Origin: Flammeovirgaceae bacterium 311 | GTDB taxonomy: Bacteria; Bacteroidota; Bacteroidia; Cytophagales; Cyclobacteriaceae | Direction of reading: 5' to 3' | Assembly (NCBI GenBank): GCA_000597885.1 | Contig: CP004371.1 | Coordinates: forward strand, 3,674,501-3,738,500 | Length of the DNA stretch: 64,000 bases | Shown here: one piece after another, positions 1 to 64,000 of the stretch | Position numbering within the stretch: position 1 is the first letter of the stretch | Layout: each line of letters starts with the position of its first letter | Notes under the pieces: generated by a model | Databases searched by the model: none | Seen by the model: only the letters and a program-made list of their open reading frames with translations | What the model was told of the DNA's origin: nothing | Position numbers and translations under genes: made by a program

Positions 1-92
1 CCCTCTGCCTGCGGCTCATGCCGGCGCATATAAGTACCGAAAAGCGTATAAAATTTTTCGTTCCAGGCCTTGGCTTCGTCTCGGGTAAACAT
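1..92 (-). CDS. Partial DUF4268-like protein, N-terminus only
   Basis: An open frame starts with ATG at 92-90 on the minus strand and runs off the left edge, so only 30 residues are visible (begins MFTRDEAKAWNEKFY). The pattern F-x-T-x-F-G-x-Y-M followed a few residues later by A-E-G resembles the N-terminus of DUF4268 proteins common in Bacteroidota. Their function is not settled; some are fused to restriction-like nuclease domains. The call rests on a short stretch remembered from the family, so it is moderate. It is transcribed divergently from the thiamin operon. Confidence 0.5.
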   Translation of the reverse strand, partial: MFTRDEAKAWNEKFYTLFGTYMRRHEPQAE

Positions 93-248
93 GGAGCTAA
101 TGTGGCGGTTCGCCGCCGCGGTAAATAATTAATGTGCTCATGTGCTAATCAGGCGGCAGTCAAACTACCGGGAGCGTATAGAGGCTGCTGTAGTTAGTAT
201 ATTCAGCCCAATAAGCTTAAAGCTAAAATCAAAAATAACTGCTATCTC

Positions 249-280
249 TTTGACTTCCGCCTGAAAAGTTTCTATTATTG
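249..280 (+). promoter_or_regulatory. Bacteroidota-type promoter of the thi operon
   Basis: TTTG at 249-252 and TATTATTG at 273-280 are separated by 20 nt. This is close to the Bacteroidota consensus TTTG/TAnnTTTG, with one mismatch in the -7 box. The predicted transcript start near 287 lies just before the TPP aptamer, which supports the assignment. Nothing else was recognised between 93 and 248. Confidence 0.55.
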
Positions 281-285
281 ATCCA

Positions 286-368
286 TGCTTTAGGGGTGCC
301 TCACATTTGTGTGGCTGAGATCATACCCTCATAAACCTGATCCGGTTCGTACCGGTGTAGGGAAAAGT
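286..368 (+). promoter_or_regulatory. TPP riboswitch (thi box)
   Basis: The conserved thi-box blocks are all present in order: GGGGTGCC at 293-300, GGCTGAGATCATACCC from about 313, and ACCTGATCCGGTTCGTACCGG followed by TGTAGGGAAA ending near 365. These form the two helical arms that bind thiamin pyrophosphate. The aptamer precedes thiS by about 65 nt. Between them lie a hairpin at 382-399 (GTGCGCA/TGCGCCAC) and a second copy of GGTGCCTCC at 401-409 that repeats aptamer bases 295-302. No run of Ts follows the hairpin, so control is more likely at translation start than by termination. This last point is inference. Confidence 0.95.
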
Positions 369-431
369 TCGCTTCCATGCTGTGCGCATTCTGCGCCACT
401 GGTGCCTCCTAAAGTTATAAAACTTATCTAT

Positions 432-635
432 ATGGAGGTACTGGTTAACAATCAAACAATCAACACACCGGCTAGCTGTACCATTAACAAGCTATTGCCG
501 CTGCTGGGTATTTCCGATACCCGTGGCATTGCTGTTGCCGTTAACGAGCAGGTAATTGCCAAAGCCAGCTGGCCCACCTACGAGCTTCTTCCCGAAGATA
601 AGGTTATGCTGATCAAAGCTACCCAGGGCGGCTAA
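432..635 (+). CDS. thiS: Sulfur carrier protein ThiS
   Basis: A 67-residue ubiquitin-like sulfur carrier for thiazole synthesis. The C-terminus ends in Gly-Gly, which is adenylated and then thiocarboxylated. The N-terminus MEVLVNNQTI fits the family. The reading frame stays open upstream to a GTG at 309, but that stretch is the TPP riboswitch, so the ATG at 432 is chosen. It is the first gene of the thi operon, and thiC starts 38 bp downstream. No ThiF lies in the operon; the MoeB/ThiF-rhodanese protein at 9089-10228 is the likely activating enzyme. Confidence 0.93.
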   Translation: MEVLVNNQTINTPASCTINKLLPLLGISDTRGIAVAVNEQVIAKASWPTYELLPEDKVMLIKATQGG

Positions 636-661
636 TCTCCCCGGGACCCATGTTCCCTTAA

Positions 662-2542
<1,881 letters not shown>

Positions 2543-2571
2543 ACATAAGCGAAAGAATACAAATAGCACTT

Positions 2572-2618
2572 ACTCAGTTACCCGGCTATATGCCCAGGGT
2601 ACAGCCAGGTAACTGAGT
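2572..2618 (+). repeat. Inverted repeat between thiC and the tenI-like gene
   Basis: Arms at 2572-2587 and 2603-2618 (16 bp, one mismatch) around a 15-nt loop. The stem reads ACTCAGTTACCCGGCT against AGCCAGGTAACTGAGT. No T-run follows, so it is not a clear intrinsic terminator. It could stabilise the thiSC part of the message or mark a processing site. That is inference from its place inside the operon. Confidence 0.6.
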
Positions 2619-2651
2619 TAGGGTAAACAGGAGTGGGGCCATTACCTATAT

Positions 2652-3266
2652 ATGACCTCTTTATATAAAATGTCTGAAAGTAAAACTTCCTTATTTCGCC
2701 TGCTGGTGATTACGCCGGAAGAAGCCTATCCGCAGGAAACGCAGTGGGTAAACAGGCTGTTTAACAGCGGCCTGCAAAGCCTGCACCTGCGCAAGCCCGG
2801 GTGGAGCGAGCTACAACTACTTTGCTACCTGGAGCAGATAGAGGCGTGTTACCACCCGCAGATCATGCTGCACCATGGGGCAGGTGTGCCGGAACAGCTG
2901 CGGGTAAAAGGATTACATTTTCAGCAACATACACTGCCGCAGGTAAAATCTGGCTACTGCGTTTCCTGTTCGGTGCATTCCTGGCAGGAGTATCTGGCAG
3001 TAGAAGAGCAGGTAACATATGCTTTTATCAGCCCTTTTTTCAACAGCATTTCTAAACAAGGATACCGGGCAAACCCCGAGCTGCAAGTTATGCCGGCAGA
3101 GGCCAACGCGCAAAAAGCAGTGGCACTGGGGGGCGTAAATAGTAGCAGGATAGAAGAGGTTAGGCACTTAGGATTGGGCGGCGCTGCGTTGCTGGGAGCC
3201 ATCTGGCAGTCGGTAAATCCGCTGGCGGCATTTCTGGAAATTCAGAAAAAGCTATACCATGGCTGA
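2652..3266 (+). CDS. ThiE/TenI-like thiamin phosphate synthase paralogue
   Basis: A 204-residue TIM-barrel protein related to ThiE and TenI. Visible family marks are LLVITPE near the N-terminus, the LHLRKPGW segment (ThiE has QLR-K), GLHFQQHTL and the phosphate-binding end LGGVNSSRIEEV. The IND-R substrate motif of true ThiE is replaced by LHHGAGVPEQL. It is therefore more likely a TenI-type aminase/tautomerase or a diverged ThiE than a second synthase. A true ThiE lies at 4006. ATG at 2652 and ATG at 2670 are both possible starts. It overlaps thiD by 8 bp. Confidence 0.8.
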   Translation: MTSLYKMSESKTSLFRLLVITPEEAYPQETQWVNRLFNSGLQSLHLRKPGWSELQLLCYLEQIEACYHPQIMLHHGAGVPEQLRVKGLHFQQHTLPQVKSGYCVSCSVHSWQEYLAVEEQVTYAFISPFFNSISKQGYRANPELQVMPAEANAQKAVALGGVNSSRIEEVRHLGLGGAALLGAIWQSVNPLAAFLEIQKKLYHG

Positions 3267-3999
3267 AAGAATGTACGTGTGCAGCATAGCCGGCCATGAT
3301 CCATCTGCCGGAGCCGGTGTAACCGCCGACCTTAAGACCTTCGAGATGCACAAGGTCTATGGTTTTGGCGTGCTTACGGCTACCACCTGGCAAAACGATG
3401 AAAGGGTGGAACGGGTGCAGTGGCTTAGCACCAGTGATATTCTGAGCCAGCTGGCTTTGCTGGTGCCCAGGTTCACAGTAGATTATTACAAGATCGGCAT
3501 CATCGAGAATACCCAGCGCCTCCTCCAGGTTAGTGGTTATATCAGGCAGGTTAACCCACTGGCTACCATTATCTGGGATCCGGTGCTAAGGGCTTCTGCT
3601 GATTATCCTTTTTTTCAGGGGCCGGCAGACTGGAAAAAACTTATGGGCAGGATTGACTGGCTAACGCCCAACCAGCCTGAGTTTGAGCGGCTAATAGGGT
3701 CTGATGAGCAGGCACTGGAACTCTCACAACACTTTACAATCCTGAAAAAAGGAGGCCATGCACAGGAGCAAAGGGGCAGAGATCTGCTCTTTTACAAAGG
3801 CAACTGCCATATACTGGACCCGGAGACTACTAAAGAAGTGCCCAGCCCCAAGCATGGTTCAGGCTGTGTGCTCGCTGCTGCAATCTGCGCAAATCTGGCC
3901 AGGGGAGCCTCGCCCATAGAGGCCTGCCAGCTGGCAAAGCGCTACATCGAAAAATTCTTAAGCTCCAACAGCAGCCTGCTGGGCTGGCATAATGTGTAA
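3259..3999 (+). CDS. thiD: Hydroxymethylpyrimidine/phosphomethylpyrimidine kinase ThiD
   Basis: A 246-residue ribokinase-fold enzyme that phosphorylates HMP and HMP-P to HMP-PP. The N-terminal SIAGHDPSAGAGVTADLKTFE motif, the LTPNQPEFE segment and the C-terminal anion-hole motif HGSGCVLAAAI with its Cys are all typical. It is slightly short of the usual 260-270 residues. Its start overlaps the previous gene by 8 bp and thiE follows after 6 bp, which indicates tight co-translation within the thi operon. Confidence 0.95.
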   Translation: MAERMYVCSIAGHDPSAGAGVTADLKTFEMHKVYGFGVLTATTWQNDERVERVQWLSTSDILSQLALLVPRFTVDYYKIGIIENTQRLLQVSGYIRQVNPLATIIWDPVLRASADYPFFQGPADWKKLMGRIDWLTPNQPEFERLIGSDEQALELSQHFTILKKGGHAQEQRGRDLLFYKGNCHILDPETTKEVPSPKHGSGCVLAAAICANLARGASPIEACQLAKRYIEKFLSSNSSLLGWHNV

Positions 4000-4005
4000 T
4001 ACGCT

Positions 4006-4659
4006 ATGATAGAAAGGCTACAATTTATTTCGCACGAAACAGAAGGGCATACACACCTGCAGTGCATTGAAGCCGCCTGCCAGGCAGGGGTAAAATGGGT
4101 GCAGCTACGGGTAAAGGATAAACCACTGGCTGAAGCCAAAAGACTGGCTGAAGATGCCAAAAGCATATGCCTGCAGTGGGGCACCCGGCTCATCATCAAC
4201 GACTATCCGCAAATAGCAGAAGAGATTGGTGCCGATGGGCTGCATCTTGGCAAGAGTGATATGCCTATTCAGCAGGCACGCAGGCTTGTGGGGAATATGA
4301 TCATCGGGCAAACCGCCAATACTTTCGAGGATGTATGGCGGCATACGCTGAACGGAGCTGACTATATAGGCTTAGGCCCATTTGCCTTTACCACCACCAA
4401 GCAAAAGCTAAGCCCCATCCTGGGGCTGGAAGGCTACCGTGGCATTATGCGCCGATGCAGGGAAGAGAAGATCAACAAACCCATTATTGCCATTGGCGGC
4501 ATAACGCTCCATGATATTCCGGCCATTATGGAAACCGGCGTACATGGCATTGCTGTCTCCTCCCTGCTGACAACGGCCGGGAATATGCAATTTACCGTAG
4601 CTACCATTTCAGCACTTTTAGACATAACAGCAAAGCAACATGCTAAAAATAGCCGATAA
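4006..4659 (+). CDS. thiE: Thiamine phosphate synthase ThiE
   Basis: A 217-residue TIM-barrel enzyme joining HMP-PP and thiazole phosphate to give thiamin monophosphate. It shows the complete ThiE motifs: WVQLRVKDK, the pyrophosphate motif [37 protein letters not shown] and the phosphate-binding IAIGGIT. It retains residues missing from the paralogue at 2652. The 3' end overlaps thiG by 20 bp. Confidence 0.95.
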
Positions 4660-5401
4660 AACCTTTAGCTCCAGGCTCTTTACAGGTACGGGTAAATTTT
4701 CATCTGCCGCCCTTATGGAAGAAGCCCTGCTGGCCAGCTGCACTGAGTTAGTTACGGTTGCCCTTAAACGCGTTGATACCCATGATGTGCAGGACAACAT
4801 CCTGCGCCACCTGCGACACCCTCAGCTTAACCTCCTGCCCAATACCTCGGGGGTGCGTACTGCTAAAGAAGCAGTATTCGCTGCCCAGCTGGCCCGCGAG
4901 GCACTGGAGACCCACTGGCTTAAGCTGGAGATTCACCCCGACCCGCGCTACCTGCTGCCCGACCCTATCGAAACCCTGCTGGCAGCCGAACAGCTGGTAA
5001 AGCTGGGGTTTGTGGTATTGCCCTACATCCATGCCGACCCGGTACTCTGCAAGCGGCTGGAGGAGGTTGGTGTAGCAGCCGTAATGCCGCTGGGCGCTCC
5101 TATTGGCAGCAACAAAGGCCTTAAAACACAGGATTTCCTGCAGATCATCATTGAACAAAGCAGTGTGCCGGTGGTGGTAGATGCAGGCATAGGCGCCCCC
5201 TCCGATGCTGCCAAAGCCCTGGAAATGGGTGCTGATGCCGTGCTGGTTAACACCGCCATCGCCGTATCTCAGAACCCGGTAAGCATGGCAAAGGCCTTTA
5301 AGCTTGCCGTAGAAGCCGGCCGCATGGCCTTCGAAGCCAAGCTCGCCCCCGAACGCACCGCCGCCGAAGCCAGCAGCCCGTTTACAGCATTTTTAGATTA
5401 G
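4640..5401 (+). CDS. thiG: Thiazole synthase ThiG
   Basis: A 253-residue barrel enzyme that forms thiazole phosphate from deoxyxylulose phosphate, dehydroglycine and ThiS thiocarboxylate. The Schiff-base lysine is probably K95 in [45 protein letters not shown] and [11 protein letters not shown] are family hallmarks. The start lies 20 bp inside thiE. ThiH at 5677 makes dehydroglycine for it. The 275-bp gap before thiH is unusual for this operon and is filled by a REP-like element. Confidence 0.97.
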
Positions 5402-5440
5402 GTGTCGGGTATCAGCTTCTGCAGTTTGAGGCAACTACTG

Positions 5441-5603
5441 TCCCCTGTAGCGCCGATGCACGCATCGGCGTGGTAGAGTGAGCAGCCGACAGTTTTTATA
5501 TATAAGCAGTAACAGAAAGTGCCTCTCACTATATTTCCAGTGATAGCAATCTTGTTCCTCCTCCACCACCACGTCGTTGCATGCAACGACGCTACAGAGG
5601 GGC
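5441..5603. repeat. REP-like inverted pair between thiG and thiH
   Basis: Two short palindromic units face each other. The left unit at 5446-5473 reads TGTAGCG, then CCGATGCACGCATCGG, then CGTGG. The right unit at 5569-5596 is the same design inverted, with the 20-nt perfect palindrome CGTCGTTGCATGCAACGACG at 5572-5591 followed by CTACA. CCCC before the left unit and GGGG after the right extend the symmetry. Such TGTAGCG-headed hairpins resemble REP/BIME sequences mobilised by REP-associated tyrosine transposases. No transposase is in the window. Confidence 0.65.
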
Positions 5604-5676
5604 GACAAGCTGAACTGCCTTTCTGAAAAGTGATGGTTCATATCATCATTCCACTTGTGAATCTAATATCAATAAT

Positions 5677-6786
5677 ATGAGCTTTGAAAAAATCTTTTCG
5701 ACCTACGCCTGGGAAAACATCAAACAGAGCATTTACAGCAAAACAGCTGATGATGTGGAGCAGGCTTTGCATAAGGAGAGGCGGAACCTGGAGGATTTTA
5801 AGGCGCTCATATCGCCTGCTGCGGCTACTTACCTGGAGCAGATGGCACAGTTGAGCCATGCCCTTACCCGCAAGCGCTTTGGCAATACCATGCAGCTGTA
5901 TATTCCGCTTTACCTCTCCAACGAGTGCCAGAACATCTGCACCTATTGCGGCTTTAGCTTTACCAATAAGCTGCCCCGCCGTACCCTTAGCGATGCTGAA
6001 ATTCTGCAGGAAGTAGCAGCCATCAAAGCCCTGGGCTACGATCATGTACTGCTGGTAACCGGCGAAGCCAACCAAACGGTGGGAGTGCCTTACTTTAAAA
6101 GAGTGCTGGCGCTGATCCGTCCCCACTTCTCCCACATCTCCATGGAGGTACAGCCCCTGGACCAGCAGGAGTATGAAGAACTGGTGCCCCTGGGCCTGAA
6201 TACCGTGCTGGTGTACCAGGAAACCTACCACCAGGAGGACTACAAGAAGCACCACCCCAGGGGCAAGAAATCAAACTTCCAGTACCGGCTGGAAACACCC
6301 GACCGCCTGGGTAGGGCTGGGGTACATAAAATAGGACTGGGGGTGCTCATTGGCCTGGAAGACTGGCGCACCGACTGCTTCTTTACAGCCCTGCACCTGG
6401 ATTACCTGGAAAAGAAATACTGGAGAACCAGGTACTCCATCTCCTTTCCCAGGCTGCGCCCCTTTTCCGGTGGCTTAGCTCCTAAAGTCGAAATGAGCGA
6501 CAGGGAGCTGGTGCAGCTGATCTGTGCCTACCGCATTTTCAACGAAGATGTAGAGCTTTCGCTCTCCACCCGTGAGACTCCCAACTTCCGCAACAATGTG
6601 CTGAAGCTGGGCATTACTTCCATAAGTGCCGGCTCCAGGACCAATCCCGGTGGCTATGCAGTGGAGCCACAGTCGCTGGAGCAGTTCGAGATCAGTGACG
6701 AGCGCAGCCCGCAGGAAATTGCCGACCTTATTAGATCACAGGGGTATGAACCGGTGTGGAAAGACTGGGACAGGGCTTTTGTGTAA
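5677..6786 (+). CDS. thiH: 2-iminoacetate (dehydroglycine) synthase ThiH
   Basis: A 369-residue radical-SAM lyase that cleaves tyrosine to dehydroglycine for ThiG. The SAM/cluster motif is CxxxCxxC at C84, C88 and C91 (NECQNICTYCGF). GEANQTVG, the MEVQPL strand and the C-terminal GSRTNPGGY are characteristic. It is the last gene of the thi operon, separated from thiG by the REP-like pair. The region just before the ATG at 5677 has no strong ribosome binding site. Confidence 0.96.
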   Translation: MSFEKIFSTYAWENIKQSIYSKTADDVEQALHKERRNLEDFKALISPAAATYLEQMAQLSHALTRKRFGNTMQLYIPLYLSNECQNICTYCGFSFTNKLPRRTLSDAEILQEVAAIKALGYDHVLLVTGEANQTVGVPYFKRVLALIRPHFSHISMEVQPLDQQEYEELVPLGLNTVLVYQETYHQEDYKKHHPRGKKSNFQYRLETPDRLGRAGVHKIGLGVLIGLEDWRTDCFFTALHLDYLEKKYWRTRYSISFPRLRPFSGGLAPKVEMSDRELVQLICAYRIFNEDVELSLSTRETPNFRNNVLKLGITSISAGSRTNPGGYAVEPQSLEQFEISDERSPQEIADLIRSQGYEPVWKDWDRAFV

Positions 6787-6815
6787 GCGGCAGCTGATTT
6801 GTAGATTTGATAAAC

Positions 6816-7664
6816 ATGGAGGATATCTATACAAAATACCGGCCCTACCTTTTCTCTGTTGCCTATAACATACTTGGAGAAATTCAGGAGGCAGAAGATC
6901 TTGTACAGGATGCCTTTGTAGAGGTTCTTAAAATGGAAAGGGGCGAGGTTAAAAATATCAAGCCCTACCTCACCCGGGTGGTAGCCAACAAATCCATAGA
7001 TCGCCTCCATGCTTTAAAAAAGCAGCGCGAACTTTATCCTGGCACCTGGCTGCCGGAACCACTCATCACCCCTACGGAAGGCAGCCATCAGGAAGGCATT
7101 TTGCAGTATGAGGTGCTGCATGCCTTAGACCAGCTAAACCCAACAGAACGGGCAGCCTTTGTATTACGCACTGCATTCGATTATCCTTACCAGGAGCTTG
7201 CCCAGATCTGCAATACTTCCGAAGCCAATTGCCGTCAGCTGGTGAGCCGTTCCAGGCAAAAGGTAGCCGACGAGGTAAAAACATCTCCACCCCATACTGC
7301 AGACCAACAGCCGCTTCAACAGCTGATGGAAGCATTTCTACAGTCATGTGCAGAGGGAAATCCCGAACAGCTTACCCGCTTACTTAAAAAAGATATTGCA
7401 CTTTATTCCGATGGTGGAGGTAAGGCAGCTGCTGCACTCAATGTGCTCTATGGGCATGAAGTGGTAAGCAAATTCCTGATTGGCGTTACCCGCAAAAAAC
7501 TGGAACAGCAGCTAACACTTCAACAGCTAAAGGTTAATAATTTGCCTGCTGTATTATTTTCTGTAAATGGAGTACCCGACAGCCTGCTCTATATCAACAG
7601 GGATGGAAGCCTTCTGTCGCAAATCTTCATTATGCGCAACCCCGACAAAATTATTTTACAGTAA
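6816..7664 (+). CDS. ECF41-type RNA polymerase sigma factor (SigJ-like)
   Basis: A 282-residue ECF sigma factor. Region 2 occupies about residues 1-75 (YRPYLFSVAYNILGEIQEAEDLVQDAF), region 4 about 100-165 (LNPTERAAFVLRTAFDYPYQELA), and a SnoaL/NTF2-like C-terminal domain fills the rest. This layout marks the ECF41/SigJ group, where the C-terminal domain replaces an anti-sigma factor. ATG at 6816 is preferred over the in-frame TTG at 6807. The next gene encodes an AhpD-like protein, the partner known for this group. Confidence 0.88.
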   Translation: MEDIYTKYRPYLFSVAYNILGEIQEAEDLVQDAFVEVLKMERGEVKNIKPYLTRVVANKSIDRLHALKKQRELYPGTWLPEPLITPTEGSHQEGILQYEVLHALDQLNPTERAAFVLRTAFDYPYQELAQICNTSEANCRQLVSRSRQKVADEVKTSPPHTADQQPLQQLMEAFLQSCAEGNPEQLTRLLKKDIALYSDGGGKAAAALNVLYGHEVVSKFLIGVTRKKLEQQLTLQQLKVNNLPAVLFSVNGVPDSLLYINRDGSLLSQIFIMRNPDKIILQ

Positions 7665-7708
7665 GCTGTCACAAAATACCGGCTTTACAGACATAAGGAA
7701 AAAACGCT

Positions 7709-8284
7709 ATGTCTGTACGATTAACCTCCATTGAAAAACCAAACAGGCCACTCATGAAGCTGGCCTACTGGTTCACCAGGCGCATGTTTGGTAAAGTGAT
7801 CAGCCCGCTGAAAATGATTTATGTTCGCCTACCCTTTGGCTTTCTCAGCTGGTCCAGAAAGATCAATGAACTAACAAAACAGCTGGCGCTGCCACAGGAC
7901 CTGGTGCTACTCATTAAAATCCACGTGGCCCAGCTTAATGGCTGCGGCTTCTGCATCGATATTGGCAAGGCACAGGCCATTGAAAAATTTGACCGGCAGG
8001 AGCGATTCTGGCAGCTAAGTAATTTTGAGACCTCCGATCTTTTTTCTGAAACAGAAAAGCTAGCCCTGCGCTTTGCCCATGAGTTAACGCTGCGGAAAAA
8101 GGTAAGGGATGAAACCTACGCTTTATGCCAAAAGGTATTTGCTGAGGAGGCTCTTATTGGCATTGCCTGGGTAGTAGCTGTAGAGCACTACTACAACATT
8201 CTGAATGGAGCATTCAATATTGAATCTGATGGCTTATGTGCCATGAGACAGCCCCTGAATAAAAAGCAGATGGTGGCTGAGTAA
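7709..8284 (+). CDS. Carboxymuconolactone decarboxylase / AhpD-like protein
   Basis: A 191-residue helical protein. The HVAQLNGCGFCIDIGKAQA segment carries the redox CxxC of the AhpD/CMD family. The EKLALRFAHELTL stretch is the usual second half. In known ECF41 loci the sigma factor controls an adjacent COE gene (carboxymuconolactone decarboxylase, oxidoreductase or epimerase). This arrangement, 44 bp downstream in the same direction, fits that pattern. The likely activity is thiol-dependent peroxide or quinone chemistry; the substrate is unknown. Confidence 0.85.
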   Translation: MSVRLTSIEKPNRPLMKLAYWFTRRMFGKVISPLKMIYVRLPFGFLSWSRKINELTKQLALPQDLVLLIKIHVAQLNGCGFCIDIGKAQAIEKFDRQERFWQLSNFETSDLFSETEKLALRFAHELTLRKKVRDETYALCQKVFAEEALIGIAWVVAVEHYYNILNGAFNIESDGLCAMRQPLNKKQMVAE

Positions 8285-8307
8285 TTAAACAACTCCTCTT
8301 TTAATTT

Positions 8308-8345
8308 CATTCAACATTTATTCCTCTCATTCAACTTTGTTGAAT
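8308..8345 (+). promoter_or_regulatory. Operator-like palindrome and repeat before the XRE-cupin remnant
   Basis: ATTCAACTTTGTTGAAT at 8329-8345 is a perfect 17-nt palindrome. CATTCAAC also occurs at 8308-8315, exactly 20 bp before the copy at 8328-8335, about two helical turns. XRE-family regulators often bind such sites upstream of their own gene, so autoregulation is inferred. Confidence 0.5.
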
Positions 8346-8403
8346 AAAGTTTATACCTTAAAATTCACGAAACAATATCACCATAACAGGCTATCATAAG
8401 CTA

Positions 8404-8994
8404 AAAACGACAGACAGTAACTTACAGATAGGAGACCATATAAAGCTACTCCGCAAGCAGCAAAAGCGTACCCTGCAGGAGATCGCCGATGCCTGTGAGC
8501 TGTCGCGCAGCATGATCTCTAAAATTGAAAACAATGTAACCGTGCCTTCTGTGGCTGCCCTGGTGAAGGTTGCCCGCGCCCTGGGCACCAGTATCTCGAG
8601 CTTACTGGAACAGGATGCCTGGCTAAGCACAGTGCTGACCACCAAAGAAAAGGCCGCCGAAAATACCACTGTTACCGAGAAAGGCTACTCCATTTATCCT
8701 TTTGCTTCTGATTACCACGATAAGAAAATGCAGCCCTTTCTTTTTTCAGCCAAAAGGGGAGAGGTGAAGCCGCATCTTCTTTCGCACGAAGGGGAGGAGT
8801 TTATCTACATCATCCGGGGAGAAATGAAAATGCAGGTAGGTGCGGTAGAAGTGAAGGATCGGAGTCAACCTGATTTACGATCCTTCTTTTCAGACACAGC
8901 CTTGAAGATTTTTTCTTCCTGGGTTTATAACAATGGATTATATGTCAGTTGGCTGGCGCGCGTTCAATCATTATCGAACTTTGGCGCGGCCTAG
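8404..8994 (+). pseudogene. Decayed XRE-cupin transcriptional regulator
   Basis: The frame encodes an N-terminal HTH domain (LQIGDHIKLLRKQQKRTLQEIADACELSRSMISKIENN in pieces, 8422-8535) and the first half of a C-terminal cupin (GEEFIYIIRGEMKMQVG). No ATG, GTG or TTG lies in frame between the upstream stop and the HTH; the codon where a start is expected, near 8401-8406, reads CTA AAA. The cupin stops matching the family after about 8852, where an unrelated sequence begins and the frame ends at 8994. An internal ATG at 8512 would cut the HTH in two. I read this as a gene that lost its start and its 3' half. Confidence 0.7.
8853..8890 (+). terminator. Hairpin with T-run at the break in the cupin frame
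   Basis: GAAGGATCG at 8853-8861 and CGATCCTTC at 8878-8886 form a perfect 9-bp stem with a 16-nt loop, followed by TTTT. It sits exactly where the cupin homology ends. It could be a terminator brought in with foreign DNA or the border of an inserted element. The stretch 8891-9088 contains an imperfect GC-rich hairpin around 8955-8992 and no gene I recognise. Confidence 0.5.
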
Positions 8995-9088
8995 TCCTGA
9001 AGGGGCGGCATCAATAGCCCAGTCTGTAAGCTAGGTTACAAACTATCGTTCCCTGTCTTTGAACCTCAAAAGGATTATTCGTAAGCGT

Positions 9089-10228
9089 TTAGTCTTCTGT
9101 CCAGGCCAAAATACCACCTTTTAGATTATACAGCTTGCTAAAGCCTTTTTGCCTCAGGAATTTAATGGCCTGGGCACTTCGCTGGCCACTCAGGCAGTGC
9201 ACCACCAGCTTTTTATCTTTATCCAGCTTTTCAAACTGATCGGGCAGGCTTCTGAGCGGAATAAGCATCCCACCCAGGTTTCGGGCATCATATTCATGCT
9301 GCTCGCGCACATCCAGCAGCTGAAATTCTTCTCCGGCTGCCTGCATGGCTTTCAGCTCCTGCACACTGAGCTCCCGGGGCTGTGTGCTTTTCAATTCCTC
9401 CTTTTTTTCCAGCCCACAAAAAGCTTCGTAGTCAATGAGGGTGTGGATGGTGGGACTTTCGCCGGTAAGCGGGTTTTGTGGATCCTTGGCAACTTTCAGG
9501 GTACGGGTACTAAAGGAGAGAGCGTCGTAGAGGAACAACCTGCCGGCCAGTGTTTCGCCTATGCCCGTAATTATCTTGATCACTTCATTGGCCTGAATCG
9601 TACCCAGTAACCCGGGTAACACTCCTAACACTCCGCCCTCAGCACAGCTGGGTACCATGTGGGGCAGGGGAGGGTGGGGGAACAAATCACGGTAATTGGG
9701 GCCCCGGCTGCCATCGGGATAGCGGTAGTTGAAAACCGATGCCTGCCCGTCAAACTGGTAAATAGAAGCATAAATGAGCGGTTTATCCAGCAGCACGCAT
9801 GTATCGTTTACCAGGTAACGTGTAGGGAAGTTGTCGGTACCATCGGCTACTACATCATACCCTTTGATTATTTCCAATGCGTTTCCAGAGGTAATCCTTG
9901 TATTATGTGTAATAACAGTAACATTAGGATTCAATTCTTGCAGGCGCTTTTTTGCTGCTTCTACCTTTGGAGTTCCTACATCTGCTACCGTATACAGCAC
10001 CTGCCGCTGCAGGTTGCTCCGGTCTACCACATCGAAATCTACCAGCCCAATTGTGCCTACACCTGCAGCAGCCAGGTACAGCAGCAGCGGACTACCAAGG
10101 CCACCCGTTCCTACCACCAACACCTTGGCCTGTTTCAGCTTCAGCTGTCCCTCCTTACCAAACTGGGGGAGGATCAGGTGCCGGTCGTAACGCTGCAGTT
10201 CTTCTGGGGTAAAGGTATTAGTAGACAT
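9089..10228 (-). CDS. MoeB/ThiF-type adenylyltransferase fused to rhodanese
   Basis: A 379-residue E1-like enzyme. The ATP-binding motif VVGTGGLGSPL, the LVDFDVVDRSNLQRQ segment and DGTDNFPTRYLVND are classic. The C-terminal rhodanese domain (last 110 residues) has the active loop CLSGQRS. Such fusions activate sulfur carriers (ThiS, MoaD) and pass sulfur to them. ThiS is encoded without a ThiF at 432, so this protein may serve it. The zinc CxxC pairs of E. coli MoeB/ThiF are absent: NYRD stands where CxxC is expected. ATG at 10228 is chosen over the longer frame from 10291 because MSTNTFTPEELQRYDRH is the normal N-terminus. Confidence 0.88.
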   Translation of the reverse strand: MSTNTFTPEELQRYDRHLILPQFGKEGQLKLKQAKVLVVGTGGLGSPLLLYLAAAGVGTIGLVDFDVVDRSNLQRQVLYTVADVGTPKVEAAKKRLQELNPNVTVITHNTRITSGNALEIIKGYDVVADGTDNFPTRYLVNDTCVLLDKPLIYASIYQFDGQASVFNYRYPDGSRGPNYRDLFPHPPLPHMVPSCAEGGVLGVLPGLLGTIQANEVIKIITGIGETLAGRLFLYDALSFSTRTLKVAKDPQNPLTGESPTIHTLIDYEAFCGLEKKEELKSTQPRELSVQELKAMQAAGEEFQLLDVREQHEYDARNLGGMLIPLRSLPDQFEKLDKDKKLVVHCLSGQRSAQAIKFLRQKGFSKLYNLKGGILAWTED

Positions 10229-10346
10229 GGGGCTGAGTTGAGTATTGATTGCTGCTACCGTAAAAATAGTAATAACAGACTTAACGAGCATACCCCAGCT
10301 TATTGCTTTGTACCTTTAAGGAGTTGCAGGATTGACAGGCAAAAGA

Positions 10347-10763
10347 CTAGTCTTTGGAAAACCGATACCTGATGCCCCAGCTGCCCCGTAAAATTGTAGT
10401 GCTTTCGATAACAAACATTGGCGCCAGCTCCAGGTGAAATCCAAAGTGTTTCTTTTCAAAAGGAAAAAAGTTGAAACCCACTGGCAGCAGAGGTCCCCGA
10501 TATGTATTAGCCCTATAACCCAAACCTGCATAAAGTTCATAGTCTGGTTTATTCAGAAACTGATAAGTGAGCACAATTTCAGGTGAAAAATTATTGATGA
10601 TGACATCAGTACCAATTCGAAGCTCAGGCATCAGGCGATCATTGATTTCATAGCCAATAGAAGCAAAGGGTAAATTAGACTGATGAAACCCCACACTTAA
10701 TTGTGCCAAAGAGGCTGTTGCGGTACCGAAAAAAAGAATTGTAGCAAAAAATATTTTTTTCAT
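10347..10763 (-). CDS. Small secreted or outer-membrane beta-barrel-like protein
   Basis: 138 residues from the ATG at 10763 (MKKIFFATILFFGTATASLAQ), an evident signal peptide ending at AQ. The mature part alternates hydrophobic and polar residues and ends in an aromatic-rich strand (GSWGIRYRFSKD), as in small outer-membrane barrels. A longer frame from 10799 would put charged residues ahead of the signal peptide. I do not recognise a specific family. It stands alone between two minus-strand genes. Confidence 0.65.
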   Translation of the reverse strand: MKKIFFATILFFGTATASLAQLSVGFHQSNLPFASIGYEINDRLMPELRIGTDVIINNFSPEIVLTYQFLNKPDYELYAGLGYRANTYRGPLLPVGFNFFPFEKKHFGFHLELAPMFVIESTTILRGSWGIRYRFSKD

Positions 10764-10842
10764 CAAGTAATAAGATGACTTCGGCTGCCAAGGTAACAAA
10801 AGTTATTATAGGCACAAAAAATGCCGGAATGGATTAGAGAGA

Positions 10843-12276
10843 CTAGTCAAGTCCTTGTTCTTTCAATAGACTGGAGGAGAAGAACTGGCCATGAAAACCA
10901 AAAGTAATATGCTGCGGTACTTCTGCCCTGGCTATTTCCTGCAGATCTCCGGCATTTAAAATCAGGAGAAAAGATGTGTGTTTATTGGCATCCAGCACTA
11001 CGCTTAGGATAACGCCATCATCTTCCGATCTGGCTGAAGGCTGCTGTACAAATACCGGCTCTCCGGGATAACAAGCCTCCTGCTTCCAGATTACCTCCTC
11101 CCCTGTATTTACATTAATCTTTGTTAAGGCATCCAGGAAATTGCCGGGCACAAGATTGGCTGCGGCATATACATACTGATAGGGCCGGGTGTTAATTTCG
11201 CTGTAGTTTGTACGGGGCAGTTCTACCGCTAGCTCGCTTAGCAGTCGCTTATAAACTTTATTCCTTGAAGCCGGAATGTGGAATCTCCATAATTTACCTG
11301 CTGCCAGTGATGGGTTATTAGCTCTAAGCTCATCCAGGTACAGGTAATCAACAATAGAGGCATCTTCATAGGTGATTAGGTCGAAATAGATTTCATCTCC
11401 CTGTTCAAAAGCATTGGCATGATGAAAGCAAAAAAATGCATCTGTCTTCAAAGTCTTTACTTCGCCAGATCTTTTATGAATCAGGTGAATGATGGTGCCT
11501 CTTTCTGCTTTCCACTTAAACTTTTCGATAAAAGGCTTATCCAGAAACCTGAATTCCAGCGGTGTTGATATAAGGGGGTTTTCCAGAAATACCAAATAGT
11601 TTTCTGTCATCCCGAAGCTGTGGATGTAGGCAAATTCTTTGGTAGGTATCGAAGCTATAAGCCTGCGTTCCTTACTACCTGCCGGAGCTTCATAGATGTG
11701 ATAGAAGCATTTGTAGGCAATCTCTGTCAGGTAACTGTACAGGTTTCCCTCGTTATCGATGTGTGGATGTACAGGGGTGAGCTGTCCCGGAAGCTTGTCC
11801 TCAAACCGGTAGTTGCCCTCTGTTTCCAGCGTCTCCAGACTAAATACTTTAGGGTTGGGTGTCTCTGTACAGGAGGCTACATCATTTCCATATTTAATAA
11901 TGTTGACACAGCCATTGTCAGTTGGGGTTGGGCCCCGGAAGAATGAAAATACTTTCTGAAAAAGGTCCCTGCAGGGATCTGTTCCAAACTCGCCATGAGC
12001 AATTTTGCCTTTCTTCATAGCCTTTTTGTATACCTCCGACTCCAGGTATTTGGAGGAATAGCTAACCTGCTGATCTTTAATCACAAACTTGTGCAGCATA
12101 GCTAGGCCATCGAACCAATGCCGGTACCGGTCATTACCAACTTCGAATTTTGATGGCGCCGTCCTGATCAGCGTTCCCTCTAACCATTGTGGTATAGTAC
12201 CAGTAACAGTCAGTTTTACATCTGAACATTCGTTATGCTGACTCTTAAAGCCAACGCTATAGCTAGTAGTGTCCAT
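10843..12276 (-). CDS. Carotenoid oxygenase (RPE65/BCO family)
   Basis: A 477-residue seven-bladed propeller enzyme that cleaves carotenoids or related polyenes with a non-haem iron. The four iron-binding histidines are visible in TPVHPHID, YIHSFGMT, FHHANAFEQ and the C-terminal FGFHGQFF. The N-terminal GTIPQWLEGTLIRTAP and WFDGLAMLHKF fit the family. The sequence looks more like animal beta-carotene oxygenases than typical cyanobacterial apocarotenoid enzymes; that is an impression. A role in retinal formation is possible, but no rhodopsin gene is in the window. Confidence 0.88.
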   Translation of the reverse strand: MDTTSYSVGFKSQHNECSDVKLTVTGTIPQWLEGTLIRTAPSKFEVGNDRYRHWFDGLAMLHKFVIKDQQVSYSSKYLESEVYKKAMKKGKIAHGEFGTDPCRDLFQKVFSFFRGPTPTDNGCVNIIKYGNDVASCTETPNPKVFSLETLETEGNYRFEDKLPGQLTPVHPHIDNEGNLYSYLTEIAYKCFYHIYEAPAGSKERRLIASIPTKEFAYIHSFGMTENYLVFLENPLISTPLEFRFLDKPFIEKFKWKAERGTIIHLIHKRSGEVKTLKTDAFFCFHHANAFEQGDEIYFDLITYEDASIVDYLYLDELRANNPSLAAGKLWRFHIPASRNKVYKRLLSELAVELPRTNYSEINTRPYQYVYAAANLVPGNFLDALTKINVNTGEEVIWKQEACYPGEPVFVQQPSARSEDDGVILSVVLDANKHTSFLLILNAGDLQEIARAEVPQHITFGFHGQFFSSSLLKEQGLD

Positions 12277-12640
12277 GAATTTCTATGTATAGGGCATGGA
12301 GAAAATAACATAAGAAATATATGAATGTTTGGCGCAAAAAAAGCAGTATTTCACTGATTATCACTTACATGTCTACAGCTTATTAAAGATCTACCCTGCT
12401 CTACCATGAACAATTTGTAAGTAGGGGTTACTTTGTAACACCAACAATATACATAACACTATATTTGATATACCTACTAGAGCTGCTAGCATTATATAGG
12501 CTATTTATATACGAGTGCAGCGAATCGGGTTGTCAAGGCTGGAGTCGCTCTCTTTGGCTATTATGTTTCTGCACTTATCACCACATCATCGCTACGGAGA
12601 GCAATTCGCAGCGATTGTAAATACGGCCAATAGAAAAATA

Positions 12641-12677
12641 AAAACAGCTCCGGAAAATATTCCAGAGCTGTTTTTTT
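12641..12677. terminator. Intrinsic terminator in the 12277-12837 gap
   Basis: AACAGCTCCGGAA at 12643-12655 and TTCCAGAGCTGTT at 12660-12672 form a 13-bp stem with one mismatch. A-rich sequence lies to the left and a 7-T run to the right, so it can work in both directions. The gap holds nothing else I can call. A short palindrome GTTACTTTGTAAC near 12427 may be regulatory for the carotenoid oxygenase gene. Confidence 0.75.
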
Positions 12678-12837
12678 CACAGATTTCTCCTAAAGGAAGC
12701 AAGGGTGCCTATTTCTAGGCATTCTACTGTTTCAGATAATAATAACGATAACATTGGGTTACTTATAATACCAATGCTATAGGATTACCTGATTAAACAG
12801 GATATAGCAAAAGCTTCTGCATCTATCGCAGCCTACA

Positions 12838-14025
12838 TTAGCTTAACCTGCCCTTGTAGCTCTCGTAGCCAAAGCTTTTTACCAGCTTAAAGTTATTGTC
12901 TTCTTTCCAGATACCGATGGAGGGGAGCTGTACACCGTTGAAGTTGGTGGTTTTTACCATGGTGTAGTGGATCATGTCGTTAAAGATTAGCGCATCGCCA
13001 ATCTGCGGCTCCTTTTCAAATTGGTAGTCACCAACAAAATCGCCGGCCAGGCAGGTGCCGCCACCCACACGCCAGGGCGCTACTTCGTTGTTGGTACGGC
13101 CTGATTGTGGGGCATCGTCGGCACCCAATATTTTAGGTTTATATGGCATTTCGATACAATCGGGCATATGTGCACTGACGGAAGCATCCATCACAATCAC
13201 ATTAATGCCCTGCGAGTCCATGATGTCGAGCACCTTGGCGCGCAGGTAACCGGTTTGCCAGCCTACTGCCTCACCGGGTTCCAGGATCACATGTACATCG
13301 TACTTCTCCTTTATGTATTTGATCAGGGCAATGAGCCTGTCAATGTCATAATCATCGCGGGTTATGTGGTGGCCGCCGCCCAGGTTCAGCCACTTTGCCT
13401 GGTGTAGCAGCGGGCCAAAGCGATCTTCCACAGCCTTGAAAGTACGTTCCAGGGCATCGGCATTGTTTTCGCAGAGGGTGTGGAAGTGTACACCCTCCAT
13501 GCCTTCGGCCAGCTGTTCGCCAATATGGTTGGCAGTAGTACCCAGGCGTGAGCCGGGAATACAGGGGTTGTACAGGTCTACTTCTACCTCGGAGTATTGC
13601 GGATTAACGCGAATGCCGCAGCTGATGCCTGCCGCCAGCGCCCGTTCCTTGTACTGGTTCCACTGGTTGAGGCTGTTGAATACAATATGGCTGCAGATCT
13701 GCTCCAGCTCGGGCCAGTCTTCTTCCCGATAGGCCGGTGCCGTCAGGTGCGCCTTTACACCCATCTCCTCCCAAATAAGCTTTGCTTCGTGCAGGGAAGA
13801 AGCGGTGCCGCCGGGCAGGTATTCCCGCACCAGCGGAAAGGTGCTCCACATGGCAAAGCCCTTCAGGGCACAGATTATTTCGCAACCGGCTTCATCCATC
13901 ACGTGCCGGAGCACCTGCAGGTTATACCGCAGCAGGCGCTCCTCCAGCACAAAGCAGGGGGAGGGAACCTGGCTGAAATCTGTTTGTGGTGTTTTATCTA
14001 CTGGAAATTTCTCGCTGGTTATCAT
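12838..14025 (-). CDS. nspC: Carboxynorspermidine/carboxyspermidine decarboxylase
   Basis: A 395-residue PLP enzyme of the alanine-racemase-fold decarboxylase group. PSPCFVLEERLLRYNL, ICALKGFAMW (the PLP lysine), GIRVNPQYSEV, LNLGGGHHITRDDYD and ILEPGEAVGW are diagnostic for NspC. It makes spermidine or norspermidine by decarboxylating the product of the neighbouring dehydrogenase. The frame is open to an ATG at 14082, but that would cover a hairpin at 14045-14072, so the ATG at 14025 is preferred. It is co-directional with and 60 bp after the dehydrogenase gene. Confidence 0.93.
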   Translation of the reverse strand: MITSEKFPVDKTPQTDFSQVPSPCFVLEERLLRYNLQVLRHVMDEAGCEIICALKGFAMWSTFPLVREYLPGGTASSLHEAKLIWEEMGVKAHLTAPAYREEDWPELEQICSHIVFNSLNQWNQYKERALAAGISCGIRVNPQYSEVEVDLYNPCIPGSRLGTTANHIGEQLAEGMEGVHFHTLCENNADALERTFKAVEDRFGPLLHQAKWLNLGGGHHITRDDYDIDRLIALIKYIKEKYDVHVILEPGEAVGWQTGYLRAKVLDIMDSQGINVIVMDASVSAHMPDCIEMPYKPKILGADDAPQSGRTNNEVAPWRVGGGTCLAGDFVGDYQFEKEPQIGDALIFNDMIHYTMVKTTNFNGVQLPSIGIWKEDNNFKLVKSFGYESYKGRLS

Positions 14026-14044
14026 ATAAGTAGGGTGATAATAA

Positions 14045-14072
14045 ATGATGGACCGCCGGGGCAGTCCATCAT
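14045..14072 (-). repeat. Hairpin between the polyamine dehydrogenase gene and nspC
   Basis: ATGATGGAC at 14045-14053 and GTCCATCAT at 14064-14072 are a perfect 9-bp inverted repeat with a 10-nt GC-rich loop. It lies between two co-transcribed genes, 20 nt before the preferred nspC start. No T-run follows. It may modulate translation or message stability. Confidence 0.5.
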
Positions 14073-14085
14073 CCATTTTCAAAAA

Positions 14086-15300
14086 TTAGTTTGGATATTC
14101 ATGCGGCAGCTCTACGCCCTCTTTTTCATGCCAGGGCAGGCCGTGCTTGTTCATCATGTCCATGAACGGATCCGGATCCAGCTGCTCTACGTTGTACACA
14201 CCGGGCTTCATCCAGATGCCTTTAAGCAGAAGGGCTGCGCCGATCATGGCCGGTACGCCGGTGGTATAGCTTACGCCCTGGGCGCCGGTTTCTTTATAGG
14301 CTGCTTCGTGGCTGCAATTGTTCCAGATAAAGTAAGTTTTGTCCCTGCCATCTTTGATGCCTTTGATCTGGCAGCCAATAGAGGTTTCGCCGGTGTAGTT
14401 TTCACCTAATTCATCAGGCGCTGGAAGAACTGCCTTCAGAAACTCCAGCGGAATGATGTCCTGCCCCTGAAATTTAACAGGATCGATGCGGGTCATGCCT
14501 ACATTCTGCAGCACCTGCAGGTGGGTGATGTAAGCCTGGCCGAAGGTCATCCAGAAGCGGGCGCGCTTAATGGTAGGGAAGTGTTTTACCAGCGACTCCA
14601 GCTCTTCGTGAAACAGGAGGTAGCTTTCTTTAGGACCGATACCAGGATAATCAATAGGCTTGTGAATACTCATCGGCTCAATCTCGATCCACTGCCCATT
14701 TTCCCAGTATTTACCTTTTTGGGTAATTTCCCGGATGTTGATTTCGGGGTTGAAGTTGGTTGCAAATGCCTTACCATGATCGCCGGCATTACAGTCTACA
14801 ATATCCAGGTAATGGATCTCGTCGAAGTGATGCTTGGCGGCATGGGCGGTAAAGGCTTGGGTGGCGCCGGGGTCGAAACCGCAGCCAAGCAGTGCCATCA
14901 GCCCTTTTTGCTTAAAGCGGTCCTGGTAGGCCCACTGCCAGCTGTATTCAAATTTAGCTTCTTCTTTCGGCTCGTAGTTGGCAGTATCGAGATAATGCAC
15001 CCCATACTCCAGGCAGGCATCCATAATGGGCAGGTCCTGGTAAGGCAGCGCCACATTCACCACCAGGTCTGGTTCATAGCTGTTGAACAGCTTTACCAGT
15101 GCCTGTACATCGTCGGCATCTACCTGTGCGGTTTTTATTTTAACGCCAAAGCGCTTTTCAGTGTCCTGTGCTATGCGTTCTACTTTAGACAGCGTACGGC
15201 TGGCCAGCATAATTTCTGTAAAAACTTCGGGTAGCTGCGCGCATTTCTTCACCACAACGGTGCCAACGCCACCAGCTCCGATAATAAGTACTTTTCCCAT
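14086..15300 (-). CDS. Carboxy(nor)spermidine dehydrogenase, saccharopine-dehydrogenase family
   Basis: A 404-residue NAD(P)H-dependent enzyme. The N-terminal Rossmann motif VLIIGAGGVGTVVVKKCAQ is followed by the saccharopine-reductase-like body (GCGFDPGATQAFTAHA, IEPMSIHKPIDYP). With nspC directly downstream it forms the alternative polyamine pathway, in which aspartate semialdehyde is reductively condensed with a diamine and then decarboxylated. The asd gene at 37466 supplies the semialdehyde. Without the neighbour it could be mistaken for a lysine-pathway enzyme. Confidence 0.88.
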   Translation of the reverse strand: MGKVLIIGAGGVGTVVVKKCAQLPEVFTEIMLASRTLSKVERIAQDTEKRFGVKIKTAQVDADDVQALVKLFNSYEPDLVVNVALPYQDLPIMDACLEYGVHYLDTANYEPKEEAKFEYSWQWAYQDRFKQKGLMALLGCGFDPGATQAFTAHAAKHHFDEIHYLDIVDCNAGDHGKAFATNFNPEINIREITQKGKYWENGQWIEIEPMSIHKPIDYPGIGPKESYLLFHEELESLVKHFPTIKRARFWMTFGQAYITHLQVLQNVGMTRIDPVKFQGQDIIPLEFLKAVLPAPDELGENYTGETSIGCQIKGIKDGRDKTYFIWNNCSHEAAYKETGAQGVSYTTGVPAMIGAALLLKGIWMKPGVYNVEQLDPDPFMDMMNKHGLPWHEKEGVELPHEYPN

Positions 15301-15583
15301 CCTGATGCGAGTTTAAGTCTTTAAGTATAAAAAGCAGATCTGAAAATTGTTGGGCAATATTAGAAAAAATTAGGTTTAGTTGTTGGGTTTGTCAGAATCA
15401 GGAACCATGAATTAAAGCTCAACACAAGTCATCATGGGTACAGGACCACTGAAGCAGACTTCCTTATAAACCGTACTTATCAGATAATTATTTCTGGCCT
15501 CAGAGGGAGTACCCCTTTTTCTATTTCTTATTTTTAATGCATCTGCCGCTGCAGTCTTCATTTTTAATTTAGATAAAAAATGT

Positions 15584-16312
15584 ATGGAAGCCTTTACCAA
15601 TTCTACCCTGGAAAATGTGCAGCAGGCGTTGCGGCAAAGGATAAGGCCTGAAAAGGCTGCGCACTATCCTAAATTCTTTCAGGCCCATGCCGGTGGGTAT
15701 GGCGAGGGTGATCATTTTCTGGGGGTGGTAGTACCCGATAACAGGGCGATAGCCAGAGCCCACTGGCAGCAGCTGGAGCCGGAGGCGCTTAGCCCGCTGC
15801 TCCTAAGTACCTGGCACGAGGAGCGCCTGTGTGGCTTATTTATGCTGCTGGAGCGCTACAAAAAAAGCAAGACAGAAGCAGAAAAAGAAGCCTGCGTGCA
15901 GTGCTACCTGCAGCACCTGCCGGGTGTAAACAACTGGGACCTGGTAGATGCCACAGCCTATGATCTGCTGGGCCACTGGCTCCTGAAGCGGGAGCGCTCC
16001 CTGCTCTACACTTTTGCTGCTGCCGGCGATTTGTGGCGGCAGCGTATTGCCGTGGTAGCTACCCTGGCGTTTATCCGTAAGGGCCAGTTTACCGATACCC
16101 TGAAGCTGGCCGAAAAGCTCATGCAGCACAGGCACCCCCTGATGCACAAGGCCATTGGCTGGATGCTGCGCGAATCAGGCAAAAAAGACGAGCTGGTGCT
16201 GGTGGAGTTTCTGGACCAGCACTATAAAAACATGCCCCGCACCATGCTGCGTTATGCCATTGAGCGCTTTCCGGAAAACAGGAGAAAAGCTTATCTCAAG
16301 GGGGCGGTTTAG
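15584..16312 (+). CDS. DNA alkylation repair protein, AlkD-like HEAT-repeat glycosylase
   Basis: 242 residues, almost all helical. The family segments LLLSTWHEERLCGLFMLLERY, NNWDLVDATAYDLLGHW and HKAIGWMLRESGKKD match AlkD-like glycosylases, which remove N3- and N7-alkylpurines without base flipping. The NNWDLVD motif holds the catalytic Asp. It is transcribed alone. The gap before it (15301-15583) shows nothing I can support. Confidence 0.9.
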   Translation: MEAFTNSTLENVQQALRQRIRPEKAAHYPKFFQAHAGGYGEGDHFLGVVVPDNRAIARAHWQQLEPEALSPLLLSTWHEERLCGLFMLLERYKKSKTEAEKEACVQCYLQHLPGVNNWDLVDATAYDLLGHWLLKRERSLLYTFAAAGDLWRQRIAVVATLAFIRKGQFTDTLKLAEKLMQHRHPLMHKAIGWMLRESGKKDELVLVEFLDQHYKNMPRTMLRYAIERFPENRRKAYLKGAV

Positions 16313-16438
16313 AAATGCAGTGTCGAGGCAGTGTATCGCTGTGGCAGAGGATAATAGCAGCCTTTCTGCCTCCATTGAAACAGTACGAAGACTATGCCTC
16401 CCGGAAATCAAGACCAGCTGGCCCACGGTAGAAAGCAA

Positions 16439-16465
16439 AAAGCCCCGGCATCAAACCAGGGCTTT
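16439..16465 (-). terminator. Terminator of the nfu gene
   Basis: AAAGCCC at 16439-16445 and GGGCTTT at 16459-16465, extended by CGG against CCA, form a stem. On the minus strand it is followed by TTTTTGCTTTC. It lies 50 bp past the nfu stop codon. Confidence 0.75.
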
Positions 16466-16514
16466 ATCAGGAAAGTAAGAACTTCCCCTATATATTTTAG
16501 CAGGAGAATATTTT

Positions 16515-17111
16515 TTAAACGCCCTGCGCCTCTACGCTTTGTACTTCCGGCACCATGCGCTTCAGCAGGTTTTCGATACCGGCTTTCAGAGTAATGGTAG
16601 AAGAAGGACAGCCACTGCAGGAGCCCTGCAGCAGTACTTTTACTACGCCATCTTCAAAACTGTGGAACTGTATGGCACCGCCATCGCTCTCTACAGCCGG
16701 GCGTACGTACTCATCCAGAATGGTCACAATCTTGGCTTCGGTGTCGGTTTGTGGTCCCGCAGGAGCAGCCGCAGCTACTTCGTTCTGCTTGTTCACCAGG
16801 GCACGGCCGCTCTCCAGGTACTGCTGGATCAGGGCTTTCAGCTCTCCCTGTATCTCAATCCACTCCACATCGGCATTTTTTGTAACCGTTACAAAATTGC
16901 TCATAAAGAACACCCGCTCCACATAAGGCTTCTCAAACAGCTGCTGTGCCAGGGGAGAGGCCTCTGCGCTGCTTTTATCAGCAAAATCGTAGGTCTGGCC
17001 TTCGGGCAGCAGCATAAAGTTAGCCACAAACTTAAGGCTGTTAGGGTTCGGGTTAGCTTCCAGGTATAGGGTTACGTGGCGTTTATTAACGGTTTGTTGA
17101 TCTGTTTGCAT
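16515..17111 (-). CDS. Nfu-type Fe-S cluster scaffold/carrier protein
   Basis: 198 residues in two parts. An Nfu N-terminal domain occupies about residues 1-100 (LYLEANPNPNSLKFVANF, FEKPYVERVFFMSNFVTVTK). The NifU C-terminal domain follows (LDEYVRPAVESDGGAIQFHSF) with the cluster-binding CSGCPSS motif. It delivers 4Fe-4S clusters to client enzymes. Several likely clients are encoded nearby, including ThiC, ThiH and the Fe-S/CCG pair at 20412-22664. It is a single-gene unit with its own terminator. Confidence 0.93.
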   Translation of the reverse strand: MQTDQQTVNKRHVTLYLEANPNPNSLKFVANFMLLPEGQTYDFADKSSAEASPLAQQLFEKPYVERVFFMSNFVTVTKNADVEWIEIQGELKALIQQYLESGRALVNKQNEVAAAAPAGPQTDTEAKIVTILDEYVRPAVESDGGAIQFHSFEDGVVKVLLQGSCSGCPSSTITLKAGIENLLKRMVPEVQSVEAQGV

Positions 17112-17316
17112 AGGGCAAGAAGTTTATATCTAAAAAACAGCAAAAGGCAGGATTCGTTCCCCTTTAACCATTGATGTAGCGCAAAGGTCGCTGCATTAGG
17201 CTGAAAAAACAAGAAAAGCAGCAGTGGAGCAAGCATCAGGGTAAATGAGCTTTGTTAAGCCTTGGAAAAAGTAGCTTAAAATTTTATATTCAGGCTGTAC
17301 CCTCTCAAGCTCATCT

Positions 17317-17823
17317 ATGCGAACCCATCCGCTACTACTGATTTTTACAGGAATAGTATTGTGCTGCTGCCAGCAGGAACCCGGCTATGAGCTACCTGCA
17401 AACGCTGCAAAGCTACTGGCCGGCGATACCCTTAAAAGCTGGAAACTGGCCTATCGCTACAATGGCGGTGTTCGGGTAAGCATGGGCCCCTGCTATTACG
17501 GCTACCGGCAAATCTTCAAAACCGATGGCACTTTTCATGATAACAATGGGGAGCAGAAAGCCGACTGTGGCGAAAGCATGCAGGGAAGCTGGTACCTGCG
17601 GCGCGATAAAGAGAACAGGCCTTACCTTAGCCTGAAGAGCAGCCTGATTCCGGCGGCCTTTGGCATTGATAAGGACATCAAGGATTTTCAGATCGTTGAG
17701 CTCAGTGATCAAAAGCTGGTGCTGCGCTTCAGGCATGCGCTTTTTACCAGCAAGACCACCCTCATAGAGGATACCCTGGTACCGGAAGATGTTGAAGTAG
17801 CCGACAGGGATTTTCACTGGTAA
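17317..17823 (+). CDS. Lipocalin-like lipoprotein of unknown function
   Basis: 168 residues. The N-terminus MRTHPLLLIFTGIVLCCCQQ is a lipoprotein signal with a run of cysteines at the lipobox. The body (LAGDTLKSWKL, YRQIFKTDGTFHDNNGEQ, QGSWYLRRD, IVELSDQKLVLRF) resembles the lipocalin-like domain of many Bacteroidota lipoproteins. It is probably anchored to the outer membrane or the periplasmic face. No substrate can be inferred. Confidence 0.7.
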   Translation: MRTHPLLLIFTGIVLCCCQQEPGYELPANAAKLLAGDTLKSWKLAYRYNGGVRVSMGPCYYGYRQIFKTDGTFHDNNGEQKADCGESMQGSWYLRRDKENRPYLSLKSSLIPAAFGIDKDIKDFQIVELSDQKLVLRFRHALFTSKTTLIEDTLVPEDVEVADRDFHW

Positions 17824-17938
17824 GCAACAAACTTAACTTAAAGCTGGCACAAGAGTAAGTGCTTCTTATTAGTAGCCAGGTGTAATTAACAGGGTTACAA
17901 CTTTCTGCCACTGTTAAGGTTGTGTAAAAAACGATCTC

Positions 17939-18547
17939 ATGCGTTACCTTAGCATTGACTTAGAAACTAGTGGCTCCGACCCGCTTACCTGCCAGATTAT
18001 TGAGTTTGCTGCCGTATTGGAAGATACACATGCGCCTGACGTACCCGTAGAAGAACTTCCCTATCTGCGCCTGGCGGTTCATTACGAGATTATATGCGGT
18101 AATGTAGCCGCACTTGCCATGAATGCCCGGCTGCTGCAGGAACTTGCAGATGCAGAGCAGAAAAATAACCTGCCCCCCGATCATTGTGTGGCAGCAGAAG
18201 TACTGCCGCGCTTCGCAGAGTTTCTGGATGCCCAGCAGGTAAACAGAAAACGTGCCCTGCTGACTGCGGGTAAGAATTTTGCTTCCTTCGACCTGCCCTT
18301 TATCCACAACCTTCCCGGCTATGGCGAGCTGCTTACCATCAGCAATGCCGTGATAGATCCTGCCCTGCTGTACCTCGACTGGCAAAAGGACAGAAAACTA
18401 CCGAACATGTCTACCTGTAAAGAAAGGGCCAGCCTGTCTGAAATTGTAAGCCACCAGGCGCTGGATGATGCCCGGGATGTGGTGCGGCTGCTCCGTCCGT
18501 TTTACAAAAGATTTGTGGAACCGGATCAGCAGGGAGAAGCGCTGTAG
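17939..18547 (+). CDS. DEDDh 3'-5' exonuclease
   Basis: A 202-residue nuclease of the RNase T/DnaQ superfamily. Exo I is YLSIDLETSGSDP (DxE), Exo II is KNFASFDLPFIHN, and Exo III is SHQALDDARDVV with the His and Asp of the DEDDh class. The long spacing between Exo I and Exo II and the lack of fused domains do not allow an assignment to RNase T, oligoribonuclease or DnaQ. It is monocistronic. Confidence 0.85.
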   Translation: MRYLSIDLETSGSDPLTCQIIEFAAVLEDTHAPDVPVEELPYLRLAVHYEIICGNVAALAMNARLLQELADAEQKNNLPPDHCVAAEVLPRFAEFLDAQQVNRKRALLTAGKNFASFDLPFIHNLPGYGELLTISNAVIDPALLYLDWQKDRKLPNMSTCKERASLSEIVSHQALDDARDVVRLLRPFYKRFVEPDQQGEAL

Positions 18548-18628
18548 TTACATCTGGCTTCTCCTGCAGAAAATAATTTTTATGATTAATATCAACTTCC
18601 GGAGGGGCTTAATATCATAAAACAGCAT

Positions 18629-18648
18629 GCTAACAAGTGTTAGCTTTG
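18629..18648 (+). promoter_or_regulatory. Promoter -7 box with overlapping palindrome
   Basis: TAGCTTTG at 18641-18648 matches the -7 consensus TAnnTTTG. It overlaps GCTAACAAGTGTTAGC at 18629-18644, a 6-bp-arm palindrome that could be an operator. No TTTG is present at the proper upstream distance. It would have driven the CoA-transferase gene that is now truncated. Confidence 0.35.
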
Positions 18649-18678
18649 TACCATACATTACACTACCGCTATACCTAT

Positions 18679-18867
18679 ATGAGCCAGTTTGTTAGTGCCG
18701 AAGAAGCTGTTAAGGTGATCAAATCGGGAAACAGGGTTTACATACACAGTGTTGCCGCTGCGCCTGCCGCTCTTATCAGTGCTATGGTAGCCCGTGCACC
18801 GGAACTAAAGGGTGTTGAAATTGAACACCTGCACACAGAAGGAGAAGCTGGTGGTATGGAACAGTAA
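18679..18867 (+). pseudogene. Truncated acetyl-CoA hydrolase/CoA-transferase, 5' end only
   Basis: From ATG 18679 the frame reads MSQFVSAEEAVKVIKSG, then VAAAPAALISAMVARAPELKGVEIEHLHTEGEA. This is the N-terminus of the 4-hydroxybutyrate/acetate CoA-transferase family, normally about 430 residues. Homology stops near 18845 and a stop codon follows at 18865-18867. The rest of the gene is missing; the adjacent sequence is the minus-strand membrane-protein remnant. A deletion or rearrangement is the simplest reading. Confidence 0.75.
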
Positions 18868-19257
18868 GAAGAAAAAATTTACCGACAGGCCTGCAATAAG
18901 CTTATTGCGTTCCTGCAACCGAAACAAAACAAGGGGCAGTAAGATAGTAACAAGCAGCACCAGGCGACTTGAAAGATAAGAAAATTCTTCTACCTGCTCA
19001 TTATCGATTTTTCCCAGCACCGTAACAAGCATGGTGGCAGTAGGCACAAAAATACAAATGGCCAGGCGGCTAAAATCAAAGTGTCCGCTACGGTTAAGTA
19101 CCAGCACCCACAAATAAAACAAGCAGCTGATCAGTACAAGATATACCTGTATCACCAGGCCTATGGTGACAGCGATGGAAAAAGTAAGTATTAAGCTTAG
19201 AAGTATCAGTGAGAGATTATTGACGAGCAGGACAATTCGCCTCTCATGCGGACGCAT
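18805..19257 (-). pseudogene. Truncated multi-pass membrane protein, 5' end only
   Basis: 150 residues from ATG 19257 with about five hydrophobic segments. NRSGHFDFSRLAICIFVPTATML followed by LVLLVTILLPLVLFRLQERNKLIAG resembles the 7TM input domain of Cytophagales histidine kinases and adenylate cyclases. The C-terminal output domain is absent. After about LSVNFFFLLF the frame enters sequence belonging to the CoA-transferase fragment on the other strand. Both genes thus lose their 3' parts at the same point. Confidence 0.55.
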
Positions 19258-19447
19258 GGAAGGACCTATTCCTCAATGACTCATCCTTTCCCACAACTTT
19301 ATAATAAAAAATCCATGTGTACTCAACACCTGTAGCTATGCCCGTTCCTGCACTTATATGATCAGCAGGCATAAACATTCAGCTCTCATATATATATAAT
19401 TTGAGTTCAATGTTGCAAAATGCTTTTTGATGAAGCTTTCATGCCAG

Positions 19448-19475
19448 TGGCCTCAGAAGATCCTGCCTGAGGCCA
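19448..19475. repeat. Perfect 9-bp inverted repeat in the 19258-19605 gap
   Basis: TGGCCTCAG at 19448-19456 and CTGAGGCCA at 19467-19475 with a 10-nt loop. No T-run follows on either side. The rest of this 348-bp gap holds no gene I can support, apart from a TA-rich stretch near 19390 and the terminator at 19560-19587. Confidence 0.45.
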
Positions 19476-19559
19476 TCACACTCAGAGGCTGATAATAAAG
19501 CAGATACTTAATTTACTTTTAAGAGAAGTGAACGCAAATCAGAATAGTATTAACAAAAT

Positions 19560-19587
19560 AAAACCACTGCAGTTTTGCAGTGGTTTT
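19560..19587 (-). terminator. Terminator of the 165-aa conserved gene
   Basis: AAACCACTGCA at 19561-19571 and TGCAGTGGTTT at 19576-19586 make a perfect 11-bp stem with a 4-nt loop, flanked by A and T runs. It lies 19 bp beyond the minus-strand gene at 19606. Confidence 0.85.
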
Positions 19588-19605
19588 ATAATTCAGGCTT
19601 TGTAC

Positions 19606-20103
19606 TTAAACAGTAGCCTTTTTAAAATATCGTTTTAGCCAGCTTTCGGCGGCAGGCAGCAGCCATTTCTGCTCCAGCTCCTCCTTTGTAGCTACCAGTG
19701 TATTGATGAGTTGTGTTTGTGGTGCTATTTTACCCTGCTTTATGAGTGGTTTTAGCTCTGTAAGCGGATAGGTATTGATCTTTTCTCCCTCCCGGAAATA
19801 GACCAGGCTACGGTCTGTAAGGGTCAGATTCAGCTCTTTCTCCAGCATGCGTACATAACCCATAGAGCTATCGATGGAGCAGCCGCTGGCAGCCTGTACG
19901 TCCTCATCCACCGCCAGGATCAGGAACTGATCTTCCAGCACCTGGAAAGCGGCCTGCAGCGGCGTACCATGCGTGGCCCATCCGTTCAAAAATTCAGGAG
20001 CGGTGGTATTGATAAAGCTTAGTTCTTCCTGTGTAAAAGCTCTTGGAGCTGCATACACCCAGATACGGGCAGTATCGGGTAGTTGGCTGAATGGTATGTG
20101 CAT
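19606..20103 (-). CDS. Conserved Bacteroidota protein of unknown function
   Basis: 165 residues beginning MHIPFSQLPDTARIWVYAAPRAFT. Homologues I recall are often labelled ABC transporter ATPase, but no Walker A or signature motif is present, so that label should not be followed. FLNGWATHGTPLQAAFQVLEDQFLILAVDE and GCSIDSSMGYVRMLEKEL are the most distinctive parts. No signal peptide or membrane segment is seen. It is followed by a strong terminator. Confidence 0.7.
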   Translation of the reverse strand: MHIPFSQLPDTARIWVYAAPRAFTQEELSFINTTAPEFLNGWATHGTPLQAAFQVLEDQFLILAVDEDVQAASGCSIDSSMGYVRMLEKELNLTLTDRSLVYFREGEKINTYPLTELKPLIKQGKIAPQTQLINTLVATKEELEQKWLLPAAESWLKRYFKKATV

Positions 20104-20115
20104 AGTCTTTGGTAC

Positions 20116-20310
20116 TTAATCAATCATTATAAAGCAAAATCCCTTGTCTGAAGTTCCTTTGTAACTCCTGAATCCAAAGTAAACAAAGAGAAATAACAGC
20201 ATCAAACTAAGCACCAAAAATGTGCTGTAAGCAGAAAGAGCCTGCTGATGGTACACCAGCAGGCCTTCCGGATCAAAGTAACGCCCTTGAGCATTGTAAG
20301 ATAGTATCAC
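20116..20310 (-). CDS. Small single-pass membrane protein
   Basis: 64 residues from a GTG at 20310. The N-terminal half is polar (YNAQGRYFDPEGLLVYHQQALSAYS), followed by one transmembrane segment (TFLVLSLMLLFLFVYFGF). It fits neatly between two minus-strand genes and has coding-like composition. No ATG is available and I do not recognise the family, so confidence is limited. Confidence 0.45.
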   Translation of the reverse strand: MILSYNAQGRYFDPEGLLVYHQQALSAYSTFLVLSLMLLFLFVYFGFRSYKGTSDKGFCFIMID

Positions 20311-20411
20311 TCACCCCACACCAGCCAACCCGGCAGGCCAGATGCCAGCATAAAAGTTGCAGCCGGCAATCTGGAGAGAAACCCTATACCGCACAGCCCA
20401 TACCTCATTCC

Positions 20412-21212
20412 TTATAGGTTCCGGTCTATTAGTTCTGCAAGGTCTACTACATCTACTTCATTTTCTTTATTCTTTGCTTTAACACCATCAGAAAGCATTA
20501 CCATACAGAAAGGACAGGCAACCGCAATGGTTTGGGCGCCGGTGGCAAGAGCTTCTTCTGCACGCTCCACATTGATGTCTTTCGATTTTTTTGGATCGGG
20601 GAAGCCGGGTTCCGGCTCTTTCCACATCTGGGCACCGCCGGCACCGCAGCACAGGCCTTTGGCTTTGCTGCGCTTCATTTCCACCAGCTCGGCATCCAGG
20701 GCCTCCAGCACTTCACGAGGTGCCTCGTAAATACCATTGCCACGGCCCAGGTAGCAGCTGTCGTGATAGGTAATGCGTTTGCCCTTAAATTCGCCTCCGC
20801 CTTTCAGGGTAATTTTGCCCTCGTTGATGAGCTGCTGCAGGAAACTGCTGTGGTGCATTACCTCATAGCTACCTCCCAGGGCAGGGTACTCATTCTTCAG
20901 CACATTAAAGCAGTGGGGGCAGGCCGTAACAATGCGCTTGATCTCATAGCCATTGAGCACCTGAATGTTGCTCATGGCCTGCATCTGGAAAAGAAACTCA
21001 TTGCCGGCACGTCGGGCAGGATCGCCGGTGCAGCTTTCTTCCGGCCCCAGTACGGCAAACTTAATGCCTATCTTATTCAGGATTTTTACAAAAGCCCGGG
21101 TAACATTTTTATAACGGTCGTCGAAGCTACCAGCGCAGCCTACCCAAAATAATACATCGGGTGTTTCTCCAGCGGCAGCCAGTTCAGCAACAGTTGGTAC
21201 TTTATATTCCAT
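20412..21212 (-). CDS. CCG-domain Fe-S protein (HdrB/GlpC-like)
   Basis: 266 residues with two CCG-type cysteine modules. The first has FWVGCAGSFDDR and TACPHCFNVLKNEY; the second has HDSCYLGRGNGIYEAPREV and CCGAGGAQMW, then VACPFCMVML. Such modules bind non-cubane Fe-S clusters in heterodisulfide reductase HdrB and in glycolate or glycerol-phosphate dehydrogenase subunits. The gene upstream encodes the membrane Fe-S partner. Together they probably pass electrons between a soluble donor and the quinone pool. The physiological substrate is unknown. Confidence 0.85.
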   Translation of the reverse strand: MEYKVPTVAELAAAGETPDVLFWVGCAGSFDDRYKNVTRAFVKILNKIGIKFAVLGPEESCTGDPARRAGNEFLFQMQAMSNIQVLNGYEIKRIVTACPHCFNVLKNEYPALGGSYEVMHHSSFLQQLINEGKITLKGGGEFKGKRITYHDSCYLGRGNGIYEAPREVLEALDAELVEMKRSKAKGLCCGAGGAQMWKEPEPGFPDPKKSKDINVERAEEALATGAQTIAVACPFCMVMLSDGVKAKNKENEVDVVDLAELIDRNL

Positions 21213-21302
21213 CGGATTGTTAGTTCGTAAGTGGTTGTTATGCCGGCACCAGGTATTTCTACATACCCCATACCATCTACATTGTACAGGTCTGTTTGTG
21301 TA

Positions 21303-22664
21303 TCAGGACTCCTTATTTTCACGAAGTGAGTCTGCCCAGTTAAAGCGGTCGCTGGGTGGAAATTTCCAGGGGGCAAAGCTGGTTTCGATGTTCTGGAACA
21401 TCAGCTGCCACTCCTGCGGGCTGCTGCTTTCTTCCATGGCCATATAACGGCGCATCTGCAGAATTACATCCAGCGGATTGATCATCACAGGGCAGGCTTC
21501 CACACAGGCCTGGCAGGAGGTACAGGCATTGATTTCTTCTTCGGTAATATAATCGCGGAACAGGGATTTGCCATCTTCCAGGCCTGGTCCGCCGGCATCG
21601 AGGCTACGGCCAACCTCCTCGGCCCGTGCGCGTACATCCATTACAATTTTACGCGGCGACAGTTTTTTACCTGTTTGCCAGGCCGGGCACATGCTGCTGC
21701 AACGCCCGCACTGTGTACAGGTGTAGGAATCCAGAATATTTTTCCAGCTAAGGTCATTGATATCCTTGGCACCAAAGCGACCAATTTCCACCCCCTCTCC
21801 GGGTGCCTCCGGGGCAGCATGATCGGGTGCAGTGGTGTCGGTAATCCCCAGCATGCTTTTCACCTCACGGGTTACCTCCGGCATGTTGCGCATTTCGCCC
21901 TGGGGCTTTATATCGGCATAATAGGTATTGGGGAAAGCCAGGAAAATATGCAGGTGCTTGGAGTAAGTTATGTATACCGTAAAGGCTAAGATGCCGATAA
22001 TATGGATCCACCAGGTAATACGCTCAATAATAATAAGGGTAGAGGTGCTGAAATCCTGGAACAGGGGCGTTAACAAGCCGCTGAAGAAAAAGCTGCCGGT
22101 TGCCACATAACGTTCGTCGCGGGCCTGCAGGAGTGTGTCGGTGGCATTCATGGTCAGGATGGCCGTCATGAGCAGGATCTCAAAGATCAGGATCAAATTG
22201 GCATCAAGCTTGGGCCAGTGTGTCATTTCCTCTCCCTTGAAACGGTTTACCTTCAGTACGTTTCGGCGAATAAGAAAAACCACGCAGGATACCAGGATGA
22301 GCACTGCCAGAAATTCGAACAGGTTTAAGGCAGCGGTGTAGAGGCCATCGCCACCAATGATGCCGGCAAAGAAGCGGTGGGTGCCAAAAATACCATCAAT
22401 CACAAACTCCAGTACTTCTACATTAATCACAAAGAAGCCCACATAAATGAACAGGTGCAGAATGGCCGGTATGGGGCGTTTAAACATTTTCTTCTGACCA
22501 AAGGCAATCAGCAGCAGATTGCGCAGGCGCTCGCCTTTATGATCGGTACGCTCCTGTGATCTGCCCAGGTAAATGTTGCGGTTCAGATACCTGGCCCTCT
22601 TAAAAATCAGCCAGGCGGTAACACCTAAAATGAGTATAAATATGATGCGGGGTAAAAATTCCAT
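21303..22664 (-). CDS. Membrane 4Fe-4S electron-transfer protein
   Basis: 453 residues. The first two thirds hold about five transmembrane segments similar to the NarI-like cytochrome b part of DsrM/HdrE proteins (for example WWIHIIGILAFTVYITYSKHLHIFLAFPNTYYA, with candidate haem histidines). The C-terminal part carries two 4Fe-4S motifs, CTQCGRCSSMCP and CTSCQACVEACP. The CCG protein follows 90 bp downstream. I infer a two-subunit HdrDE-like quinone-linked module. The N-terminus MEFLPRIIFILILG is hydrophobic and acts as the first membrane anchor. Confidence 0.85.
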   Translation of the reverse strand: MEFLPRIIFILILGVTAWLIFKRARYLNRNIYLGRSQERTDHKGERLRNLLLIAFGQKKMFKRPIPAILHLFIYVGFFVINVEVLEFVIDGIFGTHRFFAGIIGGDGLYTAALNLFEFLAVLILVSCVVFLIRRNVLKVNRFKGEEMTHWPKLDANLILIFEILLMTAILTMNATDTLLQARDERYVATGSFFFSGLLTPLFQDFSTSTLIIIERITWWIHIIGILAFTVYITYSKHLHIFLAFPNTYYADIKPQGEMRNMPEVTREVKSMLGITDTTAPDHAAPEAPGEGVEIGRFGAKDINDLSWKNILDSYTCTQCGRCSSMCPAWQTGKKLSPRKIVMDVRARAEEVGRSLDAGGPGLEDGKSLFRDYITEEEINACTSCQACVEACPVMINPLDVILQMRRYMAMEESSSPQEWQLMFQNIETSFAPWKFPPSDRFNWADSLRENKES

Positions 22665-22739
22665 AAAGGACTATCTTTTATAGATTTGGGTTGTTTATGA
22701 TTAAATAACTATCCTCTAAAATCTTTTTCTTCTGAAATG

Positions 22740-22770
22740 TTTGCCAAAATATATTTCTGTACTACTTTTG
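22740..22770 (+). promoter_or_regulatory. Promoter of tRNA-Phe
   Basis: TTTG at 22740-22743, a 19-nt spacer, and TACTTTTG at 22763-22770, exactly the Bacteroidota consensus. The transcript would start about 10 nt before the mature tRNA end. Confidence 0.8.
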
Positions 22771-22785
22771 TACTCCCAAACGGCT

Positions 22786-22858
22786 GGTGATGTAGCTCAG
22801 TTGGTAGAGCAAAGGACTGAAAATCCTTGAGTCGACGGTTCGATTCCGCCCATCACCA
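22786..22858 (+). tRNA. tRNA-Phe (anticodon GAA)
   Basis: A complete cloverleaf is visible: acceptor GGTGATG/CATCACC, D arm GCTC-AGTTGGTA-GAGC, anticodon stem AAGGA/TCCTT with loop CTGAAAA, and T loop TTCGATT. The anticodon is GAA. The discriminator is A and the CCA end is not encoded. The T stem GACGG/CCGCC contains one A-C mismatch at its second pair, where G-C would be expected. An open frame across the gene (22762-22947, minus) is spurious. Confidence 0.97.
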
Positions 22859-22868
22859 CTCTCCCAAG

Positions 22869-22898
22869 ACCCTTCCCTAACAGTGGAAGGGTTTTTTT
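22869..22898 (+). terminator. Terminator of tRNA-Phe
   Basis: CCCTTCC at 22870-22876 and GGAAGGG at 22885-22891 with an 8-nt loop, followed by seven Ts. It lies 11 bp past the tRNA. The following 245 bp up to 23146 contain no other feature I can support. Confidence 0.9.
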
Positions 22899-23145
22899 GT
22901 TTTGGCCCCTTCAATCGTTTGCAAATATAGTTACTGTTGGTTTTCATGCACCCTAAGGTACAAAAAGATCTGAAAAAAAGGTATGCATGCAGACTAATTT
23001 GAAACAGTTCTAAAAAGAATATTACCGCTGGTGTAAAAACACTGGAGCTGATTACACATAATAAATACCTTTGGTCAGCTTTTTAAGGCAAAAGAAGCAG
23101 AGGCCAAAAAGTGATGAGCTTAACTTATTTTTCAGCCTATACACC

Positions 23146-23640
23146 ATGAAAAAAACAATAATCCTGCTGTGTTTACTATGCATTACGCTTGGCGTATACG
23201 CGCAACAGGCGGCAGAACAGGAAGTGCTTAAGCTGGAGCGCGAATGGCTGGATGCCTATGAACAAAACGATGTTGCTGCCATGGACCGTATCGTAGCAGA
23301 AGAGTTTGAAATCAGGTACCCGGAGGGAAAAGTAGATACCAAGGCAGATCTTCTTAAAATGGTGGGCAGCCATGCCGGTAAACCAAGCAATATAAAGCTT
23401 TATACCGATCAGACTGTTGCCACTGCTTACTCGGATACGGTAGTTCTAAAGGGTATAGTAATTTTGGAAATTAAGCATGGTGAAGAAAAGAAGCAGATAA
23501 AACAATACTACACCGATACCTGGGTGAGAGGCGGTACAGGATGGCAGGTGGTGGCATCGCAGCTGGCTGACCTGCCAAAACCAGGTGGTGCCACTAATGC
23601 AGAGATCAATGCTGCAGGCACTGGTAACAAAGAAGATTAA
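23146..23640 (+). CDS. Secreted NTF2-like (DUF4440-type) protein
   Basis: 164 residues from ATG 23146 (MKKTIILLCLLCITLGVYAQ), a signal peptide ending in YAQ. The mature part begins EQEVLKLEREWLDAYEQNDVAAMDRIVAEEFEIRYPEGKVDTKADLL, the standard start of SnoaL/DUF4440 folds, and ends with TDTWVRGGTGWQVVASQL. These are cone-shaped ligand-binding or hydrolase-like domains; the substrate cannot be read from sequence. The frame extends upstream to 23071, but the signal peptide decides the start. Confidence 0.82.
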   Translation: MKKTIILLCLLCITLGVYAQQAAEQEVLKLEREWLDAYEQNDVAAMDRIVAEEFEIRYPEGKVDTKADLLKMVGSHAGKPSNIKLYTDQTVATAYSDTVVLKGIVILEIKHGEEKKQIKQYYTDTWVRGGTGWQVVASQLADLPKPGGATNAEINAAGTGNKED

Positions 23641-23703
23641 GCTTTTTGCTGTAACAGTATATTTTTTGGTATCTCAATTTTTTTAACAGATCCCCTCAAT
23701 AAT

Positions 23704-23740
23704 AAGGGCAATGAGATGTAAAAATCCATTGCCCTTCTTT
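23704..23740 (+). terminator. Terminator after the NTF2-like gene
   Basis: AAGGGCAAT at 23704-23712 and ATTGCCCTT at 23728-23736 pair perfectly with a 15-nt loop, followed by a T-rich tail. Confidence 0.8.
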
Positions 23741-23793
23741 ATTTAATTCGGCCGTTACTATTGCGCCGTGCTTTACGCCCGGAACTCTTTTTT

Positions 23794-23883
23794 GCTGTAC
23801 CAGCTAAACGGCAACTATCAACGAGTATGCTGGAACCGCGATTAGCTGTACCAGCTAAGCTGTTCCAGCTAAGCTGGTACAGC
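23794..23883 (-). repeat. 14-bp tandem repeat at the pfpI-like gene 3' end
   Basis: On the minus strand three adjacent copies run CTGTACCAGCTTAG, CTGGAACAGCTTAG, CTGGTACAGCTAAT. The first contains the last codons and the stop of the PfpI-like gene. A fourth copy (GCTGTACCAGCTAA on the plus strand) lies at 23794-23807. The array looks like local slippage duplication of the gene's own end and also creates a 12-bp inverted repeat (23845-23856 with 23872-23883). Confidence 0.6.
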
Positions 23884-24483
23884 CGCCATGGAGGAGGCGC
23901 CCAGGTCTATCTTTGCACCCATTACCTCCAGAAATGCGCGGATAAACTTAGGGTGGGCCGGCCAGGCGGGAGAGGTAACCAGGTTGCCGTCTACCACCAC
24001 ATCATCAATGGCTACAGACTCATAAGTACCCCCTGCCAGGCCAATCTCAGGGCCAACAGCCGGGTAAGCCGTAAGCTTGCGCCCTTGTACCACTCCGGCC
24101 ACCGTTAAGATTTGTATGGCATGGCAAATGGCTGCCAGCGGTTTGTTGTTGTCCATGAAGTAGCGCACCAGCTCCAGTACCTTTTCATTCAGCCGCAGGT
24201 ATTCCGGCGCTCTGCCGCCTGCCACCACAAATCCTTCGTAATCGGCAGGGTTAACCTCATCAAAGCTGTAGTTGAGCTGAAAATTGTGTCCGCGTTTTTC
24301 AGAATAAGTCTGGTCACCCTCAAAATCGTGTATGGCCGTTCTTACCATATCGCCCTTTTTCTTATCGGGGCAAACGGCATGCACCTCGTAGCCTACCATT
24401 TGCAGCATTTGAAATGGTACCATGGTTTCGTAATCTTCGGCGTAATCGCCGGTAAGAAAGAGGATTTTTTTTGGATTTCCCAT
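23869..24483 (-). CDS. DJ-1/PfpI family protein
   Basis: 204 residues. The alpha/beta core begins [20 protein letters not shown], with the acidic residue conserved near the active site. [13 protein letters not shown] precedes the nucleophile elbow AICHAIQIL, whose Cys is the catalytic or oxidation-sensing residue. Known members act as deglycases, proteases or chaperones; the role here is open. The C-terminal tail SSMAAVPA lies in a repeat and may be variable. Confidence 0.88.
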
Positions 24484-24640
24484 CGTTGTAAAAGTTAAGG
24501 ATTAATAAAGAAAAATCAGGAGACTATTTCAGTGCAGGCATGCCCTGCAGCAAAAAAATAAAGACTTGCAGCAGACTCCCTGAACCCTAAAAAGGTACAA
24601 AAAAAGCCTTAACAATAGAAATCCTCTTATTAAAAATTTA

Positions 24641-25663
24641 TTACTTTTTCTGTAATGGCAATTGCAGCCATTCCAGCCAGTCCTGCACCACCTTGTCCCA
24701 GTTATAATTGTTGTAATCAATCTCGCCGGTGGGGGTGAGGCCAAAATAATTATGTTCCAGGGGGGAGTATGCCTTGTAGTTAAAATTGGTTTTTTTAGCG
24801 CGTATGGTCTCCACACGCAAATAGTCGTTAAAGATAGCAGTAGTATCTTTGGTGCCATAGGTAACCAGTACCGGTATGTTAAGCTGCATCAGGTTGTGCA
24901 GCGGAGGTAAGGAAAACTGATAAGTAGTTTTAGGGGTGTCGCCCTCGGAGCCATCCAGGCTTTCGGCATTGTTGACAACATACTGCCAGAAGAGCAGATC
25001 ACTTTCGGCCTGTGCATCTTCTACTGCCCGGGTTTTGGCAATAAACGTCATGATACGCCCCAGGGGGTTGCCACCTGAATAAATCAGGTGGGTGATATCG
25101 GGGGAGAGTGTTGCCATTTTAGCTGCAATGGTACTACCCTCAGAATGGCCTGCCACCACCAGCTGCCGGCTGTTTAGCCAGGCTTGCTCTTTCAGAAAAC
25201 TAATTACCGCCAGGTTACGCGCTACGTAGTAATCTAGATTATTACGCTCCGAGTACTCTACGGGAAAATGCCCGGTTTCCGGATCCAGAAAGGTAAAGTT
25301 GGGGGGGAGGTGCTTCGATTCTATGACCACCGGAATAAAAGGCTTCCCGATAATGGCCAGGTGGTAGTGCTGCAGCAACTCTTCGGTACGGAAAGGAAAG
25401 GTGCCATAAATACCCTGTTCATCGTAAATAATGAGCGGTATTGGCAGGGATCCCTGGATAAATAATAAAAGCGGTTTTTTCTTCTGCTCCTGACCCTTTT
25501 GTGATAGCACCAGAATATTCACAGGATCTTGCTGAAAGGGCATTTGCAGGTAGCGAAAGCCAAAATCCTGGGGTGCTTTATTCTGCGCATTCAGGGGTGC
25601 TGCTACCAGCAGGAAGAGCATAAGCACAGGAAGGAGTGTATAAAGGGAGCAGGAGCAGCGCAT
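24641..25663 (-). CDS. Secreted alpha/beta hydrolase
   Basis: 340 residues with a signal peptide (LPVLMLFLLVAAPLNAQ). The nucleophile elbow is VAGHSEGSTIA (Ser). The Asp is probably in VTYGTKDTTA, and the His in SPLEHNYFG. The GSLPIPLII stretch supplies the oxyanion region. This is an acyl-peptidase or esterase-like layout; the substrate is unknown. It follows the DUF1028 gene by 11 bp and is likely co-transcribed with it. Confidence 0.82.
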   Translation of the reverse strand: MRCSCSLYTLLPVLMLFLLVAAPLNAQNKAPQDFGFRYLQMPFQQDPVNILVLSQKGQEQKKKPLLLFIQGSLPIPLIIYDEQGIYGTFPFRTEELLQHYHLAIIGKPFIPVVIESKHLPPNFTFLDPETGHFPVEYSERNNLDYYVARNLAVISFLKEQAWLNSRQLVVAGHSEGSTIAAKMATLSPDITHLIYSGGNPLGRIMTFIAKTRAVEDAQAESDLLFWQYVVNNAESLDGSEGDTPKTTYQFSLPPLHNLMQLNIPVLVTYGTKDTTAIFNDYLRVETIRAKKTNFNYKAYSPLEHNYFGLTPTGEIDYNNYNWDKVVQDWLEWLQLPLQKK

Positions 25664-25674
25664 AGTTACCTGTT

Positions 25675-26658
25675 TTACTCGCCCAGCAGCCTGGCAAAAT
25701 CTTTATCGCTTACCGTTAGCAGGCCAGCCTTTGGCAGGCGCCTGGTGAGTTCCTGCCAGTTTGCATCTTTTTTGTATATCTTCTTCAGCATGGCGGCAGC
25801 CTCGGCAATTTTTCCTCCATTGGCCAGGGTAATGGCATGCCAGTACTGCATTTCCAGATTATCGGGAAACATCTGTTCGGCTGCTGTATACTCCCGCATG
25901 GCACCTGGCATATCACCTTTTTCTATTGCCAGATCACCACGGTTCATATGTTCGTAGGCCCGAAATACCTTCAGCAGCCGCTCCATTTCTGCGAGTGGCT
26001 GGGGGTGGTCATCTACCCGCAGGTCCAGCACCTTATCGTTCCAGGGCTGCCCGCTAGCCTGGCCTTTTACCACCAGCAGGGCCGCAGACTGTTTTCCCCT
26101 GATATCGCCCCCGGCTGCTTCGCCTGCCTGCAGCGCAGCCAGTACCCGCTCGGCCAGCGGCAGGTTTTTATTTTTCTCAAAAGATTTGGCTATGGCCGGC
26201 CATACCTTGTTGTTCAGCATCATATTGGCCTGCACCGAGAAATTACTGCCTGTTGTATGACCGGCAAAATCAACACAGTTTTCGCCGGTATGTACTGCTA
26301 CACGTCCCTGATTATCGATAATGGCTACCTGCCGTACCTCCCTTGCCTCATCTTCGCCAAGCAATATATCCAGTGCTTCCTGTGGTGACTTTCCTTCTTT
26401 CAAAAGTGCCAGACCACGCATACCAAAAGACACATTTACAAAAGATTGTGTGGCAACAGCACCTACACCGGCTTCGGCCCATGATACTGCCGTACCCACA
26501 CTAAACCAGTGGCTTTGTACACCCACGGCCATTTCGCCGGTGGCTGAGTCCCGGGCTACAATAGAATAGGTATGCGCGAAGGGATCGGCAGGCTTTATCA
26601 TCTGTGCAAAAAGATTACTGATGCAGAAGAAAGGTAAAAGTATCAGTAGTAGCTTCAT
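25675..26658 (-). CDS. Secreted DUF1028 protein with TPR-like C-terminus
   Basis: 327 residues, signal peptide MKLLLILLPFFCISNLFAQ. The DUF1028 domain (about residues 25-220) starts HTYSIVARDSATGEMAVGVQSHWFSVGTAVSWAEAGVGAVATQ and has an Ntn-hydrolase-like layout. The last 90 residues (RAYEHMNRGDLAIEKGDMPGAMREYTAAEQMFPDN) look like TPR helices. The enzymatic role of DUF1028 is not established. It forms an operon with the hydrolase gene downstream. The 242-bp gap before it (26659-26900) is empty as far as I can see. Confidence 0.85.
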   Translation of the reverse strand: MKLLLILLPFFCISNLFAQMIKPADPFAHTYSIVARDSATGEMAVGVQSHWFSVGTAVSWAEAGVGAVATQSFVNVSFGMRGLALLKEGKSPQEALDILLGEDEAREVRQVAIIDNQGRVAVHTGENCVDFAGHTTGSNFSVQANMMLNNKVWPAIAKSFEKNKNLPLAERVLAALQAGEAAGGDIRGKQSAALLVVKGQASGQPWNDKVLDLRVDDHPQPLAEMERLLKVFRAYEHMNRGDLAIEKGDMPGAMREYTAAEQMFPDNLEMQYWHAITLANGGKIAEAAAMLKKIYKKDANWQELTRRLPKAGLLTVSDKDFARLLGE

Positions 26659-26900
26659 TAAGGTTTCAGGAAAAGTAAAACAGACTTTGGCTGTGTAGTA
26701 CTGGCATTAGTAATACTTTTTCCGTAGGCCGGCTTTCGATAGCGGAGTTCCGAACAGCATTCCGCCTGTACATATTGATACATCATGCTCAGTGATGAAT
26801 ACATGAGAAAGAACAGCTATCGAATATATCACTGAATACTTAAAGCTTATATTCCTGCTGCTGACTGGCAGTTCAGGCCAACAGTTACAGGTGCTGGAGT

Positions 26901-27296
26901 TTATTCTATGCTGCGTTCATAATTTGCAAACTGATCTTCCCATCCATCTTCCTTAAGATTTCGGAAATACTGTTCTTCAATTTCTTTTTTATCAATTTCT
27001 TTGGGTGAAAGGGAAAACTGATTCTGTTCAAATTTCTTTCGGGCATGCTGATGAAACACCTGGTACATGGTCCATACCATTAATTTTCCCCATTCATCCT
27101 CATCTTCCACTGCTTCTTCTATGGCATTCCACTGGCTGCTGATCATCCTGGAATAAAAATGTTCTTTTTCCTCTGCAGCAAGCCCGGATTTTTTGTTGGT
27201 ATATGGCTTCTTTGGCTCAAGGATAACGGCATCCGAAAACTCAATTTTCTCTCCCCATAAGGGTAGTATTCTGCTATAAACTTCTTTGAAGGTCAT
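26901..27296 (-). CDS. Conserved hypothetical protein
   Basis: 131 residues from ATG 27296 (MTFKEVYSRILPLWGEKIEFSDAV). The frame is open further upstream to 27407, but the added 37 residues look random. The protein is charged and helical, with an acidic-aromatic C-terminus (EEQYFRNLKEDGWEDQFANYERSIE). No signal peptide or membrane segment is present. I do not recognise the family. The lower GC content than the neighbours may point to transfer. Confidence 0.6.
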   Translation of the reverse strand: MTFKEVYSRILPLWGEKIEFSDAVILEPKKPYTNKKSGLAAEEKEHFYSRMISSQWNAIEEAVEDEDEWGKLMVWTMYQVFHQHARKKFEQNQFSLSPKEIDKKEIEEQYFRNLKEDGWEDQFANYERSIE

Positions 27297-27430
27297 TTTT
27301 ACAAATGCTAAACAATTAAAATACGAAGCTAAAAATCCAGCTGCAAGGCCTGTGCTAAAACTTATTTCTTTATTCTGATACGATTTTATTACGCAGCCGG
27401 ATAGCATATTACGGCAAATGATTTACAAAT

Positions 27431-27458
27431 AAAAAGCCCCTGCCATAAGGCAGAGGCT
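27431..27458 (-). terminator. Terminator of the Bax-inhibitor-like gene
   Basis: AGCCCCTGCC at 27435-27444 and GGCAGAGGCT at 27449-27458 form a stem with one mismatch and a 4-nt loop. On the minus strand it is followed by TTTTTATTTG. Confidence 0.8.
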
Positions 27459-27487
27459 GTAAGACTTTAATTCTTTACCAAAATAGC

Positions 27488-28222
27488 TTAGTCTCTGCTT
27501 GCCAGCTTGGCCAGCAGGCGAAGAATTTCCAGGTAAAGCCACACCAGTGTAACCAGCAGACTAAAGGCTGCATACCACTCCATGTGTTTGGGAGCACCCA
27601 TGGCAGCTCCTTCTTCGATAAAGGCAAAATCGAGCACCAGGTTAAGGGCAGCAATTACTACCACCACTACGCTAAAACCAATGCCAATAAGCCCCGACTC
27701 ATGGATAAAGGGAATCTGGTAGCCAAAAAAACTCATGACCATAGAAATAATGTACACCAGTGCAACAGCACCGGTTGCTGCCATAAGGCCGGCCCGAAAA
27801 CCCTCTGTTGCTTTGATCACACCTGTTTTGTAAGCAATCAGCATACAGATAAAAACACCAAGGGTTAAGCTTATTGCCTGAAAAGCGATACCCGGAAACA
27901 TCATTTCGAAGAAAAGCGTAAGCCCTCCCAGGAACAGGCCTTCCAGCACCGCGTATAGAGGCGCTGTGTATTTTGCAATACCTGCTTTGAAAATGGTTAC
28001 CATGGCCAGTACAAAGCCGGCAATTCCGCTGCCAATTAGCAGGGGCTGGGCAGGCACCAGGCCACCACTGATCAGGGTCCAGCTGACAGCCGCGCCGGCA
28101 AGCACAATCAGGATCAGGATAAAACTTTTGTCAACGGCGCCTTTTACCGTCATTACATCTGAGCCCTCGGCATAGTAACTGCCCGAGAAGGCTTTTTTTA
28201 GTGCTGGATTACTGGAACGCAT
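27488..28222 (-). CDS. Bax inhibitor-1/YccA family membrane protein
   Basis: 244 residues with seven predicted transmembrane helices after a short cytosolic N-terminus (MRSSNPALKKAFSG). AVLEGLFLGGLTLFFE and the C-terminal EWYAAFSLLVTLVWLYLEILRLL are family marks. Bacterial members are proposed pH-sensitive calcium leak channels and, in E. coli YccA, FtsH modulators. It is monocistronic with a terminator 30 bp downstream. Confidence 0.92.
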   Translation of the reverse strand: MRSSNPALKKAFSGSYYAEGSDVMTVKGAVDKSFILILIVLAGAAVSWTLISGGLVPAQPLLIGSGIAGFVLAMVTIFKAGIAKYTAPLYAVLEGLFLGGLTLFFEMMFPGIAFQAISLTLGVFICMLIAYKTGVIKATEGFRAGLMAATGAVALVYIISMVMSFFGYQIPFIHESGLIGIGFSVVVVVIAALNLVLDFAFIEEGAAMGAPKHMEWYAAFSLLVTLVWLYLEILRLLAKLASRD

Positions 28223-28382
28223 AAATCTTGGTTAAAGGGGTTAAGAGATCAATTCAGAGTTGAAATTAAGAAATTTTTACTTTGGCACGTAGACTAAACG
28301 TTCAGGTGTAAGATATGCATATTGAATGCTGCAGTTTAACCAGTCTTTAATTTGCCACAGGCACCAGATTTTAGCAATACCT

Positions 28383-29705
28383 TTACTTCTGCACATAAAA
28401 GGGCAGGTTGGCAGTGGCTACTTTGTTGCTGCCATCATACACATATACAAAAAGGCGATAGGGGCCTTCCTGCGCAGGTGCTGTTAAGGATATACGCCCA
28501 CTCTCTGCGGCTGTAAAAAGGCCTTCCAGGGGAGCAGGTCGGCTCTCACGGTCACCACCCTCTTTCAGGTCGGTACTCTCAGGCAAAAGCTCCCAGCGAT
28601 AGGAAAGTGCATCTCCATTCGGATCCCTAGCATAGACAGCAGCGGTGTAGCTGCGCCCGGGTGCCAGCGAAATATTGTCTGTTGCACTTTTTCTGTCAAG
28701 GCGCAGAGAGTCCAGCTGCGGAGCTCTGTTCTGAGGCCAGCTGCGGGTCCAGAGGTACTGCATCACATCTACCACCTCTGTTGCTTCGCCTGCCTCTGTA
28801 AACAGGCCATACCAGGTAGGGGTGCGTTCCTGCTTCTGGCCCCACAGAAATACATAGGAACCCAGGTTCATTTGGGTATCAAGTCCCATAGAGGCTTCGT
28901 AACGCAAACGGTAAACGGCAGCTTTCTGGCTGCTTGTTTCTTCAATGGGAGCGCCCCAGGCTGTTTTAGCTACCTCCCAGTGGCCGGTAGGGCCCCATTC
29001 GGTAATAATGTATGGTTTTTCCCATCCCAGGCTGCGTATTTTTTGAGGAACAGCAGGCAAATCGCCGTAGGCATTCACGGCAAGCAGGTCCAGCGCCGGT
29101 ACCTGTGTTTTTATCAAATCAACCTCAGCTTTATTGATACCCGCCAGCATGGTGGTAGCCGGATGATTTGGGTCTTCTTCATGAATCATTCTGGCTATAT
29201 CGTTCACAGCATTCCATACTTTAGGATTGCTGTAGTGGAGATTTAACTCGTTGCCGATGCCCCAGATGAGCAGGGCAGGGTGGTTTTTGTACTTTTGCAC
29301 CTCAATCCGGAGCTTCTCCAGCTGGCGGGCAACGGCAGCTGTATCATTATAATCAAAGCCATGGCGCTCGCGGGCTACATCCAGTCCCAGGGTAACGGTA
29401 AGTCCGCGTTTATGTGCCTCGTCCAGCACCTCCTGCGCGTTATTGGTACTCCAGGTACGAACGGAATTACCCCCTCTGGCGGCCAGTTCATCGAGGTAGC
29501 CGCTGCCGCCTGCACCATTGATGTAGTAGAGCGAACCTCCTCTGTACAAACGCCACCCGTCTTGCTGCTGGCGTATTTCAACTCTTAAGGGACCTTCTAT
29601 AGCATTCTGCACAGGCGCCTCCAGCCTTTGCCCGGTGTTTGAGCAGGCCTGCAGCAGTACCACTGCCAGTAGTAAAAGCAGCGGGTTCAGTAGAGGTTTT
29701 TTCAT
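28383..29705 (-). CDS. Glycoside hydrolase lipoprotein (GH2/GH5-like barrel)
   Basis: 440 residues. The signal has a lipobox (VVLLQACSN). A (beta/alpha)8 barrel covers about residues 55-310, with ARGGNSVRTWSTNN, the acid/base motif IWGIGNELN and the nucleophile motif YIITEWGPTGHW, as in clan GH-A. A C-terminal Ig/PKD-like domain follows (RSYTAAVYARDPNGDALSYRWELLPE). It is probably surface-exposed or periplasmic and acts on a beta-glycan. The exact family and substrate cannot be fixed by eye. Confidence 0.85.
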   Translation of the reverse strand: MKKPLLNPLLLLLAVVLLQACSNTGQRLEAPVQNAIEGPLRVEIRQQQDGWRLYRGGSLYYINGAGGSGYLDELAARGGNSVRTWSTNNAQEVLDEAHKRGLTVTLGLDVARERHGFDYNDTAAVARQLEKLRIEVQKYKNHPALLIWGIGNELNLHYSNPKVWNAVNDIARMIHEEDPNHPATTMLAGINKAEVDLIKTQVPALDLLAVNAYGDLPAVPQKIRSLGWEKPYIITEWGPTGHWEVAKTAWGAPIEETSSQKAAVYRLRYEASMGLDTQMNLGSYVFLWGQKQERTPTWYGLFTEAGEATEVVDVMQYLWTRSWPQNRAPQLDSLRLDRKSATDNISLAPGRSYTAAVYARDPNGDALSYRWELLPESTDLKEGGDRESRPAPLEGLFTAAESGRISLTAPAQEGPYRLFVYVYDGSNKVATANLPFYVQK

Positions 29706-29848
29706 GTGTTACTGGATCAATATAAATAAATTAGCTTCTATACGTAAAACTTTAAGCTCCGGGTATGTGGAGCAGAAGCCTGCGCTTTCTGCTGTACACC
29801 CTCCTGAAGGGGTGCAGCCGGAGAGAGCTCAGGGGCGGTTTAGCTGCA

Positions 29849-30352
29849 TCATGGCAGGATTTCTATTTCTGTTCCGTTTTTGACCATTACCCATATTTCG
29901 TCCATCTCTTCGTTGGTTACAGCCATACATCCGTTGGTCCAGTCTTTAAAGGTATGCAGGGATCCTATCCATGCCATTTTTTTAGCCATTCCATGAATCA
30001 TAATATCGCCACCGGGAGAAACACCCCTGCTTTTGGCGCTTGCCCTATCCTGCTCATTGGGGTAGGAAACATGGATTGATTTATAGTAGGCACTTTTGCC
30101 GTTTCGCCAGTCCAGCACATATTTGCCTTCCGGTGTTCTTTCGTCTCCCTCCTGTTGTTTGTGGCCTACGGGCTGATCTCCCATTGAAATCTTATATGTT
30201 CTCAGTACCTGGTCCTGCTTCAGGAGTTGCATTTCACGCCTGGCTTTAAATACCAGAACTTTATCTGCCCTATCGGTTACAGCTCCTTTATTGGTAGTGG
30301 TACCGCAGCCAAGCAGGCAGAGGGCAAAAAAGAAGAGCAGGAAATTTTTCAT
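29849..30352 (-). CDS. L,D-transpeptidase (YkuD-type) lipoprotein
   Basis: 167 residues from ATG 30352 (MKNFLLFFFALCLLGCG), a clear lipobox. The YkuD domain shows TPEGKYVLDWRN, the histidine in DIMIHGM and the nucleophile motif DWTNGCMAVTNEEMDEIW. Such enzymes cross-link peptidoglycan or attach lipoproteins to it. The gap 29706-29848 shows no clear feature beyond a short GC hairpin near 29800. Confidence 0.9.
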   Translation of the reverse strand: MKNFLLFFFALCLLGCGTTTNKGAVTDRADKVLVFKARREMQLLKQDQVLRTYKISMGDQPVGHKQQEGDERTPEGKYVLDWRNGKSAYYKSIHVSYPNEQDRASAKSRGVSPGGDIMIHGMAKKMAWIGSLHTFKDWTNGCMAVTNEEMDEIWVMVKNGTEIEILP

Positions 30353-30423
30353 GAAATAAAGCACAATACAAAACCGGTATCAATATACAAAGCAAGCGCA
30401 AAACACCTATAGGCTAAAAAACA

Positions 30424-30455
30424 AAAAGCCCCTGCCATAATAAGCAGGGGCTTTT
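30424..30455 (-). terminator. Terminator downstream of rluB
   Basis: AAAGCCCCTGC at 30425-30435 pairs with GCAGGGGCTTT at 30444-30454, flanked by A and T runs on both sides. It serves the minus-strand pseudouridine synthase gene and could also stop plus-strand reads. Confidence 0.85.
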
Positions 30456-30523
30456 ACATAATCTTTATTCTGCTTGGTTGCTATTAGCAATTGATCACCT
30501 TAACAGCATATGCTTACAGCTGA

Positions 30524-32332
30524 TCAGCTAAAGTGCTTCAGGCGAATTACCTCTTTCTGGCTAAGGTAGCGCCAGTGGCCGCGGGGCAGGTCGAGCTTGG
30601 TTAAACCGGCGTAAATTACGCGGTCAAGGCCCAGCACTTCATAACCCAGCGATTCGAAAATACGGCGTACAATACGGTTACGGCCAATGTGAATTTCCAC
30701 ACCAACTACTGTTTTTTCCGGTATCACATAGCCAATCTCATCTACAGGAGCGGGACCGTCTTCCAGCTCTACTCCCTGCATGATCTTATCGAAGTCTGCT
30801 TCTTCCAGTGGTTTGTCGAGCAAAACCTGGTATACTTTTTTAACCTTATGGCTGGGGTGGCTTAGCTTTTCAGCCAGCTCGCCATCGTTGGTCAGCAACA
30901 GCAGACCGGTAGTATTACGGTCCAGGCGACCCACCGGGTAAATACGCTGATCGGCGGCATCGTCTACCAGCTGCATCACCGTTTTACGTTCCTGCGGATC
31001 TTCGGTAGTGGTAATAAAGTCCTTAGGCTTGTTCAACAGCACGTACACCAGCTTTTCAGGGCTGATCTTTTTGCCGTTGAGGGTAACCGCATCGTTACGG
31101 CTCACCTTATGGCCCATTTGTGTTACTACCTCCCCATTCACCTTTACCTGTCCGCTGGCAATCAGCTCATCGGCATCGCGACGGCTGCAAATACCAGCAT
31201 CGGCTATGTACTTGTTCAGGCGGATGTTGGCATCTGTATGGGCTACCTTCTCGTCCTTTGGCTTTATTTTGCTAAAGTCGTAGGTGGGAGGGGTTGCGGT
31301 GCTGGTGCTTTTGCGCTCGCTAAAAGTTTTTTTTTTAAAAGGAGCGCTTTCGCGTCCTTCAGAGCTGGTACCATCTTCGCTGCGGCGAGGGCGGGGGCTG
31401 TCGCTCCGAGAGCCTTCACTCCGAGAGCCTTCACTCCGAGAGCTATTGAAGCGGGATTCGCCTCTGCGACCGGCGTTGCTGCGGCCTTCTGTGCGGCTGC
31501 CTTCTGAGCGATCGGGGCGGAACTCTCCACGACGTTCACTGCGGCCACCTTCGGAACGGAATTCGCTGCGGCCATCATCATTCCTGCGATTACCATAACC
31601 AGCAGTTCGCCCCGACTCGGAACGCTCTTCGCCATAGCGGTTACCGCCGGAACGAGGTCCGTCAGCTGATCTTGGTCCACCGGGACGCGGTCCGCCTGTG
31701 CGAGGACCGCCCGAACGCGGGCCTGAAGATCTTCTTTCCCCAAATCCATCATTGTTCCCACGACGGCTATCTCTACGGGGGCCGTCTCCACGGAGGCCGT
31801 CTCCACGGAGGCCGTCTCCACGGGGGCCCTCATCATCACTGTTAAAGCGGCGGTTAAATCCACCTCTTTCTGTATCGTCGCTACTTCTGCCAAAGCTTGA
31901 GCTTTCGCCAAAACGGCTGTTGCCGGTACGAGGCCTAGAGCTTCTGCCTTCTTCGGAGCGGAAGCGGCTTCCTCCACCTTCGCCATCACGGCCAGGCTTT
32001 CTGAATTCATGCGGGCCATCCGAACGGCGGCTGTCTCCACGAGAGTCGTATCCACGGGCATTTCCACTGCGGGGGCCATCGTTACGGCGGTCATCATCGC
32101 CTCTTGGGCGGCGAGGACGTTCAGCATTATCATTTCCGGAGGGGCGGTAGCGGCGGCCTGCTTCGTCGCGCTGCTGCCATTCTTTGTTATCGTCGGGGTC
32201 TAGCATGGGAGAATAGCGCTTATCAGAGAAACCCCCTGCTCTGCTTCCTTCATCTGTACGAGGCCTGCGGGGGCGCTCGCTGCGTTCTCCTCCATTCTGT
32301 TTAGGAGTGAACTTGCGGTTGGGTTTGTTCAT
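30524..32332 (-). CDS. rluB: Pseudouridine synthase RluB/RsuA-type with long RG/SE-rich extension
   Basis: 602 residues. The last 245 are a normal RsuA/RluB enzyme: S4 domain (RLNKYIADAGICSRRDADELIASGQVKVNG), the catalytic motif YPVGRLDRNTTGLLLLTNDGEL and KKVYQVLLDKPL. It isomerises uridine in 23S rRNA. The first 350 residues are low-complexity, rich in Arg, Gly, Ser, Asp and Glu, built partly of short repeats (GDGLRGDGLRGDGPR; SEGSRSEGSRS). This resembles RGG-type disordered RNA-binding tails. It lies 109 bp after scpB, a common pairing. Confidence 0.92.
   Translation of the reverse strand: MNKPNRKFTPKQNGGERSERPRRPRTDEGSRAGGFSDKRYSPMLDPDDNKEWQQRDEAGRRYRPSGNDNAERPRRPRGDDDRRNDGPRSGNARGYDSRGDSRRSDGPHEFRKPGRDGEGGGSRFRSEEGRSSRPRTGNSRFGESSSFGRSSDDTERGGFNRRFNSDDEGPRGDGLRGDGLRGDGPRRDSRRGNNDGFGERRSSGPRSGGPRTGGPRPGGPRSADGPRSGGNRYGEERSESGRTAGYGNRRNDDGRSEFRSEGGRSERRGEFRPDRSEGSRTEGRSNAGRRGESRFNSSRSEGSRSEGSRSDSPRPRRSEDGTSSEGRESAPFKKKTFSERKSTSTATPPTYDFSKIKPKDEKVAHTDANIRLNKYIADAGICSRRDADELIASGQVKVNGEVVTQMGHKVSRNDAVTLNGKKISPEKLVYVLLNKPKDFITTTEDPQERKTVMQLVDDAADQRIYPVGRLDRNTTGLLLLTNDGELAEKLSHPSHKVKKVYQVLLDKPLEEADFDKIMQGVELEDGPAPVDEIGYVIPEKTVVGVEIHIGRNRIVRRIFESLGYEVLGLDRVIYAGLTKLDLPRGHWRYLSQKEVIRLKHFS
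31398..31442 (-). repeat. 15-bp tandem repeat inside rluB
   Basis: Three near-identical 15-bp units (plus-strand unit GCCTTCACTCCGAGA, the first copy with changes) encode the SEGSR repeats of the disordered extension. Being in frame, changes in copy number would alter length without breaking the gene. Confidence 0.7.
31776..31828 (-). repeat. Second 15-bp tandem repeat inside rluB
   Basis: Three to four copies of GGCCGTCTCCACGGA (plus strand, with G/A changes) encode the GDGLR/GDGPR repeats. Like the other array it is a multiple of three and keeps frame. Confidence 0.75.
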
Positions 32333-32441
32333 CGAATCGTGTTACGTAAACGTAGTTTGTTTTTTTCTGTGCTTTAGTGCAGGTCGCAACTATTGCTTTA
32401 CTGGTGCTTTACTGAGTACAGGTACAGGTACAGTATTTCCT

Positions 32442-32999
32442 TTACTGTTCTTCGCCTATTTTGTTATCGTCGGCCGAGAAATCTTTGGGGGTGGGCAGGT
32501 CTTTCAGACTGTTAATGCCAAAATGCTCTTCAAATTTGCGGCTTGTTCCGTAAAGAAGTGGCCTGCCAATGGCCTCAGCTTTTCCTTTTATCTCAACTAA
32601 TTCTTTCTCCAGAAGTTTCTGGATTGTGTAATCGCAGTTAACGCCCCTGATCTGTTCTACTTCACTTTTAGTAATTGGTTGCTTGTAAGCTATAATCGAA
32701 AGCGTTTCTAAGGCTGAAGTAGACAGGCGTTTTTTAGACTGTTGTTTTAGTAAAATGCCGATACCGGCAGCATAAGCCGGCTTAGTCATGAACTGATAAC
32801 CACCGGCAAGGGCAACAAGTTCAAAAGCATAATCGGGGCTTTCGTAGCGCTGCAACAAGTGCATTACGGCTTCCTGTATATGCCCCTCGGGCACATCGGC
32901 CCCAAACATTTCAGAAAGGGCGCTTTTCATGTCGGCCACGCCTAAAGGCGAGGGTGAACAAAAAATAAGTGCCTCTACATGGTTCTGCAGAAAATCCAA
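32442..32999 (-). CDS. scpB: SMC-Scp complex subunit ScpB
   Basis: 185 residues with the two winged-helix domains of ScpB: QNHVEALIFCSPSPLGVADMKSAL at the start, RLSTSALETLSIIAYKQPITKSEVEQIRGVNCDYTIQKLLEKELVEIKGKAEAIGRPLLYGTS in the middle. It is a kleisin-associated subunit of condensin, needed for chromosome compaction. scpA is not adjacent. It starts 9 bp after the DksA-like gene ends, so the two may share a transcript. Confidence 0.95.
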   Translation of the reverse strand: MDFLQNHVEALIFCSPSPLGVADMKSALSEMFGADVPEGHIQEAVMHLLQRYESPDYAFELVALAGGYQFMTKPAYAAGIGILLKQQSKKRLSTSALETLSIIAYKQPITKSEVEQIRGVNCDYTIQKLLEKELVEIKGKAEAIGRPLLYGTSRKFEEHFGINSLKDLPTPKDFSADDNKIGEEQ

Positions 33000-33008
33000 A
33001 TGGGCTTA

Positions 33009-33392
33009 TTAGGTGTTTTTGGCCAGTTTGGCTTCTATTGAGTGCATGGTATGCGGCACAGCACGCAAACGATCTTTGCTGATCAGCTTGCCTGTATCCA
33101 CGCAAACTCCGTATGTTTTGTTCTTGATGCGCACAATAGCGCTCTCCAGCTGGTTAATAAACTTTTGCTGGCGGGCAGCCAGCTGAGTTAAGCTTTCACG
33201 CTCTGCAGCATCCGCTCCGTCTTCGAGCATCTTAACAGGTCCGCCACTGTCAAGCGTATATTCGCTGGTCTTATTCAGGGTTTCTTTAATGTACTTAAGC
33301 TCGCTCTTGGCTTTATCCAGCTTTTCCTGAATCAGCGCTTCAAATTCTTTCAGATCCTCATCTGAATACCGTACTGTTGCTTCGTTAGACAT
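33009..33392 (-). CDS. TraR/DksA-family regulator lacking zinc ligands
   Basis: 127 residues. A coiled-coil hairpin (about 10-95, FEALIQEKLDKAKSELKYIKETL and LAARQQKFINQLESAIVRIKNKTYG) is followed by the DksA C-terminal motif in altered form: YGVCVDTGKLISKDRLRAVPHTMHSIEAK. The normal four-Cys zinc finger keeps only one Cys. Family members bind RNA polymerase in the secondary channel and modulate rRNA and amino-acid promoters, often with ppGpp. Zinc-free variants are common in this phylum as I recall. Confidence 0.88.
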   Translation of the reverse strand: MSNEATVRYSDEDLKEFEALIQEKLDKAKSELKYIKETLNKTSEYTLDSGGPVKMLEDGADAAERESLTQLAARQQKFINQLESAIVRIKNKTYGVCVDTGKLISKDRLRAVPHTMHSIEAKLAKNT

Positions 33393-33568
33393 GGGCGTAC
33401 TTGTTTACCTATTAAACACTATTCAACAAGTGAAAAAAGTCAAAAACCGCACAAGTAATGCAGGCTTTAAGGCATCAACACCTTTGAGGCGCAAATATCG
33501 TTTTTTTTCTTGAAAATAAGAAATAAATGAAATTTCTTGCTGACTTAACTAATCTAACGTTGTCCTGT

Positions 33569-34582
33569 ATGAAAAACATATTTATACTTCTGTTGCTTTT
33601 TTTCACGATGGAAGCAATTGCTCAAAACAAAGTGGTGCTGGTGATACATGGCGGGGCAGGTACAATCACCCCCGAAAACATGACGCCCGAGTTGGAGCGT
33701 GTTTACAGGCAGAAACTTTCTGAGGCACTGGAAAAGGGGTATGCGGTGCTGGAGCGTGGCGGTACCAGCCTGCAGGCCATTACAACTGCTATTCAGATCA
33801 TGGAAGAATCACCCTTGTTTAATGCCGGCAAAGGTGCTGTTTTTACCAGCGAAGGCCGTAACGAGCTCGATGCCTCTATTATGGATGGCAAAACAGGGCA
33901 GGCAGGCGCGGTAGCCGGTGTTACCACCATCAAAAGTCCTATTCTGGCAGCACAGGCGGTCATGCAAAAATCACCTCACGTAATGCTTAGCGGCACAGGT
34001 GCCGAAGAATTTGCGAAAGAACAAGGCCTGGAGCAGGTAGAAAACTCCTACTTTTTTGACCAGCGCCGCCACGATCAGCTAAAACGCCTGCAGCAGCTGG
34101 AACAGGGAAAAGACAAGGAAGGCAGCCTGAAAGACCCGGAATGGGGGCTGTTTGAAGGCAAGAAGTTTGGTACTGTTGGCGCTATAGCCCTGGATAGCCA
34201 GGGAAATCTGGCAGCTGGCACCTCTACCGGGGGCATGACTAACAAGCGCTGGGGCCGCGTTGGCGACTCACCCATTATAGGGGCAGGCACCTATGCCAGC
34301 AACCAAAGCTGCGCTGTATCGGCCACAGGTCATGGCGAATTCTTTATCCGCAATGTGGTGGCTTACGATGTAGCAGCCCGCATGAAATACCAGGGGCTTT
34401 CTTTACAACAGGCAGCAGAAGAGGTTGTGATGAAAACACTGAAGGAACAGGGAGGCGAAGGTGGCATTATTGCCTTAGACAATAAAGGTAACATCGCCAT
34501 GCCTTTCAATACCCCAGGTATGTACAGGGGATACATGAACCAGAAAGGCAAACCACAGGTGTTCATCTTTCAGGATAAGTAG
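33569..34582 (+). CDS. Periplasmic isoaspartyl peptidase / L-asparaginase
   Basis: 337 residues from ATG 33569 (MKNIFILLLLFFTMEAIAQ), a signal peptide. This Ntn-hydrolase is made as one chain and cleaves itself before the catalytic Thr in KKFGTVGAIALDSQGNLAAGTSTGG. VIHGGAGTI, FNAGKGAVFTSEG and ELDASIMDG are diagnostic. It hydrolyses isoaspartyl dipeptides or asparagine. The frame extends to 33527, but the signal peptide fixes the start. Confidence 0.94.
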   Translation: MKNIFILLLLFFTMEAIAQNKVVLVIHGGAGTITPENMTPELERVYRQKLSEALEKGYAVLERGGTSLQAITTAIQIMEESPLFNAGKGAVFTSEGRNELDASIMDGKTGQAGAVAGVTTIKSPILAAQAVMQKSPHVMLSGTGAEEFAKEQGLEQVENSYFFDQRRHDQLKRLQQLEQGKDKEGSLKDPEWGLFEGKKFGTVGAIALDSQGNLAAGTSTGGMTNKRWGRVGDSPIIGAGTYASNQSCAVSATGHGEFFIRNVVAYDVAARMKYQGLSLQQAAEEVVMKTLKEQGGEGGIIALDNKGNIAMPFNTPGMYRGYMNQKGKPQVFIFQDK

Positions 34583-34598
34583 CAAAGGATTGCTTTAT

Positions 34599-34636
34599 AA
34601 AAAAGCTGCCTGCAGGGATCTACAGGCAGCTTTTTT
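34599..34636. terminator. Convergent terminator
   Basis: AAAAAGCTGCCTG at 34600-34612 pairs with CAGGCAGCTTTTT at 34623-34635. A run on the left and T run on the right let it serve both the asparaginase gene and the small minus-strand gene ending at 34638. Confidence 0.9.
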
Positions 34637-34637
34637 A

Positions 34638-34796
34638 TTAATAATCTAATTTGAGATTCAGCAGTTGTATTCTTCTTTTCAGGGCATCAATATCAATGCT
34701 GATGCCGTATTTCATTCTGATGTAGCGATGCAGTGCTTCCAGGCGAAGACCACGCTGAACTCCACTAACAAGGGTGTTGTCGATTACGTCACTCAT
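34638..34796 (-). CDS. Small conserved-looking protein
   Basis: 52 residues from ATG 34796 (MSDVIDNTLVSGVQRGLRLEALHRYIRMKYGISIDIDALKRRIQLLNLKLDY in pieces). It is helical and basic, looks like a compact DNA- or RNA-binding helix bundle, and its stop codon abuts a strong terminator. A longer frame to 34871 is unlikely because the added residues lack family character. I do not recognise it. Confidence 0.55.
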   Translation of the reverse strand: MSDVIDNTLVSGVQRGLRLEALHRYIRMKYGISIDIDALKRRIQLLNLKLDY

Positions 34797-34892
34797 AGTA
34801 ATTTTTTTATTCTGGCAGGAATTTGATCTTAAGATAGAAACTTTTATGACAATTTGCCAAAAATAATACATGAACTTTATATTAAAAGTTCC

Positions 34893-37412
34893 TTATAGCC
34901 AACTGGTTACTACAATTGTTTTACGCCATTGCTGCTGATAACCATCTACTCCAAAGACAGAAAGTACTACGATATAGTATCCATTTCTTACACGTTCTCC
35001 GGCATTGTTGGTGCCATTCCAGTTCAAGATTCCTGTCTGGCCTAAGAGCTGGTTATTGGCCAGCCGGTTTATTTCCCTACCGCCTGCATCAAAGATATAA
35101 AGTGTACCACTAAGACCCGGTCTGGGCAAGTGGTAGTGAATGAATGCTACATCATCTACACCATCTGGTGTTGGCTCCACTACTTCAGGCTCTATTGTTA
35201 ATACCGCTGTGCCAGGCTCCAGGGAGCGGGCCTGAAGGTTAGGCAGGCCAGGGCTGCCCCAGTCTGGAGAGGCTGCAGAGGTCCAGTTTGCCCTAAGCAG
35301 GGCAGGCCTTGCAGGATCTATCCGTTCCAGCGAAACTCCCCGCCGGTCGGAAAGCAGCGGGTGGTGCAGGGCATCGGAAAAGGGAGCCACTTCTGCCGGC
35401 TGAAAAGAGGGGGTTAAGAGCACCAGTGTATCACCACTGTTGCGCAGGTTTGGAAATCCCGACAGTTGCACAAAACTGGCAGCAGGAGACTGCGGAAAAG
35501 CTGCCTGCACTGCTCCGGGATTTGGCGTGAGCACCAGAAACGCTTTAGGTGCGAGCAGCAGCAGTTCACTACTAAGTATGGCAGAAGATTTTACGCTGCC
35601 TTCCCTTAAACCCAGGTACCACCCCTGCAGATTTAAATAATCGGCAGTAGGGTTATACAACTCTACCCACTCGGGAGCCCCCGCTAGTGGGTTGTACATG
35701 ATTTCGTTGATCTGTAGGTCTCCGGCTTCTGCTGCTTTGGGAGTGATCACAGCTGCTGTTAGTGTTGCTGCAGCATTACCACTACAATCTCTGAAACCCT
35801 CCAAACGAATGCTGTAGTTACTATCCTGCTGCAGAGGCGCCTCAAGCACCACCACCACCTGCTGACCACGGTGCTGAAGTGCAGTAACGGGCAGCGGGGG
35901 CTCTAATACTACCTCTGCTGAGGTTAAAGCAAGGGGAGAAACATACTCATCAAACAACAGCACCACTTGCTGTGGTCCTGCTGCTACCGCCTGCAGCAGT
36001 TGCGGCGGGCTATTATCCGGGGTAGTATCCAGCACAGCGTTTGGAGCCGCGGGTGTTGCACCTTTTGCATCTGCTGAGGCGCGCCAGTTAAGGGGTTGGC
36101 TGCACTGGCTGTAGGGGTTAATTTGCTCCAGCGACCAGCCTCCTTCTGCCTTGCCTGCCTCACGGTACCAGTTTAAGGTGTAGCTGAGGCTATCAAGTAC
36201 AATGCCTCCGGAGCTGTGGGTGAGCTGTAAACTGCCGCCACTGTTGCTAAGGTTCTTCCAGCCCTGCACCTCTGCTACCGGCCCATATGCTGCATACGGC
36301 TCCTGCCGGCCTGCCGGCACCAGCAGCACATAGGCACCTGGCGCCAGTACGAAATCGGGCAGGCGGCCGCCACTCAGGCGCAAATCCTGCAAATTATAGG
36401 GTGTATCAGATGCATTGAACAATTCCACAAACTCGGCGTCGGCCGCTGTCGGTAATACCACGGGCTGCGGTCTAAGGGTTCCTTTAGGGTTAGGGTCTGC
36501 AAATATTTCATTGATCACCACATCCCGATATTGAGGGCCGGGTGTGTAGACAAAGCTTAAGCTGGTAGGGGACAGGGCATCACCCGCTGCCGCGGGTATA
36601 ATGCCTGTAGCAGTAAGGGTGTAGTTATCCGGATGTAGCGGCGCAACCTCCAGTAGTACCTGGCGGGGATTATCGGCTTGTAAAGTGGCTGACCTGATTT
36701 CTGTCAGCGGACTAAGGCTGTAATTGCTTATATCTTCGGCAGAGGTTCTCTCCACTGTCCTGTTAAAGAGGAGCAGAATTTCCGTGCGGGAGCGGGCTTC
36801 GGCAGACAGTAGCGCCAAATCTGCACCTTCTGCTGTTACCGCTACATCATCGAGTAAAATGCGGGCGGCGGTGCCGCTGCCCTCTTCGCTGCGCCGTACC
36901 TGCCAGCGTATTACCGCATCGGGATTTTGCATGAGTGCCGGCGGCAGGTTAAAACTATAGAGCTGGTAATCTGTATCTGCATTGGGAAAAGCAGTTTCGC
37001 CTCCCACAGCTACAGGATTGCTGAAGCTGGCACCACCATCGGCAGAAAAGCTTAGCAAGAGCCGGGAGGCACGGGTGCCGGTACCATTTCCGGCACTGCG
37101 GGCCCAAAAGCCAAGGCTGGCTTCTTCAAGGCTACTGGCATCCAGCAGCAGGCGTATGTCTGCTGTAAAAGTAGTGGTAGGTTCTGCAACCAGCGCCGCA
37201 CTGCCGCTATTAGCTCCTGTGGTGCTGCGGTAAATGCGGGAACTGTTGCCCACTTCGTTGGCCCACCAGTGGGGTAAGAACTGCACCTGGGTTCCGGCAA
37301 CAAAATTTTCTTCAAAACTTTGGGTGTACGGAATGTTGCTTATCTGCCCAAATACCAAATTTATTCTAAAAAAGAGGCAAAGGGCCAAGGCCATTGTTGC
37401 TGTTCTTTTCAT
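34893..37412 (-). CDS. Secreted lamin-tail-domain protein with FlgD-like C-terminus
   Basis: 839 residues with a signal peptide (ALCLFFRINLVFGQ). An N-terminal jelly-roll-like region (40-200) is followed by Ig-like bacterial domains and two lamin-tail domains, recognisable as VINEIFADPNPKG...AEFVELFNAS and INEIMYNPLAG-APEWVELYNPT. The end (TLYIFDAGGREINRL...GILNWNGTNNAGERVRNGYYIVVLSVF) is the FlgD/gliding-type Ig domain often linked to type IX secretion. Its role may be extracellular nuclease association or adhesion; this is inference. Confidence 0.82.
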   Translation of the reverse strand: MKRTATMALALCLFFRINLVFGQISNIPYTQSFEENFVAGTQVQFLPHWWANEVGNSSRIYRSTTGANSGSAALVAEPTTTFTADIRLLLDASSLEEASLGFWARSAGNGTGTRASRLLLSFSADGGASFSNPVAVGGETAFPNADTDYQLYSFNLPPALMQNPDAVIRWQVRRSEEGSGTAARILLDDVAVTAEGADLALLSAEARSRTEILLLFNRTVERTSAEDISNYSLSPLTEIRSATLQADNPRQVLLEVAPLHPDNYTLTATGIIPAAAGDALSPTSLSFVYTPGPQYRDVVINEIFADPNPKGTLRPQPVVLPTAADAEFVELFNASDTPYNLQDLRLSGGRLPDFVLAPGAYVLLVPAGRQEPYAAYGPVAEVQGWKNLSNSGGSLQLTHSSGGIVLDSLSYTLNWYREAGKAEGGWSLEQINPYSQCSQPLNWRASADAKGATPAAPNAVLDTTPDNSPPQLLQAVAAGPQQVVLLFDEYVSPLALTSAEVVLEPPLPVTALQHRGQQVVVVLEAPLQQDSNYSIRLEGFRDCSGNAAATLTAAVITPKAAEAGDLQINEIMYNPLAGAPEWVELYNPTADYLNLQGWYLGLREGSVKSSAILSSELLLLAPKAFLVLTPNPGAVQAAFPQSPAASFVQLSGFPNLRNSGDTLVLLTPSFQPAEVAPFSDALHHPLLSDRRGVSLERIDPARPALLRANWTSAASPDWGSPGLPNLQARSLEPGTAVLTIEPEVVEPTPDGVDDVAFIHYHLPRPGLSGTLYIFDAGGREINRLANNQLLGQTGILNWNGTNNAGERVRNGYYIVVLSVFGVDGYQQQWRKTIVVTSWL

Positions 37413-37465
37413 ATAAAAGAAAATTTTGTTGTACTTTTGCCAGTCATTAAATAACCTAATAACAA

Positions 37466-38461
37466 ATGAAACTGGCGGTAGTTGGCGCCACCGGTCTGGT
37501 GGGCACCGAAATTCTTAAAGTACTGGAAGAAAGAAACTTCGAGTTCGACGAGTTGTACCCTGTAGCTTCTGAGCGCTCAGTGGGTAAACAGGTGAAGTTT
37601 AAGGGAAAGGAATATGCCATTATTGGCATGAAAGAGGCTATTGCCAAAAAGCCTGACATTGCTATTTTTTCTGCCGGCGGAGGTACTTCCCTGGAATGGG
37701 CTCCCCAGTTTGCAGAAGTAGGTACGATCGTTATCGATAACTCATCTGCCTGGCGCATGAACCCTAAGAATAAACTGGTGGTGCCGGAGGTAAATGGCGA
37801 TGTGCTGCGCATCGACGACCGAGTTATTGCAAACCCTAACTGCTCTACCATACAAATGGTGCTGGCCCTGGCGCCCCTGCACAAGCAATACCGCATTAAG
37901 CGTATTGTGGTTTCTACTTACCAGTCTGTAACCGGTACCGGGAAAAACGCTGTTGACCAGCTAATGGCAGAGCGGGCAGGCCAGAAGGTAGAAAACGGGC
38001 CTTATCCATATCGGATCGACCTTAACCTGCTGCCTCAGATTGATGTATTCATGGACAATGGCTACACCAAAGAGGAGATGAAGATGGTGAATGAAACCAA
38101 GAAAATTATGGGCGACGACAGCATTCAGGTAACTGCTACCTGCGTGCGTGTACCTGTAATGGGTGGACACTCCGAGGCGGTAAACGTAGAGTTCGAAGAA
38201 GATTATACGCTGGAGGAAGTACGCCGCCTGCTAAGCCAGACTCCTGGCGTGGTGGTGGAAGATGATCCTGCCAATAAAGTTTATCCGATGCCTTTGAACT
38301 CTCATGGCCGCGATGAAGTATTTGTTGGACGCCTGCGCCGTGATGAGTCGCAGCCAAAAACACTCAATATGTGGATTGTAGCCGATAACCTTCGTAAGGG
38401 TGCTGCAACCAACGCAGTGCAGATTGCCGAGTTTATGCTGGAGCATAGCCTGGTGCATTAG
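37466..38461 (+). CDS. asd: Aspartate-semialdehyde dehydrogenase
   Basis: 331 residues. N-terminal NADP motif AVVGATGLVGTEILKVLEER, IFSAGGGTSLEW, the nucleophile C126 in IANPNCSTIQMV, and the GGHSEAV motif with the general-base His. It reduces aspartyl phosphate to aspartate semialdehyde for lysine, threonine and methionine. The polyamine dehydrogenase at 14086 also uses this product. A -7-like TACTTTTG at 37432-37439 lies 27 bp before the start. Confidence 0.97.
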   Translation: MKLAVVGATGLVGTEILKVLEERNFEFDELYPVASERSVGKQVKFKGKEYAIIGMKEAIAKKPDIAIFSAGGGTSLEWAPQFAEVGTIVIDNSSAWRMNPKNKLVVPEVNGDVLRIDDRVIANPNCSTIQMVLALAPLHKQYRIKRIVVSTYQSVTGTGKNAVDQLMAERAGQKVENGPYPYRIDLNLLPQIDVFMDNGYTKEEMKMVNETKKIMGDDSIQVTATCVRVPVMGGHSEAVNVEFEEDYTLEEVRRLLSQTPGVVVEDDPANKVYPMPLNSHGRDEVFVGRLRRDESQPKTLNMWIVADNLRKGAATNAVQIAEFMLEHSLVH

Positions 38462-38485
38462 TAGCTGCTCATTTCGTATTTAAGG

Positions 38486-38518
38486 AAGCCCTGCCATCTG
38501 GTAGGGCTTTTCTGTTTT
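38486..38518 (+). terminator. Terminator of asd
   Basis: AAGCCCT at 38486-38492 and AGGGCTT at 38503-38509, with CC/GG inside, followed by TTCTGTTTT. Confidence 0.75.
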
Positions 38519-38842
38519 AGGAAGATACTTTTGTAACTGTTTACCTTTCATTTGCTATCCTGCCCCAGGGCCTGCTGCATAAATTTTTATTATTGGCACA
38601 TAGCCAAAGTTTGCACCCTACGTAAACAGGCTTTAGCTGATTTAATTTGCTATCATCCTCATTACAAACCTGGTATAAAGTTATTATTACTTATTTACCA
38701 GCGCAACAAGTCTCTAAACTGGCAGATTAACGGTTCATATACACAACAAAAGGCAACAATTTTTTCTCCCGTTTTGCCTAACAATGACCTACAGAACCTG
38801 TTGGAACTGTAATTAATTATTTTTTCTAAAACACTATTTTTT
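38519..38842. other. Gap without recognised gene
   Basis: A 324-bp stretch before the manganese catalase. An 86-codon frame (38552-38812) has no family character and no ribosome binding site. The sequence becomes AT-rich toward the catalase start, as expected for a promoter region, but I could not place a consensus promoter. Confidence 0.5.
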
Positions 38843-39682
38843 ATGTTTTTTTACGATAAGAGACTTCAGTACAAAGTGCGGGTGGACAAGCCAAACCCGC
38901 TGTTTGCTAAAATGCTTCAGCAAGCTATTGGCGGGATAGAGGGAGAAATCCGTGTATGTCTTCAGTACTTGTTCCAGGCGTGGAATTGCCGCGGACCGGA
39001 AAAGTATCGTGATATGCTGCTGGAAACCGGCACAGAAGAAATATCACATATCGAAATGCTTTCTACCGCAGTAGCCCTTAACCTGGAAGGAGCCTCTATG
39101 GCTGTTAAGGAAGATGTTTCTTCTATGAACCCACTGGTACAGCAAATTTTAGGTGGTATGGATCCCCGCCATTACCTTTCTACAGGCATGGGTGCCATGG
39201 CTGCCGATAGCAATGGCGTGCCTTTTAACGGCTCCTGGGTAGTAGGTACTGGTAACCTTGCTGCTGATATGCGTGCCAATGTAATGGCAGAAAGCAGTGG
39301 CCGTATACTGGCTACACGCCTGTTTGAAATGACCGACGACCCCGGTATGCGCGATATGCTTTCGTTCCTGATTGCACGCGATACCATGCACCAGCAACAG
39401 TGGCTGGCAGTGCTGGAAGAAATAGGGGCCTTAACAGACACTGTGCCTAATACCTTCCCGCGCGATCTGGAGAACCAGGAGTTCAACTATAAATTTGTAG
39501 TGACTAACATTCGTCCGGAAGAGTCGATGGCACAGGGCCGCTGGACCCAGGGCCAGTCTCTGGATGGCTACGGGCAGTTTAACGCCGAACCAGGCCGTCC
39601 GCAGGGAGATGTACCAAAACTATCTGATGCCCCCTGGCAGGCACACGATCAGAAGTCGCAAACCAAAAAAGAAGAAAGATAA
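38843..39682 (+). CDS. Manganese catalase
   Basis: 279 residues of the ferritin-like dimanganese catalase family. Ligands can be placed: E35 (IEGEIRVCLQYLFQA), E66 and H69 (TEEISHIEML), E150 (VMAESSGRILA) and H183 (ARDTMHQQQW). The C-terminal tail is polar and lysine-rich. It breaks down hydrogen peroxide in the cytosol. Length is normal. It stands alone with a terminator shared with cysK. Confidence 0.95.
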   Translation: MFFYDKRLQYKVRVDKPNPLFAKMLQQAIGGIEGEIRVCLQYLFQAWNCRGPEKYRDMLLETGTEEISHIEMLSTAVALNLEGASMAVKEDVSSMNPLVQQILGGMDPRHYLSTGMGAMAADSNGVPFNGSWVVGTGNLAADMRANVMAESSGRILATRLFEMTDDPGMRDMLSFLIARDTMHQQQWLAVLEEIGALTDTVPNTFPRDLENQEFNYKFVVTNIRPEESMAQGRWTQGQSLDGYGQFNAEPGRPQGDVPKLSDAPWQAHDQKSQTKKEER

Positions 39683-39710
39683 TCGTTAAGTTGGCTTAAT
39701 GATGAAAAGG

Positions 39711-39745
39711 AAAGAGCACCTACCATAGCTGATGGGTGCTCTTTC
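39711..39745. terminator. Convergent terminator between catalase and cysK
   Basis: AAAGAGCACC at 39711-39720 pairs with GGTGCTCTTT at 39735-39744 around a 14-nt loop. T-rich sequence on both outer sides makes it usable in both directions. Confidence 0.85.
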
Positions 39746-39769
39746 TGATTTTGTGGGGTTCTGAAATAT

Positions 39770-40681
39770 TTAATACAGACCTTCGATGGACAGGTATCTC
39801 TCGCCGGTATCGTAGTTAAAGGTAAGTACCCTGGCACCCTTAGGAATCTCTGCCAGCTTTTTAGCCACTGCCGCTAAAGAGGCTCCTGTAGAAATACCAA
39901 CAAAAATACCTTCTTCTTTAGCTATGCGCTGGGCATATTCAAAAGAGGCTTCCTTGCTCACCTGGATAATGCCATCCAGCAGTTCTGGTTTCATAATGGA
40001 GGGCACAAAACCTGCACCAATGCCCTGCAGCGGGTGCGGACCCGGTGCTCCGCCACTCAATACAGGTGAAAGCTCCGGCTCAACGGCAAATACTTTCAGA
40101 TTCGGGAATTTGTCCTTCAGCACCTCTGCTATCGCTGTAATGTGGCCACCGGTACCCACACCTGTAATCACATAATCAAGACCCTCTGGAAAATCGTTGA
40201 TGATCTCCTGCACCGTAGTTTTGCGGTGTATTTCCAGGTTGGCCGTATTATCAAATTGCTGAGGCATCCAGCTATTGGCTGTGGCCTGTACCAGCTCGCC
40301 GGCCTGTTCAATGGCACCCTTCATACCTTTTTCGCGGGGCGTCAGTACAAACTCGGCACCATAGGCTGCCATTAACTTTCGGCGCTCAACACTCATAGAC
40401 TCCGGCATTACCAGAATCAGCTTATAGCCTTTTACAGCTGCTACCAGGGCAAGGCCAATGCCGGTGTTACCTGAGGTAGGTTCTATAATTACGCTGTCTT
40501 TGTTCAGTACGCCTCTTTGTTCGGCATCTTCGATCATGGCAAGTGCAATACGGTCTTTGATGCTGTTGCCGGGATTATTTTTCTCCAGCTTGATCCAGAC
40601 TTCATGCTGGCTGCCATACAACCTGTTAATGCGTACATGAGGCGTATTGCCAATGATTTCTAAAACATTTTGTGCTTTCAT
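39770..40681 (-). CDS. cysK: Cysteine synthase (O-acetylserine sulfhydrylase)
   Basis: 303 residues. PLP lysine K42 in [10 protein letters not shown], the TSGNTG loop ([13 protein letters not shown]), [13 protein letters not shown] and [14 protein letters not shown] are diagnostic. It combines O-acetylserine with sulfide to make cysteine. It starts 14 bp after cysE ends, so the two form one operon controlled by the upstream tandem leader region (41563-41947). No CysM-type differences are visible. Confidence 0.97.
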
Positions 40682-40695
40682 AGTATGTTCCGGTG

Positions 40696-41529
40696 TTAGA
40701 TTACAAAATTAATTGGTTCGGCAAAGGGGTTCTTTTCCCTTACTTTTATTTCGCTTTTATGATACACTACCGAGTGAGAGGGTACGCTATAAGTTAACCA
40801 TACATTACCACCAATAATACTATTATTGCCAATAATGGTGCTGCCCCCCAGAATGGTGGCGCCGGAGTAAATAATTACCTTATCCTCAATGGTAGGGTGG
40901 CGTTTCTGGTCGGAATAGCCCTTGTCTACATTCAGGGCACCCAGGGTAACGCCCTGATAGATCTTAACACTTTTTCCAATAACGGTTGTTTCGCCTATTA
41001 CAATACCGGTGCCGTGATCTATGGCAAAGGCTTCGCCTATCTGAGCGCCCGGATGAATATCGATACCGGTTTGTCGGTGGGCATATTCAGAAAAAAGTCT
41101 GGGCAGTACTGGTACTTTTAGCTTATATAAGGCATGCGACAGCCGGTGTATGGCAGTAGCATAAAAGCCGGGGTAGGCCAGCAGCACTTCTTCCAGCGAG
41201 CGGGCTGCCGGATCGAACTGCAGAATAGCCTCAGCATCGATGAGCAGCTTTTGGCAAATGCGGGGCAGTTCGTTAAAATAGGCATCTGAAAGATTTGTTC
41301 TTAACTCCTCATCAGGCACTACGCGCTCCAGCAATTGTATAAAACTAGTCTTCAGTACCTGATATTCATGCTGCGTTTCCTCTATGCTGCTAAAGCGTCC
41401 GTGGTAGGGGGTAAACAAAAAATGAAACAGTCTGTCGATCACTGCTTCGGCCTGCTGCTTACCCGGAAAGCCAATAAAGGCTCGCTGGTTCCGCTCAAAA
41501 AGTTGTTGTATAAATTCCTGCTCGCGCAT
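40696..41529 (-). CDS. cysE: Serine O-acetyltransferase
   Basis: 277 residues. A helical N-terminal domain (1-140) precedes the left-handed beta-helix with hexapeptide repeats: [44 protein letters not shown], then [29 protein letters not shown]. The catalytic His and Asp are in the IDHGTG segment. It makes O-acetylserine for CysK. The C-terminus ends PINFVI; a terminal Ile is the feature that lets CysE dock into CysK in the cysteine synthase complex. Gene order is leader A, leader B, cysE, cysK. Confidence 0.95.
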
Positions 41530-41562
41530 ATCAAGTTCTATTTAATCATAATTAGGGTTAAC

Positions 41563-41604
41563 AAAAAAGCCCTGCGGGCTATCTAAGGCTCGAAGGGCTT
41601 TTTT
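41563..41604 (-). terminator. Attenuator terminator B (proximal to cysE)
   Basis: On the minus strand the 5' arm AAGCCCTTCG (41600-41591) pairs with CGCAGGGCTT (41576-41567) around a loop, then TTTTTT follows. It lies between leader peptide B and cysE. Its 5' arm is also complementary to CGAAGG at 41658-41663 inside leader B, giving a competing antiterminator. Confidence 0.8.
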
Positions 41605-41631
41605 TAAACTAGTAGAGCGGATTAGCAATTG

Positions 41632-41745
41632 CTAGGCACAACCATACCAGAAATACTCCTTCGGCGAAAGGGTACAACATGCACAACAACAGCAGGGGCT
41701 GAAGGTGGCATTGCTATGGTAATTTGTGCCGGTATGCTGATTCAT
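41632..41745 (-). CDS. Cys-rich leader peptide B of the cysE-cysK attenuator
   Basis: A 37-codon frame from ATG 41745 to TAG 41632. The peptide starts MNQHTGTNYHSNATFSP and then has CCCCACCT (Cys codons 18-21 and 23-24, positions 41694-41674), followed by LSPKEYFWYGCA. Six of seven consecutive codons specify cysteine, just ahead of an intrinsic terminator and the cysteine synthesis genes. The CCCxACCT core is shared with leader A. I infer that ribosome stalling at these codons when Cys-tRNA is short controls read-through. It is too short for normal gene callers. Confidence 0.85.
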   Translation of the reverse strand: MNQHTGTNYHSNATFSPCCCCACCTLSPKEYFWYGCA

Positions 41746-41762
41746 ATTTTCGATTCAGTAAA

Positions 41763-41797
41763 ATAAAAAAGCCCTGCGGGATAATCCGAAGGGCTCT
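41763..41797 (-). terminator. Attenuator terminator A (distal)
   Basis: On the minus strand AGCCCTTCGG (41795-41786) pairs with CCGCAGGGCT (41779-41770), 6 plus 3 bp with one mismatch, followed by TTTTTATTTT. It lies 31 nt after the stop of leader A. Its 5' arm CCCTTCG is complementary to CGAAGGG at 41842-41848 inside leader A. Confidence 0.85.
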
Positions 41798-41825
41798 TCA
41801 TTATTCAGTGATGAACGTAGTCAAA

Positions 41826-41903
41826 TCAACCCAATAATGTTCCCTTCGTTGTGTTGGTACAACAAGCAGGGCAACAGCAGTTTATTGGATAAGCGGTTTT
41901 CAT
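41826..41903 (-). CDS. Cys-rich leader peptide A of the cysE-cysK attenuator
   Basis: A 25-codon frame from ATG 41903 to TGA 41826: MKTAYPIN, CCCPACCT, NTTKGTLLG. Five of seven codons at 41879-41859 encode cysteine. The codons ACG AAG GGA just after the Cys run contain CGAAGGG, which can pair with the 5' arm of terminator A. A promoter lies only about 14-40 bp upstream, so the leader message would have a very short 5' end. The similarity to leader B suggests duplication of one attenuator unit. Confidence 0.85.
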   Translation of the reverse strand: MKTAYPINCCCPACCTNTTKGTLLG

Positions 41904-41916
41904 TTGCTTTGTGATA

Positions 41917-41947
41917 CAAATTAACTACGTGGAAACTTTTAATCAAA
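41917..41947 (-). promoter_or_regulatory. Promoter of the cys leader-cysE-cysK operon
   Basis: On the minus strand TTTG (41947-41944), a 19-nt spacer and TTAATTTG (41924-41917) match the phylum consensus with one mismatch in the -7 box. The start of transcription would fall near 41910, about 7 nt before the leader A ATG. Confidence 0.65.
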
Positions 41948-42065
41948 ATCTTTTACAGGCAATTTTTAGTTCCTGCCCTGCCCACCGGTTAAAGCAGCTT
42001 AAAGCCTGGAAACCTGCTAACGGGAGCATTGATTGTTTTAACGACAGGCGCCCGCTAATGTTTTA

Positions 42066-42090
42066 GGAGGCTGTGGCCTCCGCAGCCTCC
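42066..42090. repeat. GC-rich hairpin upstream of the cys promoter
   Basis: GGAGGCTG at 42066-42073 and CAGCCTCC at 42083-42090, perfect 8-bp arms with a 9-nt loop. It lies between the FAS1 terminator and the cys promoter. Its function is unknown. Confidence 0.5.
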
Positions 42091-42115
42091 GGGAGCAAGG
42101 AGCGCAAATAAAAGG

Positions 42116-42142
42116 AAAACCATGACCAGAAGTCATGGTTTT
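42116..42142 (-). terminator. Terminator of the FAS1 lipoprotein gene
   Basis: AAAACCATGAC at 42116-42126 and GTCATGGTTTT at 42132-42142 form a perfect 11-bp stem with a 5-nt loop, 27 bp past the stop codon. Confidence 0.85.
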
Positions 42143-42169
42143 AGCCTGGATTGACCTTTACCTAATCGA

Positions 42170-43597
42170 TTAATTTGCGGGCATCAGTACTTCATCGATA
42201 ACATGAATAACACCATTTGTAGCCAGCACATTAGAGGCTCCGGCATTGATATTAGCCCCATTAGATCCTTCTACCATTACCGATGGGGTAGCGGCATCAA
42301 TTACCAGTGTTTCACCAGCCTGCAGCGGTGATACATTGCCATCCATCAGGTCGGTAGAAAACACCCGGCCGCTGATTACGTGTGTCAGCAGGATTGCCTG
42401 CAGCGTAGCTACCGGTATATCGTCGATGCTGTTAATGCCATTGTCGGCATCGTAAACTGCCTGGAAGGCTGCATCGGTAGGAGCCAGCACGGTGTATCCC
42501 ATATCATCATTGTTACCGCTAAGGGCTTCAGCCAGGTTGGCGCCGCCGCCGGTGCTTACCCTCAATACCGCTGCCAGCAGCTGTGTGAATTCAGCTCCAT
42601 CTTCGGCACTTGCCATTTCCTGTACTATCTCTACCAGGTTTTGGGTAGGAGGCATCAGGGTACGGTTTATTACATGTACCACGCCATTTGAGCCTTCTAC
42701 ATCTGTATTCACTACCTCGGTCATACCGTTGATGAATACACCATCATCAGAAAGGCTCACATAAAAATCTTCCTCGGCCAGAGTGCCAACGGCACCTGCA
42801 CTTAAATCGGCAGCCATTACCTCACCGCTCACCACATGGTAGAGCAAAATAGGCTGCAGGTCTTCTGAAGTTAAACCGTCCAGGCTGGTAATGCCTGCTG
42901 CAGCAAATGCATCGTTGGTTGGTGCAAAAACAGTGAAGGGTCCTTCTCCCAGCAGATCATCCACAAGGCCGGCTGTACGCAGGGCCTGCACCAGTATGCT
43001 GAAGTTGTTGTTAAAATAAGCCGGTGCCAGAATGGTACCTGCTACAGCGCGTGGTTCTGCGGGCAGCAGCACACTGCCAATTTTATGTACCACACCATTG
43101 TCGGCTTCCACATCGGCCTGGGTTACACCAATACCATCTACCTGTACGCCGCCGGTGGTGGTAACGGTAAGGCTCTCGCCCTGCACAGTAGCTACCTGTC
43201 CGGCAGTAATCTGCGAGGCCATCAGCTGACGTCCCACAATGTGGTATTCTACAATTTCGCGCACTACCTCCATGGGCAGATCATTCAGTGAAGTTGCGCC
43301 CAACGTGTTTAAGAGGCTTGCAAAAGCAGCATCGGTAGGGGCAAAAACAGTGATATTGGCATTGTCATTGGCAGCAGTTGCAGCCAGATCAGAAAACTCA
43401 GGCATGGTCAAGATAGTCTCCAGGATGGTCAGCTGGGGATCGTTCTGTACTCTTTCCAGTACAGTTCCATTGGTCGGTTCCACAATCTGTGGCGTATCGT
43501 CATCGTCGTCGCAGCTGGTGGCTACCACAGACACCATTGCAAGCGCCAGTAAAAGGCTGCTCCAGCGGTTGTTCATGTTTCTGAAAATTCCCTTCAT
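42170..43597 (-). CDS. Lipoprotein with three FAS1 (fasciclin) domains
   Basis: 475 residues. The lipobox VVATSCDDDDD gives a lipidated Cys followed by acidic residues, a signal for surface export in Bacteroidota. Three FAS1 domains follow, each with its two signature blocks: ITVFAPTDAAFASL/VEYHIVG, FTVFAPTNDAFAAAG/LLYHVVSG, YTVLAPTDAAFQAV/LLTHVISG. FAS1 domains mediate cell adhesion or matrix binding. The gene is transcribed divergently from the PKD lipoprotein gene. Confidence 0.93.
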   Translation of the reverse strand: MKGIFRNMNNRWSSLLLALAMVSVVATSCDDDDDTPQIVEPTNGTVLERVQNDPQLTILETILTMPEFSDLAATAANDNANITVFAPTDAAFASLLNTLGATSLNDLPMEVVREIVEYHIVGRQLMASQITAGQVATVQGESLTVTTTGGVQVDGIGVTQADVEADNGVVHKIGSVLLPAEPRAVAGTILAPAYFNNNFSILVQALRTAGLVDDLLGEGPFTVFAPTNDAFAAAGITSLDGLTSEDLQPILLYHVVSGEVMAADLSAGAVGTLAEEDFYVSLSDDGVFINGMTEVVNTDVEGSNGVVHVINRTLMPPTQNLVEIVQEMASAEDGAEFTQLLAAVLRVSTGGGANLAEALSGNNDDMGYTVLAPTDAAFQAVYDADNGINSIDDIPVATLQAILLTHVISGRVFSTDLMDGNVSPLQAGETLVIDAATPSVMVEGSNGANINAGASNVLATNGVIHVIDEVLMPAN

Positions 43598-43670
43598 TGC
43601 TTGTGCATTTGTTTAACAGTAAATAATTTTTCTTAGCTATAAAGGGTTATACTTAGCATGAAAAGAAATG

Positions 43671-43705
43671 TTTTGTTTAATAGATAATATTTTTATTAAA
43701 CAAAA
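43671..43705. promoter_or_regulatory. AT-rich 12-bp inverted repeat before the FAS1 gene
   Basis: TTTTGTTTAATA at 43671-43682 and TATTAAACAAAA at 43694-43705 are perfectly complementary, with an 11-nt spacer. It lies 74 bp upstream of the FAS1 start in the divergent intergenic region. It may be an operator; TTTTG in both directions also makes it a possible -33 element. The rest of the 43598-43899 gap shows nothing certain. Confidence 0.5.
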
Positions 43706-43899
43706 TCAATAAATGGTGACGCCTCCTCCATTATAGTAGTCTGGTAGGCTGGTAAAGGGGTTTAGGTGCTGATGAGGGATTAAAAAAAATTTTTACAGTC
43801 CCAGGCAACGCTTTTTCATCGGCTTTGGTCTGACCGGTAAATCAGCAAAAAATTAGCTGAGAACCTTAACCCTATTATCAACAATTTGAGACCAAAGAG

Positions 43900-45927
43900 A
43901 TGAATGCTTTTTTCAAACTCACCTATCTATTTTTATTTCTGGCCCTGAGCTTAGGTGTACTTTCCTGTGAAGAAGATGAACCACTGCCGCAGCCACAGAA
44001 CAAGCTGGAGGCCAAAGCCGGAGCCGATCGGCAGGTAATAGCCGGTACCCAGGTGGTGCTGGATGGATCTGCCTCCAAAGATGGCAATGGCAAAACTTTT
44101 TCCTATGCCTGGATCTTGAAAAGCCAGCCCCTTACCAGCAGCGCCAGCTTAAGCGGCGCCACCATGCATAACCCCAACTTTACGCCCGATGTAGCCGGTG
44201 AATATTTAGTGGAGCTTAGAATAACGAATTCCCTGGGCTTTGCCACAGACGAAGTGAAGATCACTGCCCTTGCTCCCGGTCAGGATCCGGAGGAGCCTAC
44301 TGCCATCATCATCAGCGAAGACATAACTGAAGACCGTGTGCTCGAAGATATTTTCACCAACAACGCACTAGCTGATTATATTGTAACCGCTCATGTGGCT
44401 GTTAAGGCTAAACTGACCATTAAACCCGGTGTAAGAATTGAATTTGAACAGGACAAGGGGCTGACTATTCAGCCGCAGGGCTCGCTCATTGCCAAAGGAG
44501 CAAACGCCAGTGATGGATCCACAGACAAGAGCATCATCTTTACCGGCAGAAGCTACACCAAAGGCTTCTGGAAAGGCATCCTTATTGCCAGCAACAGCCC
44601 TTTGAACGAAATGGATTATGTAATAGTGGATGGCGCCGGCAGCAGCCACTTTGGTGATACTTTTTCACAGGCCACTGCCAACGTGCTGCTGGACGGAAAT
44701 GAACATACTGGCGCTGCTCTGAAAGTAAGCCGCTCTGTGTTTTCCAATGGTGCCGGCTATGGCATGATGCTGATGGGCATGGCTGAGCTGAATAAATTCG
44801 AAAACAACTACTTCCAAAACAACAGCAGCAGTGCTATGTACGTACCGGCCCGCCAGCTGCACAAGCTCGACTTCTTCTCTCACTTTACCGGCAACAATGG
44901 CTTTAACGGTGTAGAAACCGGCGGTACCATTCAGGAGGCTGAGCATGTGGTATGGCCTGACTTCAATGATGGCTCCGGCTACTATGTAAGCAGCGATCTT
45001 CACATCAAATCCGGTGTGCGGATTGCAGAGGGTGCCACCCTTGAGTTCAAAGAAGGTCTTGAAATGCGGGTAACAGAATCAGGTTATCTGAATGCCACAG
45101 GAACAGAAGCCAGTAAAATTACCTTTACAGCCCGCAACCAATCTGCTAACGGCTACTGGGCAGGTATTACATTCTCCTCTAACAGCGACCTGAACAGGCT
45201 CCACTACACAGAGGTATCGTACGCCGGCAGCAAAGAAGTGCCTTTCTATCAGGGCATACGGGCTAATATAGCAGTTGCTTTAACAGGAAAGGCCTCCATT
45301 GAAAACTCTTCGATCAGCAACGGCCTGGACTGGGGCCTGGTAGCTTATGTCGATAAAGGTGCCCGGCTGAACGCCAATGCTGCCACAGCAAACTACTTCA
45401 ACAGTTTCCCGATGAATCACTTTTATAAGCTTACATCCGGAGAGGCTACTATACAGCAACTGGCTGGAGAGTGGTTTGATCAGACAAGCTTTAGAAATGG
45501 CTATGCATTGGATGATAAGTTGTATGATCGGGCTACAAACCGCTGGTTCCATGGCGCAGGCTACCCCCTGACCATGAATCCCCGTCCGGGCGCCGGTCTG
45601 AAAATAGCCCAGGACGGCAGCTACATCTGGACCATTATATTCGCTCATGATCCTGTAGGTAGTTGCAATGTTCCCTATTCTGCAGAGTACATCACCGGTA
45701 ATGTAACGCTCAGCGGCAATCAGCTGCAATTCCAGGAAAACTTCTGGAGAAGCAAGTTTAGCAACCCCTGCGATACAAGCCAGGATGTAGATACTGACAT
45801 TGATACAGGCAGCATGAACCTGCGCTATGAAATAAACCAGGTAGTGGATGTGATAACAGGCAACCCTATTTTGGAACTAAAGCTCTTCAGACCAGATGGC
45901 ACTTACTTCAGCTACTTCAGGCATTAA
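43900..45927 (+). CDS. PKD and beta-helix surface lipoprotein
   Basis: 675 residues. Lipobox LGVLSCEEDEP with acidic residues after the Cys. A PKD domain lies at about residues 37-125 (AGADRQVIAGTQVVLDGSASKD...YAWILKSQP...GEYLVELRITNSLGFATDEV). Two parallel beta-helix-like stretches follow (LTIKPGVRIEFEQDKGLTIQPQGSLIAKG; GVRIAEGATLEFKEGLEMRV). The last 110 residues (AQDGSYIWTIIFAHDPVG) form a separate lipocalin-like end. It is probably a cell-surface binding protein; the ligand is unknown. Confidence 0.85.
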   Translation: MNAFFKLTYLFLFLALSLGVLSCEEDEPLPQPQNKLEAKAGADRQVIAGTQVVLDGSASKDGNGKTFSYAWILKSQPLTSSASLSGATMHNPNFTPDVAGEYLVELRITNSLGFATDEVKITALAPGQDPEEPTAIIISEDITEDRVLEDIFTNNALADYIVTAHVAVKAKLTIKPGVRIEFEQDKGLTIQPQGSLIAKGANASDGSTDKSIIFTGRSYTKGFWKGILIASNSPLNEMDYVIVDGAGSSHFGDTFSQATANVLLDGNEHTGAALKVSRSVFSNGAGYGMMLMGMAELNKFENNYFQNNSSSAMYVPARQLHKLDFFSHFTGNNGFNGVETGGTIQEAEHVVWPDFNDGSGYYVSSDLHIKSGVRIAEGATLEFKEGLEMRVTESGYLNATGTEASKITFTARNQSANGYWAGITFSSNSDLNRLHYTEVSYAGSKEVPFYQGIRANIAVALTGKASIENSSISNGLDWGLVAYVDKGARLNANAATANYFNSFPMNHFYKLTSGEATIQQLAGEWFDQTSFRNGYALDDKLYDRATNRWFHGAGYPLTMNPRPGAGLKIAQDGSYIWTIIFAHDPVGSCNVPYSAEYITGNVTLSGNQLQFQENFWRSKFSNPCDTSQDVDTDIDTGSMNLRYEINQVVDVITGNPILELKLFRPDGTYFSYFRH

Positions 45928-45974
45928 GAGCAGGTACACACACTTATTTTAAATCTGCATTTGCCTATACTGAT

Positions 45975-46006
45975 AAGCTGCATGCCTCCGGGTGTGCAGC
46001 TTTTTT
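45975..46006 (+). terminator. Terminator of the PKD lipoprotein gene
   Basis: AAGCTGCA at 45975-45982 and TGCAGCTT at 45995-46002, followed by a T run to 46006. Confidence 0.8.
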
Positions 46007-46065
46007 GTTTGCTTACTGAAGGGGATAGCCACCAGTTTCTGCTGTTCTGTGTTCTTGTAAAGCAA

Positions 46066-46105
46066 TACAGGCTCCCTCCAGGTTTACGCCTGGAGGGAGC
46101 CTGTA
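46066..46105. repeat. Perfect 17-bp inverted repeat
   Basis: Arms 46066-46082 and 46089-46105 are exactly complementary (TACAGGCTCCCTCCAGG against CCTGGAGGGAGCCTGTA) around TTTACG. It lies between two convergent genes. No T-run follows in either direction, so it may be a factor-dependent or stability hairpin, or a remnant of a mobile repeat. Confidence 0.7.
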
Positions 46106-46215
46106 CAAATAAGGGGAGAGAAAAGCCCGGGTTAAAATCTTAAATAAAGATCATTTGCCCAAGCCAGCGAGCAACTTATTATAATTGTATGAAGTCTATC
46201 TATGGAGTGATTTTT

Positions 46216-46872
46216 CTACTGATGCGCCAGTTTCAGCTCCTGGTTACTGCGCTTGGATATTTCATGAACATAATAGCCATAATCGCGATCTCCTTTTTTT
46301 TCTGCCCGAAACTGCCCGATCAGATCCGGATATTTGGCAAGAAGTGCCTCTATATTTTTATCGTTTACACAAATTACGTTACCTGCAAACATATCGATCA
46401 GGTGATAGGTGGAAGGCATGCCCCTTCCTCTGCTGGTACGCCACATTACTTTTGACTGGTGATTGTGAATGGGAGTGCCAATATTCCAGTAGGTACCTTC
46501 AAACCAGCTGTACTGGCCTTCGTGAATGATGAGCTGCTGGAAAGTAGTTTCCGATGTAAGCGTCGGGCCTTCGGGACTAACATATACCTTGTTGCCATCG
46601 CAAAAGCCATAAACCTGGCCAATTTGCTGTGCTTCGTTATGATCTATGGAGATCCGGTATACCTGATGCGGGTAATCCCAGCTGCCTACTTTCTCAGTTT
46701 TTTCTACAGTTTCATATTTCCAGGCAATGGAAGGGCTATTGGTTTTAAGCTCCTCAAAGGTTCTGTAAATACCGGGCTTTAGTCTAATTCCCCGCTCATT
46801 TATGTATTTTTGGCTGTAAGCTGTACCACACACAACAAAAAGCAAAACCAGCAATAGCGTAAAATTTTTCAT
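46216..46872 (-). CDS. Secreted protein of unknown function
   Basis: 218 residues with signal peptide MKNFTLLLVLLFVVCGTAYSQ. The start of the mature chain, KYINERGIRLKPGIYRTFEELKTNSPSI, is typical of a Bacteroidota group that begins with the phrase GIYRTFEEL. NKVYVSP and YGYYVHEISKRSNQELK are other marks. I do not know a function. It is monocistronic. Confidence 0.65.
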   Translation of the reverse strand: MKNFTLLLVLLFVVCGTAYSQKYINERGIRLKPGIYRTFEELKTNSPSIAWKYETVEKTEKVGSWDYPHQVYRISIDHNEAQQIGQVYGFCDGNKVYVSPEGPTLTSETTFQQLIIHEGQYSWFEGTYWNIGTPIHNHQSKVMWRTSRGRGMPSTYHLIDMFAGNVICVNDKNIEALLAKYPDLIGQFRAEKKGDRDYGYYVHEISKRSNQELKLAHQ

Positions 46873-47254
46873 ATTCAGATTATTTAAAACCTGAATAAAC
46901 TTAGCGACTGCCGGGCTGGTATACCTTTACGGGAATCAGAATCTATTACACGCGCAACAGCTTACGTCAAAAGAATCAAAAAAACATCAGCAGCATGTCT
47001 ATTTATGGATTATATCTTTACTTTAAGCAAATATAGCTAATTAACAGATTTTCAGACCACTAACAGTTGCTATGCCATCAATCAAACAGCTTTCCACCAT
47101 TCCTGTATCTATCAGAAACAGGCTGTTGATGCATGTCAGGTTTAAACCTAAAAACTACCTCTGTTGCGGGGCATCCTATCCAAATCTGATCTTTTGATGC
47201 AGAACATTTCCGCTTCGGCAGGTTTTCAATAAAGTCAGGCACAATAAATAGCAA
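46873..47254. other. Gap without recognised gene
   Basis: 382 bp between divergent genes. A 41-codon frame from ATG 47072 exists, but nothing supports it. No clear promoter or hairpin was found; the middle (46980-47060) is AT-rich and probably holds both promoters. Confidence 0.5.
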
Positions 47255-47554
47255 ATGGCCTACTCCACCTATTATGTGTATCTCCTAAGCAACCGCAGCA
47301 ACCGGGTTCTTTATACAGGCATGACTGATGATTTGCAGCGTAGGATAGAGGAGCACAAGACGGGCCTGCACCCTCAATCCTTTACCAGCAGGTATAAAGC
47401 ACATAAGCTGGTTTGGTGGGAAGAGCACCATTCTGCCGAAGAAGCCCTGGAACGGGAAAAGCAGCTAAAGGCAGGTTCACGCGCCAAAAAAGTCGTCCTC
47501 ATCGAAGCACAAAACCCCTACTGGCAGGATCTGGCAAAGGACTGGTACAAGTAA
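47255..47554 (+). CDS. GIY-YIG domain protein (UPF0213-like)
   Basis: 99 residues. The GIY-YIG motif appears as YYVYLLSN...VLYTGMTDDLQRRIEEHKTG. SRYKAHKLVWWEEH and EALEREKQLKAGSR complete the small stand-alone family. These are thought to be endonucleases or their relatives. In Bacteroidota they often lie in variable intergenic regions, as here, beside a repeat-rich patch. Confidence 0.9.
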   Translation: MAYSTYYVYLLSNRSNRVLYTGMTDDLQRRIEEHKTGLHPQSFTSRYKAHKLVWWEEHHSAEEALEREKQLKAGSRAKKVVLIEAQNPYWQDLAKDWYK

Positions 47555-47631
47555 GTGCCCCATACCCTTAAGTGATAATATACTGCAACTTCTCTTGCTT
47601 GTATAGTCGCTCCTACCACCGCCGTGCCTCC

Positions 47632-47755
47632 CCTGTATTGCAGTAACTCCTTCTACTGCCTTGACTTCTGTTTTTGCAGTTGCTCCTTTTAATGCCTACA
47701 CTCCTGTATTCAAAGTTGCTACTTCTACTGCCAATTCTCCTGTTTTTGCGAGAGG
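47632..47755. repeat. Degenerate 33-36-bp tandem repeat
   Basis: About 3.5 copies of a pattern close to CCTGTATTGCAGTTGCTCCT-TCTACTGCC-A-ACT. Copies begin near 47632, 47668, 47703 and 47738. Copy-to-copy identity is moderate. It does not encode a sensible protein; the overlapping 112-codon minus-strand frame is an artefact. Confidence 0.55.
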
Positions 47756-47785
47756 AGCGCGGGGGCCGCCCCGCGGCAATCTGGC

Positions 47786-48070
47786 ATCTATGAAATGTTG
47801 AAGTTTGAAGTTTGGGATAAATGTACGATATAACCACCTTACCCACACAGCTAAAACTATTGAGCCAGGTATCAGCTACCCTTTTTTGGTAGTAGAACCT
47901 TTCTGCTTTATAGAGGCCAGATTGCTTCACTGCGTTCGCAAAAACCCTCACTCAACCTTCTTCAAGATTATCCACCTTTCGTAAAAGTCAGAAGATCCGG
48001 CGATAAGCCTCCTATAACCACCGGCTCACTTTGCGATGGAGCGGAGCGGAAGAAGCAATCTGGCTGCTAT
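47786..48070. repeat. Dispersed CAATCTGGC-type repeat elements
   Basis: GGCAATCTGGC at about 47784-47794, its inverse GGCCAGATTGCTTC near 47919-47932, and GAAGCAATCTGGCTGCTATCT near 48051-48071. The phrase AGATTGCTTCACTGCGTTCGC resembles a dispersed repeat seen in many Bacteroidota genomes. The 47555-48240 gap (686 bp) contains only these and the tandem repeat. Confidence 0.4.
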
Positions 48071-48240
48071 CTAACTAGAATGTGTTTTGCTTATGCAAAT
48101 AATTAAATTCAAAGTTTTCTATGTAGCTGCTATTCATCGATTTGTACAAGTACCACTTACTAAACTCAACCTTGCGTCACAGAGGCAAAGAAAAAAGCGA
48201 AGTAGAATCTACTCCGCTTTAGAATTAATGATTAAGAACT

Positions 48241-48885
48241 TTAAGTTGAGGAACTCACCCACAGTCCAATTTCTGAAGCAGCATATGTTATCCTTGCTTC
48301 CAACCTTTTGAAGTTTAATGGTGCTTCCTTTTGAGATTTTGCCCTTACATCAAAAGTACAACAAAATTTTGGTACTGCTTCTCCAGTTGTATTGAGATGC
48401 TTCCACATTAAATAAGAAGCGCTTTTTATTGCTTCTTCCTCCATTGGATGTGTTTTACTAGAACAGAAAAGATAACCACCTCTCACCATTTTACCTCTGT
48501 GGAAAAATTCAAAGACTACATCAGGCGCAACTGAAATACTTAGATTGGCATAGTACATCTTACCTTTTACTTCATTCAGTGGTAATAGTACAGCTCCATC
48601 AGGTAAACAAGGCTTCTGTTCAAGAAACAGAACAAAGGCCTCTTGAGAAGTTCTAACTCTTTGTCGTTGATTCTCATTATTAGCCTTCTTTAACTGCTCA
48701 TCAAAGTAATCTGAAGCAAGAGAAGAATCCTGACCCCACTCATAGTAGAACTTTCTTACAGCTGTTCTAAAAACATCATGCCACTTTAAGTAGCTCTTTG
48801 GTTTTAGGAGTCTTTCTATAATCTCCTTCCTCCGTTGAGTATCTGCTTGCTCATATTCTGCAAGCAGTTTAACTGATATGTTCAT
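48241..48885 (-). CDS. Unrecognised 214-aa protein in an AT-rich patch
   Basis: Starts MNISVKLLAEYEQADTQRRK. It is soluble, with a charged helical N-terminal half and a mixed C-terminal half (MYYANLSISVAPDVVFEFFHRGKMVRGGYLFCSSKTHPMEEEAIKSASYLMWKHL in parts). Base composition is clearly more AT-rich than the flanking genes, and it lies between repeats and a branched inverted-repeat structure. This suggests horizontal gain. No catalytic motif is evident. It could be a defence or stress gene, but nothing in the sequence proves that. Confidence 0.6.
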   Translation of the reverse strand: MNISVKLLAEYEQADTQRRKEIIERLLKPKSYLKWHDVFRTAVRKFYYEWGQDSSLASDYFDEQLKKANNENQRQRVRTSQEAFVLFLEQKPCLPDGAVLLPLNEVKGKMYYANLSISVAPDVVFEFFHRGKMVRGGYLFCSSKTHPMEEEAIKSASYLMWKHLNTTGEAVPKFCCTFDVRAKSQKEAPLNFKRLEARITYAASEIGLWVSSST

Positions 48886-49032
48886 ATGTAGAAAATACTT
48901 AAATGTTATATAGTACTTGATTTACAAAAGATCCAGCAATGCTGTAAATAGTACATTAGACGCAATGGATGACTTTAGTAAAACGAAATGCCATGATAGA
49001 CAAATGCTTACAAGTACAATCCATTGTAACAT

Positions 49033-49147
49033 TTAAGGAAACTTACTAGAGGTCTTTTTTGGTGAAAGAAATTTCACCTATTTAGGAGAACCAATTGCTC
49101 TCTCCCTAGTTAATAAGATACAGAAATACACTAGTAACTTTCCTTAA
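49033..49147 (+). ncRNA. Candidate structured RNA or MITE-like element
   Basis: A 17-bp inverted repeat with one mismatch (49033-49049 and 49131-49147, TTAAGGAAACTTACTAG against CTAGTAACTTTCCTTAA) closes an 81-nt interior. The interior holds two further hairpins: GGTGAAA/TTTCACC at 49061-49078 with a GAAA loop, and TAGGAGA/TCTCCCTA near 49083-49108. This is a three-way-junction fold. A terminator follows at 49166-49215. I found no consensus promoter in front on the plus strand, so it may instead be a small mobile repeat. Confidence 0.45.
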
Positions 49148-49165
49148 GGAAGAGCTTATTATTCA

Positions 49166-49215
49166 GCCATACACCCTCAATGCGCCAACATTGATGTAGT
49201 GTATGGCCTTTTTTT
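49166..49215 (+). terminator. Intrinsic terminator
   Basis: GCCATACAC at 49166-49174 pairs with GTGTATGGC at 49199-49207, with a TCAATG/CATTGA inner helix, followed by eight or more Ts. No protein gene on the plus strand ends here, which supports a non-coding transcript from the left. Confidence 0.8.
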
Positions 49216-49261
49216 TCATAGGCCTTTTGCTATTGATTTCAATCAAGCATTTGGGAATTTA

Positions 49262-49291
49262 ACAAAACCCCCGGCACTTTCGCACCGGGGG
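49262..49291 (-). terminator. Terminator of nrdA
   Basis: CCCCCGG at 49268-49274 and CCGGGGG at 49285-49291 form a stem. On the minus strand it is followed by TTTTGTT. It lies 42 bp past the nrdA stop. Confidence 0.75.
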
Positions 49292-49332
49292 AATCGCTTC
49301 ATCATAAACACTCAAAATTATAGAACAGAGTC

Positions 49333-51732
49333 TTAGCTGCCGCAGGCTTCGCATGCATCCGGATTGTCCAGGGAGCAGGCCATGTCGGAGCGGTTTTGGT
49401 CTTCGTTGTTTACCTCAGCCTGCTTGGCCTCTGCTTTGGGCTGATTCAGCGCTGCTTTGTCGACAGTGAACTGAATGGCTTGTGTAGCGGCTTTGGTACG
49501 CAGGTAGTACATACCGGTTTTGAGGCCTTTCTTCCAAGAGTAGAAGTGCATGGAGGTCATTTTGCCGAAGTTCGGGTCCTGAATGTGGATGTTCAGGCTT
49601 TGGCTCTGGCAAATGTAGGCACCACGGTCGGCTGCCATGTCCATGATCGACTTCTGGGAAATTTCCCAAACGGTACGGTACAGGTCTTTGATGTTCTGTG
49701 GAATTTCAGGAATATCCTGCACTGAGCCATTGGCGGCAATCAGGCGGTTCTTCATGTTGTCATCCCACAGTCCTAACTCAATAAGGTCTTTCAGCAGGTG
49801 CTTGTTCACCACAATAAACTCACCACTAAGCGTACGACGGCTGTAGATGTTGGTGGTATAAGGCTCAAAGCACTCGTTGTTACCCAGGATCTGCGAAGTA
49901 GAAGCGGTAGGCATTGGCGCTACCAGCAGGGAGTTGCGCACCCCGTGCTTTTTCACCTGCTGCTTCAGGCTGATCCAGTCCCAGCGGCCGCTCTTAGGCG
50001 TAATGCCCCACATATCGAACTGGAAGATACCTTTGCTTACCGGAGATCCTTTAAAGGTCTGGTAAGGACCCTCTTTCTGGGCCAGCTCCATAGAGGCTTC
50101 CATGGCGCCGTAGTATATGGTTTCGAAGATGTCTTCGTTCATGCGGCGGGCTTCCGGGCTATCGAAAGGCATGCGCAGCATAATAAAGGCATCGGCCAGG
50201 CCCTGTACACCCAGGCCAATTGGGCGGTGACGCATATTTGAGTTACGCGCCTCCGGTACCGGGTAGTAGTTCAGGTCAATTACCTTGTTCAGGTTCTTGG
50301 TGGCTACCTTGGTGATTTCGTACAGCTTCTGGTGGTTGAAGAACGGATGGCCTTTGGCATCGTAATCAACATATTTATTCAGGGCAAGAGAGGCCAGGTT
50401 ACACACCGCCACTTCGTCTTTAGAAGTGTATTCCATGATCTCGGTGCAGAGGTTGGAGCTCTTGATGGTACCCAGGTTCTTCTGATTGCTCTTGCGGTTT
50501 GCAGCATCTTTGTAGAGCATGTAAGGCGTACCGGTCTCAATCTGAGACTCCAGCACCTCAAACCATAGGTCCTGTGCTTTTACCGTTTTGCGGGCACGGC
50601 CTTCGCGCTCGTACTTGGTGTAAAGTTTTTCAAATTCCTCGCCGTAGCAATCGCCCAGGCCGGGGCACTCGTTCGGACAGAAAAGGCTCCACTCGCCGTT
50701 TTCTTCCACACGCTTCATGAACAGGTCGGGTGTCCAGAGGGCGTAAAACAGGTCGCGGGCACGCAGCTCTTCCTTACCGTGGTTTTTGCGCAGCTCCAGC
50801 CAGTCGAAAATATCAGCATGCCAGGGCTCCAGGTATACGGCAAAAGCACCTTTGCGCTTGCCGCCGCCCTGGTCTACATAGCGGGCAGTGTCGTTAAACA
50901 CGCGCAGCATCGGGATCAAGCCGTTAGAGGTACCGTTGGTGCCTTTAATGTAAGAGCCGGTGGCGCGTACATTGTGAATAGAAAGGCCAATACCACCGGC
51001 GCTCTGAGAGATCAGCGCACATTGCTTCAGCGTATCGTAAATGCCGTCGATAGAGTCATCCTTCATGGTAAGGAGGAAGCAGGAAGACATTTGCGGCTTA
51101 GGCGTACCTGCATTGAAGAGGGTAGGAGTGGCATGTGTAAACCACTTTTCGCTCAGCAGGTTGTAGGTCTCAATCACAGAAGGAATATCATCCATATGAA
51201 TGCCCACGGCCACGCGCATCAGCATGTGCTGAGGGCGCTCTACGATCTTGCCGTCGCACTTCATCAGGTAAGAGCGCTCCAGCGTTTTAAAGCCGAAGTA
51301 GTCGTAAGTAAAGTCTCGCTCGTATTTAACTGCATCATCCAGCGTCTTGGCGTGCTCCTTCACCACTTTCCAGGCCTCTTTGCTGATCAGCGAAGCATTT
51401 TCGTTGGTTTTAGGATCTACATAGGTGTAGAGACGCTTCATGGTATTGCTAAAGCTGCTGCTGGTAACCTTGTGCAGGTTGCTTACCGCAATACGAGCCG
51501 CCAGAATAGCGTAGTCGGGGTGGCGGGTAGCCATAGAAGCCGATGTTTCGGCTGCCAGGTTATCCAGCTCCTGCGTGGTAACGCCATCGTACAAACCGTT
51601 GATCACCTTTTTGGCCACCTCTACCGGGCTTACAAAATTGGCATCCAGGCCACCGCAAAGCTTTTCAATGCGGGCTGTGATTTTGTCGAAGCGTACAGAT
51701 TCGCGTCTTCCGTCTCTCTTTATTACGAACAT
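49333..51732 (-). CDS. nrdA: Ribonucleoside-diphosphate reductase alpha subunit
   Basis: 799 residues. An ATP-cone covers about 1-90 ([25 protein letters not shown]). The barrel has [48 protein letters not shown] with the active-site Cys residues, and [19 protein letters not shown]. The C-terminal tail ends CEACGS, the swinging CxxC that re-reduces the active site. It makes deoxyribonucleotides with NrdB as a class I enzyme. It lies downstream of nrdB, separated by 156 bp with a hairpin. Confidence 0.97.
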
Positions 51733-51825
51733 AAAAGTTTTGGTTGAAAGAGCCGGGGCTTTGGCAGACCTCGGCCGTATTACTCTCTATTTTCTATCAG
51801 GTTACGGGGCTACTCCGGCATATGC

Positions 51826-51846
51826 CCCGGAGGGGTTACCTCCGGG
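51826..51846 (-). repeat. Hairpin between nrdB and nrdA
   Basis: CCCGGAGG at 51826-51833 and CCTCCGGG at 51839-51846, perfect 8-bp arms with a 5-nt loop. No T-run is present, so partial termination is not evident. It may set the relative levels of the two subunits. Confidence 0.5.
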
Positions 51847-51888
51847 ACGCCGGCTAATTGTGCACTCTTAGGTTGAGGAGAGAGGGCA

Positions 51889-52881
51889 CTAAAAATCTTC
51901 GTCCAGCGTAAATCTTGGTTTTTCTTTTTCCTGGTTCATTACCCCGGCTTTCTGGTAATCGCCCACGCGCTTCTCAAAGAAGTTGGTTTTACCCTGCAGG
52001 GAGATCATTTCCATAAAGTCGAAGGGGTTGGTTGCACCATATACCTTATCGACACCTAGTTCCATCAGCAGCCGGTCGGCTACAAATTCGATGTACTGAC
52101 ACATCAGGCGGGCATTCATGCCGATAAGGTCTACGGGCAGCGCGTCGGTTACAAACTCTTTTTCTATTTCCACCGCATCAGTGATGATCTTCTTCACCGT
52201 ATCGGGCGAAAGTTTCTTCTCAAGATGCTGTGTATATAATAAACAGGCAAAATCACAGTGCAAACCTTCGTCGCGGCTAATCAGCTCGTTAGAGAAGGTA
52301 AGGCCTGGCATCAGGCCACGTTTTTTCATCCAGAAAATAGAGCAGAAGGATCCGGAGAAGAAAATGCCTTCTACGGCAGCAAAGGCCACCAGGCGCTCTG
52401 CAAAATTTCCTTCGTTGATCCAGCGCAGTGCCCATTGTGCTTTTTTGCCTACACAGGGCATGGTGTCGATGGCGTTAAAAAGGTAGTCTTTTTCGCCCTG
52501 ATCTTTCACATAGGTATCAATCAGCAAAGAATAGGTTTCAGAATGGATGTTCTCCATCATGATCTGAAAACCATAGAAGAACTTGGCTTCGGTGTACTGC
52601 ACTTCAGATACAAAGTTCTCGGCCAGGTTTTCATTTACAATACCATCTGAGGCTGCAAAGAAAGCCAGTACATGCTTGATAAAGTGGCGCTCACCGTCGT
52701 TCAGGTTTTCCCAATCCTTCTGGTCCTGGCTAAGGTCTATTTCCTCGGCCGTCCAGATGCTGGCTTCGGCCTTTTTATAGAACTGCCAGATATCGTTATG
52801 CTGAATGGGAAACAGCACAAAACGATCTTTATTCTCCCTCAAAATTGGCTCTTCTGCTTCTGCTGCTGATAAACGACTCAT
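51889..52881 (-). CDS. nrdB: Ribonucleoside-diphosphate reductase beta subunit
   Basis: 330 residues of the ferritin-like R2 family. Metal ligands are visible in the helices [51 protein letters not shown] and [13 protein letters not shown]. The radical tyrosine follows the HSETYS segment region as usual. The C-terminal FTLDEDF is the docking tail for NrdA. It is the first gene of the nrdBA operon. Confidence 0.96.
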
Positions 52882-52951
52882 GCTGCGATCTTTTTTTGTT
52901 AGAACATTACACCAAATACTTTATAAAACAGGCACATGAACAGGGGTGCCG

Positions 52952-52985
52952 ATGTTGGGGTTTTCCCGCCGTTTTATGTTGGGGT
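52952..52985 (-). promoter_or_regulatory. Direct repeats upstream of nrdB
   Basis: ATGTTGGGGT occurs at 52952-52961 and again at 52976-52985, a 24-bp period, 70-105 bp upstream of nrdB. Paired sites upstream of nrd genes suggest a regulator site. They do not match the NrdR box as I know it. The remaining gap to 53254 contains only AT-rich promoter-like sequence. Confidence 0.4.
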
Positions 52986-53254
52986 GTGTTTACAAATATT
53001 AAAAACCTTACCCGCTTTTCAAACTGCCCTTATGTAAAGTAAAGTTGTAACTACACGAATATAACGCATTAAGTAACAGAAGGTTAATGATGAAATAATT
53101 CGAAAAGTTTTATTCTTGTAAAAGCCACTTTTTACTCCGCTTTGTTACTGATGTTCAAGAACTTACATCCGGAAATTTTTTTCAAAAATTTATTCACAGC
53201 GCGGTGTGCATAAGTTTGGTATGATTTTAGGTATCAACAGAAGGACAAAAGGGG

Positions 53255-53285
53255 TTTGAAAATTGAAAGCATTTTCTTATCTTTG
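53255..53285 (+). promoter_or_regulatory. Promoter of rplU-rpmA
   Basis: TTTG at 53255-53258, 19-nt spacer, TATCTTTG at 53278-53285: a perfect match to the phylum consensus. It lies 34 bp before rplU. Confidence 0.85.
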
Positions 53286-53318
53286 CCCTCTGTTTTAGAA
53301 TACCCTAATTCAAGTACA

Positions 53319-53630
53319 ATGTACGCAATTGTTGACATAGCCGGAAAGCAGTTCAAAGTAACGCAAGACCAGTTCGTTTATGCCCCGTTGATGGCAGGCG
53401 AAGAAGGCGCTTCCGTAGAGTTCGGCACTGTGTTGCTCATTGGAGATGACAACGCTGTCGAAGTAGGCGCACCCACAGTAGCTGGTGCCAAAGTAGCCGG
53501 GAAAATCCTGGGCCACGTAAAAGGTGACAAAGTAATTGTCTTCAAGAAGAAGCGCCGCAAGGGCTACAGAAAGAAGAACGGTCACCGTCAGAACTTTACT
53601 AAGGTGCAGATTACCGGCATCAGCAAGTAA
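53319..53630 (+). CDS. rplU: Ribosomal protein bL21
   Basis: 103 residues from ATG 53319 (MYAIVDIAGKQFKV), the standard L21 start. An upstream ATG at 53256 would place codons across the promoter -7 box, so it is rejected. The basic C-terminus KKKRRKGYRKKNGHRQNFTKVQITGI binds 23S rRNA. rpmA follows after 51 bp. Confidence 0.97.
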   Translation: MYAIVDIAGKQFKVTQDQFVYAPLMAGEEGASVEFGTVLLIGDDNAVEVGAPTVAGAKVAGKILGHVKGDKVIVFKKKRRKGYRKKNGHRQNFTKVQITGISK

Positions 53631-53681
53631 ACCTTCTATCAACACAATTATTATTAGTAACCTCAAGAACTAAGAAATACC

Positions 53682-53942
53682 ATGGCACACAAGAAAGGCG
53701 CAGGTAGTTCCAAGAACGGCCGTGAATCGCACAGCAAACGTCTTGGCGTAAAGATTTTCGGTGGCCAGTTTGCTAAAGCTGGTAACATTCTGGTTCGTCA
53801 GCGTGGTACTCAGCACCACCCCGGCGATAACGTAGGCATTGGCAGAGATCATACTCTGTTTGCACTGGTGGAAGGTACTGTGGAGTTCAGAAAAGGCTTC
53901 AAGGACCGTTCATTCGTATCTGTAAAACCATTAGAGGCTTAA
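53682..53942 (+). CDS. rpmA: Ribosomal protein bL27
   Basis: 86 residues: [43 protein letters not shown] in part, typical L27. The N-terminal tail reaches toward the peptidyl-transferase centre and is not preceded by a cleavable extension as in Firmicutes. It ends the rplU-rpmA operon. Confidence 0.98.
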
Positions 53943-53978
53943 TCTGCCTGACCGCAGATACATGCTAAAATCTATATA

Positions 53979-54014
53979 AAAGCACACAGCAACGAACGCT
54001 GTGTGCTTTTTATT
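53979..54014 (+). terminator. Terminator of rplU-rpmA
   Basis: AGCACACAGC at 53981-53990 and GCTGTGTGCT at 53998-54007 with a 7-nt loop, then TTTTATTTT. Confidence 0.92.
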
Positions 54015-54095
54015 TTGTGTATCCACAAAATTTTCTTATAATTCCGATTGCAGTTTAGTAACTTACTAAACAGTTCCTACAGGAGTTTGCACTTT

Positions 54096-55823
54096 ATGCA
54101 CCAACATACCAGCGGCCAGCATCCTACAGATGACAATAGCCCGCAGAAGATTGTTTTTCTGTATCTTCTGGCCGGACTTGCCTGGTTCACCTTATCTGCA
54201 TTTCTGCTGCAGTATCTTCCCGATCTGCCGGTTTTAGGCAGTACTTTTATCAATCTCTTGTTTTTAATTATTACCGCCAGCCTCCTGATGGTGGTATTAC
54301 GCACCCGGCACCAGCAGCTTCAGGGTCAGCGCCTGCGCCTGCTGGCCGATGAAGAACGCTACCAGAAGCTTTACGAAGAAAGCCCGCAGCCCATGTGGAT
54401 CTGCAGCAGCCGCGACAGAGTGCTGCTTTCCCTCAACGATGCAGCCCTGGAGCTTTTTGGCTACACCCAGTCTGAGCTGCGCATGAAGCCCCTGCAAACC
54501 CTGGTGTACGAAAAAGACCAGTATCTGCTGAACCTGCACCTGCTGCCTGACCAGCATTATGAAAAAGCCGGCGTATGGCGCTTTAAGAATGATGAAGGTA
54601 AAATCGTATACCTCGACCTGGTGATTCACCAGATACACTTCAACGAACACCCGGCCAAGCTGGTCATTGCCAACAATCTCAGCGACCTGATCCGCACCGA
54701 AGAGGAAAAGCTACGGATACACAACGAACTGCACCACTACAAAAAGGCCCTCGACCGCTCTGCACTGCTGGCCGTTACCGATCTGGAAGGCAATTTCATC
54801 GATATTAACAATAAGTTTTGCGATATCTCGGGTTACTCCCGAACTGAGCTGCTGGGCAAAAATCCGCGCATGCTCAACTCCGATTATCATCCAAAAAGCT
54901 TCTGGACCAATATGTATATTAGTCTGCAGGAGGCTTATGTATGGCGGGGCGAGATTCGCAACCGGACCAAAGATGGCCAATTTTTCTGGGTGGATATGTC
55001 GGTAGTACCGGTATACGACGAGCATAATCATATTTACAAGTACATGGCCATTTCCTATCCGATCACAGATCGTAAAATGGCTGAGATCCGCTCCGAAAAA
55101 ATTCACCGCGAGCTGATGACCTTTATGTACAAAGCCTCGCACAACCTGCGCGGACCGGTGGCTACGCTTAGTGGTCTGATCAATGTAGCCCAGATGGAAG
55201 TGCAGGACCCACTCTCTACCCGCTACATCAAGCTGCTGGGCGAGCGTGCCAATCACCTGGAGTTTACCCTTTCCGAGCTCATTGCCATTACAAAAGTAAA
55301 GCAGGAAGACCTAAGCCTGGCACCCATCAATTTTCAGGCAGTCATAGAAGATACCCTCCTTAGCTTTGAAAAATCAATTCGCGAGCATGGGGTGCTGGTA
55401 GACATCAATATAAAAGAAGAAACTGCTTTCACAACCGACGAAAAGCTGATCCGGGGTTTTCTGTTTTACCTGATTGACAACTCCATTAAATTCCGCAACA
55501 ACTCAGAGCCGCGCCTGCGCATATCGGTACAGGAACAAACCAACGGGGTTTTAATCAGCGTAGCCGATAATGGACCGGGCATAGACCCTGAAATACAGGA
55601 GAAGATATACGATATGTACTACCGGGGCCATGAAAAATCGCAGGGCAGCGGCCTGGGCCTTTACATTGTGGCTTCTATTGTAGAGCGTCTATGCGGTTAT
55701 ATTACCCTGGAATCTTCTGGCAATAACGATGGCTGTACTTTCCGCATATTCCTGCCTAACGACCTGTACCTGCGCCGCAGCCTGCCCGAAAAAGAGGTGA
55801 TGCACCTAAGGAGCGAAAATTAA
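54096..55823 (+). CDS. PAS-domain sensor histidine kinase
   Basis: 575 residues from ATG 54096, which has AGGAG 11 nt upstream; the frame is open to a TTG at 54048 but that is less likely. Two transmembrane helices lie near residues 18-70 with almost no periplasmic loop. Two PAS domains follow (about 90-210 and 215-340). The H box YKASHNLRGPVATLSG has the phospho-His near 349, the N box is IDNSIKFR, and G boxes are VADNGPGID and GSGLGLYIV. No response regulator gene is adjacent, so it is an orphan kinase sensing a cytosolic or membrane signal. Confidence 0.92.
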   Translation: MHQHTSGQHPTDDNSPQKIVFLYLLAGLAWFTLSAFLLQYLPDLPVLGSTFINLLFLIITASLLMVVLRTRHQQLQGQRLRLLADEERYQKLYEESPQPMWICSSRDRVLLSLNDAALELFGYTQSELRMKPLQTLVYEKDQYLLNLHLLPDQHYEKAGVWRFKNDEGKIVYLDLVIHQIHFNEHPAKLVIANNLSDLIRTEEEKLRIHNELHHYKKALDRSALLAVTDLEGNFIDINNKFCDISGYSRTELLGKNPRMLNSDYHPKSFWTNMYISLQEAYVWRGEIRNRTKDGQFFWVDMSVVPVYDEHNHIYKYMAISYPITDRKMAEIRSEKIHRELMTFMYKASHNLRGPVATLSGLINVAQMEVQDPLSTRYIKLLGERANHLEFTLSELIAITKVKQEDLSLAPINFQAVIEDTLLSFEKSIREHGVLVDINIKEETAFTTDEKLIRGFLFYLIDNSIKFRNNSEPRLRISVQEQTNGVLISVADNGPGIDPEIQEKIYDMYYRGHEKSQGSGLGLYIVASIVERLCGYITLESSGNNDGCTFRIFLPNDLYLRRSLPEKEVMHLRSEN

Positions 55824-55899
55824 ACCCATTCTTCCTGATATTTCAGGTCCGGGTGAGACCCTGGACTACAATGGCTTGAGCCGTTGCAAAATGCTGATG

Positions 55900-56211
55900 C
55901 TACTCCTCCTGTGCCCGGGGCTTTTTCTTTACCAGCTTATCTTTCAGTACCAGCAGTAAGGAAGCCGTGGCAAAAAAGCAGACTGCTATGATCTGCCAAA
56001 GGTTGAGTCTGCCTTGCAGCTCCTGCTCTTCGGGAGCCTTTGCTATTTCCTGTACCTGGGTTTGTTCCGCAGGGCCATCCTGCTGCAACTCGGTTTGCTC
56101 CGCTGCCTGGTAAGCCTGCAGCTTTTCCCGCGCACTGCCCATTCCCAGCAAACAAAGGGCTGCAATGGCGTATAGCACAACAATCAGGATGTTCAGGTGG
56201 CGGGGATTCAT
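55900..56211 (-). CDS. Small membrane protein with two helices
   Basis: 103 residues from ATG 56211 (MNPRHLNILIVVLYAIAALCLLGMG). A first transmembrane segment, a Gln/Glu/Ala-rich middle (YQAAEQTELQQDGPAEQTQVQEIAKAPEEQE), a second segment (IIAVCFFATASLLLVL) and a basic tail. The frame continues to a TTG at 56247. The family is not recognised. Confidence 0.55.
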   Translation of the reverse strand: MNPRHLNILIVVLYAIAALCLLGMGSAREKLQAYQAAEQTELQQDGPAEQTQVQEIAKAPEEQELQGRLNLWQIIAVCFFATASLLLVLKDKLVKKKPRAQEE

Positions 56212-56301
56212 AGGGTATGATGCCTTTATAGATAGATTTTTTTTCAATGCATTCGCCGACCGGCCATACGGGTACTGCTCCGGAAATTTCCGGTCTGCAT
56301 A

Positions 56302-57132
56302 CTATGCCGGACGGGATCCTTTAGGAGGTATACAGAATATATCATAATGCTGCCAGTCCATTACATTAGCGGCTGTTACTTCAATATCTGTAGTAAAAGG
56401 CTCTTCCCCAATGTGGTAAACTGAATAGCCCATCTCCTTCATAAAGCTCAGCAGCTGCTGGCGGTACGTAGCAGAAGACTTTTTATATACCTCTGACTTG
56501 ATATAGGGCCTGTATGTGCTGATGATATCTTTCAGCGTCTGCAAAATATACAGGTCATAGCCTTCGGCATCTGTCTTGATAAAACGAAGCTTTGGCAACC
56601 AGGGAGCAAAATCCTGCTGCAACTCGCGGGCAATGTCGATGCCCCAGACGGATAGCTTAAAGACATGGCCATGGGTTAACACACTGATGTTTTCATGCCG
56701 CCCTCCGTTGCAGAAGCCGGCGTCGGAGTATTCGAACTCCATTTCTCCATCTGCCTGTGCAGCCGCTGCCAGCAGGGGTACAATATTGGTCTTATCGCGG
56801 TTGAGACGGACGTTTTTCTCCAGCACCGGAAAAACATAGGGATTTGGCTCCAGCGCCAGCGTTAATCCTGTAGTGCCCGCTGCCAGTGCCATGGGCAGGG
56901 TGGTATCGCCGGTGTGGGCGCCAATATCGATGCAAAAATCGCCCTCTTGTATAAACTGCTTATGCTGCTCTACCATTTGGCGGCTTATTTCCTTTGGCGT
57001 TTCGCTTGGGTGCTGCCACTGTGCATAGCGCAGCAGGCCGTAGTCCTGCAGGTTAAATTCCTTCACCACATAGCCATAGCGTTTAGCCTTTTTATTAAAA
57101 CCGAGTAACTGTGGTATGTGCTTAAGTTTCAT
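56302..57132 (-). CDS. FkbM-family SAM-dependent methyltransferase
   Basis: 276 residues. The SAM motif I is DFCIDIGAHTGDTTLPMALA, with LALEPNPYVFPVLEKNV after it. The C-terminal FIKTDAEGYDLYILQTLKDII is the FkbM hallmark. These enzymes O-methylate sugars or secondary metabolites. No glycosyltransferase cluster is adjacent, so the substrate is unclear. Confidence 0.88.
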   Translation of the reverse strand: MKLKHIPQLLGFNKKAKRYGYVVKEFNLQDYGLLRYAQWQHPSETPKEISRQMVEQHKQFIQEGDFCIDIGAHTGDTTLPMALAAGTTGLTLALEPNPYVFPVLEKNVRLNRDKTNIVPLLAAAAQADGEMEFEYSDAGFCNGGRHENISVLTHGHVFKLSVWGIDIARELQQDFAPWLPKLRFIKTDAEGYDLYILQTLKDIISTYRPYIKSEVYKKSSATYRQQLLSFMKEMGYSVYHIGEEPFTTDIEVTAANVMDWQHYDIFCIPPKGSRPA

Positions 57133-57213
57133 GCAGGGTGGCTTGCGTATATACGTTTGAATAAAATTAGCACTTATGCAGAGGTGCTCTTCCTGTCCAA
57201 GGGTTGTATCAGC

Positions 57214-57855
57214 TTAAAGCTGGTACTGCGATACATAGGTTACTACCTGATCGATAAACCGGCCAACCACCGAAGTATCTACTATAATGCTGAACAGGAT
57301 GCCAAACAGTGCGCCATAAAGGTGTGCTTCGTGGTTGATGTTGTCGGTGCCGCGTTTGCCCTGGTAGTAGGAGTAAATGAGGTAAAGCGGGCCCAGTAGA
57401 AAGCCGGGTATACATATAAAACCGTATAGGCACAAATCGTTTGCCGGGTAAAACATAATACTGGCAAACACCACTGCCGATACACCACCCGAGGCCCCCA
57501 GCGAGCGGTAGTAAGCAGCATCGGCATACTTCTTATAAGTAGAAATATGGGCTACAATTACGCCTACCACAAAGAGCAGCACAAAATAAAGGCCACCCAG
57601 TTCCGATCCGAAACGGGGCTTCAGCACATACCGCTCTACTGCTTCGCCAAAGAAGTAAAAGGTAAACATATTAAAGATCAGGTGCATCCAGCTGCCATGC
57701 ACAAAGGCACTGCTTAAAAAGCGGTACCATTCATTCCGATGCTTCACCATATAAGGATGAAAAATCATCTTCTGCATAAAATCCGGCTGCTGGAAAGCAT
57801 AAATACTCACAGCAGAGATAATCAGGATCAGAACAACTGTAATACTAATAATCAT
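57214..57855 (-). CDS. Rhomboid-family intramembrane serine protease
   Basis: 213 residues with six or seven transmembrane helices. The conserved MHLIFNMFTFYFFG lies in the early helices; the nucleophile motif is SLGASGGVSAVVFA (Ser) and the catalytic His is in NHEAHLYGALFGILF. It cleaves transmembrane substrates. Its start overlaps the end of the polyprenyl synthetase gene by 4 bp, so the two are co-translated. Confidence 0.92.
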   Translation of the reverse strand: MIISITVVLILIISAVSIYAFQQPDFMQKMIFHPYMVKHRNEWYRFLSSAFVHGSWMHLIFNMFTFYFFGEAVERYVLKPRFGSELGGLYFVLLFVVGVIVAHISTYKKYADAAYYRSLGASGGVSAVVFASIMFYPANDLCLYGFICIPGFLLGPLYLIYSYYQGKRGTDNINHEAHLYGALFGILFSIIVDTSVVGRFIDQVVTYVSQYQL

Positions 57856-58847
57856 TTTTCTCGCTTGGAAAGGGCTTGCATAAGCTGGCGCAGGGGAGCC
57901 TTGCGCGCTTCGGGAGCCGGTAATGCTTCCAGGGCTGCAAAGGCTTTATGAAAATACTCATCTATTCTGGCTTCTGTAAGCGAACGAATGCCCAGGCGGT
58001 CGTAGAGGGCAGTAACGGCAGTCACTTTATCGGTGGCATCGAAATGCTGCTGCTCCAGCCAGCTATTAAGCTCCTGTGCATCGCTGCCGACAGCACGCTG
58101 GCGGGCGTTTATAAGCAAATAGGTTTTTTTGTTGGCAATAATATCGCCGCCTACCTGTTTGCCAAACTTCTCCTGCTCGGCATATACATCCAGCAGGTCG
58201 TCCATCAGCTGAAAACCAATGCCCATGTTAATGCCCATGTCATATAAATGGCGACAGGCTTCTGCATCTGCACCGGCAACAATTCCACCCAGCTCCAGGC
58301 TAAAGCCAAGCAATACAGCAGTTTTACGCCTGATCATGTCCAGGTAGGCTTCTTCGCTTACTCCCCGCTGATCTTCAAACTCCATATCCAGCTGCTGGCC
58401 CTCGCAAACCTCGGCAGCACATTTATTGAATTTCTCCAGCACGGGGCGCAGCAGGCTATCGGGTACCTGCATCATGCGTTCGTAGGCTTTTACCAGCATT
58501 ACATCGCCACTTAAGATGGCAGTGCTGTCATTCCAGCGGGCATGCACCGTGGGTTTGCCCCGGCGTAGGGGTGCTTTATCCATGATATCATCATGCATCA
58601 GGCTGAAATTATGAAATACCTCTACCCCCAGTGCCGGCTGCAGCGCCGGCTGGGGATTATCCTGCCAAAGCTGGTGTGCCAGCAGCGTCAGCAGGGGGCG
58701 AATGCGTTTGCCCCCCAGTGACATAATGTAGCGGATAGGTTCGTAGAGCGACAGTGGCTCCTGCCCGTAGCGAGCTTCTTCTACTGTCTGGCTTAGCAGG
58801 TGAGTTAACTCCTGCAGTGAGCGGATGTTATCGTTGGTGTTCAACAA
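57852..58847 (-). CDS. Polyprenyl (isoprenyl) diphosphate synthase
   Basis: 331 residues. First Asp-rich motif MHDDIMDKAPLRRGKPTVH, second FQLMDDLLDVY, plus GGKRIRPLLTLLA. It elongates farnesyl-type diphosphates; chain length cannot be read with certainty. Candidate products are geranylgeranyl diphosphate for carotenoids or a quinone side chain. It overlaps rnr by 20 bp at its start and the rhomboid gene by 4 bp at its end. Confidence 0.92.
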   Translation of the reverse strand: MLNTNDNIRSLQELTHLLSQTVEEARYGQEPLSLYEPIRYIMSLGGKRIRPLLTLLAHQLWQDNPQPALQPALGVEVFHNFSLMHDDIMDKAPLRRGKPTVHARWNDSTAILSGDVMLVKAYERMMQVPDSLLRPVLEKFNKCAAEVCEGQQLDMEFEDQRGVSEEAYLDMIRRKTAVLLGFSLELGGIVAGADAEACRHLYDMGINMGIGFQLMDDLLDVYAEQEKFGKQVGGDIIANKKTYLLINARQRAVGSDAQELNSWLEQQHFDATDKVTAVTALYDRLGIRSLTEARIDEYFHKAFAALEALPAPEARKAPLRQLMQALSKREK

Positions 58848-61017
58848 GTTCTAGATCAATGGTGCGGCGATCAATGTCGGTGTTCAGTACCTTCACCTGT
58901 ACTTTATCGCCCAAAGTAATAATCTTTTTATTGCTTTTGCCAACGATGCGGTAGTTTTGGTCATCGTACTGATAGAAGTCGTCTTTCAGGTCCGAAAGCC
59001 GTACCATCCCTTCGCAGCGGGTTTCCACAATCTCTACATACACGCCCCACTCTGTTACGCCAGATACCACACCATTCCAGATGGTTTCCGGGTCCTGCAG
59101 CTTCATAAACTCTACCTGCTTGTACTTGATAGAGGCGCGTTCGGCATCGGCAGCCCGTTTTTCGCGGTCGGAGCTGTGCTGGCAAAGTTTCTCATACTTA
59201 TCTCTGTCGGCACTTTTGCCACCATCGAGGTAGTGCTGCAGCAGGCGGTGCACCATTACATCGGGATAACGGCGAATAGGGGAGGTAAAGTGGGTGTAAT
59301 GGTCATATGCAAGGCCAAAGTGCCCCTCCGGCTCAGTTGAATACTTAGCCTTGGCCATGCTGCGGATGGCCAGGGTTTCCAGCACGTTCTGTTCCGGCTT
59401 ACCCTGAATATCCAGCATCAGCTTGTTAAGCGAGTTGGAAACGGCATCTTCATCAGTACTTAGGGTATGGCCAAATTTGCGGGCAAAAGCTGAGAAACCT
59501 TCCAGCTTCTCCGGATCCGGCGCATCGTGTATCCGGTATACATAGGTTGGTGGAGTATACTCACCTCTGCCTCTTTTGCCACGCTGGTACACCCACTCGG
59601 CTACCCGCTTGTTGGCCAGCAGCATAAACTCTTCCACCAGCTTATGGGCATCTTTGCGCACTTTTGGAATTACCTCCAGCGGGCGCCCCTGCTCATCGAG
59701 ACGGAATTTTACCTCTACCGTTTCAAAGTTAATGGCACCCCGGGCAAAGCGGTCACTCTTCAGCTTCAGCGCAAGTGTATTCAGGATGGTAAGCTCGCGG
59801 GCAAAATCTCCCTGCAGGCTCTCAATTCGTTCCTGGGCCTCCTCGTAAGAGAAACGCCTGTCTGAGTAGATTACTGTGCGGCCAAACCACTCATCGCGGA
59901 TCACGGCATCTTTATCGAGCTCAAACACCGCCGAGAAAGTAAGTTTCTCTTCATTGGGGCGCAGCGAGCACAGTTCGTTGGAGAGGCGCTCGGGCAGCAT
60001 GGGGATGGTACGGTCTACCAGGTATACCGAAGTGGCCCGCTCAATAGCCTCCTTGTCCAGCACGGTGCCTGGCTTTACATAATGGCTTACATCGGCAATG
60101 TGGATACCAACTTCATAGTTGCCGTTATCGAGCAGGCGCAGCGAAATGGCATCGTCAAAATCCTTGGCATCGGCCGGGTCTATGGTAAAGGTGGTAACAT
60201 CCCGGAAATCGCGGCGTTTAGCAATTTCTTCTTCGGTAATATCATCCTTAATGCGCTTTGCCTGGGTGTTCACACCCTTTTCAAACTCAAAAGGCAGGTT
60301 AAACTCTGCCATGATGGAGTGAATTTCGGCCTCGTTCTCGCCAGCCTGCCCCAGCACCCGTACTACTTTACCTTCGGGATTACGGTTGCGGTCGGGCCAC
60401 TGGGTAATTTCTACCATTACCTTGTCGTTGTCCTGCGCATCCATGGTATCACCAGGCTTTACAAAGATGTCGGAGTGCATTTTGCGGCTGTCGGCTACCA
60501 CAAAAGCAAAGCCTTTGGAAAGCTGTATACGACCTACAAACTGGGTACGGCCACGCTTTACAATCTCTACTACTTCGCCCTCAGGACGTTTGTCCGATCC
60601 TTTTGCCGCGCCATACAGCTGCACTTTTACCGTATCGCCATCCAGTGCATTCTTCAGACGGTTGGCATTTACCATTACATCCTGCTGGGTATCTGGCGAT
60701 ATTATAAAGGCATAGCGTGAATTCACAAAATCCACCCTTCCCTCAATCACCTCCGCGCCTAGTTTAGTGCGGAACTGGCCATTACGGGTCATTTCGGCCT
60801 CGCCTCCCTTTACCAGCTTGTGCAGGGCACTTTCCATGGCATCGAGCTGCTTGCGGCTCTTAAGATCGAGCTTACGGATGATGTGTTTGGTAGCAAGCGC
60901 ACGGGACCGGTTTTTGTCCAGCAGGTCGCGGATGCGATCCTTCATGCGGTAAACTTCTTCTTTACTAGGTCCGTTGTCGCCGGACTTGCTTCTTTTTGGT
61001 TCTTTGGCTTTACTCAT
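58828..61017 (-). CDS. rnr: Ribonuclease R
   Basis: 729 residues. N-terminal helix-turn-helix and cold-shock domains (1-230) precede the RNB catalytic domain with TIDPADAKDFDDAISLRLL, the metal-binding acidic residues. YDHYTHFTSPIRRYPDVMVHRLL lies near its end, and an S1 domain closes the protein (WNGVVSGVTEWGVYVEIVE). It degrades structured RNA from 3' to 5'. The lysine-rich start MSKAKEPKRSKS is typical. It is the first gene of the rnr-polyprenyl synthase-rhomboid operon. Confidence 0.96.
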   Translation of the reverse strand: MSKAKEPKRSKSGDNGPSKEEVYRMKDRIRDLLDKNRSRALATKHIIRKLDLKSRKQLDAMESALHKLVKGGEAEMTRNGQFRTKLGAEVIEGRVDFVNSRYAFIISPDTQQDVMVNANRLKNALDGDTVKVQLYGAAKGSDKRPEGEVVEIVKRGRTQFVGRIQLSKGFAFVVADSRKMHSDIFVKPGDTMDAQDNDKVMVEITQWPDRNRNPEGKVVRVLGQAGENEAEIHSIMAEFNLPFEFEKGVNTQAKRIKDDITEEEIAKRRDFRDVTTFTIDPADAKDFDDAISLRLLDNGNYEVGIHIADVSHYVKPGTVLDKEAIERATSVYLVDRTIPMLPERLSNELCSLRPNEEKLTFSAVFELDKDAVIRDEWFGRTVIYSDRRFSYEEAQERIESLQGDFARELTILNTLALKLKSDRFARGAINFETVEVKFRLDEQGRPLEVIPKVRKDAHKLVEEFMLLANKRVAEWVYQRGKRGRGEYTPPTYVYRIHDAPDPEKLEGFSAFARKFGHTLSTDEDAVSNSLNKLMLDIQGKPEQNVLETLAIRSMAKAKYSTEPEGHFGLAYDHYTHFTSPIRRYPDVMVHRLLQHYLDGGKSADRDKYEKLCQHSSDREKRAADAERASIKYKQVEFMKLQDPETIWNGVVSGVTEWGVYVEIVETRCEGMVRLSDLKDDFYQYDDQNYRIVGKSNKKIITLGDKVQVKVLNTDIDRRTIDLELVEHQR

Positions 61018-61171
61018 AGTCTAAAAAATCCGGTTAGGGATTATGATTCTAACCTTGTGGTTAGTCTTCTGAAATATATTAATAAAAAGCTTCTGTTGAA
61101 GGGAAGCCTTGTTTTTAGCTGATTATGACTCAATTTACTTTCTAATATCATTTGCACCTTTTGTCTTAAAA

Positions 61172-61693
61172 TAGCTATACCCAACGAGATCCCCCTTGGA
61201 GAAGGCGGGACGCGCAGTCGGGTTGGGGGATTGATAGCTATCTTACTAACTTATAGGTTCTTCAGGCAAAAAGCTCTCTAGTGTTCTTACAACATTATTA
61301 AGATCATGCTTTACTTCCCATTCGCTCACCCTTATAACTTCGTAGCCTAAGTTTTGCAACTTTCTATCTCTGTTAATATCTTCTTCTATCTTAAATTGAT
61401 GTGAACGTCAATCAACCTCCACAATAAGCTTTAACTTTCTGCAGATAAAGTCTACGATAAAATTTTCTATAGCATATTGCCTATTGAATTGATAACCGTA
61501 AAACCTTCTCTCCTTTAGTACCTCATCCCACAGAATAACTTCACCCAAGGTACTATCACTTCGTAGGTATCTTGCGAGTGGTTTTAGCTTCTTATTGTAG
61601 TTGGAGTTACTGTTCATGTTTAAACTGCATTCAATCCCCCAACCCGACTGCGCGTCCCGCCTTCTCCAAGGGGGATCTCGTTGGGCATAGCTA
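61172..61693. mobile_element. 522-bp cassette with 63-bp inverted repeats and a DUF559 gene
   Basis: The terminal repeats at 61172-61234 and 61631-61693 are complementary over 63 bp with a single mismatch (position 61179, A against G). They read TAGCTATACCCAACGAGATC onward. Between them is one gene, a DUF559 nuclease remnant. CTTAA occurs just outside both ends and could be a target duplication, though it is short. Similar repeat-nuclease pairs exist in many bacterial genomes. No transposase is present, so movement would need the nuclease or help in trans. Confidence 0.75.
61246..61617 (-). pseudogene. DUF559 (Vsr-fold) endonuclease gene with in-frame TGA
   Basis: A continuous frame of 124 codons from ATG 61617 to TAG 61246, broken by one TGA at 61408-61410. 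The protein reads RYLRSDSTLGEVILWDEVLKERRFYGYQF, then FIVDFICRKLKLIVEVD, stop, RSHQFKIEEDINRDRKLQNLGYEVIRVSEWEV. In the family this position is Gly in VEVDG-xH, so GGA to TGA is a single substitution. The catalytic D, E/VEVD and Q/H positions otherwise remain. It is either a recent pseudogene, a sequencing error or read-through. Confidence 0.8.
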
Positions 61694-61767
61694 CCTTAAT
61701 ATGCTTAGTTAACACTGCTTGTTACAGCTTGTTACAGCATAATTAAGCATATGCTAGAAAAATACCA

Positions 61768-63615
61768 TCACCCTGCTTTTCTGGCCAGCATGCGGGCCAG
61801 CTGAGCTTTGCGGATGTCTTCCAGGTCTCCTCTTGGTATTGCTTTGATCAGCGAACGGGTATATTCATCGCGTGGATGCTCAAACATTTGCTCAGGATAA
61901 CCTGTCTCTACAATTTTGCCGCCCTGCATTACCATAATACGGTCTGCCATAAATTTCACCACGGACAAATCGTGCGAAATAAAAATATAGGTGAGACCAA
62001 AATCGTTTTTCAGCTCATTGAGCAGGTTAAGCACCTGTGCCTGCACCGATACATCCAACGCCGATACACTCTCATCGCAAATAATAAACCGCGGTTCTAA
62101 GGCTAATGTTCGGGCAATGCAGATTCGCTGGCGCTGTCCGCCGGAAAATTCATGCGGATAGCGGTGAAACTGCTCGGGCTGCAGGCCTACGCGTTCCAGG
62201 AGGTACATAACCCGCTCCCGCCTTTGCCTGTCGTTTTGCTGCAGCTTATGGATTTGCATGGGCTCCATAATGGCGCTGCCAATGGTTTGCCGCGGGTTGA
62301 GGGAGGCGTAAGGGTCCTGGAAGATAATCTGCATCTGCCGCCGCAGCAGGCGCATATCGCGTCCTTTCAGGCTGAGGATATTTTGTCCGTCGAAGATAAT
62401 TTCGCCGCTGCCGGGTTCTGTAAGGCGCAGAATACTGCGGCCCAGGCTAGTTTTGCCACAGCCAGATTCTCCTACCAGCCCCAGGGTTTCGCCCGGATAT
62501 ACTTTAAAGCTAACGCCATCTACCGCAGTTACCTTGCCCTGCTGCCGCTTAAAGGGATTCTGGCTTACGTCAAACTCTACCTTCAGATCCCTGATTTCCA
62601 GCAGGGGCCTGGTATTTTTTAATACCTGCAGGTGGCGCTGGTTAATTTCTTCTGTTGTCTCTACGTTCATCAGCAGGGCTTCACCTACTGAGTGGTAACG
62701 GGCATCGGGCCGTTCAATCAGCTGGCCGCTGCTATCGTGCGCAACAAAATCTGTAATGGTGGGTAAGACCTTCAGTGTCATGTCCAGGCGCGGGCGGCAG
62801 GCCAGCAGGCCTTTGGTGTAGGGGTGCCTGGGCCGGCTGAAGATGTCCAGCACATCTGCTTCTTCTACAGCTTTGCCGTTCCACATCACCATTACCCGGT
62901 CTGCTACCTCGGCAATTACGCCCAGATCGTGCGTTATGAACATCACGGCTGTATTGATATCATCGCGCAGCTCGGCCATCAGCTTCAGGATGGATGCTTG
63001 TACCGTTACATCCAGCGCCGTAGTAGGCTCGTCGGCAATGACCAGCTGCGGATCGCAGGAAAGGGCCATGGCGATCATGACGCGCTGCTTTTGCCCGCCG
63101 GAAAGCTGGTGCGGATAGGCCTTGAAAATACGCTCGGGGTTTGGCAGCTGCACCCGCTCAAAAAGAGCCATGGTTTGCCGCCTGGCTTCGCTGTTGCTTA
63201 CGCGGCGGTGCAGCAGAATAGTTTCCATTACCTGGTTACCACAGGTGTATACCGGGTTGAGGGAGGTCATAGGCTCCTGGAAAATAATAGAGATCTCATT
63301 TCCCCGGATCTGCCGCATTTGCTCAGAAGTAGCCTTCAAGAGGTCTATTGGCCCCAGCAGGCGCGACTGAAAGATGGCCTGGCCCTCTGCATTTTTTCCC
63401 TGGGAGCCCAGCAGCTGCAGCAGGCTTAGGGCTGTAACCGATTTACCGGAACCAGATTCGCCCACTATTCCCAGGGTTTCGCCCTTGTGAATACTAAAGT
63501 CGATCCCATCTACGGCACGAATTATACCTCCGGGAGTTTTATAATGGGTTTGCAGATTTTTTACCTCCAGCAATACTTCCTGCTGAAGCTTTCCGCTTAG
63601 GTGTCGGTTGAGCAT
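61768..63615 (-). CDS. Fused double ABC ATPase, peptide-import type (YejF/DppDF-like)
   Basis: 615 residues holding two complete ABC domains. The first has Walker A GESGSGKSV, signature LSGGQKQR and Walker B LVIADEPTTALDVT. The second has GESGCGKTS, FSGGQRQR and FIICDESVSALDVS. The oligopeptide-family C-terminal extensions (RHPYTKGLLA, HPRDEYTRSLI) follow each domain. It energises uptake of oligopeptides or nickel-like substrates. Permease and binding-protein genes are not in the window. Confidence 0.93.
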   Translation of the reverse strand: MLNRHLSGKLQQEVLLEVKNLQTHYKTPGGIIRAVDGIDFSIHKGETLGIVGESGSGKSVTALSLLQLLGSQGKNAEGQAIFQSRLLGPIDLLKATSEQMRQIRGNEISIIFQEPMTSLNPVYTCGNQVMETILLHRRVSNSEARRQTMALFERVQLPNPERIFKAYPHQLSGGQKQRVMIAMALSCDPQLVIADEPTTALDVTVQASILKLMAELRDDINTAVMFITHDLGVIAEVADRVMVMWNGKAVEEADVLDIFSRPRHPYTKGLLACRPRLDMTLKVLPTITDFVAHDSSGQLIERPDARYHSVGEALLMNVETTEEINQRHLQVLKNTRPLLEIRDLKVEFDVSQNPFKRQQGKVTAVDGVSFKVYPGETLGLVGESGCGKTSLGRSILRLTEPGSGEIIFDGQNILSLKGRDMRLLRRQMQIIFQDPYASLNPRQTIGSAIMEPMQIHKLQQNDRQRRERVMYLLERVGLQPEQFHRYPHEFSGGQRQRICIARTLALEPRFIICDESVSALDVSVQAQVLNLLNELKNDFGLTYIFISHDLSVVKFMADRIMVMQGGKIVETGYPEQMFEHPRDEYTRSLIKAIPRGDLEDIRKAQLARMLARKAG

Positions 63616-63696
63616 ACAGCCACCAAATTAATAAAAAATAGGGCTGTGGCGGAGTGGATGTAAGTTTAGTTGGGTGTTGATAGCGCTCCTGCTTAT

Positions 63697-64000
63697 TTAG
63701 AATTTATCACTGCGCCGCTCCAGCAGAATTGTATTGCGCCAGGTACCATTTAGCTGTGCAATCTTTTCGCGATAGCCAATTTCCCGAAAACCCCATTTTT
63801 TCTGAAGTGCAATGCTGGTTGTATTTATAGCAAAAGTAGCAGAGTAGAGGGTCCAGATGCCGTTGTTTTCACTTTCAGCAATCATGTGCTCCATCAGCAA
63901 ATCGCCTATGCCTTTGCCTCTGTGGTTGGCGCTGATGTAAATACTAAACTCGGCAACGCCCCGGTAGCAGTGGCGGGCCGAGACTGGTGAAAGTGCCACC
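63697..64000 (-). CDS. Partial GNAT acetyltransferase (phosphinothricin-acetyltransferase-like)
   Basis: The last 101 codons are visible; the 5' part lies beyond the right edge. AEFSIYISANHRGKGIGDLLMEHMI is the acetyl-CoA-binding motif A, and ALQKKWGFREIGYREKIAQLNGTWRNTILLERR is the usual end of Pat/YncA-like N-acetyltransferases, which acetylate amino-acid-like substrates. A GTG near the edge is internal, not a start. Confidence 0.88.
   Translation of the reverse strand, partial: VALSPVSARHCYRGVAEFSIYISANHRGKGIGDLLMEHMIAESENNGIWTLYSATFAINTTSIALQKKWGFREIGYREKIAQLNGTWRNTILLERRSDKF

Follow-up and report, generated by a model that had tools for sequence, protein, structure and literature searches.

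A probable cysteine attenuator, conserved and duplicated, upstream of cysE-cysK in Cesiribacter

What controls a cysteine operon that is preceded by two short reading frames, both rich in cysteine codons? To our knowledge amino-acid control in Bacteroidota is poorly charted, and the locus that raises this question lies in a stretch of 64,000 nucleotides from Flammeovirgaceae bacterium 311 (hereafter the window). An earlier note, made from the letters alone, had described two such frames before cysE, each followed by an intrinsic terminator, and had read them as ribosome-mediated attenuators in series. Direct reading confirmed both frames, with coordinates that agree within a few bases, and the claim that the downstream genes make cysteine also holds. 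Both genes lie on the minus strand and, from knowledge of the families, we take them to be cysE (serine O-acetyltransferase, 40696-41529, identified from its ORF and homologues) and cysK (O-acetylserine sulfhydrylase, 39770-40681, identified from its ORF), which starts 14 bases after cysE. The two genes adjoin each other in 19 of the 20 loci tested, including leaderless ones.

Two cysteine-rich leaders and their terminators

The first leader, leader A, is a minus-strand ORF (41903-41826, MKTAYPINCCCPACCTNTTKGTLLG; kept in all three genomes of the genus) whose peptide reads directly as MKTAYPIN-CCCPACC-TNTTKGTLLG. Five of the seven codons at 41879-41859 (TGC TGT TGC CCT GCT TGT TGT) encode cysteine, and ten codons separate the end of this run from the stop. 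Terminator A (regions 3:4, 41798-41767), which starts 27 nt past the stop, has a predicted folding energy of -18.6 kcal/mol and is followed by a U-rich tract up to 41759, while region 2 (41849-41838, ACGAAGGGAACA) is calculated to pair with its 5' arm. Leader B repeats this layout on the same strand (41745-41632, MNQHTGTNYHSNATFSPCCCCACCTLSPKEYFWYGCA; likewise kept in all three genomes), and direct reading gives the peptide MNQHTGTNYHSNATFSP-CCCCACC-TLSPKEYFWYGCA. Here six of seven codons at 41694-41674 (TGC TGT TGT TGT GCA TGT TGT) are cysteine codons, the stop follows 13 codons after the run, and terminator B (regions 3:4, 41600-41567; predicted -15.6 kcal/mol, then U-rich to 41559) starts 31 nt past the stop, with region 2 at 41664-41654 (CCGAAGGAGTA). 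The locus thus combines clustered codons for cysteine in both leaders, an intrinsic terminator between leader and gene, and downstream genes that make the same amino acid. The standard hairpin scan, which has a loop limit of 8, listed a smaller hairpin inside terminator B and did not list terminator A; Rfam 15 covariance models run over 40600-43000 gave two matches, far below the gathering score and neither of them on the leaders.

A putative promoter precedes leader A at 41947-41917 on the minus strand and consists of TTTG (41947-41944), 19 nt and TTAATTTG (41924-41917), the last of which has a single mismatch to TAnnTTTG, the Bacteroidota-type promoter consensus. The same element is present at equal distance in locus L002 and absent from L003. 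Of 18 leader loci (with the leader start of L068 and L070 chosen by judgement), seven have the exact consensus no more than 45 nt ahead of the leader, against 0.9 expected from shuffles; when one mismatch is allowed the same zone scores in 15 of 18 against 10.3 expected, so that the TTAATTTG site alone is weak evidence.

Could the short ORFs have arisen by chance, and could the hairpins simply end the transcripts of small RNAs or of the gene upstream, as any terminator does? TGC-rich stretches are indeed numerous in this genome, in which three fixed cysteine patterns match 198, 137 and 166 times, and six ATG-initiated short ORFs (at most 60 aa) in the window have at least four Cys in nine codons. 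However, leaders A and B are the only ones with at least five, and when the whole window was dinucleotide-shuffled five times no ORF reached that density (ORFs with at least four numbered 1, 1, 4, 1 and 0). For both leader RNAs (155 and 192 bases; z -4.4 and -3.8) the fold is better than that of any of their 200 shuffles, and the gene upstream of the leaders has a terminator-like hairpin of its own at 42142-42116. Taken with the conservation and the strand bias described below, these results leave a chance origin a next to negligible probability.

Conservation and duplication in Cesiribacter

Both leaders and both terminators are found, in the same order, in all three Cesiribacter genomes, namely that of the window (G000) and two others (G001 and G002) whose cysE shares 91% and 73% identity with that of the window. 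The closest named record, Cesiribacter sp. SM1 (L062), carries a cysE 91% identical and is identical in sequence to G001. Conservation of the cysteine runs and terminators in relatives had been set beforehand as a check on the earlier note, and its outcome bears the proposal out and counts against chance. The leaders read MKTANPINCCCLACCAYTTKGTLLG and MNKGTRTYGHSIYTCSSCCCCVCCTPLPKECFWYSCV in G001 and MQTPLFHTCFGSCCCMACCSTAATEGRME and MMLTNTPMPLWYLHCAGCCSMSCCALLSEEQRMCRP in G002, where the run of leader B is less regular (four Cys in its best nine codons). In all six leaders the terminator begins 25-31 nt after the stop and region 2 starts 10-13 nt past the last counted Cys codon (in leader B of G001 and G002 the true last Cys lies one codon beyond the counted one, outside the nine-codon window). 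A late Cys codon near the stop of leader B (41640-41638 in the window) is also kept in all three B leaders.

Between G000 and G001, 12 of 12 cysteines are kept compared with 29 of 48 other residues, start and stop codons being left out (Fisher p=0.006). Preferential retention of cysteine would fit a metal-binding peptide equally well, and the signal might then be not Cys-tRNA but, for instance, a metal or thiol stress that acts on the Cys-rich peptide as it is made. Against this, the regulated genes make cysteine, and the arrangement of the cysteines differs between leaders (CCCPACC, CCSMSCC, CSSLVCCC, CCCCCSS) while the distance to region 2 is mostly kept, which suggests that the codons are read rather than the fold of the peptide. 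We consider metal or thiol sensing very unlikely, and continue with Cys-tRNA as the probable signal.

The two units are also homologous to each other: leaders A and B align with a score of 34, compared with 7.2 (sd 2.7) for shuffles, none of 300 of which scored as high, and when the terminators are removed the score is 16 against 6.4 (sd 2.3), with one shuffle in 300 as high. The exact string CCCGCAGGGCTTTTTT occurs within the window in terminators A and B only. Such homology implies a duplication, and judging by the alignments A and B are most likely paralogous units older than the split of the three species. In G002 the first ATG of leader B comes about 7 nt after the U-run of terminator A, too short a gap for a promoter to fit between the two in that genome. 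Two promoter-like strings, neither of them conserved, were seen by eye upstream of terminator A: TACTTTTG, an exact TAnnTTTG, in G002, and TTGATTTG, which has one mismatch to it and overlaps the stop of leader A in G000. Transcripts starting from these strings would lack leader A, yet would still have both terminators to pass.

Region 2:3 pairing and the position of the ribosome

Two homologous transcription attenuators, ribosome-mediated and sensitive to Cys-tRNA, very probably control cysE-cysK from a single leader RNA on which they lie in series. With ample Cys-tRNA(Cys), ribosomes would pass the Cys codons, the terminators (3:4) would form and RNA polymerase would stop. When charged Cys-tRNA is scarce, a ribosome would stall in the Cys run and leave region 2, some 10-20 nt downstream, free to pair with region 3, so that the polymerase would read on. 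Because both terminators must be passed, we propose that basal expression would be cut twice and that the response to cysteine would be steeper.

The pairing on which this model depends involves CGAAGGG with CCCTTCG in leader A of G000 and CGAAGG with CCTTCG in leader B. The calculated 2:3 duplex amounts to -13.3, -13.3 and -14.1 kcal/mol for leader A (G000, G001 and G002, an order kept below) and to -11.0, -12.7 and -16.5 kcal/mol for leader B; duplexes as good were obtained from 18, 9 and 15 shuffles per 1000 for A and from 76, 4 and 33 for B, the complementarity of leader B in G000 thus not being exceptional. In leader B of G002 the pairing becomes CGGAGG with CCTCCG, the A-U pair of G000 and G001 having been replaced by G-C, and region 4 reads GGGGGGC in place of GCAGGGC, which keeps the terminator (3:4) intact (both read by eye). 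Across these three species this appears as one clear compensatory change, to be taken as a single event and not as a statistic.

To follow the effect of the ribosome, each leader was folded with the ribosome footprint masked. At the stage before region 4 is transcribed, the expected number of 2:3 pairs in leader A is 6.2-10.1 across the three species when the ribosome stands at any of the counted Cys codons and 0.1, 1.8 and 3.7 when it stands at the stop, that is, the classical antiterminator switch by ribosome position in all three species. Since 2:3 forms even with no ribosome present (8.4, 7.4 and 8.9 expected pairs before region 4), the model needs an earlier 1:2 fold that holds region 2. 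In the calculated 1:2 fold of leader A region 2 is paired to 0.97, 0.91 and 0.82; a stall at the Cys codons lowers this to 0.04-0.46 in G000 and 0.02-0.39 in G001 and frees region 2 in part in G002 (0.56-0.73 still paired). In the full-length RNA at equilibrium the terminator is favoured in every ribosome state, so antitermination must be kinetic, as it is generally held to be in attenuators.

For leader B the expected 2:3 pairs are alike with the ribosome at the stop and at the Cys codons (5.3 vs 4.6-4.7 in G000, 10.6 vs 9.7-11.3 in G001 and 8.8 vs 9.0-10.4 in G002) because region 2 ends 15-20 nt short of the stop codon, and the masking calculation reproduced a switch by ribosome position in none of the three species. 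Folding leader B before region 3 emerges did not separate the ribosome states either. The model would still allow that leader B relies on a local 1:2 hairpin, CCCUUUCGCCGAAGG, forming behind the moving ribosome. Of the attenuation mechanism put forward in the earlier note, therefore, the geometry of leader A stood up in the calculation, and the switch of leader B was not reproduced.

These results raise the possibility that leader A is the sole working attenuator and that B is a duplicate in decay, or one with a different action, whose terminator serves as a fixed brake, a reading that would account both for the switch being confined to A and for the less regular Cys run of B in G002. A decaying leader is harder to reconcile with the fact that B keeps its Cys run, start, terminator and 2:3 complementarity in all three species and has undergone the compensatory change described above, and we find this explanation possible and rather unlikely. 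We take the locus to be, very probably, a conserved and duplicated cysteine attenuator before cysE-cysK. Within the preferred reading of two attenuators in series, the mechanism of leader A is well supported by the modelled switch, that of leader B is plausible, and any gain from having two copies is hypothetical. We infer that the leaders are translated, that ribosomes stall in them, that transcription terminates in the cell, and that the operon responds to cysteine with a steepened curve.

Leaders elsewhere in Bacteroidota and comparison with known systems

Similar single leaders precede cysE elsewhere in Bacteroidota. When as much as 700 nt ahead of cysE was scanned, an ATG-initiated short ORF with at least four Cys in nine codons was found in 19 of 157 loci on the sense strand, in 0 of 157 on the antisense strand and in 0.4% of shuffles, a strand bias that argues against chance (the distinct count is 18 of 156, as L062 duplicates L002, and the upstream sequence of L004 and L168 spans 612 and 639 nt only). 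One of the cysE searches matched 189 of 395 genomes, from which 29 loci and 80 fetched stretches were covered; all matches of family f37 and part of the others were left out. Among the cysE loci examined, a second leader-terminator unit was seen nowhere outside Cesiribacter, no Cys-rich leader was found in other genera of its family, and no leader outside the genus has the exact CCCxACC string.

Outside Cesiribacter the leaders fall into two architectures. Six single leaders have a terminator 22-31 nt after the stop: three in uncultured Bacteroidota (L067, L069, L070), two in family f24 (L139, L149), and L068. Of five that were masked in the same way, L069, L070, L139 and L149 switched and L067 hardly did. 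Region 2:3 duplexes as good were given by 2 shuffles per 1000 for L067, 20 for L149, 57 for L139, 153 for L069, 195 for L070 and 649 for L068, which was scanned with a shortened ORF, so that its region-2 result is uninformative; the complementarity of L069, L070 and L068 is not exceptional. The second architecture, found in another class of the phylum (L086, L089, L093, L095, L098, L099, L100, L106 and L122), carries the Cys run at the stop codon or close to it, with the next ATG 52-77 nt further on, and no intrinsic terminator was found in these nine leaders before cysE. L093 and L095 have eight Cys in nine codons.

Several of these loci show further features. In L068 (3290-4000) a Cys leader with its terminator, another gene (presumably encoding a membrane protein), tRNA-Cys (3905-3976) and cysE follow each other in one direction, and the attenuator may also control tRNA-Cys. 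L139 has a second Cys-rich ORF (CCTYNCKC) about 200 nt upstream of its leader, some 611-524 nt upstream of the scan end; no terminator was found after it, for which reason it was not counted as a tandem, and it is possibly a tandem remnant or chance. In L088, L104 and L108 short frames ending in Cys-x-Cys-stop were seen by eye some 85-130 nt ahead of the cysE match; they are possibly degenerate forms of the terminator-less leader.

Searches for a wider regulon gave little. Searching the order for CCCxACC, as had been suggested, returned mostly noise, and the string was rejected as a search tool: it matches 116 of 390 genomes, many of them TGC-rich, and among 30 such loci other than leaders A and B, three (L034, L048, L060) had the run inside an ATG ORF and none had a terminator at a distance of up to 80 nt. 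The third match in the same genome (L040) lacks a start codon. Scanning 90 of the loci matched by the three fixed patterns (30 per pattern) produced one weak candidate, L320, which has a poor hairpin and was taken as chance; with 90 of the genome-wide matches scanned, a wider regulon in this genome is possible. Twelve PAPS-reductase-family loci of the genus, with flanks of up to 1.5 kb, contained neither an ATG ORF with at least four Cys in nine codons nor an ORF with three Cys and a following terminator. Of 30 PAPS-reductase loci across the phylum, one (L205) had a Cys-rich ORF on the sense strand and one had such an ORF on the antisense strand, and none of 30 cysS loci (covering 30 of the 118 genomes with cysS) had an ATG ORF of four Cys in nine codons within 1500 nt upstream on either strand. 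The L205 ORF (...CMCNNCMCCC) lies 571-430 nt upstream of the PAPS-reductase-family match, a gene of sulfate assimilation, in genome G488, which also has a leader before cysE (L106).

In a protein tree of cysE (67 rows), Cesiribacter groups with Adhaeribacter (99/93) and also, at 98/90, with Flavisolibacter and a genome of family f24. The other genera of its family contribute 17 rows, of which 16 form a separate group and the seventeenth, L023, is a long branch. The tree was built without eight loci in which the search motif did not locate cysE (L017, L022, L026, L072, L077, L088, L104, L106) and without L062 and L079; for L109-L188 the sequence covers no more than the beginning of cysE. Cesiribacter cysE-cysK (39770-41529) is thus nearer to homologues from Adhaeribacter and Chitinophagaceae than to the cysE of its own family, and the operon was probably acquired by horizontal transfer or represents a different or old paralogue. 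In the part of the tree that holds Cesiribacter, terminator-type rows occur at three places separated by leaderless rows, a scatter that suggests repeated loss or gain of such leaders (the count of state changes compares labelled rows only).

As an evenly balanced proposal, cysteine attenuation of cysE-cysK could be old or repeatedly invented in Bacteroidota, in two architectures (one with a terminator, the other terminator-less with the Cys run at the stop), and in Cesiribacter an in-place duplication could have created a same-signal series with a multiplicative, steeper response, the first same-amino-acid tandem as far as the literature searches show. If so, part of the phylum regulates its cysteine synthesis through leader-peptide attenuation. 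Cesiribacter would then be a natural setting in which to learn whether a second attenuator for the same signal lowers the leak, steepens the response, or does neither.

The classical ribosome-mediated attenuators are the trp, his and thr leaders. Like them, leaders A and B combine a short ORF containing a run of end-product codons, a putative antiterminator just after it, an intrinsic terminator and a biosynthetic operon; unlike them, they concern cysteine, form two homologous units in series and belong to Bacteroidota. Polycysteine leaderless short ORFs have reportedly been described in mycobacteria (Canestrari 2020). That work is cited in the reference list of PMC13236596. Actinobacterial cys leaders are treated in PMC1262725, whose available text gives Cys runs near the stop codon and, for Mycobacterium, a lack of conserved terminator hairpins. 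Leaders A and B share with them, to that extent, a short Cys-run ORF before cysteine genes, and differ in having an intrinsic terminator each and the Cys run in the middle of the ORF; they do not belong to the terminator-less type with the run at the stop, which the nine terminator-less leaders of the other class do resemble. 

Within Bacteroidota, the accessible parts of two papers describe leader-peptide attenuation before amino-acid operons of Flavobacterium psychrophilum, with no cysteine case there (PMC9723704), and short ORFs in long 5' UTRs of B. thetaiotaomicron (PMC7366714). Among the matches listed, in a literature search whose coverage excluded most subscription journals and bioRxiv, there was neither a cysteine attenuator before a Bacteroidota cysE nor a same-amino-acid tandem attenuator. 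In Rhodobacterales, uORFC-8-2 precedes cysS with two tandem Cys codons and a terminator, and the portion of the source at hand mentions no tandem (PMC8632094); on that account it shares with our leaders a uORF with tandem Cys codons, a terminator and the proposed mechanism, and differs in that it precedes cysS, in Alphaproteobacteria, with two Cys codons, whereas ours lie before cysE. The series arrangement itself has a counterpart in the tandem attenuators of Salmonella mgtCBR, where, according to the excerpted text of PMC3641672, two leader ORFs sense ATP and proline. As in mgtCBR, two leader ORFs lie in series on one leader RNA; unlike those of mgtCBR, which respond to different signals, leaders A and B are homologous units that both carry cysteine runs.
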